Source: a virus. From it: 56,601 nucleotides of DNA. Positions within the stretch are counted from its first letter, which is position 1. Each line of letters begins with the position of its first letter. The notes under the pieces are model-generated. The model made no database searches, was not told the origin of the DNA, and worked only from the letters and a program-made list of their open reading frames with translations. Made by a program: the position numbers and the translations under genes. Positions 1 to 56,601 of the stretch are shown here, in pieces. The DNA lies in the IMG/VR virus record IMGVR_UViG_3300032240_001377, positions 1-56,601 of that record; one strand, given 5' to 3'.

Positions 1-690
1 ATGGACTGCTTCGATGCCAGCAACGCCCGCAACACGGCCCTGTGCTACGCGCCTGACGGCTATATCGCCTACGTTGACGACTTGAGTGTCATGCTTCCTG
101 GGTGGTTGGACGCTGTTCTTGAGGCGCAGTCAGTGCATTACGTGGCCTGTGGGGCATACCGGAAGGTGAAGGATCTAGTCGTCAGCGATGGCGAGATACA
201 GAGTTTTACCCATCACACTCCAGGGGAGGACCATAGGCTTTGGCATAAAGCACATCACAATCCATGCCCGTCGAACTGGTTGTATGGATGTTCAGCCGCC
301 ATCCCTGTCGAAGCGCTGGAACTTATCAATGGTTGGCCTGAAGACTTTTGCCAGTCACTCAGCTACGAGGACTCAGTAACAGGACAGGCCCTAGCGGCAA
401 ATGGATACATCATGCGGTACGATCCAAGGATGATGACCTATGAGTCTGAGGAGCATCATCATGTCGGCACTCCGTTTTTCAGGTGGGACCCTGGAGTCAG
501 CCCGAACGACAAGTCCCATGCACTTCTGGACAAGTGCCGAGGATTGAAGCGATTTCCGAACCATTTCGGTGGAGGCTTCCAGTCCATCCATGAACTTCGG
601 AAGCACGTCCTGTCAGGCGGTGAGTTCCCTGTCCGCACCGAGCCCACCCATGAATGGTTCACTGGGAAGCGTTGGCAGGACATACCATGA
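1..690 (+). CDS. Glycosyltransferase, family-2-like, 5' truncated by window edge
   Basis: The visible 229 residues look like the middle and end of a GT-A fold transferase. Near the N-terminus there is an ARNTA segment (residues 9-13) followed by YVDDL, with the Asp pair at 26-27 in the place where GT2 enzymes bind metal and nucleotide sugar. An acceptor-side segment around YEDSVTG (about 121-127) follows. The usual N-terminal Rossmann strand that precedes the ARNT region is absent, so the ATG at position 1 is probably internal and the gene starts before the window. It ends in an ATGA overlap with the next gene, another glycosyltransferase, so the pair is likely translated together. Substrate is unknown; phage or host surface glycan is the natural guess. 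Confidence 0.75.
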   Translation: MDCFDASNARNTALCYAPDGYIAYVDDLSVMLPGWLDAVLEAQSVHYVACGAYRKVKDLVVSDGEIQSFTHHTPGEDHRLWHKAHHNPCPSNWLYGCSAAIPVEALELINGWPEDFCQSLSYEDSVTGQALAANGYIMRYDPRMMTYESEEHHHVGTPFFRWDPGVSPNDKSHALLDKCRGLKRFPNHFGGGFQSIHELRKHVLSGGEFPVRTEPTHEWFTGKRWQDIP

Positions 691-1322
691 TCCACGCATA
701 CACCATCACCTGTTCCGGGAACGAGGATAGGCTTTCTGCTACCTTGAAGCACATCGAGGATTGCGGACTGATGGCATTGATGTGGTTTCATACTTTCAAT
801 GGCATCAACGGCGAGACTGCCGGGCTGGCCTGCACGAACTACCATACACTTTCAGACGGCACACAGTATACGCCCACTGCTAAGCACGTCAGCCTGTGCA
901 TCAACCACTGGTTCCTGTGGAAGCAGATTCATTGGAATACAAACCCAAAAATAGTTACTAAAGGTGAATATTCGCTTATCACCGAGGATGATGTCCGGTT
1001 CGTTCCTGGATGGTACGATAAGCTGGCCAGTGCGCTTCAGGATGTCCCCAACGACTGGGACCTTCTCTACATCGGTTCCTGCTATGCCAAGTTGAACGGT
1101 GCGACCCATGTGAAAGGGGATGTATGGGAGACTCCCAAGCCAAACTGCACCCACGCCTACTTGGTCCGTCACAAGGCCCTTCCTGTCCTGATCGAGAAGT
1201 GCCAGCGGATCTACACAAACATCGACTGGCTGATGGTGGAACAGGCCATCCCCCATCTCAGGACCTACTCGATCCTGCCTCGCATAGCCCACCAGTTTGA
1301 GATGGAGAACCTACCGGAATGA
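687..1322 (+). CDS. Glycosyltransferase, family-25-like
   Basis: This 211-residue protein starts at the ATG in the ATGA overlap with the previous gene; a longer start inside that gene is less likely. It begins with IHAYTITCSGNEDR, typical of the first strand and Arg of LPS-type family 25 transferases, and carries SLITEDDVRFVPGWYDKL with EDD at about 100-102, the GT25 metal-binding signature. The following DWDLLYIGS segment also fits. Family members transfer galactose or related sugars to lipopolysaccharide or protein. The neighbours (one upstream transferase, two downstream methyltransferases) suggest a small glycan-modifying cassette. The exact sugar cannot be read from sequence. Confidence 0.75.
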   Translation: MIHAYTITCSGNEDRLSATLKHIEDCGLMALMWFHTFNGINGETAGLACTNYHTLSDGTQYTPTAKHVSLCINHWFLWKQIHWNTNPKIVTKGEYSLITEDDVRFVPGWYDKLASALQDVPNDWDLLYIGSCYAKLNGATHVKGDVWETPKPNCTHAYLVRHKALPVLIEKCQRIYTNIDWLMVEQAIPHLRTYSILPRIAHQFEMENLPE

Positions 1323-1990
1323 ACCCATTCATCGAAACCCACGGTATCCGCCTGCTCAACGTCCCGCAGGCCCAGTCACTGATCGACGAGGTGATCTCGG
1401 GCGACTGCTACCTGATCGACACCATCCCATCCAACTGCCGGGTGCTGGACCTTGGGGCCTGCTACGGCGAGTTCGCCATCTTAGCTGCCAGCCTTGGATT
1501 CACAGTCAAGGCCGTGGAGCCGTCCAAGGACAGCCACGCCATCCTCTGCGCGAACGTACAGTCGAACAAGCTGGCTGGAGATGTTCGGGTGGTTCGCGGG
1601 GCGGCCAGCGAGAAGAAAGGTCCGCACCAGCACATGTACGACCCAACCCACCCTGCTGGGAGTGGCCAGAACGGAGCGTTCCTTGAGTCCGTCCAAGGCT
1701 TCACCATCAACGACCTGACGACTGGCTGGGACCATTGGGCCATCAAGATGGATGTGGAAGGGGACGAGGCTGGGCTGTTTGACTCGGCTGGATCATGGCT
1801 GCCGTTCACCGACTGGCTGTCCATGGAGTTCCATAACCACGACGGCGAGCAGTACGCCAAGGTCCTGCGGGAAGACGGGTTCAACGTGCAGATTTTCGGC
1901 GGTGGACCCAAGCAGACCAGGACTCCATGGGACCCTTCCATGACGGGTGGAATCGTCCACGCCCAAAGAATTTTGTCGTTTGACCGTTGA
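1319..1990 (+). CDS. FkbM-family SAM-dependent methyltransferase
   Basis: The 223-residue protein has the class I methyltransferase motif I RVLDLGACYGEF (about 41-52), an acidic motif II region KAVEPSKDS, and the FkbM hallmark IKMDVEGDE (142-150). FkbM enzymes O-methylate hydroxyls, often on sugars. It overlaps the upstream glycosyltransferase by four bases (ATGA). The likely role is capping a glycan made by the two preceding enzymes, for virion decoration or host surface alteration; that role is inferred from context. Confidence 0.8.
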   Translation: MNPFIETHGIRLLNVPQAQSLIDEVISGDCYLIDTIPSNCRVLDLGACYGEFAILAASLGFTVKAVEPSKDSHAILCANVQSNKLAGDVRVVRGAASEKKGPHQHMYDPTHPAGSGQNGAFLESVQGFTINDLTTGWDHWAIKMDVEGDEAGLFDSAGSWLPFTDWLSMEFHNHDGEQYAKVLREDGFNVQIFGGGPKQTRTPWDPSMTGGIVHAQRILSFDR

Positions 1991-2015
1991 CAGCATCGTC
2001 AAGAGAACCTTTACT
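1987..2015 (+). promoter_or_regulatory. Candidate promoter before second methyltransferase
   Basis: TTGACA (1987-1992), 17-base spacer, TTTACT (2010-2015). The -35 overlaps the stop codon of the preceding gene. Predicted initiation near 2022 leaves a leader of only about six bases before the ATG at 2028. Confidence 0.4.
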
Positions 2016-2027
2016 CACGTACAGCAA

Positions 2028-2699
2028 ATGAGCCTGTTGATCCAGCCACTTCCCGCAGACCTTGAGGCCCATGTTTTGGCCCACTACAACCTAATCAACG
2101 AGGGATGGTGCTGGCCGGAGAAGGCGATCAAGCTGGCTGAGATCGTCTGGTCTGTTCGTCCAAACCTCACTGTCGAGGTGGGTGTATTTGGTGGACGGTC
2201 ATTCATACCCATGGCGGCAGTGGTGGCCCATCTTGAGAGCGGATCCACTGCTGCCCTTCCGTCCCATGAGGCCCACGGCATTGATCCTTGGCTGGCCACT
2301 GCGGCCGTTAAGGACAACGAGGGGACGGAGCATGTGCCGTTCTGGTCCAACCAAGGAATGCTGGATGGGGTGTACAACCGGGCCAGTCAGGCGGTGGAGC
2401 GTCTCCAGTCCAGGGTGGTGCGGTTGTTCCGGGAGACCAGCGAGCAGGCTTTCGGACGGTATCCAAAAGGATCCATCGGAGTTCTTTCGCTTGACGGGAA
2501 CCACGCGGAGCCGCAGGCATTCGCGGACGTACAGCGGTGGTGGCCGAAGCTACAGGTGGGTGGTGTGTTCATCATGGACGACACATCCTGGGCCAGCCAG
2601 AAGAAGGCGGTTGACTGGCTGCGGGAGCGGGGAGATGTGGTCTGGCAGTACGATCAGGACGGTAACTCCTGCATCTTCTTCGAGAAGAAGCGGGACTGA
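2028..2699 (+). CDS. Class I SAM-dependent methyltransferase (Methyltransf_24 type)
   Basis: Taking the ATG at 2028 gives 223 residues. A longer in-frame start overlaps the previous gene and would put a predicted promoter inside the coding region. Motif I is VEVGVFGGRSF (49-59). LDGNHAEP (about 154-161) and IMDDTSW (about 182-188) are the two later signatures of the Methyltransf_24 / cephalosporin-hydroxylase-like group, where the DGxH Asp binds metal. Target is unknown; the gene closes a four-gene glycosyl/methyl transferase cassette. Confidence 0.7.
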   Translation: MSLLIQPLPADLEAHVLAHYNLINEGWCWPEKAIKLAEIVWSVRPNLTVEVGVFGGRSFIPMAAVVAHLESGSTAALPSHEAHGIDPWLATAAVKDNEGTEHVPFWSNQGMLDGVYNRASQAVERLQSRVVRLFRETSEQAFGRYPKGSIGVLSLDGNHAEPQAFADVQRWWPKLQVGGVFIMDDTSWASQKKAVDWLRERGDVVWQYDQDGNSCIFFEKKRD

Positions 2700-2838
2700 G
2701 ATTTTCTAGGCTGCCGCAGAAGTTCGCTGTGACCGGCGACTATGGCATCCTGAGCGGCCGAAGTGACGAGCGGTCCGACAGCCTGGTTCTTTTACAATTT
2801 AAGTGTGGCAGAAATGGTTCAATTCAAGTGATCCACCA

Positions 2839-2867
2839 TTGACTTTGGTTTGAACAGTTCGTAGTAA
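2839..2867 (+). promoter_or_regulatory. Candidate promoter of HNH gene, leaderless
   Basis: TTGACT (2839-2844), 17-base spacer, TAGTAA (2862-2867). The predicted start site about seven bases further on falls on the ATG at 2874, so the transcript would have no 5' leader. Confidence 0.5.
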
Positions 2868-2873
2868 ATTCCT

Positions 2874-3401
2874 ATGACAAATGCAAGGCAGGCCGCCATC
2901 AGGTTCGTTGAAAACGGCGGGAAAGTTTCTAGCTGTGGAAATTTTGTATTTGGAATATCTGGAAAGCAACTGAAGAAGATGAACCGTTCTGGGTATTATT
3001 TTGTTAATGTTTATCTTCCTTCTACAAGACACAGGCATCGAGTCCATATCCATAAGATAGTTGCATACATGAAGTATGGCTCTGAATACGTTGACTCAAT
3101 ACTTGTCAGGCACTTGGATGGAAATAAGGAGAACAACTCGTTCAGCAACATAGCCATCGGATCTCACAGTGACAATTCAATGGACAGGGATAGGGACAGC
3201 AGGAGAAAAAGCGCCCAGATAGGCGGTAAGTCGGCAAGCAGGTACTCTGATGGATTTTGGGAATCCATAAGACTTGAGCACCAAGCTGGTAGCAGCTACA
3301 AGTCTCTAAGAAAGAGACATGGGATACCAATATCCACACTCAGCTACCAACTCACGAAAGTTGGAAAGCGTAAAAGATTTATATGCGCCGGAACAGCTTG
3401 A
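2874..3401 (+). CDS. HNH homing endonuclease
   Basis: A 175-residue free-standing nuclease. HRVHIHKIVAYMKYG is followed by VRHLDGNKENN (about 78-88) and a SFSNIAIG segment, the His-His-Asn pattern of HNH_3 homing endonucleases. The tail (after about 130) contains a helix-turn-helix-like stretch, GSSYKSLRKRHGIPISTLS, which in this family helps select the target. The gene is clearly more A/T-rich than its neighbours, a sign of recent transfer. It lies between a methyltransferase and a tail fibre, followed by over 400 bases without a credible gene. Confidence 0.85.
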   Translation: MTNARQAAIRFVENGGKVSSCGNFVFGISGKQLKKMNRSGYYFVNVYLPSTRHRHRVHIHKIVAYMKYGSEYVDSILVRHLDGNKENNSFSNIAIGSHSDNSMDRDRDSRRKSAQIGGKSASRYSDGFWESIRLEHQAGSSYKSLRKRHGIPISTLSYQLTKVGKRKRFICAGTA

Positions 3402-3823
3402 AGCTGGTGACACCGGAAGCGGGGCATGTCCTGCTGTACGGGTGCGGTGTTTGAATGCACACCCCGGCGCTCCAATTTCCCACCATCGCATCCGGACTGA
3501 TCTTCGCATTTGGAGGTGGCCGCTCATGGCGGATGACCTTCTAGCCCGTGTGGGCTGGCGTTGCCGGGTGCGGTGGTGGGATTCAATTTTCAGTAATTCA
3601 GGGGCTTGTTCGCCGTGGATGTCGATGTAACCAAATGAACGGTACAAGCAGCGACCTGAGCTGAAAATCGGCAGGAGGCCCGACGTGGCCGGGGAGGTTT
3701 TACGCATTTTACTCCCATCGGCCTGGAACTCGGATTGCCCGCGTGCCATTGCTTTCGATGGCGTACCCTGGACTCCTGCCGCTCCTTTCTTCTCCTTGAC
3801 TGGACGTTCGCACAGGTAAGTAT
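3402..3823 (+). other. Gene-free, hairpin-rich stretch after HNH gene
   Basis: About 420 bases with no convincing reading frame. It contains small perfect hairpins such as AGCCC-GTGT-GGGCT (near 3543-3556) and AGGT..CCGC-TCATG-GCGG..ACCT (near 3511-3540). GCGCCGG (3385-3391) can pair with CCGGCGC (3464-3470) to close a cloverleaf-like fold. The fold lacks tRNA consensus bases and I found no group I intron core. A weak TTGACT (3796-3801) could start transcription of the fibre gene. It may be the remains of sequence disrupted by the HNH element. Confidence 0.4.
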
Positions 3824-3832
3824 GTGGCCGCC

Positions 3833-4561
3833 ATGGCCGCCAGTCCTGTAAAAGCGGAGGACATTGATCCTCTCAACCCAGCCAACAGCCTCTGTGACGA
3901 GATGCTGAAGGCACTCCGTCTCCGTGACCAGATGCGTGAGTTCCTTGACTGGCTCCTCACTGTGGACGGAAACATCGAGGACAACGTGCTGGAGGGAATC
4001 GCCGACCGGTTGACCCCGGTTGGGTCCATCCAGATGTGGGCGTCCCAGTCCATGCCGTCAACCAAGTGGCTGCTGTGCAACGGGCAAGCCGTCAGCCGTA
4101 CCACCTACGCTTCCCTGTTCCTGCGGATCGGAACGGTGTTCGGGGCAGGCAACGGGTCCACCACCTTCCAGCTCCCCAACTTCACCGACCGTTCACCCAT
4201 CGGTGCTGGTGCCCAGTACACCGCAGGACTTGAAGTTGGAGCTTCCACTGTGGCCCTGACTGAGGCGAACGTGCCACTCAAGGAGCACTACCACGGCACC
4301 GGACGACGGGCTGGTGGCAGTGCCATTGACGACGCCAACAACGACTTTGAAATCATCATGCGGACGTGGACGAAGGATGGGGCCTACCACTACAACTCCC
4401 TTCAAGGTGACGGGTCATTGAGTGGCAACGGCAACTTCAACAACACCGGAAACTCGGCCACCACCGGCCCCATCGCGGACACTGTCGGCACCAACCAAGG
4501 AACAGCCCACACCAACATCCAGCCTTCCTTGGGCATCTACTTCATCATCAAGGCCCTTTGA
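3833..4561 (+). CDS. Tail-collar domain fibre protein
   Basis: About 242 residues from the ATG at 3833; a GTG at 3824 would add three. After an N-terminal helical segment comes the phage Tail Collar signature: GSIQMWASQSMPSTKWLLCNG, then a TFQLPNFTDRSPIGAG block. The protein ends IQPSLGIYFIIKAL, the usual C-terminal strand of collar fibres. Such proteins form short trimeric fibres that touch the host surface. The stop overlaps the TTG start of the 710-residue virion gene, supporting a tail module. Confidence 0.85.
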   Translation: MAASPVKAEDIDPLNPANSLCDEMLKALRLRDQMREFLDWLLTVDGNIEDNVLEGIADRLTPVGSIQMWASQSMPSTKWLLCNGQAVSRTTYASLFLRIGTVFGAGNGSTTFQLPNFTDRSPIGAGAQYTAGLEVGASTVALTEANVPLKEHYHGTGRRAGGSAIDDANNDFEIIMRTWTKDGAYHYNSLQGDGSLSGNGNFNNTGNSATTGPIADTVGTNQGTAHTNIQPSLGIYFIIKAL

Positions 4562-6690
4562 AGCCCTGCAAGGACATCACTATCGAGCCGTTGGCAGGTG
4601 GCCTTGATCTGAGGTCCGAAAGCGGGTCTGTGGATCCAGGCAACTACCGACTCATCCTCAACATGAGCGGAGACCGGGCTGAGTCCTGGTGCCGGATGAA
4701 TGGCTGGTCCAGGTACGGTTGGGACAACGATTGTGTCAACAATCTGGATCTCCATGACCAGATGATCGACGGGTCCGGGTTCTATTCGCAGCCGTACGAC
4801 TACACCTCAGGGGCTCGCTCAAACGTACTTGGGACAATCTATTCCCTGTGGTATGTGGCTGGCGCCTATGGTTACGGTCCTCTGCTTGAGGTGTCCACCC
4901 TAGTCCCGTCCGAGACCACCGAGTATTGCTACCCTGGCCTGTACTACCTTGGTGGACAATGCCATGAGGCTCCCACACTACTTGAATCAGTCACTTCCAC
5001 CACCGGAAAGCGCCGGCTGGTAGCAGCCACCAAGTCCCGCATCTACGCCGGGGACGACAAGGGTGGGAACTGGACCATCTTGGCTGACGGTTTGGGTGGC
5101 CCCACCACGGCGGAGGACTGCATCTGCTCTACCAAGCGGTTCCGTATGGCCCAGCTTGGCAACACGGTGCTGTTCACAAATGGAATCGACCCGGTGATGG
5201 CCTGGGAGATTGGGATGGCCCCGTCCGGCTGCTACTACTGGACGGCTGATTTCGTCACCGAACTCCAGGGAATCGGTGTCACCAACGCCAAGGTGATTGC
5301 TACCTGGGGCGGGTTTGTGTTCGCCGGAAACGTGCTGGATTCCGGATCCATACGTCCTTCACGGTTGTACTGGAGCGACTACAATGACCCGTACTCATGG
5401 GTTCCGGATGCCGAGTCCTTGGCCGGATACCATGACTTCGGACTGGGTGAGAAGATACAGGCCATGCACCCCATTGGTGGGAGGCTGCTGGTCTACACCG
5501 ACAAGGCCATCTACGAGGTGGTCCAGTCCACATCCACCGAGCTGGTGTTCGCGGTCAACGAGATGTACCGGGGACCGGCCATACCAAAGTTCCCGTACGC
5601 CATCATCAACACCGGCACTACCCATGTGTGGCTTGGGGATGATGACATGTGGACCATGAACGACTTTGACCGTTCACCCCAGCGTGTCCAGTGGATGCGT
5701 GGGGCCAGTGCGGCCATCTACAAGGGTATCAAGTCCGAGTATCTGACCGATCTTCCTGACGGAATCCTGTCCGCCTACTCCCCGATCAACAAGGCGAAGT
5801 GCGACTTGGCCAGCGGATGGTGGAACCCATTGGACCAGTCACTGTGGTTCAGTTGGCCCACCGGTTCGTCTGTCTGCCCAAACCTGACATTGGTTATCTG
5901 GACCCAGACCGGCAAGGCCAGCCTGGTTGACCATGGCATCCTGGCCGCCACTGTCCATCGTCCCGACACGTCCCCAACGCTCAGGGATTTCCTTGGGGAC
6001 TACGGGCTGTGCGACCCTTCTACTCTCCGTTCCACAAAGGAGGGTGATCCATGCCCTGTGGACTTCACTCCAGTTAGCTACACTGGTCTTGTAAACTCCA
6101 CGGAGAATTTTTCACTAGGAGTGAAACAGGGATCATTGTTGTCGAATTTCTGCAACATGAGTCTGGATGAACTTTGCCGGGCTTGTGAGGCTGGTGAACG
6201 GTGGCTGTTTGTCAGCGCATCAGACAAGGCTATCAAGGAGTTCACAAAGGCAAACTATTCGCGCCAGCAGTTGAGCACTTCCGAGGATGTCACATTCCCG
6301 GCAGTGGGTGAGGCTACATACACTGCATCGTCCTACCCGTCTCTGATCCAGACGGATGGCATGAACTTCAAGTCGTCCACTGAGAAGCGGGTACAGGCCA
6401 TGAGCGTGGAGTTCACCGCCGAGGACCAGACGGTCCCAGGGGTTCTCTATGCAGCGGTTGGGGCGGGTTCACAGCCAAGCTGTCTGGACTGGGAAACTGC
6501 TGATGGAGTGGATCTTGAATGTCTTGATGCGCCTACCGACAGCCAGACACGTGCCACCAAGATACCTCGCTACGCTTTCTGGGTGGACGGTGTGAACATC
6601 GCCTGGAGAATCTGGACCAACGGTACTGGTAATGCGTTCTGTCTGAGTGGTGTCACACTGAAGATGCAGGGTGCTACCAAGTGCTGGTGA
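4558..6690 (+). CDS. Virion protein, possible tail nozzle / beta-propeller
   Basis: A 710-residue protein starting at a TTG that overlaps the previous stop (TTGA). It opens with an EPLAGGLDLRSES segment followed by PGNYRLILNM, a pattern seen at the start of podovirus tail-nozzle type proteins, and is rich in aromatic residues, glycine and short beta repeats. An RRLVAATKSRIYAGDD segment is propeller-like. No catalytic motif is visible. Length, composition and position between a collar fibre and ejection-type proteins support a structural tail role; the nozzle call is tentative. Confidence 0.5.
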   Translation: MKPCKDITIEPLAGGLDLRSESGSVDPGNYRLILNMSGDRAESWCRMNGWSRYGWDNDCVNNLDLHDQMIDGSGFYSQPYDYTSGARSNVLGTIYSLWYVAGAYGYGPLLEVSTLVPSETTEYCYPGLYYLGGQCHEAPTLLESVTSTTGKRRLVAATKSRIYAGDDKGGNWTILADGLGGPTTAEDCICSTKRFRMAQLGNTVLFTNGIDPVMAWEIGMAPSGCYYWTADFVTELQGIGVTNAKVIATWGGFVFAGNVLDSGSIRPSRLYWSDYNDPYSWVPDAESLAGYHDFGLGEKIQAMHPIGGRLLVYTDKAIYEVVQSTSTELVFAVNEMYRGPAIPKFPYAIINTGTTHVWLGDDDMWTMNDFDRSPQRVQWMRGASAAIYKGIKSEYLTDLPDGILSAYSPINKAKCDLASGWWNPLDQSLWFSWPTGSSVCPNLTLVIWTQTGKASLVDHGILAATVHRPDTSPTLRDFLGDYGLCDPSTLRSTKEGDPCPVDFTPVSYTGLVNSTENFSLGVKQGSLLSNFCNMSLDELCRACEAGERWLFVSASDKAIKEFTKANYSRQQLSTSEDVTFPAVGEATYTASSYPSLIQTDGMNFKSSTEKRVQAMSVEFTAEDQTVPGVLYAAVGAGSQPSCLDWETADGVDLECLDAPTDSQTRATKIPRYAFWVDGVNIAWRIWTNGTGNAFCLSGVTLKMQGATKCW

Positions 6691-6705
6691 AATACATGGA
6701 CAAAT

Positions 6706-6909
6706 ATGGCAGCCAACCCCAGTTTTAGCAGGGCCAGTGCAGAACGGTCCACGGCGGACGAGTTCCAGTTCAGCGAGTTCCCGGAGATCCCGGTGAGCAT
6801 GTTGAACAGGTTTCCGGAACTGCGGCCGTGGGAAGCCAGTGTGAAGGTTTGGAATGAGCAGAACTCTCGCCGGCTCCGTGACGCATTGACCGCATTGAAA
6901 GGACGTTGA
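6706..6909 (+). CDS. Small hypothetical virion-region protein
   Basis: A 67-residue protein, not recognised. The N-terminal part is Ser/Ala rich, the centre holds FQFSEFPEIP, and the C-terminal third is a charged amphipathic helix. It lies 15 bases after the large tail protein and three bases before the next gene, so it belongs to the same transcript. Confidence 0.6.
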   Translation: MAANPSFSRASAERSTADEFQFSEFPEIPVSMLNRFPELRPWEASVKVWNEQNSRRLRDALTALKGR

Positions 6910-6912
6910 CCT

Positions 6913-7992
6913 ATGGCATTTCAGGATCCAATCGCCGGCATCGTTGGCATGTTCGGGGACACCAAATACGAGACGCTGTACAACGACAATGAGGCGTTGC
7001 GTCCAGCCTTGGTGGATTCTGTCCGCCAGCTTGGCATCGACCGTAATGCCGACCAGCGCACGGTGGACCAGATCCAGGGTGAGGTGGCCAATGCCCAGGA
7101 TCTGTACCGGCAGATCACCCCGGAGGACCTGTCTGTCCTGGGCCAAATTGCCCGGAACTCTGCTGTCAATCCGCTGGACAACTTCGATGCCCTGTCCTCA
7201 CGCTACTCCAATCTCGCCAACAGCTTCGCCGACCGCATGGCTGGTGCTGGGCTGGGTGCGGTGGACAAGCTAAACCTGAGCCGCACTGGGTTTGGTGGGC
7301 GCGGCGGTGGTGGCCGGTCCCGGTTTGAGACCATTCTTTCCACCAACCGTTCCAATCAGGCGGCACTGCCCCTGTTCCAGACAGCCCTGTCCTCGATCTC
7401 TCCGGCCACCTCGGCCCTGAGCAATTCGACGGCACAGCAGGCCAACACCGCCATGCAGGCCATCGCGGCCCGTGGCAACCTTCCTCTCCGTGGGGTGGGT
7501 CTTTCGTTCCTGCCCATGCAGGCGCGGGGCGAGGCGGCTCAACGGAATGCCGCACTGCTTGGTTCCCTGACAAACACCAACCAGGCCAACATCATGGGCT
7601 ACAAGGCCCACGACAACTGGGCCAAGAAGCTGTCCGACTACGGCAACCAGCAGGCTGGTCAGATCATGGACCTGGCGAAGACGGCGGCCTCGATGTACTT
7701 CGGTGGCGGTCTAGGTGGTGCGGCCGGTGCTCTCGGGGGCGGTGGAGGTGGAGGTGGAGGCGGGTTCTCCCAAATCTTCGGTCTCCTCAACCAAGGTCAG
7801 GGCCAGGGTGGTCAGGGCCAGGTCAGCAACAATGTGTACAACCCGCAGTTCGGAAGCTATCAGCAGAGCCCGTACGCCATCGGTAATCCCGGGACTGTCA
7901 GCTATGGCGGTGGTTCCCAGCCGTTGATTCCTCCTCGCCAGAACAATCCCTACGCCATTGGCGGAAACTTCGGTGTCTCCTACGGAGGATAA
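6913..7992 (+). CDS. Gly/Gln-rich internal virion protein, probable ejection protein
   Basis: This 359-residue protein has a helical N-terminal half rich in Ala, Asn and Gln, a segment LAKTAASMYFGGGLGGAAGALG that could insert in a membrane, a run of ten glycines (about 277-286), and a low-complexity C-terminus with repeated PYAIG and VSYGG blocks. Such proteins commonly sit next to the giant ejected protein in podoviruses and help form the DNA-translocating channel. The glycine run is coded by a GGT/GGA-rich simple repeat near 7738-7768 that could vary in length. Function is inferred from composition and position. Confidence 0.55.
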   Translation: MAFQDPIAGIVGMFGDTKYETLYNDNEALRPALVDSVRQLGIDRNADQRTVDQIQGEVANAQDLYRQITPEDLSVLGQIARNSAVNPLDNFDALSSRYSNLANSFADRMAGAGLGAVDKLNLSRTGFGGRGGGGRSRFETILSTNRSNQAALPLFQTALSSISPATSALSNSTAQQANTAMQAIAARGNLPLRGVGLSFLPMQARGEAAQRNAALLGSLTNTNQANIMGYKAHDNWAKKLSDYGNQQAGQIMDLAKTAASMYFGGGLGGAAGALGGGGGGGGGGFSQIFGLLNQGQGQGGQGQVSNNVYNPQFGSYQQSPYAIGNPGTVSYGGGSQPLIPPRQNNPYAIGGNFGVSYGG

Positions 7993-7996
7993 TTTC

Positions 7997-8914
7997 ATGC
8001 CATCCAGCACCCTATTCACCAATCCTGTGGTGGCCCAGCAGCAGATGGCTGCCGACCAGTACGCTCTCCAGTCCCGTGCCCAGGAGCAGGCGGACCGTGA
8101 CGCCTTGCTGTCCAACATCCGGGAACTCCAGAAGATCCAGTCTGGTGAACGGGTGGCCAACAACCAGGTTGGTGCCCAGCGTTACCAGACGGAAGCCTAC
8201 CGGGACGTGGCCACCGGTCAGAACCAGATCGGCCGGGACCGTCTGACCAGCGAGGCTGCCATGGCCAAGGACAAGCTGGATCTGGACCGCCAAATTGCAG
8301 AGAACCAGAAGGTATTCAACAATGCCAACCTGGCCACCCAGGAGCGGATCGCCCAGATCAACGCGAACCGGTCGCTGATGCGTCCACAGGACATTGTTGA
8401 GGTAGGGAGGCTGGTCACCGACCACAACGTCCAGGCCGACGACTTCAACTCCAAGGCCCAGAACGCCGTGGCCATCATCCAGTCCCTGGCTGGTGACCTT
8501 GGAAAGCAGAAGGCAAACACTGGTCTCTACACCCGCCAATCTGTCCTTGATGCAGCCGGCACTGCTGGCAAGACCAACATCGACCTGATCCGCACCATCA
8601 TCGGTTCCCATCCTGAACTTGTGGACTATGTGGACATCTCCGGTACTGAGATCAAGCCGCGTGTCATGTCCAAGGTGGAGGCGAAGAACGGGATGCTTGT
8701 CCCCATCACTCCCACCTTCACAAAGCCTACTGTGACCCCGGCCGCTGAGTCCATGACAGGAATGGATGGTGGCGTGGCCATGCCTGAGTCCAACCTGGCG
8801 AGGATCAGGGCCATCGCCAATGGTGCTGGTGCTGTCACGCCAATCCAGGCTGGCCAGACAAATGGATATTCGCTTCCGAAGTACAAGGGCTACGGAATCA
8901 ACGTCCGCAACTGA
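7997..8914 (+). CDS. Coiled-coil virion protein, probable ejection protein
   Basis: From the ATG at 7997 the protein has 305 residues. Residues 15-130 are almost entirely helical and Gln/Arg/Asp rich, with a long coiled coil. The second half is mixed and ends with LPKYKGYGINVRN. It follows the Gly-rich protein by four bases and precedes the giant polyvalent protein, so it is probably an internal virion or ejection component. No enzyme motif is visible. Confidence 0.55.
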   Translation: MPSSTLFTNPVVAQQQMAADQYALQSRAQEQADRDALLSNIRELQKIQSGERVANNQVGAQRYQTEAYRDVATGQNQIGRDRLTSEAAMAKDKLDLDRQIAENQKVFNNANLATQERIAQINANRSLMRPQDIVEVGRLVTDHNVQADDFNSKAQNAVAIIQSLAGDLGKQKANTGLYTRQSVLDAAGTAGKTNIDLIRTIIGSHPELVDYVDISGTEIKPRVMSKVEAKNGMLVPITPTFTKPTVTPAAESMTGMDGGVAMPESNLARIRAIANGAGAVTPIQAGQTNGYSLPKYKGYGINVRN

Positions 8915-8926
8915 CTCACATTCCAC

Positions 8927-8956
8927 TTGAACCGGCAGTGAGATGAGTGGCACTTT
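8927..8956 (+). promoter_or_regulatory. Weak candidate promoter before giant gene
   Basis: TTGAAC (8927-8932), 18-base spacer, CACTTT (8951-8956), inside the 63-base gap before the ATG at 8978. It is a poorer match than the other promoters in the window. Confidence 0.2.
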
Positions 8957-8977
8957 GGACTGGCCAAAAGGCTGTCC

Positions 8978-11900
8978 ATGCCCATCTACACTGTTACCGA
9001 GGATTCCACTGGCCGGTCCATTGACTTCGACGGGGAGTCCCCTCCTGACCAGTCCACGGTGGACCAGGCGTTCCGTAACTACGACGCCTTCAAGATCGCA
9101 CAAGCCGGTCCCCGTGGAAGTCGTGAACGCCGTGTAGCCTCCGCCCAGGTCACCGCCCAGAACTCCCAGGATGCCTTTGCCAAGGAGTCTGGCGGTTCCA
9201 CTTCTTCTCCTTTCACTTCAGCCATAGCCTCCCTTGGTGCTGGTGCGTCTGAAGGTGGATCAAAGATCATCAAGAGCATTGGTCGGTTTGCCTCCTATCT
9301 TCCTGAGTCCATGGGAGCAGGCATCGCGGACAGTCCTGTCCCGGCCGATCAGATGACGGCTGCCGCCATCCTTGAGCGCAGCGACAACAACCCGCTCGTT
9401 CAAGCTGGCCAGTCATTGGAAGATCAAGGAAAGGCGACCTATCCAGTCAACCCGAAGTATCCATGGGCCAACCTTCCTGGATCAGCCATCGCTTCAGGTC
9501 TTTCCGTGGTGGCTGCTGGGCCACTGGCAGTGCCGGCCTATGCCGCCCAGTCGTTCGAGTCTGGACTTCAGGACAGCAGGGACGCAGGGGCCACACCTGA
9601 GCAAGCCATCCAGCAGGGTGCTGTTGAAGCCCTGACTGGTGCGGCCACCGAGGCTTCACTGGGTCTCGTCCCGTTCCTCCATGAGGCAGCCAAGGGGGTC
9701 ACCCGTGGCTTCCTGAAGCCCACCGCAAAGGCTATCGTTGGCGAGGCCATCCAGGAGCCCACTGAAGGCATCCTCAACCGGTTGTCTGCGAAGTACCTCA
9801 CCCAGACCCAGCCCGGGATCGACCCGTTCGACCCGCAGACCATCGCCATGGAAGCAGCGGGTGGTGCCATCGGAGCCGGCGCCATCTCAGGCGGATTCAC
9901 TGGGGCCAACCAGTACCAGCGTGGACAGAGGTTGGCGCAAATCAGGCAGTACCGCGCAGATCCTCTGGCCCAGCTTGCCAACCAGGTCGAGAACGGACCC
10001 ATGGGGTCTTCTCCCCAGTACCAGCTTGAGCAGCAGCTTCGCCAGATGCCCCGTGCGGAAGCTCCTCGCGGCATCCTGAACCTCCAGCCCAACTTCCCCA
10101 TCGCCGGTCCTTCCCAGGACGAGACGGCTTCAGGGATTGGGCAGATCCAGGACCAGTCCGTCCAGACCCCGTTCGACCAGTTACGCAACCGGGCTATCCG
10201 TGCCCAGCGACGGGCTAATGTGGAGCAGGGCCTTACCATGGAACAGCCGTCTCAACCGGTTGAACAGCCTGTCCAGCAGGTGGGCCAGTACCCGGCTGAA
10301 GGGTTTGGTACGGGCGCCATCGTCTCACCAGAGGAACAGGCCCGCCGTGATGCAGTCCGAGCCAGGGTGGAACAGGCCAATGCCCAGCAGGCTGAACAGG
10401 CCCGCGCTGAGGCTCTACGCCAGCAGAACCTTCAGGCCCAAGCCCTGGTCGTGGCAGCCCGTCAAGCCGAAGCGGAACGGCAGGCCGAGGTGCTGGCACG
10501 GTACGAGCGGATGAAGGCTCGCCCCATCTCCACCCCGTTCCTGGATGCCCAGCTTCCACAGCCAGTCCAAGCCCCGCTCGTACAGACCGACCAAGGATTG
10601 ACCGAGGTTGTCCAGCCTGAAGGCCAGACTCCGATGGACGATCTGATAGCCAGGCTGCGTGCTGTCCGTGCCCAGACTCCAGCCACCGCTAGTGGTGGAT
10701 TTACTCCTGGAGGAGCACTCCAAGCTGTAGGTGGAATCACGGCTGACTTTGGAGGGCTGAAGATGTCTGTTATTCCAAGCCCTGATGATCCGTCCATTGG
10801 GTTTGTAACCGGGCTTTCTGGAAGTGGAGTCGCTGGGAAGCTTAACGAGATCAAAGCAGCCCTAAACAATGCAGGGTTCAGGGACATCCAGTATCGTCCA
10901 GACAATGAGGACGGCCGGTCTGCTGCGAGGGTTCGCCTGTTTGAGTCCCTGAAGGCTAAGATAGCATCTCAATCCATCACACCTTCCAATGAAAACCAAG
11001 TCCCTCAAGCAGGTTCGCTACCTAATGTCAAAGGTCAGCCCTCTCAAACCAGCGCAGAAGTCCAAGCTACGCCGGGAACTGCACAGCAAAAAGGTGCGAA
11101 TCCGGAAGTAGCGGAGCCGGTGTATCCGGTTGGTTTCAAGCCGTTCATTGACGAGAATGGAATTGTTGTTGAGCGGTGGAGGCCAAGCCGGTTTGACCTG
11201 AACAACCCTCCTGCTGGAGTGGACGTTGGCATCGCTGACTTCTATTCGCGTGGTGGCGGCAGCTACATGTGGCGGGCTGTTGGTGATGGTGAGTTGGTGA
11301 AGCTGCTTTCCAGATCCAAGACATACGGTGGCGGCGTGTCTGGTCGTGGGAACTACCTTGCCGCATATCCTGAGAAGGCTGCCAAGTGGGATCCTGAACA
11401 GCAGAGCAAGTACCTGATCGAGTTTGCTGGAGCAAAGCCCTCAGGAGAGACATCAAAGAACAAGCTTACACTGGACAATGTAACCCGTATCCTTGTTCGT
11501 GAGAATGGACAGTGGCGTGCATTGACGGATCAGGAGCGTCAGGAGTTGGTATACCAAAAGCCACCCACCCCTTCCGGTGTCCGTCTCCGAAAGGAACCCA
11601 TTTCCCGCAGTAACCCTGCGGCGGCCCAAAGACTCGCTACCTTGGGGCAGGCTGCTCCCTCTTCGGAGGGGGCGGCTTCTTCTGCTTTCGGTGTACGCAG
11701 CTACGGTGGAACCACCATCACCCGTGAACAGGTGGCATCCCATAATCAGGAGGTAGAGAAGCGTGCTGCTGCCGGTGATCCCACAGCTATCCGTGTCCAG
11801 AAGCTGATCGCATCCGTGGACACCGACCAGGGTGTGGGCCGTTTTGCTGGGTATGCCACATTGCCTGATTCCGGGAAGAACAAGGCGCTGGCCTACTACT

Positions 11901-14900
11901 CCACCTCGCTCTATCGCCAGATTGGAAAGTGGCTGGATGGAGGGGAGTTCAAGTTCCAACCGCTGGCAGTCAGCCGGTCGGCCACTAGTTCTTCCGGGAA
12001 GACCCAAGCTGTCCAGATGGAGGCCAAGACGGTGGGCGAGACCCCGCTTGGCGAGGACACGGCCGAGACCAACCTGACCCGTTCATCGGAACCCATAGTC
12101 CAACAGGTCCCACTGGCCAAGCCGGTCAAGCTCCAGGAGGAATCGGTCAAGACCATCCTCGATCTCCAGCGTGAGCTGGGTGTCAGTTCCGAGTCACTGG
12201 TCCGGATCATCCATGCTTTCCAAGACCAGAACACCAGCGACTTGGACGACCAGGAACTGGCTGCACTGGAAGCTGCCACGCCCACACTGAACAAGCTTAG
12301 GAACGTCCAATACTCGGTGGCTGGAGAGGCTGCACCGTTCTACTCCCGACTTGTCCGTACTGTTGAGCAGTCACAGCAGGGCAAGGCCACCGGCGCTCAA
12401 TGGAAGGCGCTCATTAAGAACAGTAAGCTTGGCACGAACAGCGACGAGTTCGCCTTGGTCGGCGTGAACGACCTTGAGGACGGCAAGACCTACACCAAGG
12501 CGGAGGTTCTGGAGTACCTGAATGCCAACCAGGTGGCGGTGAAGGATGTGACGTTGGGTGAAGGGCTGTCTGGCGATGCCCAAAAGCGTTTTGAAGAAAT
12601 CCAACTGCGCTATCGGATTCTCACGGACGAGATGGCTGGCAACCGTTTCCAGCGTGAAAACAGGGAAATAACCTTGGAGGAGTCTCGGAGAAATGCCAGC
12701 AGGCTAAGTGCTGAAAGGAGCAATCTGGATGACGAAATGAACGCCATTAACAGGCAGCGTTCTGAAACCCACTTCTCCTCCTACCAACTGCCCGGTGGTA
12801 AGGAAGGATCGTACAGGGAAGTGTTGCTGACGGTTCCTGGTTCAAATACGAGTGGTAAATCTGGAGCTGAACTTGAGGATTGGAAGCGACAGGCAGCAAT
12901 CAAGTATGGGCCAAACTGGAATCGCCAAGACCTGACTTGGTTTGAGCGCCAAAAGCTTGATGAGTTCACTATTCCAACAAGTTGGGTGGACGGACACAGC
13001 CAATACTCCTCCATAACCAATCCCATCGTCCGTCTCCGCTTCAACGAGCGCACGACCGCTGACGGGAAGCGGATGCTTTTCCTTGAGGAAGTCCAAGCCC
13101 CACAAAAGGCCCAGTTCGAGAAGATGCCTGCCCTGTTCCAGAAGAACTGGCGGGAGATCGCGTTCAAATGGGCACTCCGTCATGCGGCGGATAACGGGTT
13201 CGACAGCGTGGGCTGGACCACTGGGGAACAGCAGGCGGAGCGGTATGACTTGAGCCAACAGGTGAAACGGATTGAATGGAACTCAGTTCGTGAACGCCCT
13301 GGTCAGGTTCTTCTGACTGTGTTCAACACCAACGATTCTCGGGTGATGAACGAGTGGATGCCTGTCGAGAAGGTGGAGTCCGTTGTCGGAAAGGAAATAG
13401 CCGCCAAGATTCTCAACGAACCAAACGGCACACTTCAAGGAGACGGCCTGAAGATCGGCGGAGAAGGCTTGAAGAAGCTGTACGACTCCGACTTCCGCAA
13501 CGTCGTGAACGGCCTGCCGGCTGTGAAGAAGAGCGGGCAGAAGGTGGGGATGGCGGAAATCAACAAGCCGGGTGGAATCGGTCAGTGGCGCTACGAAGGA
13601 CCGTTGTTGCTGCCTGAAGAAGTCCGCGCCATCGCACGCAAACAAGACGTGCGTGTGGAGCAGCAGTTGAACGACATCGCCAATAGCGTTCTAAATGGAA
13701 CGGATCTTCACGATGCCGTGGAGCAGCTAGGCTCCGCCTCGGCAGCACGGGCGCTTGGTGGAACTTTGGTGCCGGTGGACAAGACGCTTCCGATCCACGC
13801 CATCGCCATCACCCCAGCCATCCGCGACTCCGTGATGGGCGGGCAGGCTTTGTTCTCTGTTGGAAGTTCCCTGTCCACCCTAATCAGGGAACCGCTTGGA
13901 CTGGAGCGTACCCAGGAAGCGGTGAACCAGTGGAAGGCTGTCCATGGAGGACAGGACATAGCCATCCGTGTGGTGGACGATCCCAACCTGAAGACCCCTG
14001 ACGGCCGGACTGTGGCTGCACAGGTCGAGATGGTCCCGGGTGGTGTGCCCATCATCACCATCAACGCCTCCCAAGTGGGATCGGCTGCGGAAGTCCATGA
14101 GAAGATTTGGCATGAGCTGTTCCACCCGGTCTGGAACGATCCGTCTGTCCAGCAGGCTTGGGGTGAGGTGATGCAGTCTGTGGACCAGCGGATGGTTGAG
14201 GGCCAGTTGGCCCGTGGCTACTCGCCGGAGGAGGCAGCCATGGAAGCAGCCATCGACTTGGCTGCCATGAAGGCTGGTGACAAGAAGGTCCGGTCGGCCT
14301 GGAAGCGGTTCCTGGACAAGGTGTGGAATGCCATGAAGAAGGCGTTTGGGTTCGAGGTCCGGCCGAACAACTTCGAGGCCCTGATGATCTCTGCCCTGCG
14401 CCAGGCCAGCCGGCCGTGGAATGGCCAGCAGCAGAACCAGTACAACCAGGATGTGGCCGCACTGGACAAGGCCCACTTGGAAGCTGTGGCCCGTGGTGAC
14501 ATGGCTACGGCACAGAGGCTGGTGGACGAGGCGGCGAAGAGGGCCGGGTACTCCACTGCAAAGCCTGGCAATAATGCCTCCAAGCGGAACAGCCTTCGGG
14601 TAAAGCTGTCCCGTCAGGCATTGACGGATCTCGCGCTATCACAGGCCAACTGGAGGGATTGGTACAAGGAACATCAGGATACGCTAAATGCCTTCTTTGG
14701 AAGCGACGCTGGTTTGTTCCAGAAGATCCTGGCCATCACATCTCAGGCGGCTTCAGTGAAGGCGAATGTCGGCCTGGCCTTGAAGGCTTTCGCGCAGTTC
14801 AAGCAGGGGCTGGCTTTTGATGGATACCTTCCTGCCGTAATCGGAAATCTCAATGCACTTCGTGCCGAGACACAGATTCAGGGAAGGAAGATCGGAGCCT

Positions 14901-17900
14901 ACACTTCAGCCAACGAGGGTCAGACCGATGCAGTTGTCGTGGATCGGCATATTGCACGGATGCTTTTCGGGGTTGATACCCCCTCTGCCGCACAGTTTGC
15001 AAAGGCGGCCCGCGTGCTTACCGAGATAGCCAATGAAATCGGGTGGGAACCGCGTCAGGTCCAAGCTGCTCTTTGGGCGGCATCAATCGTAAAGTCGGGA
15101 AAACAACCTCAATCTTATGGACAATACCTCAAGCAGCTCAATTCAAACGGAACCCTCGCGGAACGAATTGGACATGTTGTTGATAGAAGCTCAGAGATCT
15201 ATGGAATTGGCGGAAGCGGGGTCGCTGATTCTGGAGGAATCTCAACAGAGACTGAAGGATCCAAGTCGGCCGACCCAGTAACCTACGACGACGCCGGCAA
15301 GGTGGTGCTCCTGTCCCAGCGGTTCAACCCGCAGAACAAGGACATCCGCTACTCGGTGGCCAACAACCTGTACGTCACCAGCCCGACCAAGTTCAACACC
15401 ATCGCTGCCAATGGACAGACCGAGGCTGTGGCAGCCCAGGGTCAGGTATCCTCGGCCATCGTTCCGGAATCTACTCTCAAGGTGGTCTCCGATCTGGAGG
15501 CCAAGCAGGACCGTAACCCAGTCGAGAACGCCACCCTCAAGGCCCTGAAGGGTGTGAGCAACATCGCCCAAGTGGCTGCTGCGGCGGACCAGCTTCGTGC
15601 CAATGTGGATGGGATGCCCTCCTACACGACCATCAACCAGCTACCGGAGGAGTTCAAGAGTGTGGGCGCCCAGTCGGTGATGGCCACCCACTTCTACCTG
15701 AACCAGTTCCGCAAATCCATCCGCACCCAGATGGAGCGGGCCTCCAACGATGTAGCCACGTTGTCCCAGGAACTGGCTGACCTGACGCCGGACCGGTTGC
15801 TGGCCACGCTCACCTCCCATGAGGCGGACGAGATGCTGGTCAACCTCCAGAAGTTCCTGGATGTGGAGCAGGGCAAGCTGGGCACGTCCACTGCATCCCG
15901 TACCCGCGAGGAACTGGACAAGGCTTCCGCTGCCATCGTTGGGATGCGGCGAAAGATCGAGGCAATCTCCGCAGGGTTGCAGGCCATGGCCAAGGAGATG
16001 CCCCTGGCCGACTTCGACAGCCCGGCCGCCGTGAAGGCTTGGCTGGAGTCGCGCATGGCCGACAAGAACCTTCCCCTGTTGATGGGGCAGGACGTGTTCC
16101 AGACCATCCGTGTGGCCCTCAACAAGGACTCCACCCTGCACAACCGCCTCTCCATGGTGCGGGGACTCATGGCCGACACCCAGGCAGCCAAGAAGGAGCT
16201 GGAAGGGTTGGCCAAGCAGCTTGGATCCGGCAAGCCCGCTGTGGTCTTGAAGCGGATCATCGAGATGAAGGGTGATGCCCGGGCTGTCCTTGATAACGTT
16301 CGCCGGTTGGACCTTCGTCTTGACCGGGCCATGAACAAGATCGAGGGGTTGACCGAAGCTGGAAACGTGATGGACCAGATGCAGGTCGATCCGTCCTACC
16401 AGGAACGGGTCAAGTCCGCTTTCGACTACGCCGGGTTCAAGTATTCCGGGGTGATCCGGTTTGACGACCAACCCTCCGGAAACCAGACGCTTCGTGCCCC
16501 GGACGGGACGGAGTACCGTATCAACTTCTCTCCCGATTTTGCTGTCGAACGGCAGAACCTGGACACCCTTGGGAAGTGGATGGAGAAGACGTTGGATGCA
16601 CTTACCAATCCGGAGAGCCCACAGTACATCACCGACCCGGCCACCCGTACGTCCTACGCCAACACCATGGCGTTCGTCAGCCGGTTCTTGATGGACAAGC
16701 GGGGCTTGGTCGAGTCGGCCTGGGCAGATGCCGGGTCGGTCCAGACCATGAACGCCATCCTAGGTGCGCCTGAGAAGCTGGTGCAGTTGAAGTTCCTCCT
16801 CGGGGACCATCTGAACACGCGGTTCAACCTGTACCGCAATCTCGCCGGTCGGGCTGGGCTGGATCTGGTCAACCGTTCCCGTGCCATCGACCGGTTCATG
16901 GCCGAGGTGAAGAACATCCTCGATGCCACCCGTACCCAGAATGCTGCTGCACGGCGGAAGGCCATCCTGTCCCACGGTCTCAACCCGGATGACCCGGCCG
17001 ACTACGAGCTGTGGAATAGTACGGTCAACTCCTGGATCCTGAGCCAGAACCAGAACCCTGGGTCCCGTCCTGTGCAGGAAGGGGTGCATGTGGGGATGGG
17101 GCTTGAGGTCACCAAGGAGGACATCGCCTTCGCCGGTCTCCAGCACAAGTTCTCCAGGGCCATCTCGGAAGCCTACTCCGGGATCATTGGAGAGGACATG
17201 GTGCAGGACCCGAATGCCCCGGGCTACAACCCGGAGGAGACCCTGTTTGGACAGGTGTTCTCGCGCAAGGCCATGCAGTTTGGGTTTGCCACCGGCCGCA
17301 AGTTCTCCCATGCCGGCCGGGAGTACACCAAGCTCTGGATGGATGCCCGGTCCAAGGATCTCGCCGAGTACAAGGCTAGCGTGGCTGCTGCCCCAGAAGG
17401 GACTGAAGTCCCCATGGTGTACACCGAGCGGAAGAAGGTGGCCGAGGAATCCATGGAGGGCCATGTGTACGCCCATATCCGTGAGAGCAACCCGGAGTAC
17501 ACGTCCACCGCAGACAAGGGCCTCAGGGAAGCCTACCGGGATGTGGCTAATGCCATCCGTAGCGGCGCAGACTTCCGTTCCATCACCGACCTGTCAATGG
17601 CTCTCGCCGAGGCGATGACCACGGACGAGAAAGATGTGGGTGCCTTTGAAGCGGAGCAGTCCTTGATGAAGGCGCTGGACCGGGATGTGGTGAACTACAA
17701 CATGGCCGCCGAGGTGGTGGGTTCAACCTCTCCCAACGAGACTGTAACCGACCTTCCTCCTGCCCTCCGGTCCATCAAGACGGCCAAGGGTGCGCTGGTT
17801 AAGGCGCGTGGCAAGATGGTGGCCCCGTCCTTCTTCTACGACTACTCGATTGGCACCGACCTGGACCGGTCCTCGATGGTGCAGATGGGCAAGCAGGCCC

Positions 17901-20128
17901 TGATGATCTCCGAGGTAAACGCCGCACGTAACATGGTGGCTGCCATGCGGGACAAGCTGGATGGGCACGAGCGCCAGATCGACAAGAACGCCAAGGTGAT
18001 AGGGCGGAACGGTAAGCCTGTCGGTCGAGGCAGGGCCATCGCTGAACTGGATGCGGAACTGAAGAAGAAGTTCAGGGAAGGCGCCGAGTTCATCACCTAC
18101 AAAATGCTGAAGAAGCACATCGCCGCACTGGAGACAGCCATTGGTGACCGCGAGAAGTCCATGGTGCGGGAGCGGGTTACCGAGGAGGAATCCTTCAAGG
18201 TGTCCATGGTGAATGCCTTGGGTGGTGGTGTCATCTCGTCCATCCTGTCCGCCCCGGCCCCCATGATTAACAACATGCTTGCCGTGGTGACCGATCCTGT
18301 CCGTATCGGAATGATGGTGGGAGGGCCGTTGACCGCCATCAACTGGGCTGGACGAGGGGCCATGAGTGCCCTCAAGTACAGCTTCCAGAAGCTGGTGAAC
18401 GGTGTGGTCGATGCCACGGGTGTTGTCCTGAGCAGGGATGCCAAGGCCAAGCTTGCTGAGATGGCCTCGTTCATCACCGGGTCGATGCTGGATACCCGGT
18501 CCAATCTTGAACGGTCTGGAACCATCGACGCCCCGGAGTCGTTCACGTCAATCTGGTCCAGGTACAAGAACAACCCCGCTGCGTTTGGCAGGGCCACAAG
18601 GGCGCGTGAGACCGAGTTCTCAAAGAACTTCTCGCGGGTAATGACTTCACCCTTGTTCGCCTACGGGTTCCTGCCCGCCATGGGTGAGTGGCTGAAGCAG
18701 AAGGCCCCAGGGTCCGGTGACCGTATGGTCAACTACGTCAACGCGAAGATGGGGACACTTATGGCCAACCGTTACGCGCCATACCTGTGGAACTGGGTGA
18801 ACGAGCAGGACGGCACCACTGTTGAGGAGAAGATCCGGTCCGCCATGGAAGCTGGGGCTCTCCGTGGATCGGACCTTGGTGTCTCCGACGAGGCCATGGC
18901 CAACATCCGTGACATCCTTGGACCCGCTGGATCGCTGGAGAAGCTGGCCTTGGACTACTACCGTGCCAACCCGAATGGTGCGAAGGGTCCGCTCCTGAAC
19001 CAGTCCCAGCGGGAAGGGGTTGAGTTCGAGATCGCTGCCATCACCAACAAGGAGACCGACTCCACCCGTCCTGACATCACCAAGGGCGGGGCTGGGATGG
19101 AGAACACCTTCCGACGGATGCTGTATCTCTTTGCCCGTTACATCCTCCAGCACATGGGGGTGAACAAGCGGGTGTTCGGGATCAAGGGCGGGGATGGTGG
19201 TGGGCTGGGCAAGGACCTGAAGAAGGGGCTGGGCTATCTGTTCGTGCTGGCCATGACCCTGTTGGCCGGTTCTCTGGCCCTGCCCATCAAGCAGCTTGCC
19301 CGTACATTGCTCCAGCGGGAACCGCTTACATCGCCCACCATCGTACAGGCGTTCGATTCTCCTGAGATGGCCGGGAAGTACCTGGCCAGTGCGGCCATGG
19401 GCGTGCTGCCGGTGGGTGCGGCTGCGGTCGGGATGGCTTTGACCGGGAATGGGGTGAATGGACCCATCACAGCAAACTTCTTCGACAGCAACCCGATTGC
19501 TGGTGCTGCCAACAACCTGATCCAGGCGGCCACCTCGGCCTACCAGACCAAGGACATCACCTACCCTGCACTGGACCTGGCCCGGAAGACGTTCTGGTTC
19601 AGCCAGCCCCTCATCAACGCTGCTATGCCGGGAGACACCATGGCCCGTGAGGCGAATAGGGCTGTCCGTACTGCGGCCACCGGGCTTGAAATCCGTCCTC
19701 AAAGTGGTGGTGGTATGGGACGGTCCACGCCGGTTACACCGTTTGTCAGGGATGCAGTGGCGGCCACCTACGAGGGCAACGCTGAAGCCTTTGCTGCCGC
19801 CAAGCAGAAGGCCATCGACTACTACGTGAGCCAGGGCAAGACGGCCAAGGAGGCTGAGGCCCGGTTCAACTCGTCGGTCAGTGGGCGTGACCCGTTCAGG
19901 AGCGTGTTCGGAAGGACTCCCACCGCAGACGAGACGGCCACCGTCCAGCGCCGGCTTACTTCCGGTCAAGCGGAGACGCTTTCCAAGGCCAACTTCTCCC
20001 GTCCAGCCAGGCTCAGGAAGACCAAGGGAAGTGTCAGCCTGCGGAAGAGGAGGAAGTCGAAGGGGTACACCGGGCTTCGGAAGCCTTCTTCACGGCGCGT
20101 GCGATTGCGGCGCGTTGCCTATTCCTGA
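8978..20128 (+). CDS. Giant polyvalent virion protein (ejected polyprotein)
   Basis: A 3,716-residue open frame, one fifth of the window. In order: a short beta-rich cap (1-45); a Gly/Ala segment able to cross membranes (about 160-310); a Gln/Pro linker (about 330-560); a beta domain with YMWRAVGDGEL (about 760-775); a segment with WALRHAADNGFDSVGWTTGE (near 1395-1420) typical of large polyvalent proteins; a zinc-site motif HELFH (1712-1716); a helical domain near 1890-2050; long coiled coils; two hydrophobic segments near 3415-3500; and an Arg/Lys-rich end. Short tags VQYSV (1110-1114), ALFSV (1624-1628) and IRYSV (2123-2127) mark domain junctions. Polyvalent proteins are thought to enter the host with the DNA and counter defences. 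No RNA polymerase motifs were found. The last 95 bases overlap a convergent gene. Confidence 0.75.
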   Translation: MPIYTVTEDSTGRSIDFDGESPPDQSTVDQAFRNYDAFKIAQAGPRGSRERRVASAQVTAQNSQDAFAKESGGSTSSPFTSAIASLGAGASEGGSKIIKSIGRFASYLPESMGAGIADSPVPADQMTAAAILERSDNNPLVQAGQSLEDQGKATYPVNPKYPWANLPGSAIASGLSVVAAGPLAVPAYAAQSFESGLQDSRDAGATPEQAIQQGAVEALTGAATEASLGLVPFLHEAAKGVTRGFLKPTAKAIVGEAIQEPTEGILNRLSAKYLTQTQPGIDPFDPQTIAMEAAGGAIGAGAISGGFTGANQYQRGQRLAQIRQYRADPLAQLANQVENGPMGSSPQYQLEQQLRQMPRAEAPRGILNLQPNFPIAGPSQDETASGIGQIQDQSVQTPFDQLRNRAIRAQRRANVEQGLTMEQPSQPVEQPVQQVGQYPAEGFGTGAIVSPEEQARRDAVRARVEQANAQQAEQARAEALRQQNLQAQALVVAARQAEAERQAEVLARYERMKARPISTPFLDAQLPQPVQAPLVQTDQGLTEVVQPEGQTPMDDLIARLRAVRAQTPATASGGFTPGGALQAVGGITADFGGLKMSVIPSPDDPSIGFVTGLSGSGVAGKLNEIKAALNNAGFRDIQYRPDNEDGRSAARVRLFESLKAKIASQSITPSNENQVPQAGSLPNVKGQPSQTSAEVQATPGTAQQKGANPEVAEPVYPVGFKPFIDENGIVVERWRPSRFDLNNPPAGVDVGIADFYSRGGGSYMWRAVGDGELVKLLSRSKTYGGGVSGRGNYLAAYPEKAAKWDPEQQSKYLIEFAGAKPSGETSKNKLTLDNVTRILVRENGQWRALTDQERQELVYQKPPTPSGVRLRKEPISRSNPAAAQRLATLGQAAPSSEGAASSAFGVRSYGGTTITREQVASHNQEVEKRAAAGDPTAIRVQKLIASVDTDQGVGRFAGYATLPDSGKNKALAYYSTSLYRQIGKWLDGGEFKFQPLAVSRSATSSSGKTQAVQMEAKTVGETPLGEDTAETNLTRSSEPIVQQVPLAKPVKLQEESVKTILDLQRELGVSSESLVRIIHAFQDQNTSDLDDQELAALEAATPTLNKLRNVQYSVAGEAAPFYSRLVRTVEQSQQGKATGAQWKALIKNSKLGTNSDEFALVGVNDLEDGKTYTKAEVLEYLNANQVAVKDVTLGEGLSGDAQKRFEEIQLRYRILTDEMAGNRFQRENREITLEESRRNASRLSAERSNLDDEMNAINRQRSETHFSSYQLPGGKEGSYREVLLTVPGSNTSGKSGAELEDWKRQAAIKYGPNWNRQDLTWFERQKLDEFTIPTSWVDGHSQYSSITNPIVRLRFNERTTADGKRMLFLEEVQAPQKAQFEKMPALFQKNWREIAFKWALRHAADNGFDSVGWTTGEQQAERYDLSQQVKRIEWNSVRERPGQVLLTVFNTNDSRVMNEWMPVEKVESVVGKEIAAKILNEPNGTLQGDGLKIGGEGLKKLYDSDFRNVVNGLPAVKKSGQKVGMAEINKPGGIGQWRYEGPLLLPEEVRAIARKQDVRVEQQLNDIANSVLNGTDLHDAVEQLGSASAARALGGTLVPVDKTLPIHAIAITPAIRDSVMGGQALFSVGSSLSTLIREPLGLERTQEAVNQWKAVHGGQDIAIRVVDDPNLKTPDGRTVAAQVEMVPGGVPIITINASQVGSAAEVHEKIWHELFHPVWNDPSVQQAWGEVMQSVDQRMVEGQLARGYSPEEAAMEAAIDLAAMKAGDKKVRSAWKRFLDKVWNAMKKAFGFEVRPNNFEALMISALRQASRPWNGQQQNQYNQDVAALDKAHLEAVARGDMATAQRLVDEAAKRAGYSTAKPGNNASKRNSLRVKLSRQALTDLALSQANWRDWYKEHQDTLNAFFGSDAGLFQKILAITSQAASVKANVGLALKAFAQFKQGLAFDGYLPAVIGNLNALRAETQIQGRKIGAYTSANEGQTDAVVVDRHIARMLFGVDTPSAAQFAKAARVLTEIANEIGWEPRQVQAALWAASIVKSGKQPQSYGQYLKQLNSNGTLAERIGHVVDRSSEIYGIGGSGVADSGGISTETEGSKSADPVTYDDAGKVVLLSQRFNPQNKDIRYSVANNLYVTSPTKFNTIAANGQTEAVAAQGQVSSAIVPESTLKVVSDLEAKQDRNPVENATLKALKGVSNIAQVAAAADQLRANVDGMPSYTTINQLPEEFKSVGAQSVMATHFYLNQFRKSIRTQMERASNDVATLSQELADLTPDRLLATLTSHEADEMLVNLQKFLDVEQGKLGTSTASRTREELDKASAAIVGMRRKIEAISAGLQAMAKEMPLADFDSPAAVKAWLESRMADKNLPLLMGQDVFQTIRVALNKDSTLHNRLSMVRGLMADTQAAKKELEGLAKQLGSGKPAVVLKRIIEMKGDARAVLDNVRRLDLRLDRAMNKIEGLTEAGNVMDQMQVDPSYQERVKSAFDYAGFKYSGVIRFDDQPSGNQTLRAPDGTEYRINFSPDFAVERQNLDTLGKWMEKTLDALTNPESPQYITDPATRTSYANTMAFVSRFLMDKRGLVESAWADAGSVQTMNAILGAPEKLVQLKFLLGDHLNTRFNLYRNLAGRAGLDLVNRSRAIDRFMAEVKNILDATRTQNAAARRKAILSHGLNPDDPADYELWNSTVNSWILSQNQNPGSRPVQEGVHVGMGLEVTKEDIAFAGLQHKFSRAISEAYSGIIGEDMVQDPNAPGYNPEETLFGQVFSRKAMQFGFATGRKFSHAGREYTKLWMDARSKDLAEYKASVAAAPEGTEVPMVYTERKKVAEESMEGHVYAHIRESNPEYTSTADKGLREAYRDVANAIRSGADFRSITDLSMALAEAMTTDEKDVGAFEAEQSLMKALDRDVVNYNMAAEVVGSTSPNETVTDLPPALRSIKTAKGALVKARGKMVAPSFFYDYSIGTDLDRSSMVQMGKQALMISEVNAARNMVAAMRDKLDGHERQIDKNAKVIGRNGKPVGRGRAIAELDAELKKKFREGAEFITYKMLKKHIAALETAIGDREKSMVRERVTEEESFKVSMVNALGGGVISSILSAPAPMINNMLAVVTDPVRIGMMVGGPLTAINWAGRGAMSALKYSFQKLVNGVVDATGVVLSRDAKAKLAEMASFITGSMLDTRSNLERSGTIDAPESFTSIWSRYKNNPAAFGRATRARETEFSKNFSRVMTSPLFAYGFLPAMGEWLKQKAPGSGDRMVNYVNAKMGTLMANRYAPYLWNWVNEQDGTTVEEKIRSAMEAGALRGSDLGVSDEAMANIRDILGPAGSLEKLALDYYRANPNGAKGPLLNQSQREGVEFEIAAITNKETDSTRPDITKGGAGMENTFRRMLYLFARYILQHMGVNKRVFGIKGGDGGGLGKDLKKGLGYLFVLAMTLLAGSLALPIKQLARTLLQREPLTSPTIVQAFDSPEMAGKYLASAAMGVLPVGAAAVGMALTGNGVNGPITANFFDSNPIAGAANNLIQAATSAYQTKDITYPALDLARKTFWFSQPLINAAMPGDTMAREANRAVRTAATGLEIRPQSGGGMGRSTPVTPFVRDAVAATYEGNAEAFAAAKQKAIDYYVSQGKTAKEAEARFNSSVSGRDPFRSVFGRTPTADETATVQRRLTSGQAETLSKANFSRPARLRKTKGSVSLRKRRKSKGYTGLRKPSSRRVRLRRVAYS

Positions 20129-20438
20129 CGGACGGATGGGATAGATGGGCGAACGGCTCCTGTCCCCCCATGGACCGCTTGACGTACTTCCGGATGGCCG
20201 CCCAGTCCGAGAAGGTGAACCCGCAGCCTTTCAGGAACTGGTCCACCACACCCACCTCCACAGTGGCCCATGAGGTGAGGGTGGCCATGTACTGGACGTA
20301 CCCCTTGGCCAGACCGGACCGTTCAGCTATTGAGTCAAGCGTGGCAGGGATGCGCTTCCTCCCAGGCTCCCGGGCCACCATACGGATCACGCATGGAGGG
20401 AACTCGTCTAGGGTGGAGAGGAGGGATGGGGTTTTCAC
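20034..20438 (-). CDS. HTH-like phage protein
   Basis: A 134-residue protein starting at GTG in a GTGA overlap with the exonuclease gene. DSIAERSGLAKGYVQYMATL (about 36-55) looks like a helix-turn-helix, and KGCGFTFSDWAAIRKYVKRS (about 70-89) is a further helical unit, so DNA binding is likely. The C-terminus is Ser/Thr rich and overlaps the 3' end of the giant virion gene on the other strand. It is co-transcribed with the exonuclease; the exact role is unknown. Confidence 0.6.
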   Translation of the reverse strand: MKTPSLLSTLDEFPPCVIRMVAREPGRKRIPATLDSIAERSGLAKGYVQYMATLTSWATVEVGVVDQFLKGCGFTFSDWAAIRKYVKRSMGGQEPFAHLSHPSVRNRQRAAIARAVKKASEARCTPSTSSSSAG

Positions 20439-21133
20439 CCCACCACCCCCATCCTGACAGCCAGCTTGGCCGTCAACTCAAGGTCGTTCTCAAGGTATGC
20501 CAGGGCCTGCTTCTGATCGGTCTGGTACAGGTCCCAGAAGAATGCGCCGGACCCGTTCTTCTGGCCCAACCCCAGCGACTTGCTGACCGCATCCAGGTTG
20601 TACCCAGCGAAGTCCCGCCCCATCACCAGCTCTGGCAGGAGGTCCCGGAACTTCTCGGCCCAGTTGGCCCGTCCGTTGTACCGGATCCAGTGGAGTGGCT
20701 GCACCTTGTGGACAATGGCCCGGAAGCGCAGGAACGGCAGGTCAAACCCGTGGATGTTGAAGCCGATGCACTGGATCCGTTCACTAATGGTATGGTTCAG
20801 CCAGCCAACAGCGTCACCTACCACCTGCTTCTCGTCTGTGCCGTGGAAGATGATGGGCGGACTCCAGCTAGGCTTGATGCCAACAGCCACCACCCTGCCA
20901 GTCAACGGGGATAGGGCGGCCTGGCTCATGTACCGGGCCTTCTTGTCCTCGATGGACGCCTTCATCTTGTCCGGGTCCTTCAGGTTGGCTGCCGGGGCGA
21001 ACTCCGGAATCTGGGAGAGAAGTTGGTCCTCGGGCAATGGGGCACTCTCAAGGTCAAAAACACACCACAATTCAGATGAACGGGTTGATTTCGGTGGCAG
21101 TTCAGTGTCTTCTAATGGATCGCCTGTATTCAT
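20435..21133 (-). CDS. 3'-5' exonuclease, DnaQ/PolB-exonuclease-like
   Basis: From the ATG at 21133 the protein has 232 residues. It carries the three DEDD motifs: Exo I FDLES (D27, E29), Exo II FNIHGFDLP (N126, D131) and Exo III YLENDLELT (Y213, D217), the order found in PolB-type proofreading domains. There is no polymerase domain in the gene or next to it. The role may be proofreading in trans, nucleotide recycling or recombination. The start overlaps the end of the HNH gene by 32 bases, so a longer start is unlikely. Confidence 0.8.
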   Translation of the reverse strand: MNTGDPLEDTELPPKSTRSSELWCVFDLESAPLPEDQLLSQIPEFAPAANLKDPDKMKASIEDKKARYMSQAALSPLTGRVVAVGIKPSWSPPIIFHGTDEKQVVGDAVGWLNHTISERIQCIGFNIHGFDLPFLRFRAIVHKVQPLHWIRYNGRANWAEKFRDLLPELVMGRDFAGYNLDAVSKSLGLGQKNGSGAFFWDLYQTDQKQALAYLENDLELTAKLAVRMGVVG

Positions 21134-21674
21134 TGTAATTACTCCTATAACAAATGGCGCATAAACCATTTCCAATGTGCTTGGCTTCTGATTTACCGCA
21201 TTGAGCACAAGATTTATGCTTCTTTGACCAACCAATTTTTGGTTGTCTGCTTTGCATTTCGTTCCAGTGAATCTTTATGTGATTAGACTGGCTCATTACT
21301 TCCAGATTTTCTATCCGGTCGTCATCTATAACCCCGTTCTTGTGATGCACTATCTCTTCTGGTTCCAAGAACCTTCCGATATGCTTCTCAACAACTAGCC
21401 TGTACCTGTAAACATGACTTCCGCAATAAGAAGGATTTGGGTGGTTTGGCGAGTAAATCAATACTCTACCATGCCCGTCAGTAATTTGACCACCTTTCCA
21501 GTTAGGATTATGCTCTCCTATGTTGGATATTATCTCTCTACCAACAAGGCTCCCATACTTTTTGAGTCGCTTTCTATGTGTCTGGCAAAGGCCAAGATTA
21601 CACATTGCTCTTCCGCAGTTAGGAACACTGCAAATACGTGGAACAGATCCATCTGCAATCTTTTTTCTTCCCAT
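21102..21674 (-). CDS. HNH homing endonuclease with zinc-ribbon termini
   Basis: A 190-residue protein. The N-terminal part has CSVPNCGRAMCNLGLCQTH, a Cys/His zinc finger seen in phage HNH nucleases. The core has YRLVVEKHIGRFLEPEEIVHHKNG (HH near 115-116) and DDDRIENLEVMSQSNHIKIH, completing the HNH/AP2-type nuclease. The C-terminus has a second CxxC zinc knuckle, CAQCGKSEAKH, and CAIC. Codon use is A/T-rich against neighbours, as expected for a mobile endonuclease. It sits between the SSB-like gene and the exonuclease, preceded by a long stem-loop. Confidence 0.85.
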   Translation of the reverse strand: MGRKKIADGSVPRICSVPNCGRAMCNLGLCQTHRKRLKKYGSLVGREIISNIGEHNPNWKGGQITDGHGRVLIYSPNHPNPSYCGSHVYRYRLVVEKHIGRFLEPEEIVHHKNGVIDDDRIENLEVMSQSNHIKIHWNEMQSRQPKIGWSKKHKSCAQCGKSEAKHIGNGLCAICYRSNYNEYRRSIRRH

Positions 21675-21692
21675 AATAATTCAAAGGAAGAG

Positions 21693-21763
21693 AGCCACCC
21701 TCATGGTAGCACCTGGTCAGAGTTGCGGAGTGAAGAAGTCCTCCGACCAGCATGAGGGTGGCT
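21693..21763 (-). terminator. Long stem-loop before HNH gene, possible terminator or attenuator
   Basis: A perfect 13-base inverted repeat, AGCCACCCTCATG (21693-21705) against CATGAGGGTGGCT (21751-21763), encloses a second pairing CTGGTC/GACCAG (21713-21718 with 21745-21750) and a GGAG/CTCC top. On the leftward transcript it is followed by CTCTTCCTTT, a weak pyrimidine tract. It could end the SSB transcript or hide the HNH start 19 bases on. Confidence 0.5.
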
Positions 21764-21841
21764 GAAAGCCGTATTTGCTATCGCCTCCGCCATGTTCTTT
21801 CCGGTGCTACCCGAGAGGACTTTCGTCCCAAGAACAAGTGA

Positions 21842-21870
21842 TTGGTATTTCATGGGCAGTGGCGAGTCAA
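21842..21870 (-). promoter_or_regulatory. Candidate promoter of HNH gene
   Basis: On the minus strand TTGACT (21870-21865), 17-base spacer, TACCAA (21847-21842). It would give a leader of about 160 bases containing the stem-loop at 21693-21763. Confidence 0.3.
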
Positions 21871-21914
21871 GAAATTCATGCGCGTATCCACGTCGCGCCC
21901 CGGTGGGAATGGGC

Positions 21915-22577
21915 TTAGAACGGTGCGTAGTCGTCTTCGGGAGGCCCGTCATCATGGGTGCTCGTCGGACCCTGCTGCGACTGGGAACTGTTCCCGCCCC
22001 GGGCGAGCAGCAGCTTGTACTCCTCGGACTCCGTGACCATCTTCTTGATCCAGTCCGGGAGACCCACGCCCTCCAGGTCGGACGCCTCGTCCAGATCTGA
22101 CACCGAGAACTTGTACGGGGTGATGGTGGCCTTCGGGTACGGCTTGCTGGCCGGAAGGATGGTGTTGATGTTTGAGTACAACCCACCGCCAGCCTTCTTC
22201 TCCTTGTGCATCACCTGGAGCAGGCACGGCTTGCCCAACGTGGCGGAGATGTCGAATGTCGGAAGCTCCTCGGCCGTGAACGGCTTGCCTCGCCAGGATT
22301 CCAGGATGGGGCGGAGATGGCTGTTCTCACCGAGGCTGGCGGTGAAGGTACGGGACAGGGTGCGTGGAACCAACCTGCCGGGTTCAGCCTCGAACGGCTT
22401 CTCATTGGGAAGTTCAAACTCGAAGACGACCTTGCGCTTCGGTTTGTGGTACGTCTGGTCGATGTGGGTTCCCACGTCGAACATGTAGACGAGCACGGCA
22501 GGATGGAGCCCTGCTGCGACCCGTGGAGTGGAGTTCCCTGAAGCCCCGGGGACAAAGGGGTTCTTCTTCTCAGTCAT
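21915..22577 (-). CDS. Putative single-stranded-DNA-binding protein
   Basis: The 220-residue protein (ATG at 22577) has a central beta-rich block containing LRPILESWRGKPFTAEEL and GKPCLLQVMHKEKKAGGG, a pattern I associate with phage replication accessory proteins. The C-terminal 25 residues are disordered and acidic, ending PPEDDYAPF, like the acidic, Phe-terminated tip that SSB proteins use to recruit partners. It is driven by its own promoter and diverges from an HTH/kinase operon. The SSB call rests on the tail, size and replication context; fold not confirmed. Confidence 0.5.
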   Translation of the reverse strand: MTEKKNPFVPGASGNSTPRVAAGLHPAVLVYMFDVGTHIDQTYHKPKRKVVFEFELPNEKPFEAEPGRLVPRTLSRTFTASLGENSHLRPILESWRGKPFTAEELPTFDISATLGKPCLLQVMHKEKKAGGGLYSNINTILPASKPYPKATITPYKFSVSDLDEASDLEGVGLPDWIKKMVTESEEYKLLLARGGNSSQSQQGPTSTHDDGPPEDDYAPF

Positions 22578-22635
22578 AGATGCCTTTTGGAACCGGCCCG
22601 AAACGATAACAGGCTCTGTCCTTATTGGCGGGGAC

Positions 22636-22664
22636 ACACTGGTCCAGGACCCATCCACCGTCAA
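22636..22664 (-). promoter_or_regulatory. Promoter of SSB-like gene
   Basis: Minus strand TTGACG (22664-22659), 17-base spacer, CAGTGT (22641-22636), with AAGTT five bases before the -35. The -10 and the preceding ACC are identical to those at 26744-26749. Confidence 0.55.
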
Positions 22665-22672
22665 GAGGGAAC

Positions 22673-22701
22673 TTGACAAATGTCTGGATCCCACCAAGGC
22701 T
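22673..22701 (+). promoter_or_regulatory. Divergent promoter of HTH/kinase operon
   Basis: TTGACA (22673-22678) with a weak -10 AAGGCT at 17 bases (22696-22701). Its -35 lies eight bases from the minus-strand -35, forming the inverted repeat GTCAAG-N6-CTTGAC, so both operons may be controlled together. Confidence 0.4.
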
Positions 22702-22712
22702 GGAAGCCGTCG

Positions 22713-23000
22713 ATGAAGTTCAACCGTAAAACCATGGAGAAGCTGGACTGGACCGCACAGGATGCCGTGCTGGCCCGCAAACTGCGCTGTTCCGCCACCA
22801 CCATCTGGCGCTGGCGCCGCCGTCTCCTCAAGTCCAACCCTTCCACCTACCGTGCCCATCCTTCCCTGTCCCATGTACCCAAGAGAGCTGGATGGGACTG
22901 GACCAAGACCAATGCCGAGCTGGCCAGGGAGAACAACCTGACCCGTCAGCGTGTCCACCAGATCCGGGCACAGCTCAAGGCACGGAAGGTCATCGCTTGA
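22713..23000 (+). CDS. Helix-turn-helix DNA-binding protein
   Basis: A 95-residue basic protein with two HTH-like units: AVLARKLRCSATTIWRWRRR (about 18-37) and TNAELARENNLTRQRVHQI (about 67-85). Each has the pattern of a recognition helix after a tight turn. It is the first gene of a rightward three-gene operon and would bind DNA as a regulator; the divergent promoter just upstream is a plausible target. Family not recognised beyond the fold. Confidence 0.65.
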   Translation: MKFNRKTMEKLDWTAQDAVLARKLRCSATTIWRWRRRLLKSNPSTYRAHPSLSHVPKRAGWDWTKTNAELARENNLTRQRVHQIRAQLKARKVIA

Positions 23001-23452
23001 ACCCGCTTCAATTCCAGAGGGTGGTGGCCCACCGTCCCGACATCATCCAGAACCCGGCCCTCTACGAGGCCATGATGACGCTGGACCTGTTGCTGGCCCA
23101 ACTGGATGCCGGTGTTCCGCAGATGGAGGTGGAGGCAAGGAAGTGGCCGGTCGATCCTGTCCTTATTGAGGAGCTGGTCTACGAGTCCTGGAGACGACCG
23201 TCCTTCTCTGAACTGGAGATCCTCTGTGCATCCGGTGCCCAGTTCATCTTCTCCACCACCCAGCAGAAGAAGGAGAAGAAGCGCCGTTCCAGCTACCGTG
23301 TCTGGAAGGGCGTGGTCTGCACCCGTCTGCTGAAAGCACTGTGCTACAAGCGGTGCCCCATCTTCCTAACCCCTGCCCAAGCCGCCCACATCATCACCTT
23401 CGGACTTCAAGACCTACTGCTCCCCCTATGGCTCATTCCCTCATTGCCCTGA
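22997..23452 (+). CDS. Hypothetical protein
   Basis: A 151-residue protein using a TTG start in a TTGA overlap with the upstream stop. The N-terminal half is helical; the middle has a basic patch, QQKKEKKRRSSYRVWKG, followed by a hydrophobic C-terminus rich in Leu, Ala and Pro. Its last bases overlap the start of the kinase gene. Not recognised; the lysine patch suggests nucleic acid or membrane contact. Confidence 0.55.
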   Translation: MNPLQFQRVVAHRPDIIQNPALYEAMMTLDLLLAQLDAGVPQMEVEARKWPVDPVLIEELVYESWRRPSFSELEILCASGAQFIFSTTQQKKEKKRRSSYRVWKGVVCTRLLKALCYKRCPIFLTPAQAAHIITFGLQDLLLPLWLIPSLP

Positions 23453-24042
23453 CCGGCTACTCCCGATCCGGAAAGGACACCGCCGCTGATGCCCTGGTGG
23501 CCATAGGCTACGAACGGCGGGCATTTGGCGACATCATCAAGCGGTTTGTGGCCGAGGACCAGTCGTTCATGTTCAGCCATTTCCGCCATTGGCTTCTGGA
23601 TACTGCGAGAACCCAGTCCAGGATCAGCGAGATCGCCTACGGGTGGAGTCTGGTGAAACTTTGCGGGGTGGACCCGTTCACCCAGGACGACGAGGTGAAG
23701 CCGCTTTTGCGGGCACTGTTCGAGGACTACGGGATCTGGCGCTACGATGAGGTGGTCCAGCAGTTCTTCTCGTCCCTGCCTGAGAAGTGCGTCAACTCAA
23801 GGCTCTGCCGGGCCGAGGAAGCCATCCAATGGAGGCAGAAGGGAGGCTTGATCGTGGAGGTGATCCGGCCTAGCAACCGGCCCCACACGGAAGTTGAGGG
23901 CCAGTGGATGACGGAGCTTCACGTCCAGGGACTGGTGGATTCCATCATCAAGAACAACGGCAGCCCGGCCCAGTTGTCTAAAGCCATCGTGGCCATGGCG
24001 GATGGAGCTGTCTCAGGGATGGTCAGCGCAGCCAGCTTTTAG
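23428..24042 (+). CDS. P-loop kinase, deoxynucleoside-monophosphate-kinase-like
   Basis: From the ATG at 23428 the protein has 204 residues. It begins with a beta strand and Walker A, IALTGYSRSGKDTAADAL (GYSRSGKD at 10-17). GYERRAFGDIIKRFVAED after it matches the nucleotide-binding region of phage dNMP kinases (T4 gp1-like), where the fixed AFaxxLK segment is modified here. Such kinases raise dNTP supply during replication. The chosen start lies inside the end of the preceding gene, as is common here. Confidence 0.65.
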   Translation: MAHSLIALTGYSRSGKDTAADALVAIGYERRAFGDIIKRFVAEDQSFMFSHFRHWLLDTARTQSRISEIAYGWSLVKLCGVDPFTQDDEVKPLLRALFEDYGIWRYDEVVQQFFSSLPEKCVNSRLCRAEEAIQWRQKGGLIVEVIRPSNRPHTEVEGQWMTELHVQGLVDSIIKNNGSPAQLSKAIVAMADGAVSGMVSAASF

Positions 24043-24097
24043 GGCCAGTCAAGACAACAGCATCCGAACTCTCCATTCCCACCGTTCCGCCTCGGTA

Positions 24098-24286
24098 TCA
24101 CTCAGCCCCGTCCCGGTGGACCAGTCCAGAAGAGGGTTGTGGTCCGAACATTCCACCGAGTCCTCCTTCAACCTGTCGCAGTCGAGCAAGGAGATGGAGT
24201 GCGGCGAGTCTGTCTGGTGTGATGGGTCCATGGGTTGATACAGCTTGAAGCCAGTGGACGATGGCCTCCTTGTCATTGTCTGTCAT
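24098..24286 (-). CDS. Small hypothetical protein
   Basis: A 62-residue protein starting MTDNDKEAIVHWLQAV. It is helical in its first 45 residues, then Gly/Pro-rich. It is the last gene of the leftward early block and lies one base after the next gene upstream. No recognised family. Confidence 0.5.
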   Translation of the reverse strand: MTDNDKEAIVHWLQAVSTHGPITPDRLAALHLLARLRQVEGGLGGMFGPQPSSGLVHRDGAE

Positions 24287-24287
24287 C

Positions 24288-24524
24288 TCACTTGCGTTTG
24301 AAGTGGGCCACAGGACGGACTGTCTTTCCGGTTGGGATCTTGAAGACCTTCTTCTCGATCCTGCCAGTCTTCTCAAGGGCTTCCAGCCTGGCCTTCATGG
24401 TGTGCTTGGATATGCCTGCATCGTCCGCCATACCCACCACAGTCAACCACCCAGAAGGCACCTTGTCCGCCCGGTCCTTGACCAGTTCGTTGTGAAGCTG
24501 CTCTGTCCAGTGAGGCTTTTTCAT
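24288..24524 (-). CDS. Winged-HTH-like protein
   Basis: A 78-residue basic protein starting at the ATG that overlaps the metallophosphoesterase stop. GMADDAGISKHTMKARLEAL (about 31-50) is a clear helix-turn-helix, followed by a short basic beta wing (IEKKVFKIPTG). It is probably a DNA-binding regulator of the MarR-like small phage type. A longer start would run into the upstream gene. Confidence 0.6.
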   Translation of the reverse strand: MKKPHWTEQLHNELVKDRADKVPSGWLTVVGMADDAGISKHTMKARLEALEKTGRIEKKVFKIPTGKTVRPVAHFKRK

Positions 24525-25273
24525 AGCACGTCGATGTTCCATGTTCCGTCAATCTCCTCTGCTTGGTTGCTGAAAAACTGGCCTGTCTTCCGGTGGATGG
24601 CCCCGTACGCGAACCCGTGGGCCTGCCTCAATGTTCCCGGCTGTGCCGAGTTGTAGTCCATGGACAGATCGCAAAGACAACCCACTCCCCGTGCCACCCT
24701 TCGTTCCAATCCTGGGACTGGCGCCACGTCGATGGTGTGGGTGTGGCCGAAGTGGATGGAGCCGTATGTCAGTGCGTGCTGGCGAGCAGCGTTGACCCCG
24801 ATGTAGTACCCATGGGAAAACCCAGCCTGGCCAACAAACAGGATCCCGTGCCGCTTGTCGTACGGAAGCTGTTTTGCTCCAAGCTTTTTGACCCGTGAGT
24901 CAATGTCATGGATGGCATCCAGTGCCAGTTGATGGATCAACCCATCCTGATTTGAGGTATCCCGCAGGTGGTACAGCCGCTTCAGGTCGTGGTTGCCCCA
25001 AAGGATGTGCTTCTTTTCGCCTGTCTTGAAGTAGTCCTCCAGGAACTGGAAGCCTTCCGTCATGTCGCCCTTGATAGAGCAGGCCCTGTCCTCCGGCCCG
25101 GCTCCCCGGCGTAGGGCGGCTAGGTTGAACACATCCCCGCCGAATATTGTGATCTTAGGCTTGAAGTTCCCCATGAAGTCCAGCAACCGCTTGACGGTGG
25201 GACGGTGGAGGTGGTCGCCGTGGAGGTCGGAGGCGAATACGAACGGTTCCCAGAGTCCGGTTATGGTGGCCAT
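24521..25273 (-). CDS. Calcineurin-like metallophosphoesterase
   Basis: A 250-residue enzyme with all five metal-ligand blocks in order: SDLHGDH (15-21), GGDVFN (45-50), WGNHD (92-96), GFSHGYY (151-157) and FGHTHT (175-180). This is the dimetal phosphoesterase fold; members cut nucleic acids, nucleotides or phosphoproteins. Among phages such genes often sit in replication modules and may act like SbcD or RNA-repair phosphatases. The substrate cannot be told from sequence. It is co-transcribed with an HTH protein. Confidence 0.85.
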   Translation of the reverse strand: MATITGLWEPFVFASDLHGDHLHRPTVKRLLDFMGNFKPKITIFGGDVFNLAALRRGAGPEDRACSIKGDMTEGFQFLEDYFKTGEKKHILWGNHDLKRLYHLRDTSNQDGLIHQLALDAIHDIDSRVKKLGAKQLPYDKRHGILFVGQAGFSHGYYIGVNAARQHALTYGSIHFGHTHTIDVAPVPGLERRVARGVGCLCDLSMDYNSAQPGTLRQAHGFAYGAIHRKTGQFFSNQAEEIDGTWNIDVL

Positions 25274-25326
25274 AATCTTTACCGATCCTTGGTAAATACC
25301 CCAGTACCACCGTCTTTTGCAAGGCT

Positions 25327-25476
25327 TCAGTCATCCTCGTCCCGGCTGCACCACATGCAGGCCGCCTCGTCGTCTTCAGGACGGAACAGGTCTCCACAGG
25401 AAGCACACCGGACAGGACTGTTCTGGAAGTGGCGGTCGATGTCGGCCGGGTCCATGGATGGGGGTAGGTTTTCCAT
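25327..25476 (-). CDS. Tiny zinc-ribbon protein
   Basis: A 49-residue protein below usual size limits. It has CASCG and CMWC, a CxxC-N15-CxxC zinc ribbon, and an acidic C-terminus (RDEDD). It starts at an ATG one base before the clamp-like gene ends and runs in the same direction, so the two are probably coupled. The gap between its stop and the phosphoesterase gene is 53 bases. A role as a clamp or transcription accessory protein is speculative. Confidence 0.6.
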   Translation of the reverse strand: MENLPPSMDPADIDRHFQNSPVRCASCGDLFRPEDDEAACMWCSRDEDD

Positions 25477-26541
25477 TCACTTCATCCCCATGGTTGCAAA
25501 CAGTGGGTACTGTCCAACAGCAGGATAGACCGCCATAGGCACAGTGGTATCGGCCATCCTCACCTCGACAAACTGGCAGTCCAGCGCCTCAAGAATGGGC
25601 AGCAGGGCAGGCAGCCACACTGTCAGGGACGTATCAACCAAGTCCACGTTGAGCACATTCAACTCCACATCGGCATGGTAGTCATTGTCGGCCACACCCC
25701 GGTCCACATGGAGCCGGCCTTCCTTGATGGACAACAAGGCTGTCATCAACAGCTTGTCGGCAGACGGGACGGACGCAGCCCCACGCAGTGCAGCCAGGAA
25801 GACCTCCCGGTCAATTGTGAACAGCCTTGGCGCACTGACCAGCTTGCCTAGCATCTTCTCCCCCACCACAGCCAGCCGTTCATGGTGGACCACGGTGGAC
25901 GCAATCCCTCTTGAGGTGTTGATGCAGAACCGCCGTCCATTGTGGAGCAGGGAGACTTCCCCTTCCAGCCCTTGAAGGATGGGGACGAACTCGATGGGGA
26001 CGAACAGGGGTTCAGCCAGGTTGCACTTCCCTTCCACCACCGAGACCGCGAAGTTGCGCCGGTCCATGGACAGCAGGTGCAACCCACCTTCACTACTCAT
26101 CTGGAGATGGTCCAGCCCACCGTGGACCATGGCCGACCCTGCAAAGATGGACGCCTGCTTCACAGCCTTGGACAGGATCTCCCCGTCGCACTGGAAGAAC
26201 TCGTCCCACTTGTACTCAGGCCAGGACCAGTCACGCTGGTCGAACAGTGAAACCTTCAGCCTGGTTGTCCCGCACCTGATCTCGGCTTCCTTGTCCGATA
26301 GGGCGGTGATGGTTACCAAGTCCGACCCCGGCCCACGAAGGAACGCCTCCACCCCATGGGCTGGGATGGTCATGGGTGCCACCGGTTCACCGTCAATCAG
26401 GTATTCACCGGTGGTCTCGCCACTGGTCACCTGGATGGAAGTCCCAGTGAACCGGTAGGATGGATGGATGGTGGACTTCCTGCGGTGCAGCTTGGACAGG
26501 AATGAGATGGCGTCAGACAGGACGGACCGTTTGATAGTCAC
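25477..26541 (-). CDS. DNA polymerase sliding clamp, DnaN-like
   Basis: A 354-residue protein from a GTG start, close to the length of bacterial beta clamps (about 366), with three successive alpha/beta units rich in hydrophobic strands. The segment VTITALSDKEAEIRCG resembles a first-domain edge, and the C-terminus PLFATMGMK corresponds to the terminal strand of DnaN, which ends near MPMRL. Overall similarity is distant, so the call depends on length, three-part architecture and end. It overlaps the upstream small gene by four bases. No phage polymerase is seen nearby; the clamp may serve host Pol III. Confidence 0.6.
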   Translation of the reverse strand: MTIKRSVLSDAISFLSKLHRRKSTIHPSYRFTGTSIQVTSGETTGEYLIDGEPVAPMTIPAHGVEAFLRGPGSDLVTITALSDKEAEIRCGTTRLKVSLFDQRDWSWPEYKWDEFFQCDGEILSKAVKQASIFAGSAMVHGGLDHLQMSSEGGLHLLSMDRRNFAVSVVEGKCNLAEPLFVPIEFVPILQGLEGEVSLLHNGRRFCINTSRGIASTVVHHERLAVVGEKMLGKLVSAPRLFTIDREVFLAALRGAASVPSADKLLMTALLSIKEGRLHVDRGVADNDYHADVELNVLNVDLVDTSLTVWLPALLPILEALDCQFVEVRMADTTVPMAVYPAVGQYPLFATMGMK

Positions 26542-26717
26542 GAAAGTATGGCCGTATGGCGGCCGAGTCGCTGGTTGTTTTCACGTACGATGGAGCCAGT
26601 GAAACGAGTTTCACTATCAACATGGATCATCACCACATCGTCTAGCTTTGCGTTCCGTTGGAGCAGTTCGATCAGCTCGCTCACCGTGTAGTACGGCTCT
26701 CCTTTTTCGGTGGTCAT
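26538..26717 (-). CDS. Small hypothetical protein
   Basis: A 59-residue protein from the ATG at 26717. A GTG at 26747 would overlap the predicted -10, so the shorter form is preferred. It starts with an acidic helix (VSELIELLQR), followed by VVMIHVDSET and a basic end. It lies directly upstream of the clamp-like gene with a four-base overlap. Not recognised. Confidence 0.55.
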   Translation of the reverse strand: MTTEKGEPYYTVSELIELLQRNAKLDDVVMIHVDSETRFTGSIVRENNQRLGRHTAILS

Positions 26718-26743
26718 TTCGTTTGTTTCCTTGTTCGTTTCAA

Positions 26744-26772
26744 ACACTGGTCGATACCGTCAAATACGTCAA
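26744..26772 (-). promoter_or_regulatory. Promoter of clamp operon
   Basis: Minus strand TTGACG (26772-26767), 17-base spacer, CAGTGT (26749-26744), leading to a leader of about 20 bases before the ATG at 26717. A second TTGACG lies seven bases inside the spacer. Confidence 0.55.
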
Positions 26773-26780
26773 TAGAGAAT

Positions 26781-27164
26781 TTACTTCAGCTTGTGGATTT
26801 GCTCCACCATCCAGCCCAGCAGGTAGCAGTAGGTCTCCTGTGTGGACTCGTTCAGCACCATCCCCTTGGACTCAAGCTGGCGGAACACCGCATGGAGGCA
26901 TTCGTGGACCACTGTCCCGGCAAAGTCCGCATCGTTGTCAGGCTTTCCAATCCAGATGGCCGAACCCACCACCCCGTTATTGGTAAAGTGGGTGTGGACG
27001 CCTGATGCGCCTTCGACAAGCACCTTCCATTTGCCTCCTATGGCCTTCTGGAACAGCTTGATTGATTCGGACTGAGTCCCTCCCAGCACAACATAGACAT
27101 TGAACTTGAAGGTCTCATTGTACAGGTGGTGGACCTTGTTCTTGGCCTTGGATTTTGATGCCAT
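26781..27164 (-). CDS. Zinc metallopeptidase-like protein
   Basis: A 127-residue protein with VVHECLHAVF, an HExxH zinc site at 87-91, after a beta-rich front half. The C-terminal helix has ETYCYLLGWM, whose Glu and Tyr could supply the third ligand. This layout fits the small phage minigluzincin or SprT-like predicted peptidases. The likely role is processing or degrading a host or phage protein early in infection; no substrate can be inferred. It lies upstream of the clamp operon promoter. Confidence 0.65.
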   Translation of the reverse strand: MASKSKAKNKVHHLYNETFKFNVYVVLGGTQSESIKLFQKAIGGKWKVLVEGASGVHTHFTNNGVVGSAIWIGKPDNDADFAGTVVHECLHAVFRQLESKGMVLNESTQETYCYLLGWMVEQIHKLK

Positions 27165-27339
27165 GGGTAATCAGGTGGGCTATGAAGTGGGTGGCTGCGA
27201 TTATGAGTAGCTGCTTCTGGTCGTCCAAGAGGGGCAGGACATCATTGGACTCAAATCCATCGTCCACTACCTCAGCAAACCCCATGGCCTCCATCTCGAT
27301 GGAAGTCTGGAGCAGGATGGCCTTGTCGGCGTCGTTCAT
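27115..27339 (-). CDS. Small hypothetical protein
   Basis: A 74-residue acidic, helical protein starting MNDADKAILL. The centre has LLIIAATHFIAHLITH, a moderately hydrophobic helix with three His. Its 3' end overlaps the peptidase gene by 50 bases in another frame, more than other junctions here. Not recognised. Confidence 0.5.
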   Translation of the reverse strand: MNDADKAILLQTSIEMEAMGFAEVVDDGFESNDVLPLLDDQKQLLIIAATHFIAHLITHGIKIQGQEQGPPPVQ

Positions 27340-28127
27340 ACAACAGGGGCCAGTGCCAGGTACGCCTTCTGTTCCATGTGCGCCCACTCGGCCACCTCGA
27401 ACTGGCCTTTCAATCCATGGGTGGCGGCCAGGTTGTGGTACTCATGCTGCCCTGTCTGGGCCTTCCGCATGTACACCTTTGGTTGTCCAAGAGGGGGATT
27501 GGCCAGCTCGTCCACGGTAACCGAGTGGTCCTTGAACCTGTCCTGTACCAGCCCACCCCAGAACACCTCAATGAACTGGTCGCTCCGTTGCTTGGCGTTC
27601 TGGCATTGGGACACGTAGGCGTCCCGGAGCATCTGGGCCGTCACCTTCTCTGGACGCCAAGCCACCACATCGGTCAGTATGGTGAACTTGTTGAAGAACC
27701 TGGCCGAGGCACGGGCGAACGACAGCATCTTCGGCTGGCCAGGCACCACGATCCACTTGTCCTGGTCCTTGAACGGGTCCAGTAGGAGGGACTGGATGCC
27801 GTCCAATGGGATCAGCCGTTGACTCAGCTTGACCGCTACATCCGCTCCCACTTGAGAAGCAAAGGCCGCCCCGTTGATGAAGGCTTGAAGGTCGCCGGAC
27901 GTGTGGGACCTACGGTGGGGCGGGCACATGTACGAGCATCCGTGGGTGCGGGCAATCTGTTCGATGGCGCCTGATTCCTGGGACCGGTCGTCCGACAGCA
28001 GGATGGGCACATCCTCCCCGAACACCTTCCGGCACTGGACCACATTCAACTCGATGAAGTCTGGCAGCCGGTAGCAGCCGATGGTGATGGCTATGGATGG
28101 GGTCATTTGGTTGTTACTTCCTGTCAT
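27336..28127 (-). CDS. Glycosyltransferase-like protein (GT-A fold)
   Basis: About 263 residues from the ATG at 28127; an ATG at 28106 is the alternative. IAITIGCYRLPDFIELN and VPILLSDDRS, with the Asp pair in DxD position near residue 45, match GT-A type transferases, and VAVKLSQR is a later conserved block in related phage proteins. Unlike the cassette at the left end, this one lies in the early region next to the integrase. It might modify phage DNA bases or an intracellular target rather than surface glycan; this is conjecture. Confidence 0.6.
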   Translation of the reverse strand: MTGSNNQMTPSIAITIGCYRLPDFIELNVVQCRKVFGEDVPILLSDDRSQESGAIEQIARTHGCSYMCPPHRRSHTSGDLQAFINGAAFASQVGADVAVKLSQRLIPLDGIQSLLLDPFKDQDKWIVVPGQPKMLSFARASARFFNKFTILTDVVAWRPEKVTAQMLRDAYVSQCQNAKQRSDQFIEVFWGGLVQDRFKDHSVTVDELANPPLGQPKVYMRKAQTGQHEYHNLAATHGLKGQFEVAEWAHMEQKAYLALAPVV

Positions 28128-28128
28128 A

Positions 28129-28296
28129 TCATTCCATAACCGCATACACCACCATCAACGGCCCGCACGCCACCGCCCCGATCACATCGCCTATCCTGTC
28201 CCAGAACAGGAAGTGGCAGACTACCATGGGGATGATCCATACAGCCAACCACAGGATGGCCAGGATGTAGAGGACTGCTCGGATGGTGGATTTCAT
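28129..28296 (-). CDS. Small membrane protein, two transmembrane helices
   Basis: A 55-residue protein. After a short MKSTIR start come VLYILAILWLAVWIIPMVV and, near the end, VIGAVACGPLMVVYAV, two hydrophobic helices joined by an FWDRIGD loop. Its ATG overlaps the integrase stop. Early small membrane proteins of phages often act in superinfection exclusion; a holin role is possible but unlikely in this location. Confidence 0.6.
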   Translation of the reverse strand: MKSTIRAVLYILAILWLAVWIIPMVVCHFLFWDRIGDVIGAVACGPLMVVYAVME

Positions 28297-29252
28297 TTTA
28301 CGTTCCTCTCGGAATACTTGGTCAGTGCATCCCCCATGGACTCCCGGATCAGCTCCGGATCCCGGTCCACGTAGGACATGAACATCTTCGGGTCCTTGTG
28401 CCCGACAATCTGGCAGCCCACCAATGGATTGATGCCACCATTGGCCAACCGGGTAATCAGTCCTCTCCGGAATGAATGGGGGGTGAACCCGCGAGCCCGC
28501 AGGCCCGACTTGTTCAGGGCCGCATTCATGCGCTGGATGAATCGCCGGTTGCTCACATCGAGCCAAGCATGGGGGTGGACGTACTCCACGTTGGGCACGT
28601 TGGGCCAGAGGTAGCGGTCCCTGTCCCGCTTGGTGGCGCGGTCACGGATCATCCCAGCCAGCTGACAACAGGGATCCACCGGGATGATGCATGGCTTGTC
28701 GTAGTTTCGGATCTTCTGGCGGACCTTCTGGATGATCCACCGCTCCATGTCCACCTCCTCCCACAACAGCCCCGCCGCGTCCACCAGGGCCAGACCGGTG
28801 TTGAACATGAGGCAGTACAGCCAGTGGGAGTTGGGATCCTTGTCGTGGTCCAGCAGGATCCGGTACTCCCGTTCCATGACGGGAGGATGGAAGATGGGCT
28901 TCTTGGCAGGAGGCGGACGGATGCCATTGGCTGGGCTGTTCCGGCAGTACCCAGCCATGACCAGCCAAGCGCAGAACTGCTTCACCCCAGCCCATTCCAC
29001 GCTGCCACCAGCCCCTTCCCGGGTACGGATCAGGTGGTCCCGGTAGGCCAGCAGGTTGGGCCGGCTCAATGGACGCCCAGCCAGGAACAGTTCAAGGTTT
29101 TTGACGCAGTATCCAATCCTCCCAAGGGACGATTCGGTCAGTTCCGTCCGCCTCTCGGCCAGGAACTCCTTGGCCAAGTCGAACAGGGACGGCATCCGGA
29201 CCACCTCCCGCAATGGGGGCAATGGTTCCACCACCAGTTCCAGTTCGTTCAT
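28293..29252 (-). CDS. Tyrosine recombinase (integrase) lacking the first catalytic Arg
   Basis: A 319-residue protein with an N-terminal SAM-like core-binding domain (about 20-105) and a C-terminal catalytic domain. It has HSFRR (259-263, giving catalytic His and Arg II), GHKD (284-287) and the nucleophile Tyr in SYVD (Y294). At the Arg I position, normally TGxR, it reads TGLALVD (152-158) with Ala at 155. IntDOT-type integrases of Bacteroides also lack Arg I and remain active. The enzyme suggests a temperate lifestyle or dimer resolution; no attachment site or excisionase could be identified. Confidence 0.8.
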   Translation of the reverse strand: MNELELVVEPLPPLREVVRMPSLFDLAKEFLAERRTELTESSLGRIGYCVKNLELFLAGRPLSRPNLLAYRDHLIRTREGAGGSVEWAGVKQFCAWLVMAGYCRNSPANGIRPPPAKKPIFHPPVMEREYRILLDHDKDPNSHWLYCLMFNTGLALVDAAGLLWEEVDMERWIIQKVRQKIRNYDKPCIIPVDPCCQLAGMIRDRATKRDRDRYLWPNVPNVEYVHPHAWLDVSNRRFIQRMNAALNKSGLRARGFTPHSFRRGLITRLANGGINPLVGCQIVGHKDPKMFMSYVDRDPELIRESMGDALTKYSERNVK

Positions 29253-29267
29253 GCCAGAACAGCCTTC

Positions 29268-29296
29268 TCCATGGAGGCTAAAGCGTCAAGCGTCAA
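29268..29296 (-). promoter_or_regulatory. Weak candidate promoter before integrase
   Basis: Two TTGACG hexamers lie seven bases apart on the minus strand (29296-29291 and 29289-29284). The first has CATGGA at 17 bases. This places start near 29261, about ten bases before the integrase ATG. The -10 is poor. Confidence 0.25.
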
Positions 29297-29300
29297 CTTG

Positions 29301-29546
29301 CTATCCGGGTGGTCCCAGTAGGCCGAGATGAATGGTAGCTTGGACGGTGATCCATTGATCCACAGGAAGATGGACTTGGTGGCTGGCCAGTTCAAGGCTA
29401 GCACAGTTCTCCTCCGTCAGATGACATTCAGCTAGCTGGCGCAAGGCAAACTCCATACGTTCCAGCTTGTCCGCTGCCAGTAGCCGATCATCCAAGCTCT
29501 CATAGGCGCTCTCACGCAGCCATTGGACTAGTTCCTTGTTGGTCAT
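29301..29546 (-). CDS. Small hypothetical protein
   Basis: An 81-residue acidic helical protein (MTNKELVQWLRESAYES...), with DDRLLAADKLERMEFALRQL as an amphipathic core. Similar short proteins with a dRLL-AAD-LE pattern are common in phage early regions. Start chosen by the ATGA overlap with the upstream gene. Function unknown. Confidence 0.6.
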   Translation of the reverse strand: MTNKELVQWLRESAYESLDDRLLAADKLERMEFALRQLAECHLTEENCASLELASHQVHLPVDQWITVQATIHLGLLGPPG

Positions 29547-29710
29547 CGGTCCTTCCTCCTTCTCCAAGTGGACGGGCCGTAGTCCCGTCGCTTCATGGCC
29601 GCGTCAACCTGTCGCTTGGTCTCGGACGGTTTGTCCAGTGGGGCCATACCCTCCCCGCGCATCTGCATGGACCGGTGCAGGCAGGGTTTAGTCGAGTTCG
29701 ATTCTTTCAT
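29543..29710 (-). CDS. Small basic protein
   Basis: A 55-residue protein with a strongly basic end (AAMKRRDYG...TWRRRKDR). The ATG at 29710 is preferred because upstream sequence in frame is low-complexity and overlaps other genes. It may bind nucleic acid. It overlaps the gene before it by 23 bases and the next by four. Confidence 0.45.
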   Translation of the reverse strand: MKESNSTKPCLHRSMQMRGEGMAPLDKPSETKRQVDAAMKRRDYGPSTWRRRKDR

Positions 29711-29849
29711 GGTGGAACAGTTTTCCTTTAGCTGCGATTTGTATGTGGATTCCGAGGATGAAGCCGGCCTTGCAGTAATCCGACAGGACCTTGACCGCCT
29801 CGGCGGCTGTTGGGTAGCTGGTGATCTGTTTTGAATCAACGAGGTACAA
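29688..29849 (-). CDS. Small hypothetical protein
   Basis: About 53 residues from a TTG start at 29849, one base after the upstream stop. YLVDSKQITSYPTAAEAVKVL has the look of a compact alpha/beta domain, followed by a hydrophobic FILGIHIQIAAKG. The exact start is uncertain because no ATG lies near the junction. Confidence 0.4.
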   Translation of the reverse strand: MYLVDSKQITSYPTAAEAVKVLSDYCKAGFILGIHIQIAAKGKLFHHERIELD

Positions 29850-29850
29850 C

Positions 29851-30030
29851 CTAACCTGACTTGAGTCTGGCCTTGTAGGCCCTGTTGCGGGCGAGCCGTC
29901 GCTGGTTGCCCCGTTCCCAAGCATCTGGCTTGAGCCAGGTTTCAAGGAATCGCCCACCGCTCTTGTAGTATTGAACGAACCGCATCCCGTCCCGTCTCCT
30001 GTCCCCGTACTTGTGGATGGTCTCATTCAC
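29851..30030 (-). CDS. Small basic protein
   Basis: A 59-residue, Arg-rich protein starting at GTG in a GTGA overlap. The sequence RFVQYYKSGGRFLETWLKP is followed by RRLARNRAYKARLKSG. The charge suggests RNA or DNA binding. Not recognised. Confidence 0.5.
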   Translation of the reverse strand: MNETIHKYGDRRRDGMRFVQYYKSGGRFLETWLKPDAWERGNQRRLARNRAYKARLKSG

Positions 30031-30287
30031 TTGTTCCTCCTGGCCTTGACCCATTCCAGCCGCCATTTGAAGTGCGAGAACCCGCCCGTCATCTTGGACA
30101 GCATGGCCGCGCTGATCCCGCTCCATTCCATCACCTGTGCCCGGCCAGCATCGGCCGCCATGGCATCCCAGATGGCCCACACCTGGTCTTTGGTGAACCG
30201 TTCCTGGCAACCGGGCTTCTTGGGTGTGCCGGGGAATGGGGGTAGTGGGATCAATGGCTTGGCCAGCCCTGTCTTGTTGGTAATCAC
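30027..30287 (-). CDS. HTH-like phage protein
   Basis: An 86-residue protein from a GTG start. After a Pro-rich lead comes FTKDQVWAIWDAMAADAGRA and MEWSGISAAMLSKMTG, which together resemble a helix-turn-helix with a conserved Trp core. DNA binding is likely; target unknown. Its start overlaps the stop of the membrane protein upstream. Confidence 0.5.
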   Translation of the reverse strand: MITNKTGLAKPLIPLPPFPGTPKKPGCQERFTKDQVWAIWDAMAADAGRAQVMEWSGISAAMLSKMTGGFSHFKWRLEWVKARRNK

Positions 30288-30448
30288 AGATAGCCTTTCT
30301 GCCTGCGGAACTGCTGCTTGATCTCATTGGCCTGTTGTTCAGCCTGGATCCGCTGGCTCCGGGACATCCGGTACATGTCCAGCCAGAAGGCGAAGATGGC
30401 TCCCAGCAGGAACCCGATGAAGGCGGCGAGGATGGTTTCAGTGGTCAT
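30284..30448 (-). CDS. Tiny single-pass membrane protein
   Basis: A 54-residue protein. The N-terminus forms one transmembrane helix (ILAAFIGFLLGAIFAFWL, about 6-23), followed by a basic, Gln-rich cytoplasmic tail (MSRSQRIQAEQQANEIKQQ). It ends in a GTGA overlap with the next gene, which supports real translation. Topology is N-out, C-in by the positive-inside rule. Function unknown. Confidence 0.6.
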   Translation of the reverse strand: MTTETILAAFIGFLLGAIFAFWLDMYRMSRSQRIQAEQQANEIKQQFRRQKGYL

Positions 30449-30531
30449 GGTTCATGGTTGTTCTTTGGTTTGGTCAGCCTTGCTTGGCCTCCCGCTTCTC
30501 CCGCGCCCAGCGGACGGGGAGATTCAGGTGG

Positions 30532-30831
30532 TCACATTCCGATCACTCGGCGAGCGTCCTTGGCCCATCCCGACAGGATTGGATTTCCGTCCGCATTCTC
30601 GGTTTCAACCCGCCAGATGGCCGCTTCAATCAAGGACCGCATCTCCTCGCGGTCTGGTGACGGCCGATCCACACCCATTCCCCTGGCCTTTGCCGCCATC
30701 TCCCTGGCCAACAGGAACGCACGGGCCGCTTCTGTTGGTTGCTTGGTCCTGAATGCCTCACTGTAGGCCGATTGAAGCGGCGCAAGACAGGCTTCCAAGG
30801 CTTCCAGCAGTTCGCTTTCCAAGGTGGTCAT
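30532..30831 (-). CDS. Hypothetical early protein
   Basis: A 99-residue all-helical protein (LESELLEALEACLAPL...), with a basic KARGMGVDRP turn and an amphipathic C-terminal helix. Start overlaps the upstream stop (ATGA). The 83 bases after it hold no gene of credible length. Not recognised. Confidence 0.6.
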   Translation of the reverse strand: MTTLESELLEALEACLAPLQSAYSEAFRTKQPTEAARAFLLAREMAAKARGMGVDRPSPDREEMRSLIEAAIWRVETENADGNPILSGWAKDARRVIGM

Positions 30832-31133
30832 TCCTGCCCCCTTACCTTGGCGATGGTGGAGCGGGCGGCAGCTAGAATGTCGGAGCAGGATGGTCCCTCC
30901 AACTCAAGCTGCTCCGCGATCTCTTCCAACGCCTCCAGCAACTCCGGCGCGGCGGCGATCAGGCGGGCGTTGGCGGCCATTTCAGAATTGGACGGCACTG
31001 GCCCAAACGCGGGATCGGAGCACAGTTCGCCAATCACAGTCCGACCCCCCAGCCCCCAGATAGTCACATCGTGCGTCAGATTCGTCCCGTTGCCGTAATT
31101 GCAACGCCACGGCCCCGGCGTATGCGTGTTCAT
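30828..31133 (-). CDS. Conserved phage hypothetical protein (HTPGPW / ANARLIAAAPELL)
   Basis: A 101-residue protein beginning NTHTPGPW and containing ANARLIAAAPELLEALEEI, a signature found in countless phage and prophage genes. The first half is a small beta unit, the second a helical hairpin. No biochemical function is established. The internal ATG at 31133 fits the family start and the ATGA overlap. Confidence 0.8.
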   Translation of the reverse strand: MNTHTPGPWRCNYGNGTNLTHDVTIWGLGGRTVIGELCSDPAFGPVPSNSEMAANARLIAAAPELLEALEEIAEQLELEGPSCSDILAAARSTIAKVRGQE

Positions 31134-31480
31134 CGCTGTGCCCCCTCGATCACGTCCAACCGGACGGCAGTTGATTCGGCAGAGAATGCCAGGACCAGCC
31201 AAGCCAGCCCCAGCAGGACCGTGATGGCCACCACGCCCAGCAGGATGCGCCGCCCGTCCTTGTAGTCCCGGTCAGCCAGGGCCGCACGGGTCTCGATGGG
31301 CAACAGTTTAACCTGTGCCAATGTCATCTTGCGGACGGTGGAACGGGATGGAAGGGCCGAGCCGTAGCCTGGAGCTGGACGGGTGGCCGGTTCGTTGTTG
31401 GGGTCAAAGCCAATCCAGTTGCGGAGGGCTTGGTTGGTTGGTGGGGTGGGGCAGACTTGCCGCCATGGATTCGGTTTCAT
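31130..31480 (-). CDS. Single-pass membrane protein
   Basis: From the ATG at 31480 the protein has 116 residues; an internal ATG at 31327 would give 65. A Pro-rich soluble front is followed by a basic stretch and a strong transmembrane helix, ILLGVVAITVLLGLAWLVLAF, near the C-terminus. The region just before the start is a CCAA/CCAACC simple repeat (31482-31501). Function unknown. Confidence 0.5.
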   Translation of the reverse strand: MKPNPWRQVCPTPPTNQALRNWIGFDPNNEPATRPAPGYGSALPSRSTVRKMTLAQVKLLPIETRAALADRDYKDGRRILLGVVAITVLLGLAWLVLAFSAESTAVRLDVIEGAQR

Positions 31481-31502
31481 TTTTGGTTGGTTGGTTGATT
31501 GG

Positions 31503-31778
31503 TTAGAACTCTTCCCGCGTGGTTCGCTCGCCCGGTGTGTACATCGTCGCCAGTTCCCGGGCCTGAGCCAGCACCCGGGCCGAGTGGCCGCGCTTGGTCC
31601 CGTAGTCCATGCGGACCCGGCCAAGGTGGGCCAGTACCTGGAACTTACCACAGGAACGCATGTCCCGGAAGCCGTCCCGCACCCGGAGGACATAGACGGC
31701 GCAAGTGGTTCCGAATCCCCTTGTCCTGGCCGTGCCCGTGGGGATTTGCGGGCAATGCACGATCACTTTTTCTTTCAT
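31503..31778 (-). CDS. Hypothetical early protein
   Basis: A 91-residue basic protein starting MKEKVIVHCPQ. It has scattered Cys (CPQ, TTCAVY, SCGKF) that might bind metal and an Arg-rich middle. It is followed after 22 bases, including a CCAA repeat, by the next gene. Not recognised. Confidence 0.5.
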   Translation of the reverse strand: MKEKVIVHCPQIPTGTARTRGFGTTCAVYVLRVRDGFRDMRSCGKFQVLAHLGRVRMDYGTKRGHSARVLAQARELATMYTPGERTTREEF

Positions 31779-31853
31779 GGGTTTTGTTTTTCAAAGGCTG
31801 GATTGACCGGACCACACTCCCCCGGCCGATCCAGGGAGCGGGATCCGATCACT

Positions 31854-32060
31854 TCACAGTTCCATCAACTCCCGCTGTAGGGCCGTACCGTAGTCGCGGA
31901 CATACGCCGTCACCTCGCCTTGCGTCCACGGCCCTACGCCGTCCCGGTGCGTCCTGGGAAGGTTCCCGTTTGTCTGGATGGAGAATGCGCGACAGTCGCC
32001 CAGCTTGACCCGGCAAACCTTGTTTCCGTTGCCGTCCATTCCGATTTTTTGGGTGGTCAT
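31854..32060 (-). CDS. Small conserved phage protein
   Basis: A 68-residue protein. KVCRVKLGDCRAFSIQTNGNL is a beta-hairpin pattern seen in many short phage proteins, followed by a GEVTAYVRDYGTALQREL helix. Its stop is followed by AAGTGATCGGA, a sequence shared with the gene ending at 32837. Function unknown. Confidence 0.6.
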   Translation of the reverse strand: MTTQKIGMDGNGNKVCRVKLGDCRAFSIQTNGNLPRTHRDGVGPWTQGEVTAYVRDYGTALQRELMEL

Positions 32061-32080
32061 CTGTGGAGTGTGTCAGTAGT

Positions 32081-32752
32081 TCACCAAACGAATCCAAGGC
32101 TTTCCACGTCGCGGCGGAAATCCGCCAGCAAAGCCGGAAGCCGGGCCAGGAGAGCCGCCCTCAACTCCGCAGGCTCCGCGCACAACTCCGCATCGGTGGC
32201 CTCAGGCCAGACCGCAGCACTCCGGGCCGCGTCCAGTTCCCGCGCCTTCCCTTCACCGGTCCGGCCGTACGGCTTCCATTCGCAGACGACAGGCGTGGGC
32301 TTCTTGGTAGAATAAACGTCCCGCACTTCAAGGTCTGGAATCACCAAAACCCAATTCGGGACGCCTTCAACGCCGCCGTTCTGCTTCCCTCGAGACGTGT
32401 GCTGCCGAAACTCACCGGCAAGCAATCCGTGGCAATCCCGGATTCCGGCATGATAAACGGTGTTCCCTACATAGTGCATCGGGCCGTCTGTGGAGCAAAG
32501 ATGCCATTTGATGAATGGAGCCAGTTCCGGGAACACGCGGGCAATGTCTTCATGCAGACAACCGCCGGCTTCGATGTCGTTCCGCCGCTTGCTGGCCGGC
32601 GTGACAACTACGGCGGTGATCGAAAACGTATTGTGCCCGTTCCCGCACTGGTCATCAAACCGAACGGTTGCGGTGATAGTGGCTCCAGACCCGTATCCCG
32701 TGACGGGGCGCGGTCCGTATGTTTTGAACTGGCTTTTTGTTGGTGTGCTCAT
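32081..32752 (-). CDS. Conserved phage hypothetical protein
   Basis: From the ATG at 32752 the protein has 223 residues. The N-terminal half is beta rich with NTFSITAVVVTPASKRR and a segment GGCLHEDIARVFPELAPFIKWHL plus STDGPMHYVGNTVYHA. This block is widespread in phages of many hosts. The C-terminal 70 residues are helical and acidic. No enzymatic residues are evident. A TTTCCTA motif lies about 50 bases upstream, beside CCGGGT repeats. Confidence 0.7.
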   Translation of the reverse strand: MSTPTKSQFKTYGPRPVTGYGSGATITATVRFDDQCGNGHNTFSITAVVVTPASKRRNDIEAGGCLHEDIARVFPELAPFIKWHLCSTDGPMHYVGNTVYHAGIRDCHGLLAGEFRQHTSRGKQNGGVEGVPNWVLVIPDLEVRDVYSTKKPTPVVCEWKPYGRTGEGKARELDAARSAAVWPEATDAELCAEPAELRAALLARLPALLADFRRDVESLGFVW

Positions 32753-32803
32753 GCGTTTCGATTTGTTGGTTTGTTTGGGCGGTATGCCCGGACCCGGTAA
32801 CCT

Positions 32804-32811
32804 TAGGAAAT
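32804..32811 (-). promoter_or_regulatory. TTTCCTA junction motif
   Basis: ATTTCCTA on the minus strand upstream of the gene starting at 32752. Spacing (about 50 bases) is longer than at the other copies. Confidence 0.4.
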
Positions 32812-32836
32812 GGATCCCCAAGGTCACCGCGTCCGA

Positions 32837-32986
32837 TCACTTGGCCGTTCGGATGAACTGGCGGAAATAGGCCACCGCTTCTTTGCGGGTGAAATCGTAA
32901 TAAGTTTTCCGGACAAGGTAACCGTTGACCATGGCGGACAGTTCAAGGGCTCCGGACGGGAAAAGGATGGTGGTTGTGATTTTCAT
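32837..32986 (-). CDS. Tiny hypothetical protein
   Basis: A 49-residue protein starting MKITTTILFPSGALELSAMV and ending with a basic helix around FTRKEAVAYFRQFIRTAK. A beta-beta-alpha fold is plausible. It starts 14 bases after the TTTCCTAG motif shared by its neighbours and is spaced like a real gene. Not recognised. Confidence 0.6.
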   Translation of the reverse strand: MKITTTILFPSGALELSAMVNGYLVRKTYYDFTRKEAVAYFRQFIRTAK

Positions 32987-33000
32987 TTGTCCCTATTGTC

Positions 33001-33008
33001 TAGGAAAT
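33001..33008 (-). promoter_or_regulatory. TTTCCTAG junction motif
   Basis: TGATTTCCTAGAC: the upstream stop codon overlaps the motif, and the next ATG follows 14 bases later. Confidence 0.5.
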
Positions 33009-33526
33009 CAGGCTTCCGGTTCATCGCACGGAACCAGGTTCTCCCCTTGCTGGCGGTTTAAACTTTCACACTTCATGCCGCACCCGTCGCAAGTGTCCTC
33101 CCCGAAAGCCGGGTCATTGTCGGAATCCTCCGGCCGGGTCCATTCCTCCCCGCACTTGCACCGATAAGAGACAACCCACCACCCGCCAAGTTCCAGATAG
33201 TGCTCGCCGTACACGTGCGCGGCATCGGTCAACTTCCGTCCCGTCTCGCCGTATCCATGATCCCAAAAGCCGGCCCCGTGGCGGTTACGAGTCAGCCAAA
33301 AATCGTGACCGTTTTGGCTGTCGTCGCCGGCACTGGCCAGCAAGTCCGCATTGGCTTCCTGGAAGTCACGGCAATCCGTTTCGGCCTGTTTGATAAAGTC
33401 ATCCGGGATGCGTGAAAGCATGTCCGGGCTTGCGTAGTATTCACCCGAGCCGGGGCAAGGGTCGGTTGTCCACAGTGCGGCTGTGAGATAGGCGGACAGG
33501 AAAGGATCGGAGGGGAGCGTTTTCAT
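33008..33526 (-). CDS. Conserved phage hypothetical protein with zinc ribbon
   Basis: A 172-residue protein. The first 115 residues match a very common phage family (FIKQAETDCRDF, GHDFWLTRNRHGAGFWDHGYG). The C-terminus adds a four-Cys zinc ribbon, YRCKCGEEW and DTCDGCGMKCE. It is preceded by TTTCCTAG ten bases before the ATG. Function unknown. Confidence 0.7.
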   Translation of the reverse strand: MKTLPSDPFLSAYLTAALWTTDPCPGSGEYYASPDMLSRIPDDFIKQAETDCRDFQEANADLLASAGDDSQNGHDFWLTRNRHGAGFWDHGYGETGRKLTDAAHVYGEHYLELGGWWVVSYRCKCGEEWTRPEDSDNDPAFGEDTCDGCGMKCESLNRQQGENLVPCDEPEA

Positions 33527-33536
33527 GCTTACAGTC

Positions 33537-33544
33537 TAGGAAAT
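33537..33544 (-). promoter_or_regulatory. TTTCCTAG junction motif
   Basis: AATTTCCTAGAC, ten bases before the ATG at 33526 and five bases after the stop of the upstream gene. Confidence 0.5.
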
Positions 33545-33548
33545 TGGG

Positions 33549-33950
33549 TCAACCGCACTGTTCATCCAGAGAGCCGTTGTTTTTGTGCCATTCTTCTAGC
33601 CTGTCCGCGTCCGTCTCAAATGCGTCCCGCTTGGCCTCTAGGGCGGATTCAAGTTCCTGGCCCTGTTCATCGGTCAACTCCCCGCGCCATAGTTCCCGGC
33701 CGGCATCGTCTAAAAGTTCCTCCGCATAGTCGCGGAAGTCCTGGATATTCTCCCGATGGGTGGAACCGTCGCACCCGTCCTCTGACGCTTTCCAGATACG
33801 GTTTGCCCTGTCTGGGTCTGAAATGAACAAGTCATTCCTAAGCCGCTCAGATTGCCACCGGCAAAACGCTTGCCCGTCATACTGCAAAAGCGCGGAAGTG
33901 GTGGCGGGGAGCCCTTCAATAAGGGCCTTCAATTCAAAGTAGTTTTTCAC
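33549..33950 (-). CDS. Hypothetical acidic protein
   Basis: A 133-residue protein using a GTG start. The long helical second half is strongly acidic (ELTDEQGQELESALEAKRDA). The start is fixed by TTTCCTAG nine bases upstream, the same spacing as other early genes. Net negative charge could mean DNA mimicry, but nothing specific supports it. Confidence 0.6.
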   Translation of the reverse strand: MKNYFELKALIEGLPATTSALLQYDGQAFCRWQSERLRNDLFISDPDRANRIWKASEDGCDGSTHRENIQDFRDYAEELLDDAGRELWRGELTDEQGQELESALEAKRDAFETDADRLEEWHKNNGSLDEQCG

Positions 33951-33958
33951 GGGATAGT

Positions 33959-34033
33959 CTAGGAAATGGCCATAATGGCCAGGATTAGGACGAAAAGGAG
34001 AAGGAAGGCGAGGGATTCCAAAAGGGGTTTCAT
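33959..34033 (-). CDS. Putative 24-residue membrane peptide
   Basis: MKPLLESLAFLLLFVLIL followed by AIMAIS is one complete hydrophobic helix with a charged N-terminus. It lies in the gap between two early genes, and its TAG stop is the TAG of the TTTCCTAG motif before the next gene. The fit into the gap supports it; length alone could be chance. Confidence 0.4.
   Translation of the reverse strand: MKPLLESLAFLLLFVLILAIMAIS
33960..33967 (-). promoter_or_regulatory. TTTCCTAG junction motif
   Basis: CATTTCCTAGAC, nine bases before the GTG at 33950. Confidence 0.5.
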
Positions 34034-34052
34034 TAGTGGAATGGGTTAGTGG

Positions 34053-34502
34053 TTACACTTCGGAAAGGAGGGAAGCGCCGGCCCCGTCGGCTTTTGCGAT
34101 GGCGACAATAAGTTCGATGTCCCGGGACGGTTCAAATTCCACCTCAGCAATCCAAGCGTAAGAAATATCCGCATATTCCCCGGCATTGCCCAGCGCAGTG
34201 TATTCGTTTTCCTCGGCTTCCTCGTGGGTAGGCTGAGGGTCAACAAGCAAGGAATCTCCGAGGCCGGAATCGATTAATTGATCCAATGCGTCCCCGTCAA
34301 AACGGGCCGTTACGGCGGCAATGGCGCCGAACTCGTTGCCGATTACATAAAGCTTCCCGTTGCCGTTTCGGTTTCCCGGATAGCCAATGAAACAATCAGC
34401 CCCGGAAACATTGATCCGGTCGTCGTCCATGGCGAACTGGCCAGCCGGACGGCAATGGAATGGGCCGCCGTTTTGCGCTTTTGTGTGAAGTGTGTATTTC
34501 AT
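34053..34502 (-). CDS. Hypothetical acidic early protein
   Basis: A 149-residue protein starting MKYTLHTKAQNGG at the ATG behind the TTTCCTA motif; longer in-frame sequence is low-complexity. It is beta rich in the first half, then acidic (HEEAEENEYTAL) and beta rich again. Net charge is about -20, similar to phage anti-defence mimics, though that is only a suggestion. Confidence 0.6.
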   Translation of the reverse strand: MKYTLHTKAQNGGPFHCRPAGQFAMDDDRINVSGADCFIGYPGNRNGNGKLYVIGNEFGAIAAVTARFDGDALDQLIDSGLGDSLLVDPQPTHEEAEENEYTALGNAGEYADISYAWIAEVEFEPSRDIELIVAIAKADGAGASLLSEV

Positions 34503-34514
34503 GGCTAGGAAGGT

Positions 34515-34522
34515 TAGGAAAT
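34515..34522 (-). promoter_or_regulatory. TTTCCTA junction motif
   Basis: TGATTTCCTAACC, overlapping the stop of the upstream gene and twelve bases before the ATG at 34502. Confidence 0.5.
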
Positions 34523-34722
34523 CAGGCTTTGCGGGGTTGAAATTCAAGGCACGGGCCGGACACGGAAGCGGAAACAAAAAAGTCAGAAAGGCGGAAAGCG
34601 GCCGGACGTTCCGCATCTGGAAAGGGGAGAATAGCGATGCATTCAAAGGGCTGGCCAGCAAACCGGACTTCCGTTTTTAGGCCAGTCCGTTGGAGGAAAT
34701 GGGCAAGGGTTTCGTTGTTCAC
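34522..34722 (-). CDS. Small early protein, first gene of leftward block
   Basis: A 66-residue protein from a GTG at 34722, placed nine bases after TTTCCTA. The frame stays open for another 400 bases upstream, but that part is only Leu/Pro/Ser low-complexity from the purine repeats. FAGQPFECIAILPFPDAERP suggests a small beta domain. Function unknown. Confidence 0.5.
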   Translation of the reverse strand: MNNETLAHFLQRTGLKTEVRFAGQPFECIAILPFPDAERPAAFRLSDFFVSASVSGPCLEFQPRKA

Positions 34723-34731
34723 GGTGGAAAG

Positions 34732-34739
34732 TAGGAAAT
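34732..34739 (-). promoter_or_regulatory. TTTCCTA junction motif
   Basis: CATTTCCTACTTTCC, nine bases before the GTG at 34722; this is the first copy of the leftward block. Confidence 0.5.
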
Positions 34740-34847
34740 GGGCGACCGGAGAATGTGGGCAAGGGTAGGGACTGGCGTCAATAGGCAAGTTTCCCGTACC
34801 AGCTCCCCAAGAACAGGACCGGCAAAGGGTAAAGGAGGAAGGAACCG

Positions 34848-35025
34848 GACAGGCTAGACAGGCTACCAGGGAAGGAAGGGAACGGTCTGGAAAGGGAAGG
34901 GAAGGAACGGGCCAGCAAAGGGAAGGAAGGGACGGACAGGCTACCAGGGAAGGGAAGGCTATCCTGGGCAAGGAAGGAATGGAAAGGCCAGCAAGGCTAG
35001 ACAGGGAAGGAAAGGCCAGCAAGGC
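34848..35025 (+). repeat. Degenerate purine-rich direct repeats
   Basis: GACAGGCTA occurs at 34848-34856, 34857-34865 and 34935-34943, and GGCCAGCAA at 34910-34918, 34986-34994 and 35014-35022, set in GGAAGGGAAGG repeats. The plus strand is nearly free of T. Confidence 0.7.
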
Positions 35026-35376
35026 ACGGAAAGGATTGAAGGGTAAAGGGTTAGATGGGGAAGGAAGCCAAACAGGGAAGGGGAGTGAATAGCGTCCGCA
35101 CTTTTCGCCACAAAGCACTTTGTCCGGCAAAGTGAACTAGAGTTATATTCCGTTCTCACTTGTAAACACTACTGGAACCTTGATTAAACCGTCAAACATA
35201 AACCGTTGCAAATCAAGCAAGCGGAAACGGCTGGCCAGCCCCAGAAACGAGCCCCAAAACAGGAGATCCGGGGGGAGACCTTGGGGTGCCGGTGGCCTGG
35301 TCGCCCTCGATAGAGGGGTATGCGTTCACACGGTTTTGGCCACATAACCATCTACCCATCAACCCTTTAAAACAAT

Positions 35377-35555
35377 GTATTACAGCCTAGCCCACCTACC
35401 CAACCCATTCCCAGTCAGCCACATAGCCCTGTAGCCCTACCTGCCCTACCTAGCCTCGCCTAGCCATTCCCTTCCCCGTCTAGCCCAGCTAACCAGCTCC
35501 GGCCTTGGACGCCCCATCCTGGCAAGCTGGCCTATCCAGCCTACCCTACTACATA
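35377..35555 (+). repeat. Degenerate pyrimidine-rich repeats
   Basis: Repeated CTAGCC, TAGCCC and CCTACC units give a plus strand poor in G, the opposite bias to 34810-35085. Confidence 0.6.
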
Positions 35556-35704
35556 CTCAAAACACATATAGCCTAGAAATGAGCAGGCCCTTGAAATCGG
35601 TTTTTGGACAGTTTTGTTGATTAGCAAGTACTTGCATGGATCTGGCCCCGGGAAGGAAGGACACCTAGGACAAGCCATGTCTGAGGTGTCTGGACAGGGT
35701 AAAA

Positions 35705-35783
35705 GGGGGTTTGGATGGGGTGGACTTGTGGGTTTTGGATATGAAAGTGGGGGTTGGACTGGGTTTGGACCGGGTTGGACGGT
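35705..35783 (+). repeat. TTGGAC iteron-like repeats
   Basis: GGGTTGGAC (35751-35759), GGGTTTGGAC (35761-35770) and GGGTTGGAC (35772-35780) are spaced about one helical turn apart, with two looser copies upstream (GGTTTGGAT, GGGGTGGAC). They could bind an initiator, or form G-quadruplexes. Confidence 0.5.
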
Positions 35784-35856
35784 TCCTTACTGGTTCCTCT
35801 CCGTTCTCTCCCTTGGTGGTCTTTCTCTTGGGGAGCATGGATGAGAAACTTTACTA

Positions 35857-35885
35857 TTGACGGTTAGCTGTGTGGTTTCCTAGCC
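35857..35885 (+). promoter_or_regulatory. Promoter of rightward replication block
   Basis: TTGACG (35857-35862), 17-base spacer, CTAGCC (35880-35885), with AAACTT five bases before the -35. The -10 overlaps a TTTCCTAG motif. Predicted start near 35892 lies between two in-frame ATGs (35887 and 35896). Confidence 0.5.
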
Positions 35886-35886
35886 T

Positions 35887-36222
35887 ATGGGCGAGATGAT
35901 CCAACCATTCTCCTACATCACCTCCCACTACGGCGTTCCAGCCTGTATTGGCAGGCGTGTCACCGTGTACGGAAATCCAGCCACCATCGTCCAGGACTGT
36001 GGCCACTACATCGGGATCAACTACGACTCGTCCAAGCCGTCCCATGTGGTGAATGCCCATCCTGTTGACGGGGTGGTCTACATTGACGAGGTGGTGAAGC
36101 CACGCAAACCGTCCCGGTCGGCAGCCCGTTACAGCCGGTTCAATGAGTACGGGGAAGGGTTCAATGACTTCCTGTCCTTCTGCCGTTGGGACGCACAACC
36201 TGAACGGTCCTGGAATACCTGA
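35887..36222 (+). CDS. Small conserved phage protein, SH3-like
   Basis: A 111-residue protein (102 if the ATG at 35896 is used, which the predicted promoter would favour). YGVPACIGRRVTVYGNPATI and GHYIGINYD resemble a small beta-barrel protein common in phages, followed by HPVDGVVYIDEV. The C-terminus is basic then aromatic. Function unknown; it opens the replication block. Confidence 0.65.
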   Translation: MGEMIQPFSYITSHYGVPACIGRRVTVYGNPATIVQDCGHYIGINYDSSKPSHVVNAHPVDGVVYIDEVVKPRKPSRSAARYSRFNEYGEGFNDFLSFCRWDAQPERSWNT

Positions 36223-36223
36223 T

Positions 36224-36610
36224 ATGACCTACCCCATAAAACTGGTGCCCATTGAGGCCCCTCAAACCATCGCCACCACCCACCCGTCCATACCTTCTGT
36301 GGACGTGAAGGACCTCCCGGTCTCGTCCCTGGAAGCCATCGTGAACGAGTTCAGGAACGACCTGTACAGGAAGGCTGGGAAGGAGGCTCCGTTCAATAAC
36401 CGTGGACTGGGACAAGGAACCAACCGCACTTCCGAGGAGTTCTACAAGGAGATGCAGCGGATCAACGACAAGTTTCAGCTACCCAGGCCAGATTACCAGC
36501 CCACCACTGCACCGAACTGGCCTCCCGGCACCATCCTCTGCGGGGCTCAAGACGCCGTGGGAGCCATCACCGCCCAGGAACTCCCCATCTCACCCACCCA
36601 GACCCGATAG
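36224..36610 (+). CDS. Hypothetical protein
   Basis: A 128-residue protein starting one base after the previous stop. It is Pro/Thr rich at both ends with a helical core, LEAIVNEFRNDLYRKAG and EFYKEMQRINDKF. It looks partly disordered. Not recognised. Confidence 0.55.
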   Translation: MTYPIKLVPIEAPQTIATTHPSIPSVDVKDLPVSSLEAIVNEFRNDLYRKAGKEAPFNNRGLGQGTNRTSEEFYKEMQRINDKFQLPRPDYQPTTAPNWPPGTILCGAQDAVGAITAQELPISPTQTR

Positions 36611-36625
36611 CTTGAAAGTTCACCC

Positions 36626-36654
36626 TTGACAGTTTGGCCCGGTTGAACCAGTTT
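36626..36654 (+). promoter_or_regulatory. Promoter of thyX unit
   Basis: TTGACA (36626-36631), 17-base spacer, CAGTTT (36649-36654), with AAAGTT (36615-36620) five bases before the -35. Confidence 0.55.
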
Positions 36655-36661
36655 CGCGTCG

Positions 36662-36733
36662 TTCATCCAGCCCACCCTGTTTGGATGAAGAGTTCATAGC
36701 AGCGGTTCCCGGCTGGTGGGCGTCGGGAGCCGC
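36662..36733 (+). promoter_or_regulatory. Two hairpins in thyX leader
   Basis: TTCATCCA/TGGATGAA (36662-36669 with 36682-36689) and GCGGTTCCCG/CGGGAGCCGC (36702-36711 with 36724-36733, one G-U pair). They fill the roughly 84-base leader between the promoter and the ATG. The second ends 11 bases before the start. There is no U-tract typical of a terminator. Confidence 0.55.
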
Positions 36734-36744
36734 ATTTCAAACAA

Positions 36745-37434
36745 ATGAAAGCCACCCTCATCGCAGCCACTCAACCATTCCTTCCCCACAAGACGGATGA
36801 TCGCCTGCTTACCCCAGAGGAACTGATCGTCTACTGTGCCCGGGTATCCAATCCGTCCAACCAGGAGAACGTCGAGACTGGCGAGAAGCTGCTGCGCTAC
36901 TGCATCAGTCATTCGCATTGGAGCGTCTTTGAAACGGCCTCGCTCACGGTCGAGGTCCAGACATCCCGGGCCATCGCAGCCCAGATCCTGCGCCACCGGA
37001 GCTTTACGTTCCAAGAACACAGTTTAAGGTACGCCGTGGCCACCGAGTTCGAGCCTGTCGAACTTCGCAGCCAGGACACCAAGAACCGGCAGGGGAGCGG
37101 TGAGGTGTTTGATCCAATGCTTGGAGACGAGGTGGTGCGTGCTCCAGCTTCTGAGGTAGTCAGCCTTGCTATTGGGACTTGTGAAGGTGTGTACAATGAC
37201 TTGATTGCAGTTGGCGTCTCCAAGGAAACCGCCCGCATGGTCCTACCGCTCTGCACACGTACCACCATGTACGTCACCGGGAACGTACGTTCCTGGATCC
37301 ACTACTTCCAGCAGCGGTGCAGCCCCCATGCCCAGAAGGAACACCGGCTACTGGCCGAGGCCATCCGGGATACCTGCTTCAAGTCGGTTTTCCCAACCGT
37401 CCACCGGATCATTGGAGATGCCGCCCATGAGTGA
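36745..37434 (+). CDS. thyX: Flavin-dependent thymidylate synthase
   Basis: A 229-residue protein with the ThyX signature RHRSFTFQEHS (RHRX7S at 83-93), followed by LRYAVATEFEP, and downstream ARMVLPLCTRTTMYVTGN with catalytic-region Arg and substrate contacts. ThyX makes dTMP from dUMP with FAD, NADPH and methylene-tetrahydrofolate. The length is typical. It supplies thymidylate during replication, in a block that also holds a helicase and a MazG-like enzyme. It is preceded by its own promoter and hairpin leader, and overlaps the next gene by eight bases. Confidence 0.9.
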   Translation: MKATLIAATQPFLPHKTDDRLLTPEELIVYCARVSNPSNQENVETGEKLLRYCISHSHWSVFETASLTVEVQTSRAIAAQILRHRSFTFQEHSLRYAVATEFEPVELRSQDTKNRQGSGEVFDPMLGDEVVRAPASEVVSLAIGTCEGVYNDLIAVGVSKETARMVLPLCTRTTMYVTGNVRSWIHYFQQRCSPHAQKEHRLLAEAIRDTCFKSVFPTVHRIIGDAAHE

Positions 37435-37633
37435 CACTCCAAGGACCCTTCAGGAACAGTGCTACGGGACATGTCATGCCGCGTGTGAGCGCATTGACGA
37501 GTTAGAACGAGACCTAACCGCCGCCCACGAGCGAATCAAGCGGCTGGAGGAGGCTGGGGATCGTGCGATCCTAAACTCATATTTGCCTGACCGGTTAGCA
37601 GTATGGAATGCAGCCAAGGAGGTCCAGCCGTGA
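37427..37633 (+). CDS. Small coiled-coil protein
   Basis: A 68-residue protein starting at the ATG inside the thyX 3' end. ACERIDELERDLTAAHERIKRL is a clear heptad coiled coil. Two Cys near the N-terminus (QCYGTCHAAC) may bind metal. Widespread type of phage protein without known function. Confidence 0.6.
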   Translation: MSDTPRTLQEQCYGTCHAACERIDELERDLTAAHERIKRLEEAGDRAILNSYLPDRLAVWNAAKEVQP

Positions 37634-38184
37634 CCTACTCACAAGCCGGCCAGCTTTCGGCGCACCAGTATTGCATGGTGGATGCCGCGTTCATCTCACG
37701 TGGAACAGGTTGGATACCGTGTGTATGGTTTGGTCTGGTGTCCATCCCGGGACGCGCTTGGGGATGCACGGTGATGCTTGAATGCGGGGCGGTGTACCGC
37801 GCCATCCCGCCGCACGCTCTAGCCTTCAGCACCGACGCGGAACCTGACTGGCCCATCAAACGCGCCCAGAGGTGGGACTGCTACGGCCGTGAGTTCTCGA
37901 TTATCGAGTACACCTACCTGCGTGGGCTCAATGTCGAGGCCAACGTTGGAGGGAAGATACTTGAAGGCGAGTACCTGTTCACGGCGGCTCCAATCGACGA
38001 CGGATTCTCCAGGAAGCCTGAACAGGCCAAGGAGTTCATGTTCATCAAGCTGTACAACGGGCGAATTACGATCCAGCCGACGGACAAGGTGCTGTTCCAT
38101 GAGAAATCCTTCGTGGAACCGAAGTGGCCTACCGATTTGGTTTCGATCAGCCAAGTGTATTCGTGCGAGGACATTAAACCATGA
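37630..38184 (+). CDS. Hypothetical phage protein
   Basis: A 184-residue beta-rich protein from a GTG start (GTGA overlap). WIPCVWFGLVSIPGRAWGCTVMLE, with two Cys and many aromatics, leads into an RAQRWDCYGREFSIIEYTYL segment. Similar proteins occur in many phages but are uncharacterised. A role in nucleotide or lipid binding cannot be excluded. Confidence 0.6.
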   Translation: MTYSQAGQLSAHQYCMVDAAFISRGTGWIPCVWFGLVSIPGRAWGCTVMLECGAVYRAIPPHALAFSTDAEPDWPIKRAQRWDCYGREFSIIEYTYLRGLNVEANVGGKILEGEYLFTAAPIDDGFSRKPEQAKEFMFIKLYNGRITIQPTDKVLFHEKSFVEPKWPTDLVSISQVYSCEDIKP

Positions 38185-38450
38185 CCACACCACCCCGTTC
38201 ATCCACGTCCACCCTCATCACCGCCCTGCAAATCATCGCCCTGGACATCGAGTCCCAGGACGGGGTGGCCACGGCGGCCCTGCTGGAAGCGGCGGACAGG
38301 ATGAAGGAACTTTACGAAGCCTTGGATGATTCATGTGGTTTGAATGAAAACTGGGCAGCCACCTGTGAACCTGGCGACCTTGAGTATTTCAGCGAGTACA
38401 GGAAGGTAATCAAGCAGGCCCGTCACGCGCTGGGAGAGGCTGAGAAGTGA
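38181..38450 (+). CDS. Hypothetical phage protein
   Basis: An 89-residue helical, acidic protein (LITALQIIALDIESQDGVAT...). It overlaps both neighbours by four bases. Not recognised beyond being a typical small phage helical bundle. Confidence 0.6.
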   Translation: MTTPPRSSTSTLITALQIIALDIESQDGVATAALLEAADRMKELYEALDDSCGLNENWAATCEPGDLEYFSEYRKVIKQARHALGEAEK

Positions 38451-38581
38451 CCTTCAAGGAATGGAAGGATCAGATGAAGGAGCATTTGGCTGAGGAGTGG
38501 GCGTTCCACAAGCGCCACCCGGAAATGTTCATTCCTTTGGCCATCCTGGCCTACGGTCTGTACGACGCCTTCTTCAAATGA
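38447..38581 (+). CDS. Tiny membrane-associated protein
   Basis: A 44-residue protein from a GTG start. The basic amphipathic front (KEWKDQMKEHLAEEWAFHKRH) is followed by PEMFIPLAILAYGLYDAFFK, a short hydrophobic helix. Four-base overlaps on both sides support it. Confidence 0.55.
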   Translation: MTFKEWKDQMKEHLAEEWAFHKRHPEMFIPLAILAYGLYDAFFK

Positions 38582-38664
38582 CCGACGCCCGCTACGCTGA
38601 ACTGGACGAGGCTGGCTACCAGGCGGAGGAATGGGAGGTTGACAGAGCTGGGCCGGTGTTCTAG
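38578..38664 (+). CDS. Putative 28-residue peptide
   Basis: MTDARYAELDEAGYQAEEW followed by EVDRAGPVF. It starts in an ATGA overlap with the gene before, as genuine genes do here, and its end carries a promoter. It might be a remnant of a longer gene. Confidence 0.35.
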   Translation: MTDARYAELDEAGYQAEEWEVDRAGPVF

Positions 38665-38667
38665 GTA
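38639..38667 (+). promoter_or_regulatory. Candidate promoter before HNH gene
   Basis: TTGACA (38639-38644), 17-base spacer, TAGGTA (38662-38667): a good sigma70-type match, 160 bases before the HNH start. Confidence 0.5.
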
Positions 38668-38729
38668 GTCCGGCAGACAAGCCGTTCTGGGTGAGGTGAG
38701 AGACATCCAGGGTGGTAGATGATGGAGAC

Positions 38730-38834
38730 ATGACCACAGACACTACAATTTTGCCCGTCAGCGTTCAGGTCGCCCGTTCATGTCCGGGCCTCTCCAATTT
38801 CCTGAGCGTTGGCGGGCTTTCTGTTTTGCTATGA
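38730..38834 (+). CDS. Putative 34-residue leader peptide
   Basis: MTTDTTILPVSVQVARSCPG and 14 more residues, ending in an ATGA overlap with the HNH gene. The frame runs through a strong inverted repeat that looks like a terminator, so translation of this peptide could control read-through into the HNH gene. Confidence 0.3.
   Translation: MTTDTTILPVSVQVARSCPGLSNFLSVGGLSVLL
38753..38827 (+). terminator. Terminator-like stem-loop before HNH gene
   Basis: A 17-base stem with three G-U pairs (38753-38769 with 38801-38817), an inner GCCCG/CGGGC hairpin, and TTTCTGTTTT directly after. The T-tract ends four bases before the HNH start. Confidence 0.55.
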
Positions 38835-39265
38835 CATACTACGAGAAACTGAAGGATCCACGGTGGCAGAAGCTCAGGCTTGAGGTTTTTGAGCGAAACA
38901 AGTGGACATGTTTTGATTGCGGCGCGAAGGACAGGCAACTTCACGCTCACCATGCTTATTACGAAAAAGGACTAGAGCCATGGGATTATGATGCTAATAT
39001 GATTATGTGTCTTTGTGATAAATGTCACACAAGGCGTCATTCTGCTATAGAAATAATTACGTCCTATTCAGGATTGATGCCTATTGGAATGCTTGAAAAC
39101 GTAGCAAAAGTAGTACGTCTTACGAGAGTGATGTACAATTCTAATAATGCACACATAGCAAATAAAGCTCTTAGAATAGCTATAACAACTTTCAAAAATA
39201 AATTAAAATCTAAATCAATGGTCGAGAAGCATGGAGACATAAGTGAGGAGCTAAATGAGCTTTAA
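38831..39265 (+). CDS. HNH endonuclease
   Basis: A 144-residue protein from the ATG at 38831. KLRLEVFERNKWTCFDCGAK (about 14-33) and LHAHHAYYEKGLEPWDYD (about 37-54), with CLCDKCHTRRH, form the classical HNH: two CxxC pairs around HH and a terminal His. The gene is strongly A/T-rich in its second half, unlike all neighbours, so it is probably a recent insertion. Its end overlaps the replication initiator start by 11 bases. Confidence 0.85.
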   Translation: MTYYEKLKDPRWQKLRLEVFERNKWTCFDCGAKDRQLHAHHAYYEKGLEPWDYDANMIMCLCDKCHTRRHSAIEIITSYSGLMPIGMLENVAKVVRLTRVMYNSNNAHIANKALRIAITTFKNKLKSKSMVEKHGDISEELNEL

Positions 39266-40325
39266 GGCTTCAGCTTGGGCGGTTGACCAAAAGGTTGGGA
39301 ACTCTACCGCAAAATTGCTTCTACTAACCCTAGCAGAGGCCGCCTCGATTGAGGATGCTTCATGCTTCCCGTCAAGGGCCACTCTGGCTGACCGGATTGA
39401 GGCATCAGTGGACACTGTGGACAGGATGGTTCGGGTTCTGGCTGACAGGGGATTCATCAGCATTTCAAAACGCCATCGTCCCAATGGATCAGACAGTAGC
39501 AACGTGTACACAATCAACCTGAACAAGGAGCCGCAGATTGCGGCCCCAGCCAGCAAGCCTGTAGTGCAAGGTAGGGCCGCACCAATGCGGCTCCCCCAGC
39601 CGCACAGCTATGCGGCCCCCCCCAGCCGCACCCATGCGGCCCCCATACTAACCGGTCAGTCAGAACCGTCAGTTGAACAGGTCAATTCTTGTCGAGCATG
39701 GAACTCGACGCCAGAGCTACCCAGTCCATCCCATCCTCCTCAAGGCCCTGACAATTCAAACCTCGAAGCACTCCCTTCGGCGGAGCCGAAACCCAACCCC
39801 CATCTCCGCCAGCCCCCCTCCCTTAAACGCGCACCTTCCCTGCCTCTGAGCCCACCTCGGTCTCGAAACCCGCTTCTAGACGCCTTGGCGCTCCACGGCG
39901 GCGCGTCCTTGGATCACATGACACCCAACGAATGGGGCCGGGCAGCTAAGGCACTTAAGGACATCCGGTCAGTGAAGCCGGATCTGTCCATCGAGGACAT
40001 CCGGATTGCGTCTGAGAACTACAAGCAGTTGTACGGAATCTCCCACCTGACGGTGACGGCCCTGTCCAACAACTGGTCCAAGATCCGCCCCGGGGTGGTC
40101 CTTCCCGACCCAAAGAAGTCATCCACACGCCCCGCCTGGGCTATCCGGAAGGACAAGGAGGCTGAAATCGACGCCCTTGAGGAAAAAATGCTCATCCACC
40201 CTGGCAATGCAAACGGCCGTAAGTGCATCCCACATGAGACCAGCGAGGCCACATTTGCAGCGTTTGACCAACTGAAGGCCAAACTGAAGGCCCTCCAAGC
40301 CGAACTGGCCTCCATCCCTGCCTAA
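39255..40325 (+). CDS. Replication initiator-like winged-HTH protein
   Basis: A 356-residue protein. Residues 5-80 form a winged helix (WAVDQKVGNSTAKLLLLTLA, then SRATLADRIEASVDTVDRMV and DRGFISI), as in lambda O-type replication proteins. A Pro/Ser-rich linker (about 100-215) contains HAAP-type repeats. The C-terminal domain is helical. In lambdoid phages such proteins bind origin iterons and load the helicase, which is coded by the next gene, starting right after this stop. The target could be the repeats at 35705-35783. Confidence 0.65.
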   Translation: MSFKASAWAVDQKVGNSTAKLLLLTLAEAASIEDASCFPSRATLADRIEASVDTVDRMVRVLADRGFISISKRHRPNGSDSSNVYTINLNKEPQIAAPASKPVVQGRAAPMRLPQPHSYAAPPSRTHAAPILTGQSEPSVEQVNSCRAWNSTPELPSPSHPPQGPDNSNLEALPSAEPKPNPHLRQPPSLKRAPSLPLSPPRSRNPLLDALALHGGASLDHMTPNEWGRAAKALKDIRSVKPDLSIEDIRIASENYKQLYGISHLTVTALSNNWSKIRPGVVLPDPKKSSTRPAWAIRKDKEAEIDALEEKMLIHPGNANGRKCIPHETSEATFAAFDQLKAKLKALQAELASIPA

Positions 40326-41696
40326 ATGAGTGAAATCACCCCATTCAGGCGGACCGGCCGGGCCATCGACCTGTCCAAGCTGGACCGCCTTCCCCCTCAC
40401 TCGATTGAAGCCGAGCAGGGCCTTCTGGGCTGCTGCCTGATGGATCCGAACGAGGTCATCCCGGCAGCCAAGGCGACCATCCAGACCGAAACCCTGTACG
40501 ATTTGCGCCACCAGGCCATCTGGGACTGCCTCGTCAAGCTGATCGAGGCCATGAAACCGGTGGACCTGATCTCGGTCCAGCAGGCCCTGAAGGACGCCAA
40601 CCAGTTGGAGGCTGTGGGCGGGCTGGCCTACCTCAGTTCACTACAAGATGCCTGCCCCAGTGCGGTCAATGCGGCCTACTACACTGCCATCCTCAAGGAA
40701 AAGCAGTTAGCCCGGGACCTTCTCCACGCGGCCAACCAGGTCGCCAGTTCCATCTACGAGAAGGAGGCTGACATCGCCACCATCCTGTCTGGCCATCTCA
40801 ACCAAGTGGAACTGCTGTGCCAGGTGGACTCGTCGGATACCCGTACTTCAGGGCAGGTGATGGCCAAGGTGGTGGACCATGCCCAAGCGGTGTTCCAAGG
40901 AACAGCCCAGCCGGCCATCCTGACCCCGTTTTACACGTACAACCGGTTCGCTGGGGGACTGTGGACCGACGAGCTGGTGGTGGTGTCGGCCAGACCGGGT
41001 GTGGGCAAGACTGCTTGGCTAACCCAACTGGGTGCCCATGTGGCCCAGGAAGTCCCGGTGGGGATGTTCTCGGCCGAGATGAGCGCAGAACAGGTGGTCC
41101 AACGGTTTGTGGGTGGGCTGGCCGGTGTGAACGTCCGGGACATCAAGGAATGGACCCAGGAGGACTTCAAGGCGTTCACCGTGGCAGCCTCGCGGTTCAA
41201 GAACCTGAAGCTGCTCATCAACGACACACCCTGTATCTCCATCGAGAAGATGCGGCCCCTGGCCAAGGAGTGGGTCAGGAAGAAAGGGGTGAAGGTCATC
41301 GTGGTGGACTACCTCCAGAAGCTGACCACCCTGAAGGAATGCGGGAACCGGGAGCAGGAGATCGCCCACATATCTTCAACGTTAAAGCTGATCTCCCGGG
41401 AGAACCACATCACCGTGGTATGCGCCTGCCAGTTGAACCGGGAATCCGAGAAGAAGGGGGCTGGTCGTCCCAAGTTCTCCCAGGCCCGCGAGTCCGGCGC
41501 CATCGAGCAGGATGCGGACGTGGGGGCTGTGCTGTACCGGAACGACGAGGAGGACAACGAGCTGGCCCGCTACCAGTCAAGGCCGTACGAGGTCACGCTG
41601 GATGTCCAGAAGGGACGGAGCGGAGGGGTGTTCCGGGTGTCCATGGTGTTCGACGGCAAGAAGCAGCAGTTCACCGAGAAACCGTTCGAGCCTTGA
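40326..41696 (+). CDS. dnaB: Replicative DNA helicase, DnaB family
   Basis: A 456-residue protein with the DnaB N-terminal domain (LPPHSIEAEQGLLGCCLMDP, then the helical hairpin to about 110) and the RecA-like motor: Walker A SARPGVGKTA (about 221-230), FSAEMSAEQVVQR (H1a region), VIVVDYLQKL as Walker B, and an ARESGAIEQDADV segment typical of DnaB. Acts as a hexameric 5'-3' helicase at forks, probably loaded by the preceding initiator-like protein. Length matches the family. Confidence 0.9.
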   Translation: MSEITPFRRTGRAIDLSKLDRLPPHSIEAEQGLLGCCLMDPNEVIPAAKATIQTETLYDLRHQAIWDCLVKLIEAMKPVDLISVQQALKDANQLEAVGGLAYLSSLQDACPSAVNAAYYTAILKEKQLARDLLHAANQVASSIYEKEADIATILSGHLNQVELLCQVDSSDTRTSGQVMAKVVDHAQAVFQGTAQPAILTPFYTYNRFAGGLWTDELVVVSARPGVGKTAWLTQLGAHVAQEVPVGMFSAEMSAEQVVQRFVGGLAGVNVRDIKEWTQEDFKAFTVAASRFKNLKLLINDTPCISIEKMRPLAKEWVRKKGVKVIVVDYLQKLTTLKECGNREQEIAHISSTLKLISRENHITVVCACQLNRESEKKGAGRPKFSQARESGAIEQDADVGAVLYRNDEEDNELARYQSRPYEVTLDVQKGRSGGVFRVSMVFDGKKQQFTEKPFEP

Positions 41697-41706
41697 AACT
41701 TCCCAC

Positions 41707-41735
41707 TTGACGCCATCGACACATTCCACCAACAT
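41707..41735 (+). promoter_or_regulatory. Promoter of mom-like gene
   Basis: TTGACG (41707-41712), 17-base spacer, CAACAT (41730-41735), with AAACTT (41696-41701) five bases before the -35. Leader about 31 bases. Confidence 0.55.
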
Positions 41736-41772
41736 GTCGATGCCATGAACAATGCCTACTAAACCAGATAAT

Positions 41773-42490
41773 ATGAAAGTAATTCAACTATCAAAAAAAA
41801 GACTGTGATAGATGGGTTCTGGCCAAGCACTATTCAAGACGGGCTCCTATTTACTGGGCTGGGTTTGGGTTGGTGATTGATGGGAATGTTGAAGGGGTTT
41901 GTGTGTATGGACAACCTTCTCCACCAATCCAAAAACACGCATTCAAGGATCGTGATTTCAAGCTGCTTGAACTTTCAAGGCTTGTGGTACAGACAACTCA
42001 GAAGAATGCGGCATCATTCTTGGTTGGTAACAGTCTCCAAATGCTTGATGCGCCGTGTGCGATAGTATCTTATGCAGACAGTGAGCAAGGGCATTCAGGA
42101 ATTGTCTATCAGGCGACCAACTGGATTTACACTGGAGCCACAAAATCACACGACAGCGCCTACATTGTGGACGGTAAAAGGGTTCATCCCATGACTCTGC
42201 GCGATATGGGAATCACCGACCCTGTAAGGTGGGCAAAGGAAAACGGAATAGAAAAAGTACCTCCAATGCCAAAGCACAGGTATTTCCAATTTGTAGGCAA
42301 CAGGCAGCAGATACGGAAAATGAAATGCAAGCTGTCGTACCCTATTGTAAGTGCATACCCTAAAAGCCCTAAATCCAGGTACGATGACGGACCTAAAATA
42401 GTCCACACTGTAAAAGAATATGATTCTTCTGAAGATTGGAACTTGCCACTTTACGGAATAAAAACCCTAGTCCAACAATCACTCCTGTAA
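41773..42490 (+). pseudogene. Mom-like DNA-modification gene, frame broken at an A8 tract
   Basis: The start ATG at 41773 reads MKVIQLSKK and then hits TGA. If one A were missing from the eight at 41793-41800, it would continue as DCDRWVLAKHYSRRAPIYW and then the long frame to 42490, giving 238 residues. That frame has AGFGLVIDGN, GVCVYGQPSPP, GIVYQATNWIYTGAT and PKHRYFQFVGN, the hallmarks of the phage Mom family, which converts adenine to a carbamoyl-type derivative and blocks restriction. The gene is A/T-rich, suggesting transfer. The break may be real phase variation, programmed slippage, or a sequencing error. Confidence 0.75.
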
Positions 42491-42666
42491 TGAACAATAC
42501 AGAAAAGGAAGCACTGGCCCGGTCCATGATCGCCCATGCCCAGCGCCAGCTCATCGAGGCTGAACTGCTGCTCAACGACCACGCGGCAGCCATCCATGCC
42601 AGGAATGCCATCCGTTCCACCGAGGAGGCGCTGGTGTGGCTGGAGGAGAAGGTGGTTACTGCGTGA
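42490..42666 (+). CDS. Small helical protein
   Basis: A 58-residue, fully helical protein (MNNTEKEALARSMIAHAQRQ...) with alternating charges. It starts in a TAATG overlap with the mom-like gene and its stop overlaps the helicase GTG. Not recognised. Confidence 0.6.
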   Translation: MNNTEKEALARSMIAHAQRQLIEAELLLNDHAAAIHARNAIRSTEEALVWLEEKVVTA

Positions 42667-43736
42667 CCCTCCGTCCATACCAGCAGAAGGTGGTTGATTG
42701 GGCCTGTACTAACGATAAAGGTATCGTAATCGCCCCACCTGGATCAGGCAAAACCATCATCGCCGCAGCCATCTGTTCAACCCATTGGTCTGGAGCCAAG
42801 ATTGGCTGGCTGGCACCTACAAAGGAGACATGCGCCCAAGCTGTTGATGCCCTTAAGTCGTTCAACATCCACCCCAGCCAGTACGAGGTGCGCTGCTACC
42901 ATGAGTCGGTGGACTTTAGCGACAGGGAAGTCATCATCGTCGATGAATGCAAACACGCATCCGCAAGGGTCCTCAAGGACATCATCGTCCGTAGCCAGTG
43001 CGATTCGGTGTACGGGTTTGATGGAACGCCATTCGGGGACAACGAGGAGCGCAACGAGGAACTTCTAGCCCTGTTCGGCCACTCCACCATCACCATCACC
43101 CGGGACGAGGTTGGATCGTCCTTGTCGAAAGCCAAGGTGGTCCTGTCCGACGCCACCGACCAAGACCTTGAAGGACGGATCAACCAGAACATCGAGAAGC
43201 TGGTGAAGGTACGGTCCCGGTTCATGCGGATACCTGAAGGTGAGATCAGGGCCATGGCGGCTTGGGAGTCCATCGTGGACATCGGCATCTGCCAGAACAA
43301 CGCCCGTAACTACGCCGCACTGAACTTCTGCCTAGCACATGCCGACAAACAGGTGCTGGTGCTCGTTCCACGCATCACCCTGGGCGAGAAGTTCGAGGCC
43401 AAGATACCAGACTCCACACTGGTCCATGCCAAGATTGGAAAACTGGACCGGAAGCGGGCTATGGATGACTTCAAGGCTGGAAAGCTGAAGTGCATGATCG
43501 CCACCACCCTGGCCGACGAGGGGCTTGACCTTCCGAATGCGTCCCACTTGGTCATGGTCAGCGGTGGACGGTCAACCCAGCGGACCACCCAAAGGACAGC
43601 GCGTGTTTTGCGGGCCTTCCAAGGAAAGACCCATGCCACCATCCTGGACTTTGTGGACTCGTTCCATCCACTGGCCTTCCGTCATGCGCTCAGGAGGCGC
43701 GAGGTGTACAAGGAACTCGGGTATGAGATTGGATAA
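42663..43736 (+). CDS. SF2 DNA helicase, UvsW/RecG-like
   Basis: A 357-residue protein from a GTG start. Motif Q/I: LRPYQQKVVDW and IAPPGSGKTIIAA (Walker A, about 24-31); motif II VDECKHAS (about 92-99); motif III FDGTPFG; motif V ATTLADEGLDLPNAS and motif VI QRTTQRTARVLR. This is the complete two-RecA-domain layout of phage SF2 helicases that act in fork restart and recombination. The start is chosen by the GTGA overlap. Confidence 0.85.
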   Translation: MTLRPYQQKVVDWACTNDKGIVIAPPGSGKTIIAAAICSTHWSGAKIGWLAPTKETCAQAVDALKSFNIHPSQYEVRCYHESVDFSDREVIIVDECKHASARVLKDIIVRSQCDSVYGFDGTPFGDNEERNEELLALFGHSTITITRDEVGSSLSKAKVVLSDATDQDLEGRINQNIEKLVKVRSRFMRIPEGEIRAMAAWESIVDIGICQNNARNYAALNFCLAHADKQVLVLVPRITLGEKFEAKIPDSTLVHAKIGKLDRKRAMDDFKAGKLKCMIATTLADEGLDLPNASHLVMVSGGRSTQRTTQRTARVLRAFQGKTHATILDFVDSFHPLAFRHALRRREVYKELGYEIG

Positions 43737-43739
43737 CCT

Positions 43740-43925
43740 ATGGACAAACCATTCTTCGTGATGCTGTACAACCAGAAAGGTGACCGTCTCGTTCCGATGG
43801 TTGATCCTGATAACGAGCTGTACATGTACGCTACGTACGATGAGGCTAGAACAGCCGCAAAGCATACATTGTACGGAGACAAGTTTGGTTACGAAGTATT
43901 TGCTGAAGGGGACGGTAGATACTAG
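43740..43925 (+). CDS. Small hypothetical protein
   Basis: A 61-residue protein starting MDKPFFVMLYNQKGDRLVPM, likely a beta-beta-alpha domain of the type found in several phages (YATYDEARTAAKHTL as helix). Lies between helicase and SWIM genes with gaps of three bases. Function unknown. Confidence 0.6.
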   Translation: MDKPFFVMLYNQKGDRLVPMVDPDNELYMYATYDEARTAAKHTLYGDKFGYEVFAEGDGRY

Positions 43926-43928
43926 CCA

Positions 43929-44207
43929 ATGAACGACTGGTCCTGCACACCCATGGAAGGCGAGTGGTTCCGGTTCAACGTTGGATCCAAGAGCCGTCCT
44001 GGTAAGACCCATGTGGTGGACCTGGAAGGCGACAAATGCCTCGGCCACTGTACCTGCGAACGGTGGCGGTTTGTGGTCGATGTAGAGCGCAGGAGCGGGA
44101 AGACACCAACCGGTGAATGCCGGCACATCACGATAGCAAAGCAGGCCTGGGCAGACCTTATGCTCCCAATCTTTTCCAAGCAACTCAGCAAGAAACCATC
44201 ACGATGA
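43929..44207 (+). CDS. SWIM zinc-finger protein
   Basis: A 92-residue protein with CLGHCTCERWRF and GECRHITIA: CxCx20CxH (41, 43, 64, 66), the SWIM zinc finger. SWIM domains bind DNA or protein partners and occur in recombination-mediator proteins. It lies directly after the SF2 helicase and may assist it. The stop overlaps the next start. Confidence 0.7.
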   Translation: MNDWSCTPMEGEWFRFNVGSKSRPGKTHVVDLEGDKCLGHCTCERWRFVVDVERRSGKTPTGECRHITIAKQAWADLMLPIFSKQLSKKPSR

Positions 44208-44722
44208 AATCCATCCATCTCCGCTACCTCGAATACCACGACCGCATCCTCCGCTGGCAACGCGCCATGGGGCAGGATGTCAACTCACCCGGCCAGTCCG
44301 ACCGGCAATGGGGCTACTGCCAGAGCGAGTGGGTGGAGCTGCTGGATGCCATGCGAACTGGAAACCTTGTCGAGTACATCGACGGTATTGGTGATGTCCT
44401 TTTCACGGCACTGGGTATGCCGTCCAATGAAGTGATCCGTATGTTGGACGACAGGAACACTGGCATTCTGCTTGTGGTTGAGACGCTCTGCCTGGTTGAG
44501 AACTGGGACCAGTTCGAGATTCTGGAGGCTGTGTGCCAGTCGAACGAGACCAAGTTCTGGGAGACTGTGGACGGGGTTGACTTGGCCACCAACACCGTCC
44601 ACTCTGCCGACAACGGGAAGTTCGTAGTGCGAAGGAAGTCGGACAATAAGGTGACCAAGCCTCCAACCTTCAAGCTGCCGGACTTCTCAGCCATAATCCA
44701 TGGTCCAACGCTCGTACGCTGA
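44204..44722 (+). CDS. MazG-like NTP pyrophosphohydrolase
   Basis: A 172-residue protein with EWVELLDAM (E42, E45) and EYIDGIGDVLF (E57, D60, D64), the metal-binding Glu/Asp pattern of all-alpha NTP pyrophosphatases (EExxE...ExxD). Such phage enzymes remove non-canonical nucleotides or lower (p)ppGpp. The C-terminal part is longer than minimal MazG and unrecognised. The context of dNMP kinase and ThyX fits nucleotide metabolism. Confidence 0.6.
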   Translation: MKSIHLRYLEYHDRILRWQRAMGQDVNSPGQSDRQWGYCQSEWVELLDAMRTGNLVEYIDGIGDVLFTALGMPSNEVIRMLDDRNTGILLVVETLCLVENWDQFEILEAVCQSNETKFWETVDGVDLATNTVHSADNGKFVVRRKSDNKVTKPPTFKLPDFSAIIHGPTLVR

Positions 44723-45035
44723 CAAGCCACGCAGGCAGGACAACCGTCCAAAGCAGCGCAATCGGATACCGGCAATGAGCAAGGTCCGGTATGCCAGGAT
44801 GCAGGAGTACAGGAAGAAGCGTGAAGCATTCCTGAAGAAGAATCCGCAGTGTGCTAGGTGTGGAAAGAAGTCAACTGAAGTCCACCACTACAAGGGCAGA
44901 ATAGGCAGGCTTCTATGTATGGAGGAGCACTGGTTTGCACTGGATCGTCAGTGTCATAATTGGATAGGCGAAAACCCTGCCCAGGCCCGTGAGGAAGGGT
45001 TCCTGTGCCAGATTGGCCAGTGGAACACGGTATGA
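44700..45035 (+). CDS. HNH-type nuclease-like protein
   Basis: A 111-residue basic protein. QCARCGKKSTEVHHYKGRIG (CxxC and HH near 52-66) and LDRQCHNWIGENP (CH, N) form a small HNH zinc nuclease. Unlike the three homing-type HNH genes, its codon use matches its neighbours, and it lies just before a resolvase, so it may serve phage recombination or packaging. The start at 44700 overlaps the MazG-like gene by 23 bases. Confidence 0.7.
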   Translation: MVQRSYADKPRRQDNRPKQRNRIPAMSKVRYARMQEYRKKREAFLKKNPQCARCGKKSTEVHHYKGRIGRLLCMEEHWFALDRQCHNWIGENPAQAREEGFLCQIGQWNTV

Positions 45036-45415
45036 AGGTGACCCAGAAGTGGTATGAAGAGTACCTCGAAAGACGTTCAGGAGAGGCTGCCAAGAAACAG
45101 CCTTCAAGTAGGGGAGTCTGTAACCCTGAAGATCAGATACATAGTACCAAGCCTGAACGCCCTGTTCGGGATGAACCACTGGGGAAGGGCCAGGGCAAGA
45201 AAGATGGCTATAAACGCTTTCTTGTCAGCGTTGTCGCAAGGCGAAGCAAACTTATTGATCCGGACAATATCTGCTCAAAGCACATTATTGATTGCGCGAG
45301 ACGTAGCGGACTCATTGAGGATGACACTCCAGAGTGCATTGAGTTCGGAGTGCGCCAGGAAAAAGTCAACAAAGGCGAAGAGGAAACGGTCATCACGGTC
45401 ACACGGATCCAGTGA
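45032..45415 (+). CDS. RusA-like Holliday junction resolvase, internal frame disturbed
   Basis: The 127-residue open frame ends in a textbook RusA half: KLIDPDNICSKHIIDCARRS and GLIEDDTPECIEFGV, including the catalytic Asp residues. However, the N-terminal RusA half (IRYIVPSLNALFGMNHWGRA, then RARKMAINAFLSAL) is found in the +1 frame of the same bases (about 45135-45225). The present frame there reads low-complexity KPERPVRDEPLGKGQGKK. Two compensating indels, a double shift or sequencing errors could explain it. RusA would cut junctions formed during recombination or before packaging. Confidence 0.7.
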   Translation: MKVTQKWYEEYLERRSGEAAKKQPSSRGVCNPEDQIHSTKPERPVRDEPLGKGQGKKDGYKRFLVSVVARRSKLIDPDNICSKHIIDCARRSGLIEDDTPECIEFGVRQEKVNKGEEETVITVTRIQ

Positions 45416-45421
45416 TGACGA

Positions 45422-46741
45422 CTAGCCCGGAGTCACGTTCAGTTCCGTCTTACCGTTGGCTTGACTCACTGCTCGCTCCAGCCCGTCGTCTCCCCGAGAG
45501 ACCGCTTCCAGCACGTCTTGCGTTTGTCCCTGGCGGCTAACGGTATCCAGCACCAGCAGCCTATCTTCAGCTCCAGGTTCCCTGATGAATCCAGCAGGAC
45601 TTCCCCCGGCTTCCCGCATGTACGGGTGGACCTTGCGTAGAACGGGCAGCTTTGACAGGTTCTTACCCTGCGCCACCACAAGCCGCCCACCTCGGTCGTC
45701 GCACAGTTCCCCGGCTGACTGAGTGACAGGATCGACTTCAACAGCATCCACCATGACCGGGCGAACTCGCTTGTTGGCAATGTACGGAACGAGACAACCA
45801 AGATTCTTGTCCACAGCACCGCCAAGCATGGCAGCCGGGAGAACCGTCTGGCGTACAAACGACGTGAAGACATCCACGATCTGCGGGAATTGGCGGGCGA
45901 TGACGGCGCCCCATTGCTTTGCATAGTCGCTCCTCTTGAGTGTGGCGTGGCGGTCGGTTTCAAACTCCTTGGCCCATTCAACGAAAGCCTTGGACTCCTC
46001 AACCTCCAATGTCCAACGGAACTTGTACTGGCCGGAGTCCTTGTCGCCATGGTCCAGTGCATTGAGGACGGTGTTCCGAAGGTGAGCCGGCAGTTCGGTC
46101 TGCATCACCGCCTCATGCTTCCCGGCCCTGTCATTTGTGGATGCAGGCAACTGCTCGATGGCATTCGGGAACCTAGACAGGACGATCTGCTTCCAGTTCT
46201 TGCGGTACGGAAAGGCGTGGAGCTTTGCCCAGCCCAAGTCGATGGGCTTCATGTCGGCCACAAGGCGACGAGGCATCTCCTGGGTGATGGCCAGCCAGAC
46301 CAACCGGAATGTCTTCAGGTCGGCTACCTGTGAACGCTTCCAAGCCGCCTTGACGAACGGGTCATCCTCCGCCCCGCTGTGGAGCGGCCCTTCCTCATCA
46401 CCATTCGGCTTGGCCAACACCTCCATGGACTCAGGCTTCTTAGGGTCCATCTTGGCATGGCGGTTCCACCAGGTTGGGTTGGTGCCGTACACCGGCCGCC
46501 CCATTGACTTCCACAGGTCATCCGGGATGAAGAACACGTACCCGTCCGCGCTCATGGACGCCTTCTGGAGCTGTCCTATGATCTCCTCCCTGGCCGCACG
46601 GGGTATCCTGATCGACAGCGGGATGGTGACCAGCCACACAGGTTGACCGTCCACAGTGCCTTGAGTGGCCCAGAACGATTGGGTCCACTTCTCGCGTTCC
46701 CAAATCCAGAGGTGCTTGTCGCCGGTTTGTGTGAATTTCAT
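45422..46741 (-). CDS. Unknown protein downstream of terminase
   Basis: A 439-residue protein starting in an ATGA overlap with terminase. It is rich in Trp near the N-terminus (HLWIWEREKWTQSFW) and mostly globular, with a basic middle (AKLHAFPYRKNWKQ) and an acidic/Gln end. No motif was recognised. Coupling to terminase suggests a packaging role. It ends four bases before the resolvase stop on the other strand, with no terminator visible between. Confidence 0.65.
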   Translation of the reverse strand: MKFTQTGDKHLWIWEREKWTQSFWATQGTVDGQPVWLVTIPLSIRIPRAAREEIIGQLQKASMSADGYVFFIPDDLWKSMGRPVYGTNPTWWNRHAKMDPKKPESMEVLAKPNGDEEGPLHSGAEDDPFVKAAWKRSQVADLKTFRLVWLAITQEMPRRLVADMKPIDLGWAKLHAFPYRKNWKQIVLSRFPNAIEQLPASTNDRAGKHEAVMQTELPAHLRNTVLNALDHGDKDSGQYKFRWTLEVEESKAFVEWAKEFETDRHATLKRSDYAKQWGAVIARQFPQIVDVFTSFVRQTVLPAAMLGGAVDKNLGCLVPYIANKRVRPVMVDAVEVDPVTQSAGELCDDRGGRLVVAQGKNLSKLPVLRKVHPYMREAGGSPAGFIREPGAEDRLLVLDTVSRQGQTQDVLEAVSRGDDGLERAVSQANGKTELNVTPG

Positions 46742-48201
46742 ACCATCATGGTGGATGCCACCCTCTTCCCTGTTGAAACCTTTGACCGGTTGGACCGGTT
46801 TAATTCGTTCGGGACGGCACAGGATAGCATGTAGGTGAGCGCGTCGAACGAGTGCTTGTGGGGAGACTTTGGGTCCACCGACTGGTTGCCCTTCCCAGGC
46901 GGCAGCAATTCAAGCATGTCCTTGAGGTGGGTGCAATGGGATGGGACAAAGATCCGTTCCTCGAACAGCAACCGGTGGAGCAGGTTCTTCCTGTCCGCCA
47001 CAGACCCTCCACCCTTCGTCACCGGCCTCAATGAAATCTTCCTGTCTGAATGCTTGTAGACCAACTGCGCTTCCGTCCCACCGATGGTCATGGACTGGCT
47101 CATGGAAGACGAGTCGGACCAGTGACACCACAGGACTGATTCCCGGCCGTACATGGACTTCAGCCTCCGTTCCCAGAAGTCTTCCAATTCAAGGACTGCA
47201 TCGGTAAAGTCGGAGATGGATCGGTTGGTCTCGTTCAACCAGATGATCTCGTCCAGGACATCGAACGCGAACAACCCGTTCACAATACGAGGGGCGGCCA
47301 TCACGAACGCGGATGACCGGTCACCAAGATCCCATCCGCAATGGATGGTGTGGGCGTCCTTCGCCGGGCAGAGCAGTTCCCAATCCTCTTCCGGTTCATC
47401 CTGATGCTTCTGTGTGTGGATGATGTGGATTGGTTCGTGGTAGACATCCTCGAACACGCTGCCCTCGTTACGGGCCTCAACCCATTCAGAGAAGTAGTAC
47501 CGGGCCAACAGGTTGGGTGAGTCCTTGTAGAGGGCGTACAGCTCGTCCTTCTCCTCCTGGGAGATGAACGGGTTGTCGTCTATCTTGAATTGGATCTGTT
47601 TGTGGTGCTTGGTCGGGTTCTTGAAGAACTCGTCGTGAAGCCAGTGGGACGTGCCTTCCTTTGGAGGATTGGTGTCCAGGATGAACTGCTGCTGTCCAAA
47701 CTTCAGCAGACGCATAGTCTGGGTCAACGTCTTGAAGACCATAGGGTCTTTGAAGTTGTCCGCCTCGACCATCTGGATCATCGAGCACTTGAACCCCTTG
47801 AACTTGGTCTCAACCTCTTCGTCAAACTCCAGGGAGTGAAGCTGGCATTCGCTGACCCCGCCATGGGCGTTCCTGATCCGGAAGAAGCTGACCTTGGTGG
47901 TGTTAGTGATCGTCGGTTCCTTGACGATCTCCATGGAGGTGTTGTTGGCCCAGACGTACAACCGTCCATCTGTAGGCCGGATCAGGTCGCCCCAGACACC
48001 CTGTTCACCAGCGCGGAGAGTACGGGCGATGATGGCCACGATGGCCCCATTGTTCTCCCACATGTGCCGGATCACCTTGTCACACAGGGCGATGGTCTTT
48101 CCGGTTCGGCGTGCCCCGTGGACCAGGAGGAAACGGTGGTAGTCGTTGTAGACTTCCACACCTTTCTGACTCATGGGCGGGAGCCAGTATGGCTGACTCA
48201 T
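46738..48201 (-). CDS. terL: Terminase large subunit
   Basis: From the ATG at 48201 the protein has 487 residues; a longer TTG start would enter the promoter. The ATPase domain has Walker A VHGARRTGKT (about 27-36), and a hydrophobic strand leading to LEFDEEVET as Walker B region. The C-terminal nuclease has GWDLGDRSSAF (first Asp) and SFDALTYML near the end (last Asp). This is the motor that packages DNA into the procapsid. It lies divergent from the portal operon, which is unusual since most phages keep both in one direction. No small subunit was recognised. Confidence 0.9.
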   Translation of the reverse strand: MSQPYWLPPMSQKGVEVYNDYHRFLLVHGARRTGKTIALCDKVIRHMWENNGAIVAIIARTLRAGEQGVWGDLIRPTDGRLYVWANNTSMEIVKEPTITNTTKVSFFRIRNAHGGVSECQLHSLEFDEEVETKFKGFKCSMIQMVEADNFKDPMVFKTLTQTMRLLKFGQQQFILDTNPPKEGTSHWLHDEFFKNPTKHHKQIQFKIDDNPFISQEEKDELYALYKDSPNLLARYYFSEWVEARNEGSVFEDVYHEPIHIIHTQKHQDEPEEDWELLCPAKDAHTIHCGWDLGDRSSAFVMAAPRIVNGLFAFDVLDEIIWLNETNRSISDFTDAVLELEDFWERRLKSMYGRESVLWCHWSDSSSMSQSMTIGGTEAQLVYKHSDRKISLRPVTKGGGSVADRKNLLHRLLFEERIFVPSHCTHLKDMLELLPPGKGNQSVDPKSPHKHSFDALTYMLSCAVPNELNRSNRSKVSTGKRVASTMMV

Positions 48202-48211
48202 TCTTCTTGCC

Positions 48212-48240
48212 AGCCTACAGAGCAAATGGTCTATTGACAA
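48212..48240 (-). promoter_or_regulatory. Promoter of terminase unit
   Basis: Minus strand TTGTCA (48240-48235), 17-base spacer, TAGGCT (48217-48212); predicted start about four bases before the ATG at 48201. TTGACA on the plus strand overlaps the same bases and may drive the head operon, but its -10 is weak. Confidence 0.5.
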
Positions 48241-48245
48241 GCCGT

Positions 48246-48551
48246 ATGACCGATCTTGGCACGAAGTACGATCATGGCGCCATGTCCGCCCCGATCAAGG
48301 AGTCCAAAAAGATGGACTACCCCAAGCTGTGCATCCGGGACAAGTCCCTGGAGGCTGCATTTGGGAAGGATCTTCCGGATGTGGGTGAGGAGATCGAGGC
48401 CACCGTCAAGCTGGTTGTGACCGGCATCCGCAACGACCAGTACGGCAAGTCCGTCGATTTCGATGTGGTATCCGGCGACTTCTCGGAACCGGCCGAGGAT
48501 GAAGGCGTGAAGGATGCAGGCGAGGAGATGCCGATGGACGAGGAGGATTGA
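48246..48551 (+). CDS. Small acidic head-region protein
   Basis: A 101-residue protein from the ATG at 48246 (an ATG at 48282 would give 89). DYPKLCIRDKSLEAAF, a beta-barrel-like core (EEIEATVKLVVTGIRN), and an acidic C-terminus (GEEMPMDEED). Such proteins are common just before portal genes. Function unknown. Confidence 0.6.
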   Translation: MTDLGTKYDHGAMSAPIKESKKMDYPKLCIRDKSLEAAFGKDLPDVGEEIEATVKLVVTGIRNDQYGKSVDFDVVSGDFSEPAEDEGVKDAGEEMPMDEED

Positions 48552-48841
48552 TGGCAGGTGGTCCGAGAAAGAGGAAGACGGCCATCCTCCCGAATGCAGA
48601 TGGGACGTTCTCAATAGCCATCGCGTTCAGCAGGTACAGGTTTGTGAAGCATCCAAGGAAGGCAAAGTGGTCGCTTGTGGTACTGAATGAGGAGATGGAG
48701 TTTGAATATGAGCCCATCCCAGGAGTACGGTTTCGGCCGCGATTGATAGTGCGGATCGAGGGCAGGCCAAAGAACTCGAAGAATCTACAGAAGCAGTTGG
48801 TGCTGCACCAGATACGCAAAAAGAACAAACCGATATGGTAG
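48551..48841 (+). CDS. Small basic head-region protein
   Basis: A 96-residue basic protein starting MAGGPRKRKT, with beta strands in the middle and a KNSKNLQKQLVLHQIRKKN tail. It starts in a one-base overlap with the acidic gene and overlaps the portal start by seven bases. The acidic/basic pair could interact. Not recognised. Confidence 0.6.
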   Translation: MAGGPRKRKTAILPNADGTFSIAIAFSRYRFVKHPRKAKWSLVVLNEEMEFEYEPIPGVRFRPRLIVRIEGRPKNSKNLQKQLVLHQIRKKNKPIW

Positions 48842-51330
48842 ACATCAAGGCACTGGAGACTGCTGGGTATTCGGATGAGAAGCTGAAGGCGATCTTCACC
48901 CAGCCTCACACCAAGCTGAAGTCGTCCCATCCGAAGGCGGCTGACCTCATCGACCTTCACCAGTCTCGGATGGATGACGGCATCTCCAGGTCTCTGGACA
49001 TGGCCAGGACGTACTGGGCCATCGACCGTGCGTACGACATCTCGTCCGAACAGGTCACCTTCTCGATTGCCCGTGGACTCATCAGCCAGAATGCTTCCGG
49101 ACCTGAAGTATTAAACCTGGCCAAGCAGGCAAAGTTGGACCGGCTTCTGATGAAGAGGACCAATGCGACTGGCCAGTTCCTCAACTGGCAAAACCAGCCG
49201 TGCGATGCAAAATCGGCGGCTGAGGATGTCCACCTTCCAACCTTCTTCCAAATCTACATCCCTTTGGTGGCCAGCTACATGAAGGCCCGCTGGGCGAAGC
49301 TTTTCAACGACCGGAATGTCTCCCCGCTCTACAAGCTTGAACCGTCCATCCTGAGTCTTCGCAGGAAGCTGCTGACCCGGATCATCACTTCCAGGATCAG
49401 CAGGATGAGCGCGGACCTTGGCTATGCGGCCATGGAGCGCCAGTCCATCCATGCTGCCCTACTCTACGGCATCTGCATCAACTTCGCTGAGCAGGACTGG
49501 TTGTCTGAGAAGCATAAGATCGGCGAGAAGGAAGTGACTGTGAAGTCGGGTGTCCCGTTTGTGGCGCCCCATCCAAGCCGGATCTTCTACGACCTGGCCA
49601 AGCCACTCTCCACGCTGAACACCGACTCCGGGGTCAGCTATGTGGGCTACTGGACCCTCCATCGGTTCAGCGACATCTTCCACAACACCGAGTTCTGGAA
49701 CCGTGACGGGGTGAATGTAAACTCCAATGGCAAGCAGCCTTGGCGCGAGTCATCCATCTTCCGACTGTACCAGGAGTTGTACCCGTGTGCGGCCAAGTTC
49801 CCCCAGTTCCAACCAGGGAGCGACAACGACCGTGAAGACAAGGCGTTCCGGTACACCTACTCGGAACATTCGGATTCAGCAGTGGACGTGACGGTGATGT
49901 TCCACAAGCTGGTCCCGAAGGACTGGGGCCTGTACGACTACGACAAGCCCGTCTGGCACCGGTTTGTCTATGCCGGCAACACGGTGATCCATGTGAAGCC
50001 GTGGTCGTATTGCCCGGCTATCGTGTACCAGTACGATGCGGATGGAAACCGCGCCAACCCGTCCGGCATTGGACAGGAACTCCTGCCGTTTCAGGACCAC
50101 CTTGGGAACCTCCTGTCCCAGTACCTGCTTTCGGTAAAGAAGAACCTCATCCGGATAGTGATGACGGACCTTGATGTCATCTCCCCGGATGACGTGAATA
50201 AGATTTCAAACGAGTCCGAGAACGCCCTTCGCGGCATTGCCTTCATCCCTGTTGACAACCGGGAACTCCGGAACATGGGTGTGGACGATGCCCGCCTTGG
50301 TCTCCGTGCGCTCCAGTTCCCGCCCCAGAACACCCAGGAAGTCCTGTCTGCCATCACGGCCCTATTGACCATGGTGGAACGGGCGCTTGGGTTCTCCCCG
50401 CAGGAGATCGGCGCATCCGCCTCCCACCAGCAGTCCGCCACCGAAGTCGTCACCATCTCACAGAACACCTCACAGCGTCTCCAGTTGACTGGCTCGTTCA
50501 TTGATGAGGCCATGAATGCAAGGGCCAAGCTGCTCTACGAGGCCATGCTTTCCCACGACGACGACGAGGTTCTCGCGGACGTGGCCGAGATGACGCCGGA
50601 AGGGGAAAAGATCCTTACGGAGGCCGGCTTCAAGATTGAGAAGGACGGCTCACACACCGCTGGAGTGACCGGCCCGAAGTCTGCACTGCTCCTTGAGGGG
50701 ATAGGCCTGTTCAAGGATACGTCCAACCGGGTCAACGAGCCTGCCGTGGCCCAGTTGATGACTGCGTTCCTGGACCGCATCCTTTCCAATCCGGCCATCG
50801 TCCAGCTTGTTGGTCCGAAGTTCCTGTTCGAGCGCCTCAATGAGATCGCCGAGTTCTTCCAGTTGCCTGTGGACTTCCGGTTGCCGGCCGATTTCAAGCC
50901 CATAAACGGCGAGCCCACTCCTGAACAGCAGGCCCAGATGAAGGCCCAGCAGGAAGGCCAGCAGCAGCAGGCTCTACAGGCCATGCAGCAGATCGCGGCC
51001 GAGGTGAGCCAGCAGGTGGTTGGCCAGGCCGTGGCTGGACTGTCCGAACAGGTGAAGACCGGGTTGGCCGACCCCCTGGCACAGAAGCAGCAGCAGATCG
51101 AGCAGGCCCTGATGGCTTTCATGCAGCAAGCCCAAGCTGATTCTGCCCAGACCAAGGAGGCCATCGGACAGGTCGTCCAGCGTGGCCAGCAGGTTGAGCA
51201 AGCTGTGACTGCGGTAGCTGGACAGACGGCCCAGAACAAGAGCCTGATCGACCAGTTGTCCCAAATCATGGATGGCATGGACAAGATGCAGGCAGCAGCG
51301 GCCGGAGCGACTGTCCAACCCATGGCATGA
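48835..51330 (+). CDS. Portal protein
   Basis: An 831-residue protein. It has the size and order of podovirus portals: helical clip region, a long alpha/beta core (LLSQYLLSVKKNLIRIVMTD, ADFKPINGEPTPEQQAQ), and an extended Gln-rich coiled coil after about 700 that could form a barrel. No motif is decisive; support comes from length, composition, and place before scaffold and capsid. Portals form the dodecameric DNA gate. Confidence 0.75.
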   Translation: MVDIKALETAGYSDEKLKAIFTQPHTKLKSSHPKAADLIDLHQSRMDDGISRSLDMARTYWAIDRAYDISSEQVTFSIARGLISQNASGPEVLNLAKQAKLDRLLMKRTNATGQFLNWQNQPCDAKSAAEDVHLPTFFQIYIPLVASYMKARWAKLFNDRNVSPLYKLEPSILSLRRKLLTRIITSRISRMSADLGYAAMERQSIHAALLYGICINFAEQDWLSEKHKIGEKEVTVKSGVPFVAPHPSRIFYDLAKPLSTLNTDSGVSYVGYWTLHRFSDIFHNTEFWNRDGVNVNSNGKQPWRESSIFRLYQELYPCAAKFPQFQPGSDNDREDKAFRYTYSEHSDSAVDVTVMFHKLVPKDWGLYDYDKPVWHRFVYAGNTVIHVKPWSYCPAIVYQYDADGNRANPSGIGQELLPFQDHLGNLLSQYLLSVKKNLIRIVMTDLDVISPDDVNKISNESENALRGIAFIPVDNRELRNMGVDDARLGLRALQFPPQNTQEVLSAITALLTMVERALGFSPQEIGASASHQQSATEVVTISQNTSQRLQLTGSFIDEAMNARAKLLYEAMLSHDDDEVLADVAEMTPEGEKILTEAGFKIEKDGSHTAGVTGPKSALLLEGIGLFKDTSNRVNEPAVAQLMTAFLDRILSNPAIVQLVGPKFLFERLNEIAEFFQLPVDFRLPADFKPINGEPTPEQQAQMKAQQEGQQQQALQAMQQIAAEVSQQVVGQAVAGLSEQVKTGLADPLAQKQQQIEQALMAFMQQAQADSAQTKEAIGQVVQRGQQVEQAVTAVAGQTAQNKSLIDQLSQIMDGMDKMQAAAAGATVQPMA

Positions 51331-51629
51331 TTGTACCAGAGAAACAGCCCATCCTTGGAGGGGGCCACAAGGAGCTGATGGTTTGGATTGGAACCGGTAA
51401 CGGTCTGACTATCCAGAAGATCATGGCCCATCATATTGCCTACCACCAGGCCCTAGCCATTGCAGCCCAGTCAAAGGTCACTGGACCTGCATCTGACTCG
51501 CTTTGCTTGGAAGCGAAAAGAAACTTGGGTATTGCTACAAAGTTTGCAAATGCACTTGAAGTAATGAAGGATCTGACCAGCAAAGAAGAACTGTACGCAC
51601 TGACGAATCTCCCCACTGAATATGCCTGA
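51327..51629 (+). CDS. Hypothetical protein between portal and scaffold
   Basis: A 100-residue protein starting in an ATGA overlap with the portal. It is helical, with LTIQKIMAHHIAYHQALAI in the middle and KEELYALTNLPTEYA at the end. Not recognised; likely part of head assembly. Confidence 0.6.
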   Translation: MIVPEKQPILGGGHKELMVWIGTGNGLTIQKIMAHHIAYHQALAIAAQSKVTGPASDSLCLEAKRNLGIATKFANALEVMKDLTSKEELYALTNLPTEYA

Positions 51630-53016
51630 TCCACTGAAGCAGATCGCCCAGCAAGGCGAGCAGACTCCCGCAGCCGAGGAACCCGCAAAGCGACAGACCG
51701 CAGAGGAGGCCACTGGCAAAACTGTGGCTGCCGCCCGCGACTTCTTCGCCAAGGTCAACAAGCTGGATGGTGCGCCTGAAGCGAAGGCTGAAGACAAGCC
51801 GAAGGAGGAATCGGCGCCAGTGGCTGAGAAGCCGGCTGAGAAGCCCGCCACTGAACCCGAGACGCCAAGCTCTCCCATCTTCGGAAAGAAGAAGTCCAAG
51901 AAGGCGGAGGCCCGCGAGATTGCCGATGCGGTGGCCGAGGGTAACCAGAAGCTCATCGAAGCCATCCAGGCAAAGAATGAGCCCGTGAAGCCCGTTGAAC
52001 AGAAGGCTGCCACACCTCCGCCCGAAGATGATTCCGATGATCTGGCTTCACAGATCCGGAAGCTGGAGGAGATCAACCCCTCCTACAAGGGTGTCACTGC
52101 CAAGTTCGAGGAGTTTAAGAAAAAGGAGGCGGACTACGAGGCCAAGTGGTTGGCCGCCAATCCGGACGAGGACTTCGACCCGGACTCAGACGAGCACGCC
52201 AAGTTCTACGAGCGGAACGAGCCTGTCATCAAGCCGTCCGACCTGAAGAAGGCTGAGAAAGAACTCCTTCGTGAGGAGGCCCGCAAGGAGGCCCAGGCCG
52301 CCGTCGAGAAGCAGCTTGCCCCCATCCAGCAGAAGCAGCGCAACGATGAGGTCCAGAAGCGGGTGGGCGAGAAGCTCCAGAAGACATTCGCTGAAGTCGC
52401 AAAGGAGGCTGTGGCTGCCGTGCTGCCCGACTTCAAGGGTGACGACATCTCCAAGGTGGCCGAGTCCGACCCGTTGGCCGCCCAGGTTCTTTCCGCATCT
52501 GCCAACCGTTGGCTGCCCATCATCCAGTCTGCCTCGTTGGTCTACAACGGCGCCACCGTGGATGAGAACGATCCTGCTGTGCAGGGCGTGAACCACATGA
52601 TCGGGGTACTGGAGGAGCAGGTGCTTGGACTTCCAGTGGCCGACCGGACGAACAAGGGCAAGAAGTTCGCCACCCTGGGCGAGTATGCCGCCATGAGCCG
52701 GGCGGAGCAGGCGCGTCACTGGTACATTGGTGAGGATGAGATCGTCGAGTATTCCAGGCACAGGATGGCTTCTGAGGCTAAATCCATGTATCAGCAGGAG
52801 CAGGAACGCATAGACAATATCATCGCTGCCCGTGGAGGAGTCCAGAAATCGGGACATTCACAGCAGAAGAATGAGTATGCAAAGCCCAATACACAGGCGG
52901 CTTTTAAGCCTGCTCCTGCTGTTGGTGGATCATCCACTCCTCCCCCTGCCCCTGGACTTGAGAAGGACAAGAACCTCACTCCGCGTGTGAAGGTTGCTAA
53001 GGCGATGGGCTGGTAG
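51622..53016 (+). CDS. Scaffolding protein
   Basis: A 464-residue, highly charged protein. The first 150 residues are Ala/Pro/Glu/Lys low-complexity; the middle is long coiled coil (LKKAEKELLREEARKEAQAA, then VEKQLAPIQQKQRNDEVQKR); the C-terminus has basic TPRVKVAKAMGW. Composition, size and place just before the capsid gene are those of phage scaffolds, whose C-terminus docks the coat. A protease domain is not visible. Confidence 0.7.
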   Translation: MPDPLKQIAQQGEQTPAAEEPAKRQTAEEATGKTVAAARDFFAKVNKLDGAPEAKAEDKPKEESAPVAEKPAEKPATEPETPSSPIFGKKKSKKAEAREIADAVAEGNQKLIEAIQAKNEPVKPVEQKAATPPPEDDSDDLASQIRKLEEINPSYKGVTAKFEEFKKKEADYEAKWLAANPDEDFDPDSDEHAKFYERNEPVIKPSDLKKAEKELLREEARKEAQAAVEKQLAPIQQKQRNDEVQKRVGEKLQKTFAEVAKEAVAAVLPDFKGDDISKVAESDPLAAQVLSASANRWLPIIQSASLVYNGATVDENDPAVQGVNHMIGVLEEQVLGLPVADRTNKGKKFATLGEYAAMSRAEQARHWYIGEDEIVEYSRHRMASEAKSMYQQEQERIDNIIAARGGVQKSGHSQQKNEYAKPNTQAAFKPAPAVGGSSTPPPAPGLEKDKNLTPRVKVAKAMGW

Positions 53017-53045
53017 TAAAAGATTGGGCCGAAAGGTTCCAATCC

Positions 53046-54770
53046 ATGCCTACTGACTATTTCAGCAAGTGCGCCCCACTTCTCCGCGAGGACTTTGATT
53101 CCTGTGCAGGACTGACGCTGTGCAACGTCGCTCCTGTCACCGACACGCAACTCGACGGAATCTTCCAGGATTCGTCCGGCCGCTTCCGTGGCATGGCTCA
53201 CCTGATCGAGGCCGACATGATGGGCTCCGCCTGTCAGGTCCGCGAGAACCCGCTGTACAAGTGGATCATCGCCAACGCTGAGTCCTACCAGGCCAGTGTC
53301 AACACGTCCAAGCGGCGTGGCTCCGGCATCACCGAGGTTGAGCCATTCCTTCGCGTCCGGCGCAAGGGAATCTTCAACAACCTGTTCTGGACCGTGGCGT
53401 CCGGCACGAACGGCTCCGTCAGTGTCAACGGCACCATCGCGGATGCGTTCTTCAACCTGTCCAGCCAGACCAGCGTCCCGAACGACGTGACCTGGTTTGC
53501 GGTGGGTGATGAAATCTCCATCTTCGGCAAGAGCGCCTCTGGCAATGCGACCCGCACCAACTGGCGTGTCGTGTACTCCGCCATCGTCGGCGATTACGTC
53601 CGGGTCTATGTGAAGTCCCGCAACGCTGGATCTGCCCTGGCGTCCGGCAAGCTGGAGTTCCCGACCACTGGTGTTGCCATCTCGCTGGCGAACAACAGCT
53701 CTCCCTACGAGAGTCGCTGCAACAACATCCCCCGGGTCAACCTCAAGTCCGACTACCTCATCTGGATCCAGAACACCCGGTGGTCTATCTGCAACGACGA
53801 GCACACCCAGAAGTTCCGCAAGTACCTGTTCGACAACAACCCTCTGTACCGCGAATACTACGCTGTGGAGGAGGGTGAGTACAACAAGTCGGTCCTGGAG
53901 GACTTCCAGAACAAGGTTGCCCACACCTTCCTGTTCGGCAAGGGAGACGCGAACCAGACCGAGACGCTGTGGAATAACCTGGAGCAGATCACCTCGTTCA
54001 GCGATCAGGTGTTCGGCGAGTACATCTACCTGCCCGGAATCGAGGGCCGTTGCGTTGAGCGCCGGGCCTACGTCAAGGGCGTGTACGAGCAGCTCGCCGA
54101 GTGCGGCCGTGTGATCGACCTCCAGGGTGACGTGCTGAACTTCCCCGAGCTTCAGACCTACCTGTACGACATGGTTCGTATCAGGTCTGACAACGGTTTC
54201 GAGAGCAAGGTCATCGAGATCGTCACGGACAGCGCCTACAAGCAGCTCCTCCTGCGTGGCCTGTACCAGTACCTCCGAACCCAGTTCGGTGGCGATCTGC
54301 GCGTCAACGTTGACATGTCCACTTTCACCAAGACGGGCACCACCCCGCTTGGGTTCATGTTCACCGAGGTCGATCTGGATTACCCTGCCGTCAAGCTCCG
54401 CATCGTCAGCCACTTCGCCTTCGACGATCTGGTCAACGCCCATGCGCGTGTCAATTCTAACCTCACCACGGCGGGCCGCATGATCTGGATGCTCGCCTGG
54501 GACACCGTGACCATGGGTGTCATCGAGTCCCGGTTCAAGGACCTGTCCAGCGGCAACGTCGAGGATCTGGCGAAGATCAACTCGGATGCGTTCTGCCGGA
54601 TGGATAACCCTGTCCGCAACATCCGCCACTACCTGCTCAAGTGGACGGTGGACGTGAAGTGCCCGCAGGCTTCACTGGTGATCGAGAACGTCGCGTTCCA
54701 GGTGCCCGAGGTGGAGAACAAGTACGGTTCCTACACTGACATCAAGGGTAACGATCCTTCCAACGACTGA
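53046..54770 (+). CDS. Major capsid protein
   Basis: A 574-residue protein. It starts 29 bases after the scaffold and is followed by the strongest terminator in the window, as expected for the most expressed gene. Its early region, FSKCAPLLREDFDSCAGLTL, and long beta-rich centre with SIFGKSASGN fit a HK97-like shell, longer than usual. It has several Cys that might form disulfides. Identity is inferred from position and composition. Confidence 0.7.
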   Translation: MPTDYFSKCAPLLREDFDSCAGLTLCNVAPVTDTQLDGIFQDSSGRFRGMAHLIEADMMGSACQVRENPLYKWIIANAESYQASVNTSKRRGSGITEVEPFLRVRRKGIFNNLFWTVASGTNGSVSVNGTIADAFFNLSSQTSVPNDVTWFAVGDEISIFGKSASGNATRTNWRVVYSAIVGDYVRVYVKSRNAGSALASGKLEFPTTGVAISLANNSSPYESRCNNIPRVNLKSDYLIWIQNTRWSICNDEHTQKFRKYLFDNNPLYREYYAVEEGEYNKSVLEDFQNKVAHTFLFGKGDANQTETLWNNLEQITSFSDQVFGEYIYLPGIEGRCVERRAYVKGVYEQLAECGRVIDLQGDVLNFPELQTYLYDMVRIRSDNGFESKVIEIVTDSAYKQLLLRGLYQYLRTQFGGDLRVNVDMSTFTKTGTTPLGFMFTEVDLDYPAVKLRIVSHFAFDDLVNAHARVNSNLTTAGRMIWMLAWDTVTMGVIESRFKDLSSGNVEDLAKINSDAFCRMDNPVRNIRHYLLKWTVDVKCPQASLVIENVAFQVPEVENKYGSYTDIKGNDPSND

Positions 54771-54791
54771 GCCCTGGTGGGCTGACCAACT

Positions 54792-54830
54792 GGGGCTTCC
54801 CTTCCGACTGGGATGGGGAGCCCCTTTTTT
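54792..54830 (+). terminator. Rho-independent terminator after capsid gene
   Basis: GGGGCTTCCC (54792-54801) pairs with GGGGAGCCCC (54815-54824), one mismatch tolerated as G-T, followed by TTTTTT. It begins 22 bases after the capsid stop. Confidence 0.9.
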
Positions 54831-54867
54831 CTGATTCAGATTCAATCCTGAACACTCGTCCAATCTC

Positions 54868-55257
54868 ATGCCTACTTCTCCTGACGGTTTTGCTTCAAGC
54901 ACGTCGAACCCGACAGCAACAAGAGCCAATCTTCCTGTTGTTCCTCCTTCAAATCCGTTGATTAATGGTCTGTCTATCAGTCCTGGAGGAGCAAGGTCTT
55001 CTGCTATTGCAGCCCCTTCATCCCCGAGGCGGATCAAGGCATGGATTCAGAACCTTTCAAACGCCAATCCGCTTTTTGTAAAGCTTGGACCTGGATGCAC
55101 AGTGACTGATTATCACCGTGTGCTGAAAGTTGGAACTGGAGCCGCTGATGGAAGTGGTGGAGATTGGACGATTGATGGGTATTCTGGAGAAATCTCAGTG
55201 GCCAGTGCTGGGTCAATCTCCTACTGCTACGTCTCGATCATGCGCGGAAACCAGTGA
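54868..55257 (+). CDS. Small structural protein, possible decoration
   Basis: A 129-residue protein with a Pro/Ser-rich first 50 residues and a compact beta domain (LFVKLGPGCTVTDYHRVLKV, then GGDWTIDGYSGEISVASAG) that ends with many aromatic residues. Reads like a small beta-sandwich decoration or tail-tip protein. No enzyme site. It is the first gene after the terminator. Confidence 0.5.
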   Translation: MPTSPDGFASSTSNPTATRANLPVVPPSNPLINGLSISPGGARSSAIAAPSSPRRIKAWIQNLSNANPLFVKLGPGCTVTDYHRVLKVGTGAADGSGGDWTIDGYSGEISVASAGSISYCYVSIMRGNQ

Positions 55258-55263
55258 ACTCAA

Positions 55264-55530
55264 ATGTCCACTACCGACGATCTCCGGGCAGAAATAAACC
55301 TGATCCGTGAAAAGCAGGACAGAATCCTGGCTGAAGCGGTACGCACAAACACGCTTCTTGACCAGTTGGTTCTTCCGCAGATGAAGGAGATGCGTACCAC
55401 AGTCAACCTGCATGAGAGCATTCGTCACAGGGCAATCGGTTGGATGATTGGAATTTCATTGAGCGGAGGGGCTCTTGGTGGAAAATTGGCGGCGTCGCTT
55501 GGTTTGATTGGCGGCAACAACAAAATCTGA
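55264..55530 (+). CDS. Small membrane protein, possible holin or spanin-like
   Basis: An 88-residue protein. Residues 1-50 are a coiled coil (LRAEINLIREKQDRILAEAV), and 53-82 a Gly-rich transmembrane helix (IGWMIGISLSGGALGG, then KLAASLGLIGG). The form (N-terminal coiled coil, one C-terminal helix) fits haemolysin-XhlA-type lysis proteins. No endolysin is visible here, so the lysis role is tentative. Confidence 0.5.
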   Translation: MSTTDDLRAEINLIREKQDRILAEAVRTNTLLDQLVLPQMKEMRTTVNLHESIRHRAIGWMIGISLSGGALGGKLAASLGLIGGNNKI

Positions 55531-55532
55531 CC

Positions 55533-55760
55533 ATGCCAGGAGGACCATTCACTCAGAATGACCAATGGGGTAAAACTCAGGTGGACAAAATATCATGCCA
55601 GCATACCATGGCTTGCATCAAGCTTAACCGTGAACTGGTAGCACAGATCGTCGCAGAAGAGGGCCAGTTACCATCACTGTCTGGCACAAGGCGATACCGT
55701 GTAATTGTGGATGACAGTGACTCAACCATGCCATCTTTGATCCTAGTCCAAATACCATGA
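55533..55760 (+). CDS. Small hypothetical protein
   Basis: A 75-residue protein starting MPGGPFTQNDQWGKTQVDKI. The second half contains LSGTRRYRVIVDDSDS, beta-like. It overlaps the next start by four bases. Not recognised. Confidence 0.55.
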   Translation: MPGGPFTQNDQWGKTQVDKISCQHTMACIKLNRELVAQIVAEEGQLPSLSGTRRYRVIVDDSDSTMPSLILVQIP

Positions 55761-56601
55761 TCCGTTTCCTATCCATCTTGCTGCTTTCTGCCCTGGCTGT
55801 AATTGGCCAGGGAACTCGTACGGTGATGATCTACACGAACACTGGGATCTTGAATCCTGGTGGCCGTCTACCTTCAGGGGTGTACCCAAACATCACCCAG
55901 TACGCTACGGACGAGCAGGACATCACTTCTCGCAACCCATCCCAGGGTAGATTCCTAATTTCGCTCACTCAGCCTGTCAGCGGGTTCTGGGTTTGGGATG
56001 ACACGTCCACTTCCTCAACTGGTGATGGAGTAATCGACATCAACGGCTATCCGGTTGGACGTTGGATCAGACAGTTTGGAGGAACTACAGCCCCAACCCT
56101 TGCTGGAGGGAAATTTCTTGTAACTAGTTCCTCAAAGAATGCAGTCGAATCAACTGCGCCGTCTTCATCTTTTGAATTTGCAGCAAGGAACACACTGTTC
56201 CCGCTTCCTTCAGGTGTCACAAACTACTGGAGTATTGGCGACTCGCAAACCGCTAGCGAGTTTGTAAACACGCAGGTTTGGACTGATGGGTCGAAGCTCA
56301 TGTTTCCTGCTCTTCGTTACCCGAACATTGTGGCTGCAACGTGGGGCCTAAACCTCACAAACCTTGGGGTTTCCGGAACAAGGTTGCTGTTCCAGTCATC
56401 TACGACGGCAGGCCGTCAGTATTCAATGGAGATGTTGCAGTCGTACTCTCCTTCGTGGAAGGGTTTAATCTCGATTGCTCACGGCTACAACGACAGCACT
56501 ACTGAACCATACGGTAATCCGCAAACAACTTTCACCACGTTTCAGAGGGCTGCATCTGGAACAATCGCTAGGGCTCTTTACACGTCATACACAGCTCCTA
56601 C
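55757..56601 (+). CDS. SGNH/GDSL hydrolase with signal-like N-terminus, 3' truncated
   Basis: The frame stays open for 281 codons to the window end. It starts with MIRFLSILLLSALAVIG, a signal-peptide-like hydrophobic stretch, then a beta domain, then SGNH blocks: GDSQT (161-165, catalytic Ser 163), NLGVSG (202-207, oxyanion Gly) and HGYND (242-246, Asn 245). The DxxH block would be past the edge. SGNH enzymes remove acyl groups from sugars; tailspikes use them to de-acetylate capsule. A signal sequence on a tail protein is unusual. Confidence 0.8.
   Translation, partial: MIRFLSILLLSALAVIGQGTRTVMIYTNTGILNPGGRLPSGVYPNITQYATDEQDITSRNPSQGRFLISLTQPVSGFWVWDDTSTSSTGDGVIDINGYPVGRWIRQFGGTTAPTLAGGKFLVTSSSKNAVESTAPSSSFEFAARNTLFPLPSGVTNYWSIGDSQTASEFVNTQVWTDGSKLMFPALRYPNIVAATWGLNLTNLGVSGTRLLFQSSTTAGRQYSMEMLQSYSPSWKGLISIAHGYNDSTTEPYGNPQTTFTTFQRAASGTIARALYTSYTAP

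Follow-up and report, generated by a model that had tools for sequence, protein, structure and literature searches.

Mom is a phage gene that helps to conceal viral DNA from bacterial enzymes. In phage Mu it belongs to the com-mom operon, where GATC sites upstream of mom serve Dam-dependent control. Phase variation is well known in the bacteria that fight phages, their restriction-modification genes included. At homopolymers it proceeds by slipped-strand mispairing, as described for type III methyltransferases with poly-G or poly-C tracts and for the poly-A tract of Mycoplasma p78 (PMC3711429). Genes interrupted at poly-A can also be rescued by transcriptional slippage, as at the A11 of Citrobacter rodentium tssM1 (PMC4256274) and at the A8 or A9 of IS elements (PMC1088944). 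A phage counter-defence gene using phase variation would, if true, mean that the virus too hedges its bets, in this case in how its DNA is modified.

Here we analyze a mom gene in the IMG/VR virus record IMGVR_UViG_3300032240_001377, whose full 56,601 nucleotides are referred to as the window. The gene is homologous to Mu Mom (PF25680, PHROG 1384, PDB 8bv8) across the domain, with core motifs in common, KHYSRR and YQA(T/S)N among them, and is distinguished from it by an N-terminal frame break. In contrast to the Mu operon, no com-sized ORF lies between mom and the dnaB-like gene that ends 76 bp upstream, and no GATC site is present at 41400-41772; with neither com nor upstream GATC in the window, Mu's known regulation is inapplicable. 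As in homopolymer phase variation, a DNA-modification gene is broken at a homopolymer near its 5' end, but this tract is neither conserved nor enriched in its clade and is known from one sequence. As in the slippage rescue cases, poly-A stands just before a premature stop and a useful product lies in another frame, although the tract is only A8 and its site is not conserved.

A mom gene split between two reading frames

The sequence-only reading had taken 41773-42490 for a Mom-like gene with start codon and domain in different frames, split at an A8 tract. Both parts of that description are borne out, the identity by matches to PF25680, PHROG 1384 and PDB 8bv8, the split by the reading frames and two intact relatives, L002 and L003. 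The gene consists of the following parts.

41773..41808, + strand: N-terminal piece of mom, MKVIQLSKKRL and then TGA; read in the sequence, with an N-terminus like those of L002 and L003
41793..41800, + strand: A8 tract, the place of the frame break; read in the sequence
41801..42490, + strand: remainder of mom, read in the +1 frame and open until TAA, with the family's conserved positions retained

Domain searches were run with Mom read in one frame from 41783. The Pfam Mom profile PF25680 matched with E 2.1e-28 and 99.8 bits (cut-off 27.1), aligning residues 5-186 to positions 9-200 of 202 and thus covering most of the profile length. PHROG 1384 matched with E 1.4e-41, and PDB 8bv8, 'Methylcarbamoylase mom', with E 1.9e-19 from clade profile A2 and 7.7e-07 from the sequence alone. 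On these matches the gene is a member of the Mom DNA modification family, with a predicted role in adenine modification.

The frame of the ATG at 41773 is terminated by the TGA at 41806, and the Mom frame opens downstream of a TAA at 41780-41782. Before the TTG at 41870 the Mom frame contains no ATG, GTG or TTG. That TTG was rejected as an alternative start, being located beyond the conserved KHYSRR motif, which it would remove, and an ATG at 41811 does not share the Mom frame. The closest relatives, L002 (80%) and L003 (78%), carry the unbroken sequences MKVVKLSKSECDEWVKLKHYSRR and MNVVKLSKAECEQWVKLKHYSRR with an ATG at the same distance and the N-termini MKVVKLSK and MNVVKLSK, respectively. 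Since N-terminus and spacing are the same and unbroken in these relatives, the two pieces in the window belong to a single gene that is broken at the A8. Were a single-base indel placed at random, it would hit these 8 of 718 bases with a chance of ~1%.

Downstream of the break there are no stops in ~229 codons, and the family-invariant residues are present. Divergence from L002 (pN 0.16, pS 0.84) is low at nonsynonymous and saturated at synonymous sites. An open, conserved downstream frame implies that the break is recent, or suppressed so that some Mom is made, or artefactual. An exact 28-base search for a near-identical record in which to compare tract lengths gave no match, and the phages collection held no DNA match to the mom region.

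Genomic surroundings and composition

The gene lies between two helicase genes and is bounded by a short direct repeat.

40326..41696, + strand: DnaB-like helicase, upstream neighbour, GC 61%
41745..41753, + strand: ATGAACAAT, left copy of a 9-bp direct repeat that encloses the AT-rich mom cassette
42490..42498, + strand: right copy of ATGAACAAT, at which the next small ORF begins
42636..43736, + strand: DNA helicase, downstream neighbour

Mom is foreign in composition. Its GC content is 44% (GC3 0.44) where its neighbours stand at ~60% (dnaB 61%, GC3 0.82), and AAA makes up 11 of its 18 Lys codons vs 41 of 507 across the main genes of the phage. The gene was probably acquired recently. A shared 9-mer is expected by chance in ~2% of cases, and the bounding repeats are consistent with insertion as a cassette. 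The leader before mom also holds an inverted repeat, CATCGACA/TGTCGATG, at 41714-41742. Elsewhere in the window, an HNH endonuclease occupies an AT-rich stretch (21102-21674) that overlaps the end of an exonuclease-like gene and is perhaps a homing element.

The A8 tract in relatives and in the mom family

Tract length at the site was compared among relatives, as the sequence-only reading had suggested. L002 and L003 are in frame and lack the tract altogether, the run is A7 in L011 and L017, and L022 carries an A8 over the same Ser-Lys-Lys codons, in frame and intact. A conserved A tract in the window's clade was thus sought and is absent. Across 183 deduplicated mom loci, runs of at least eight A number 59, nearly all in frame, and among the surveyed loci no frame break other than the window's falls on such a run. 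In a set of 100 mom genes, synonymous codon shuffles predict 38.9 such runs against 43 observed, leaving no excess. An A8 in mom is ordinary and follows codon usage. Among cultured phages, each Mom match fetched with its annotation (part of 247) is a single annotated ORF.

The proposal of a dedicated A-tract switch is not supported by these comparisons: the nearest relatives are without the tract, and the frequency of long A runs is that expected from Lys-Lys codon usage. In AT-rich genes, A8 tracts are frequent and mostly meaningless, and that of the window is best taken as a modest case and a caution.

Origin of the frame break in the window

The explanation we put first, and to which we give about an even chance, is that a slipped-strand indel at an ordinary A8 turned a recently acquired mom off. 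An AT-rich mom, probably a recent arrival in a tailed phage, where a replication gene stands on either side of it, would have suffered the indel in the Lys-Lys A tract at codons 7-9, putting its start out of frame. Translation from the normal start would then stop after 11 residues, leaving mom off in the sequenced copy; a second slip could in principle restore the frame, and the population may contain on and off forms. This account starts from what is observed: the frame is broken, relatives are intact, the frame downstream is conserved and A8 is ordinary in the family. It takes the A8 to be real and to have arisen by replication slippage, and the phage DNA would be unmodified in this form. 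The evidence base is one assembled sequence whose sequencing platform is unknown.

A sequencing or assembly error, with the true tract in frame and mom ordinary and intact, is unlikely but deserves serious weight. Homopolymers are the typical place of indel errors, nearly all relatives are in frame at the site, and the downstream frame is without decay. Against an error, a codon-usage scan found no other frame break in the 56.6 kb, a 3716-codon (11-kb) ORF is unbroken, and of the two runs of at least eight in the whole window (A8 at 41793-41800 and C8 at 39616-39623) the C8 lies inside a replication-initiation gene that is intact and keeps its frame; the low overall indel rate that this implies speaks against an error-prone assembly, not against a single homopolymer miscall. 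Contigs of this kind are mostly short-read assemblies, in which an A8 is seldom miscalled. The conserved downstream frame is equally a point in favour of suppression, which would give some full-length Mom through transcriptional slippage at the A8 or through a +1 slip of the ribosome at AAA AAA AGA. In Deinococcus and Nostoc, IS elements have been inferred to use slippage at A8 (PMC1088944). Very short runs suffice for RNA polymerases of the T7 type to slip, whereas the E. coli enzyme requires at least seven T and still more A, and bacterial RNA polymerase slips poorly at A8 (PMC6260861). AGA, which would occupy the A site after the tract, is the phage's rarest Arg codon (1.1 per 1000). The A8 site is not conserved in relatives, however, RNA structure around it is unexceptional (z -0.87), and scans for promoters and terminators there gave nothing. 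The programmed slippage that had been proposed fails in its canonical ribosomal form, since Mom is in the +1 frame and the -1 frame does not encode Mom and runs into a stop; the part that stands is that only a +1 shift or a slip on the mRNA would work. Overall we consider suppression improbable. Slightly more doubtful still is that the A tract was selected to switch restriction evasion by phase variation. Its N-terminal position resembles that of many contingency loci, and other mom lineages carry poly-G tracts in on and off states, but relatives in the window's clade either lack the tract or carry it without switching, A8 runs in mom are not enriched and almost never break the frame, and eight is short by contingency-locus standards.

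Frame breaks and poly-G tracts in other mom lineages

Frame breaks were surveyed in 214 deduplicated loci, with 12 in mom (190 intact places) and 29 in other genes (555 intact). With loci added, mom shows no overall excess (p 0.35). Breaks on runs of at least seven were found in mom only, namely in L020 (C7), L054 (G10), L112 (G8), L203 (G8), L096 (G9) and the window. With L112 left out of the test, as it came from a directed search, homopolymer-linked breaks number 4 in mom vs 0 elsewhere (p 0.004). The L020 break (L020:6466-6472) is in a mom of the window's clade, in the C-terminal third, and L021 is likewise broken. In L013 (~1640) the break in mom comes from one additional C in a CC/CCC stretch, a short site and not a long homopolymer. 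A tandem mom pair at L043:2174-3720 has its second copy interrupted by ~350 bp.

Runs of at least eight G on the coding strand number six in 134 kb of mom vs 0 in the 379 kb that the other genes of these loci make up, a comparison of small counts and partly shared ancestry that was framed after the first cases had been seen. Their lengths are 8-10 at three sites in mom, with in-frame and out-of-frame cases.

L050:6082-6090: site 1, between FGLY and GVCTFG; G9, in frame
L054:3137-3146: site 1; G10, broken
L112:2980-2987: site 1; G8, broken
L071:3706-3714: site 2, immediately ahead of ELNRL; G9, in frame; phage of 31% GC
L203:3139-3146: site 2; G8, broken
L096:3917-3925: site 3, C-terminal; G9, broken

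In L111, a relative of the site 1 loci, the loop is without a tract. When the viral collection was scanned twice with exact patterns, sites 1 and 2 yielded no more mom genes with poly-G, so that such genes form a small and rare part of the family. Besides L203 and L071, the scan for poly-G before ELNRL matched L269 and L271, which are non-mom and matched by chance. In the bacterial order of L096, Mom occurs in 2 of 189 genomes.

The on and off states of these tracts, compared across lineages from single contigs rather than as length variation within one phage, fit phase variation as a testable claim, not an established one; the cases come from contigs of metagenomes or from one metagenome-assembled genome, their platforms unknown. 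For the idea that mom is switched by homopolymer slippage, these mixed-frame poly-G tracts offer indirect support in other lineages. They suggest that selection may act on homopolymer switching in some mom genes, which counts against reading the window's break as mere slippage at an ordinary tract. We tentatively suggest, with more doubt than confidence, that phage mom genes may be contingency loci, with slippage at poly-G of 8-10 in a tolerant loop in several unrelated lineages, and with the A8 of the window a weaker instance. If true, one phage population would hold both modified and unmodified members. This lead is more interesting than the window's A8. In the open-access literature we found no paper on a phase-variable mom, which is not proof of absence. 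Paired poly-G tracts also occur outside mom: at L150:1587-1640 (IMGVR_UViG_3300031993_000068), in a phage with poly-G mom (L113/L050), a PAPS-reductase-like gene carries a G9 and a G10 45 bp apart, with a protein-like continuation in another frame.
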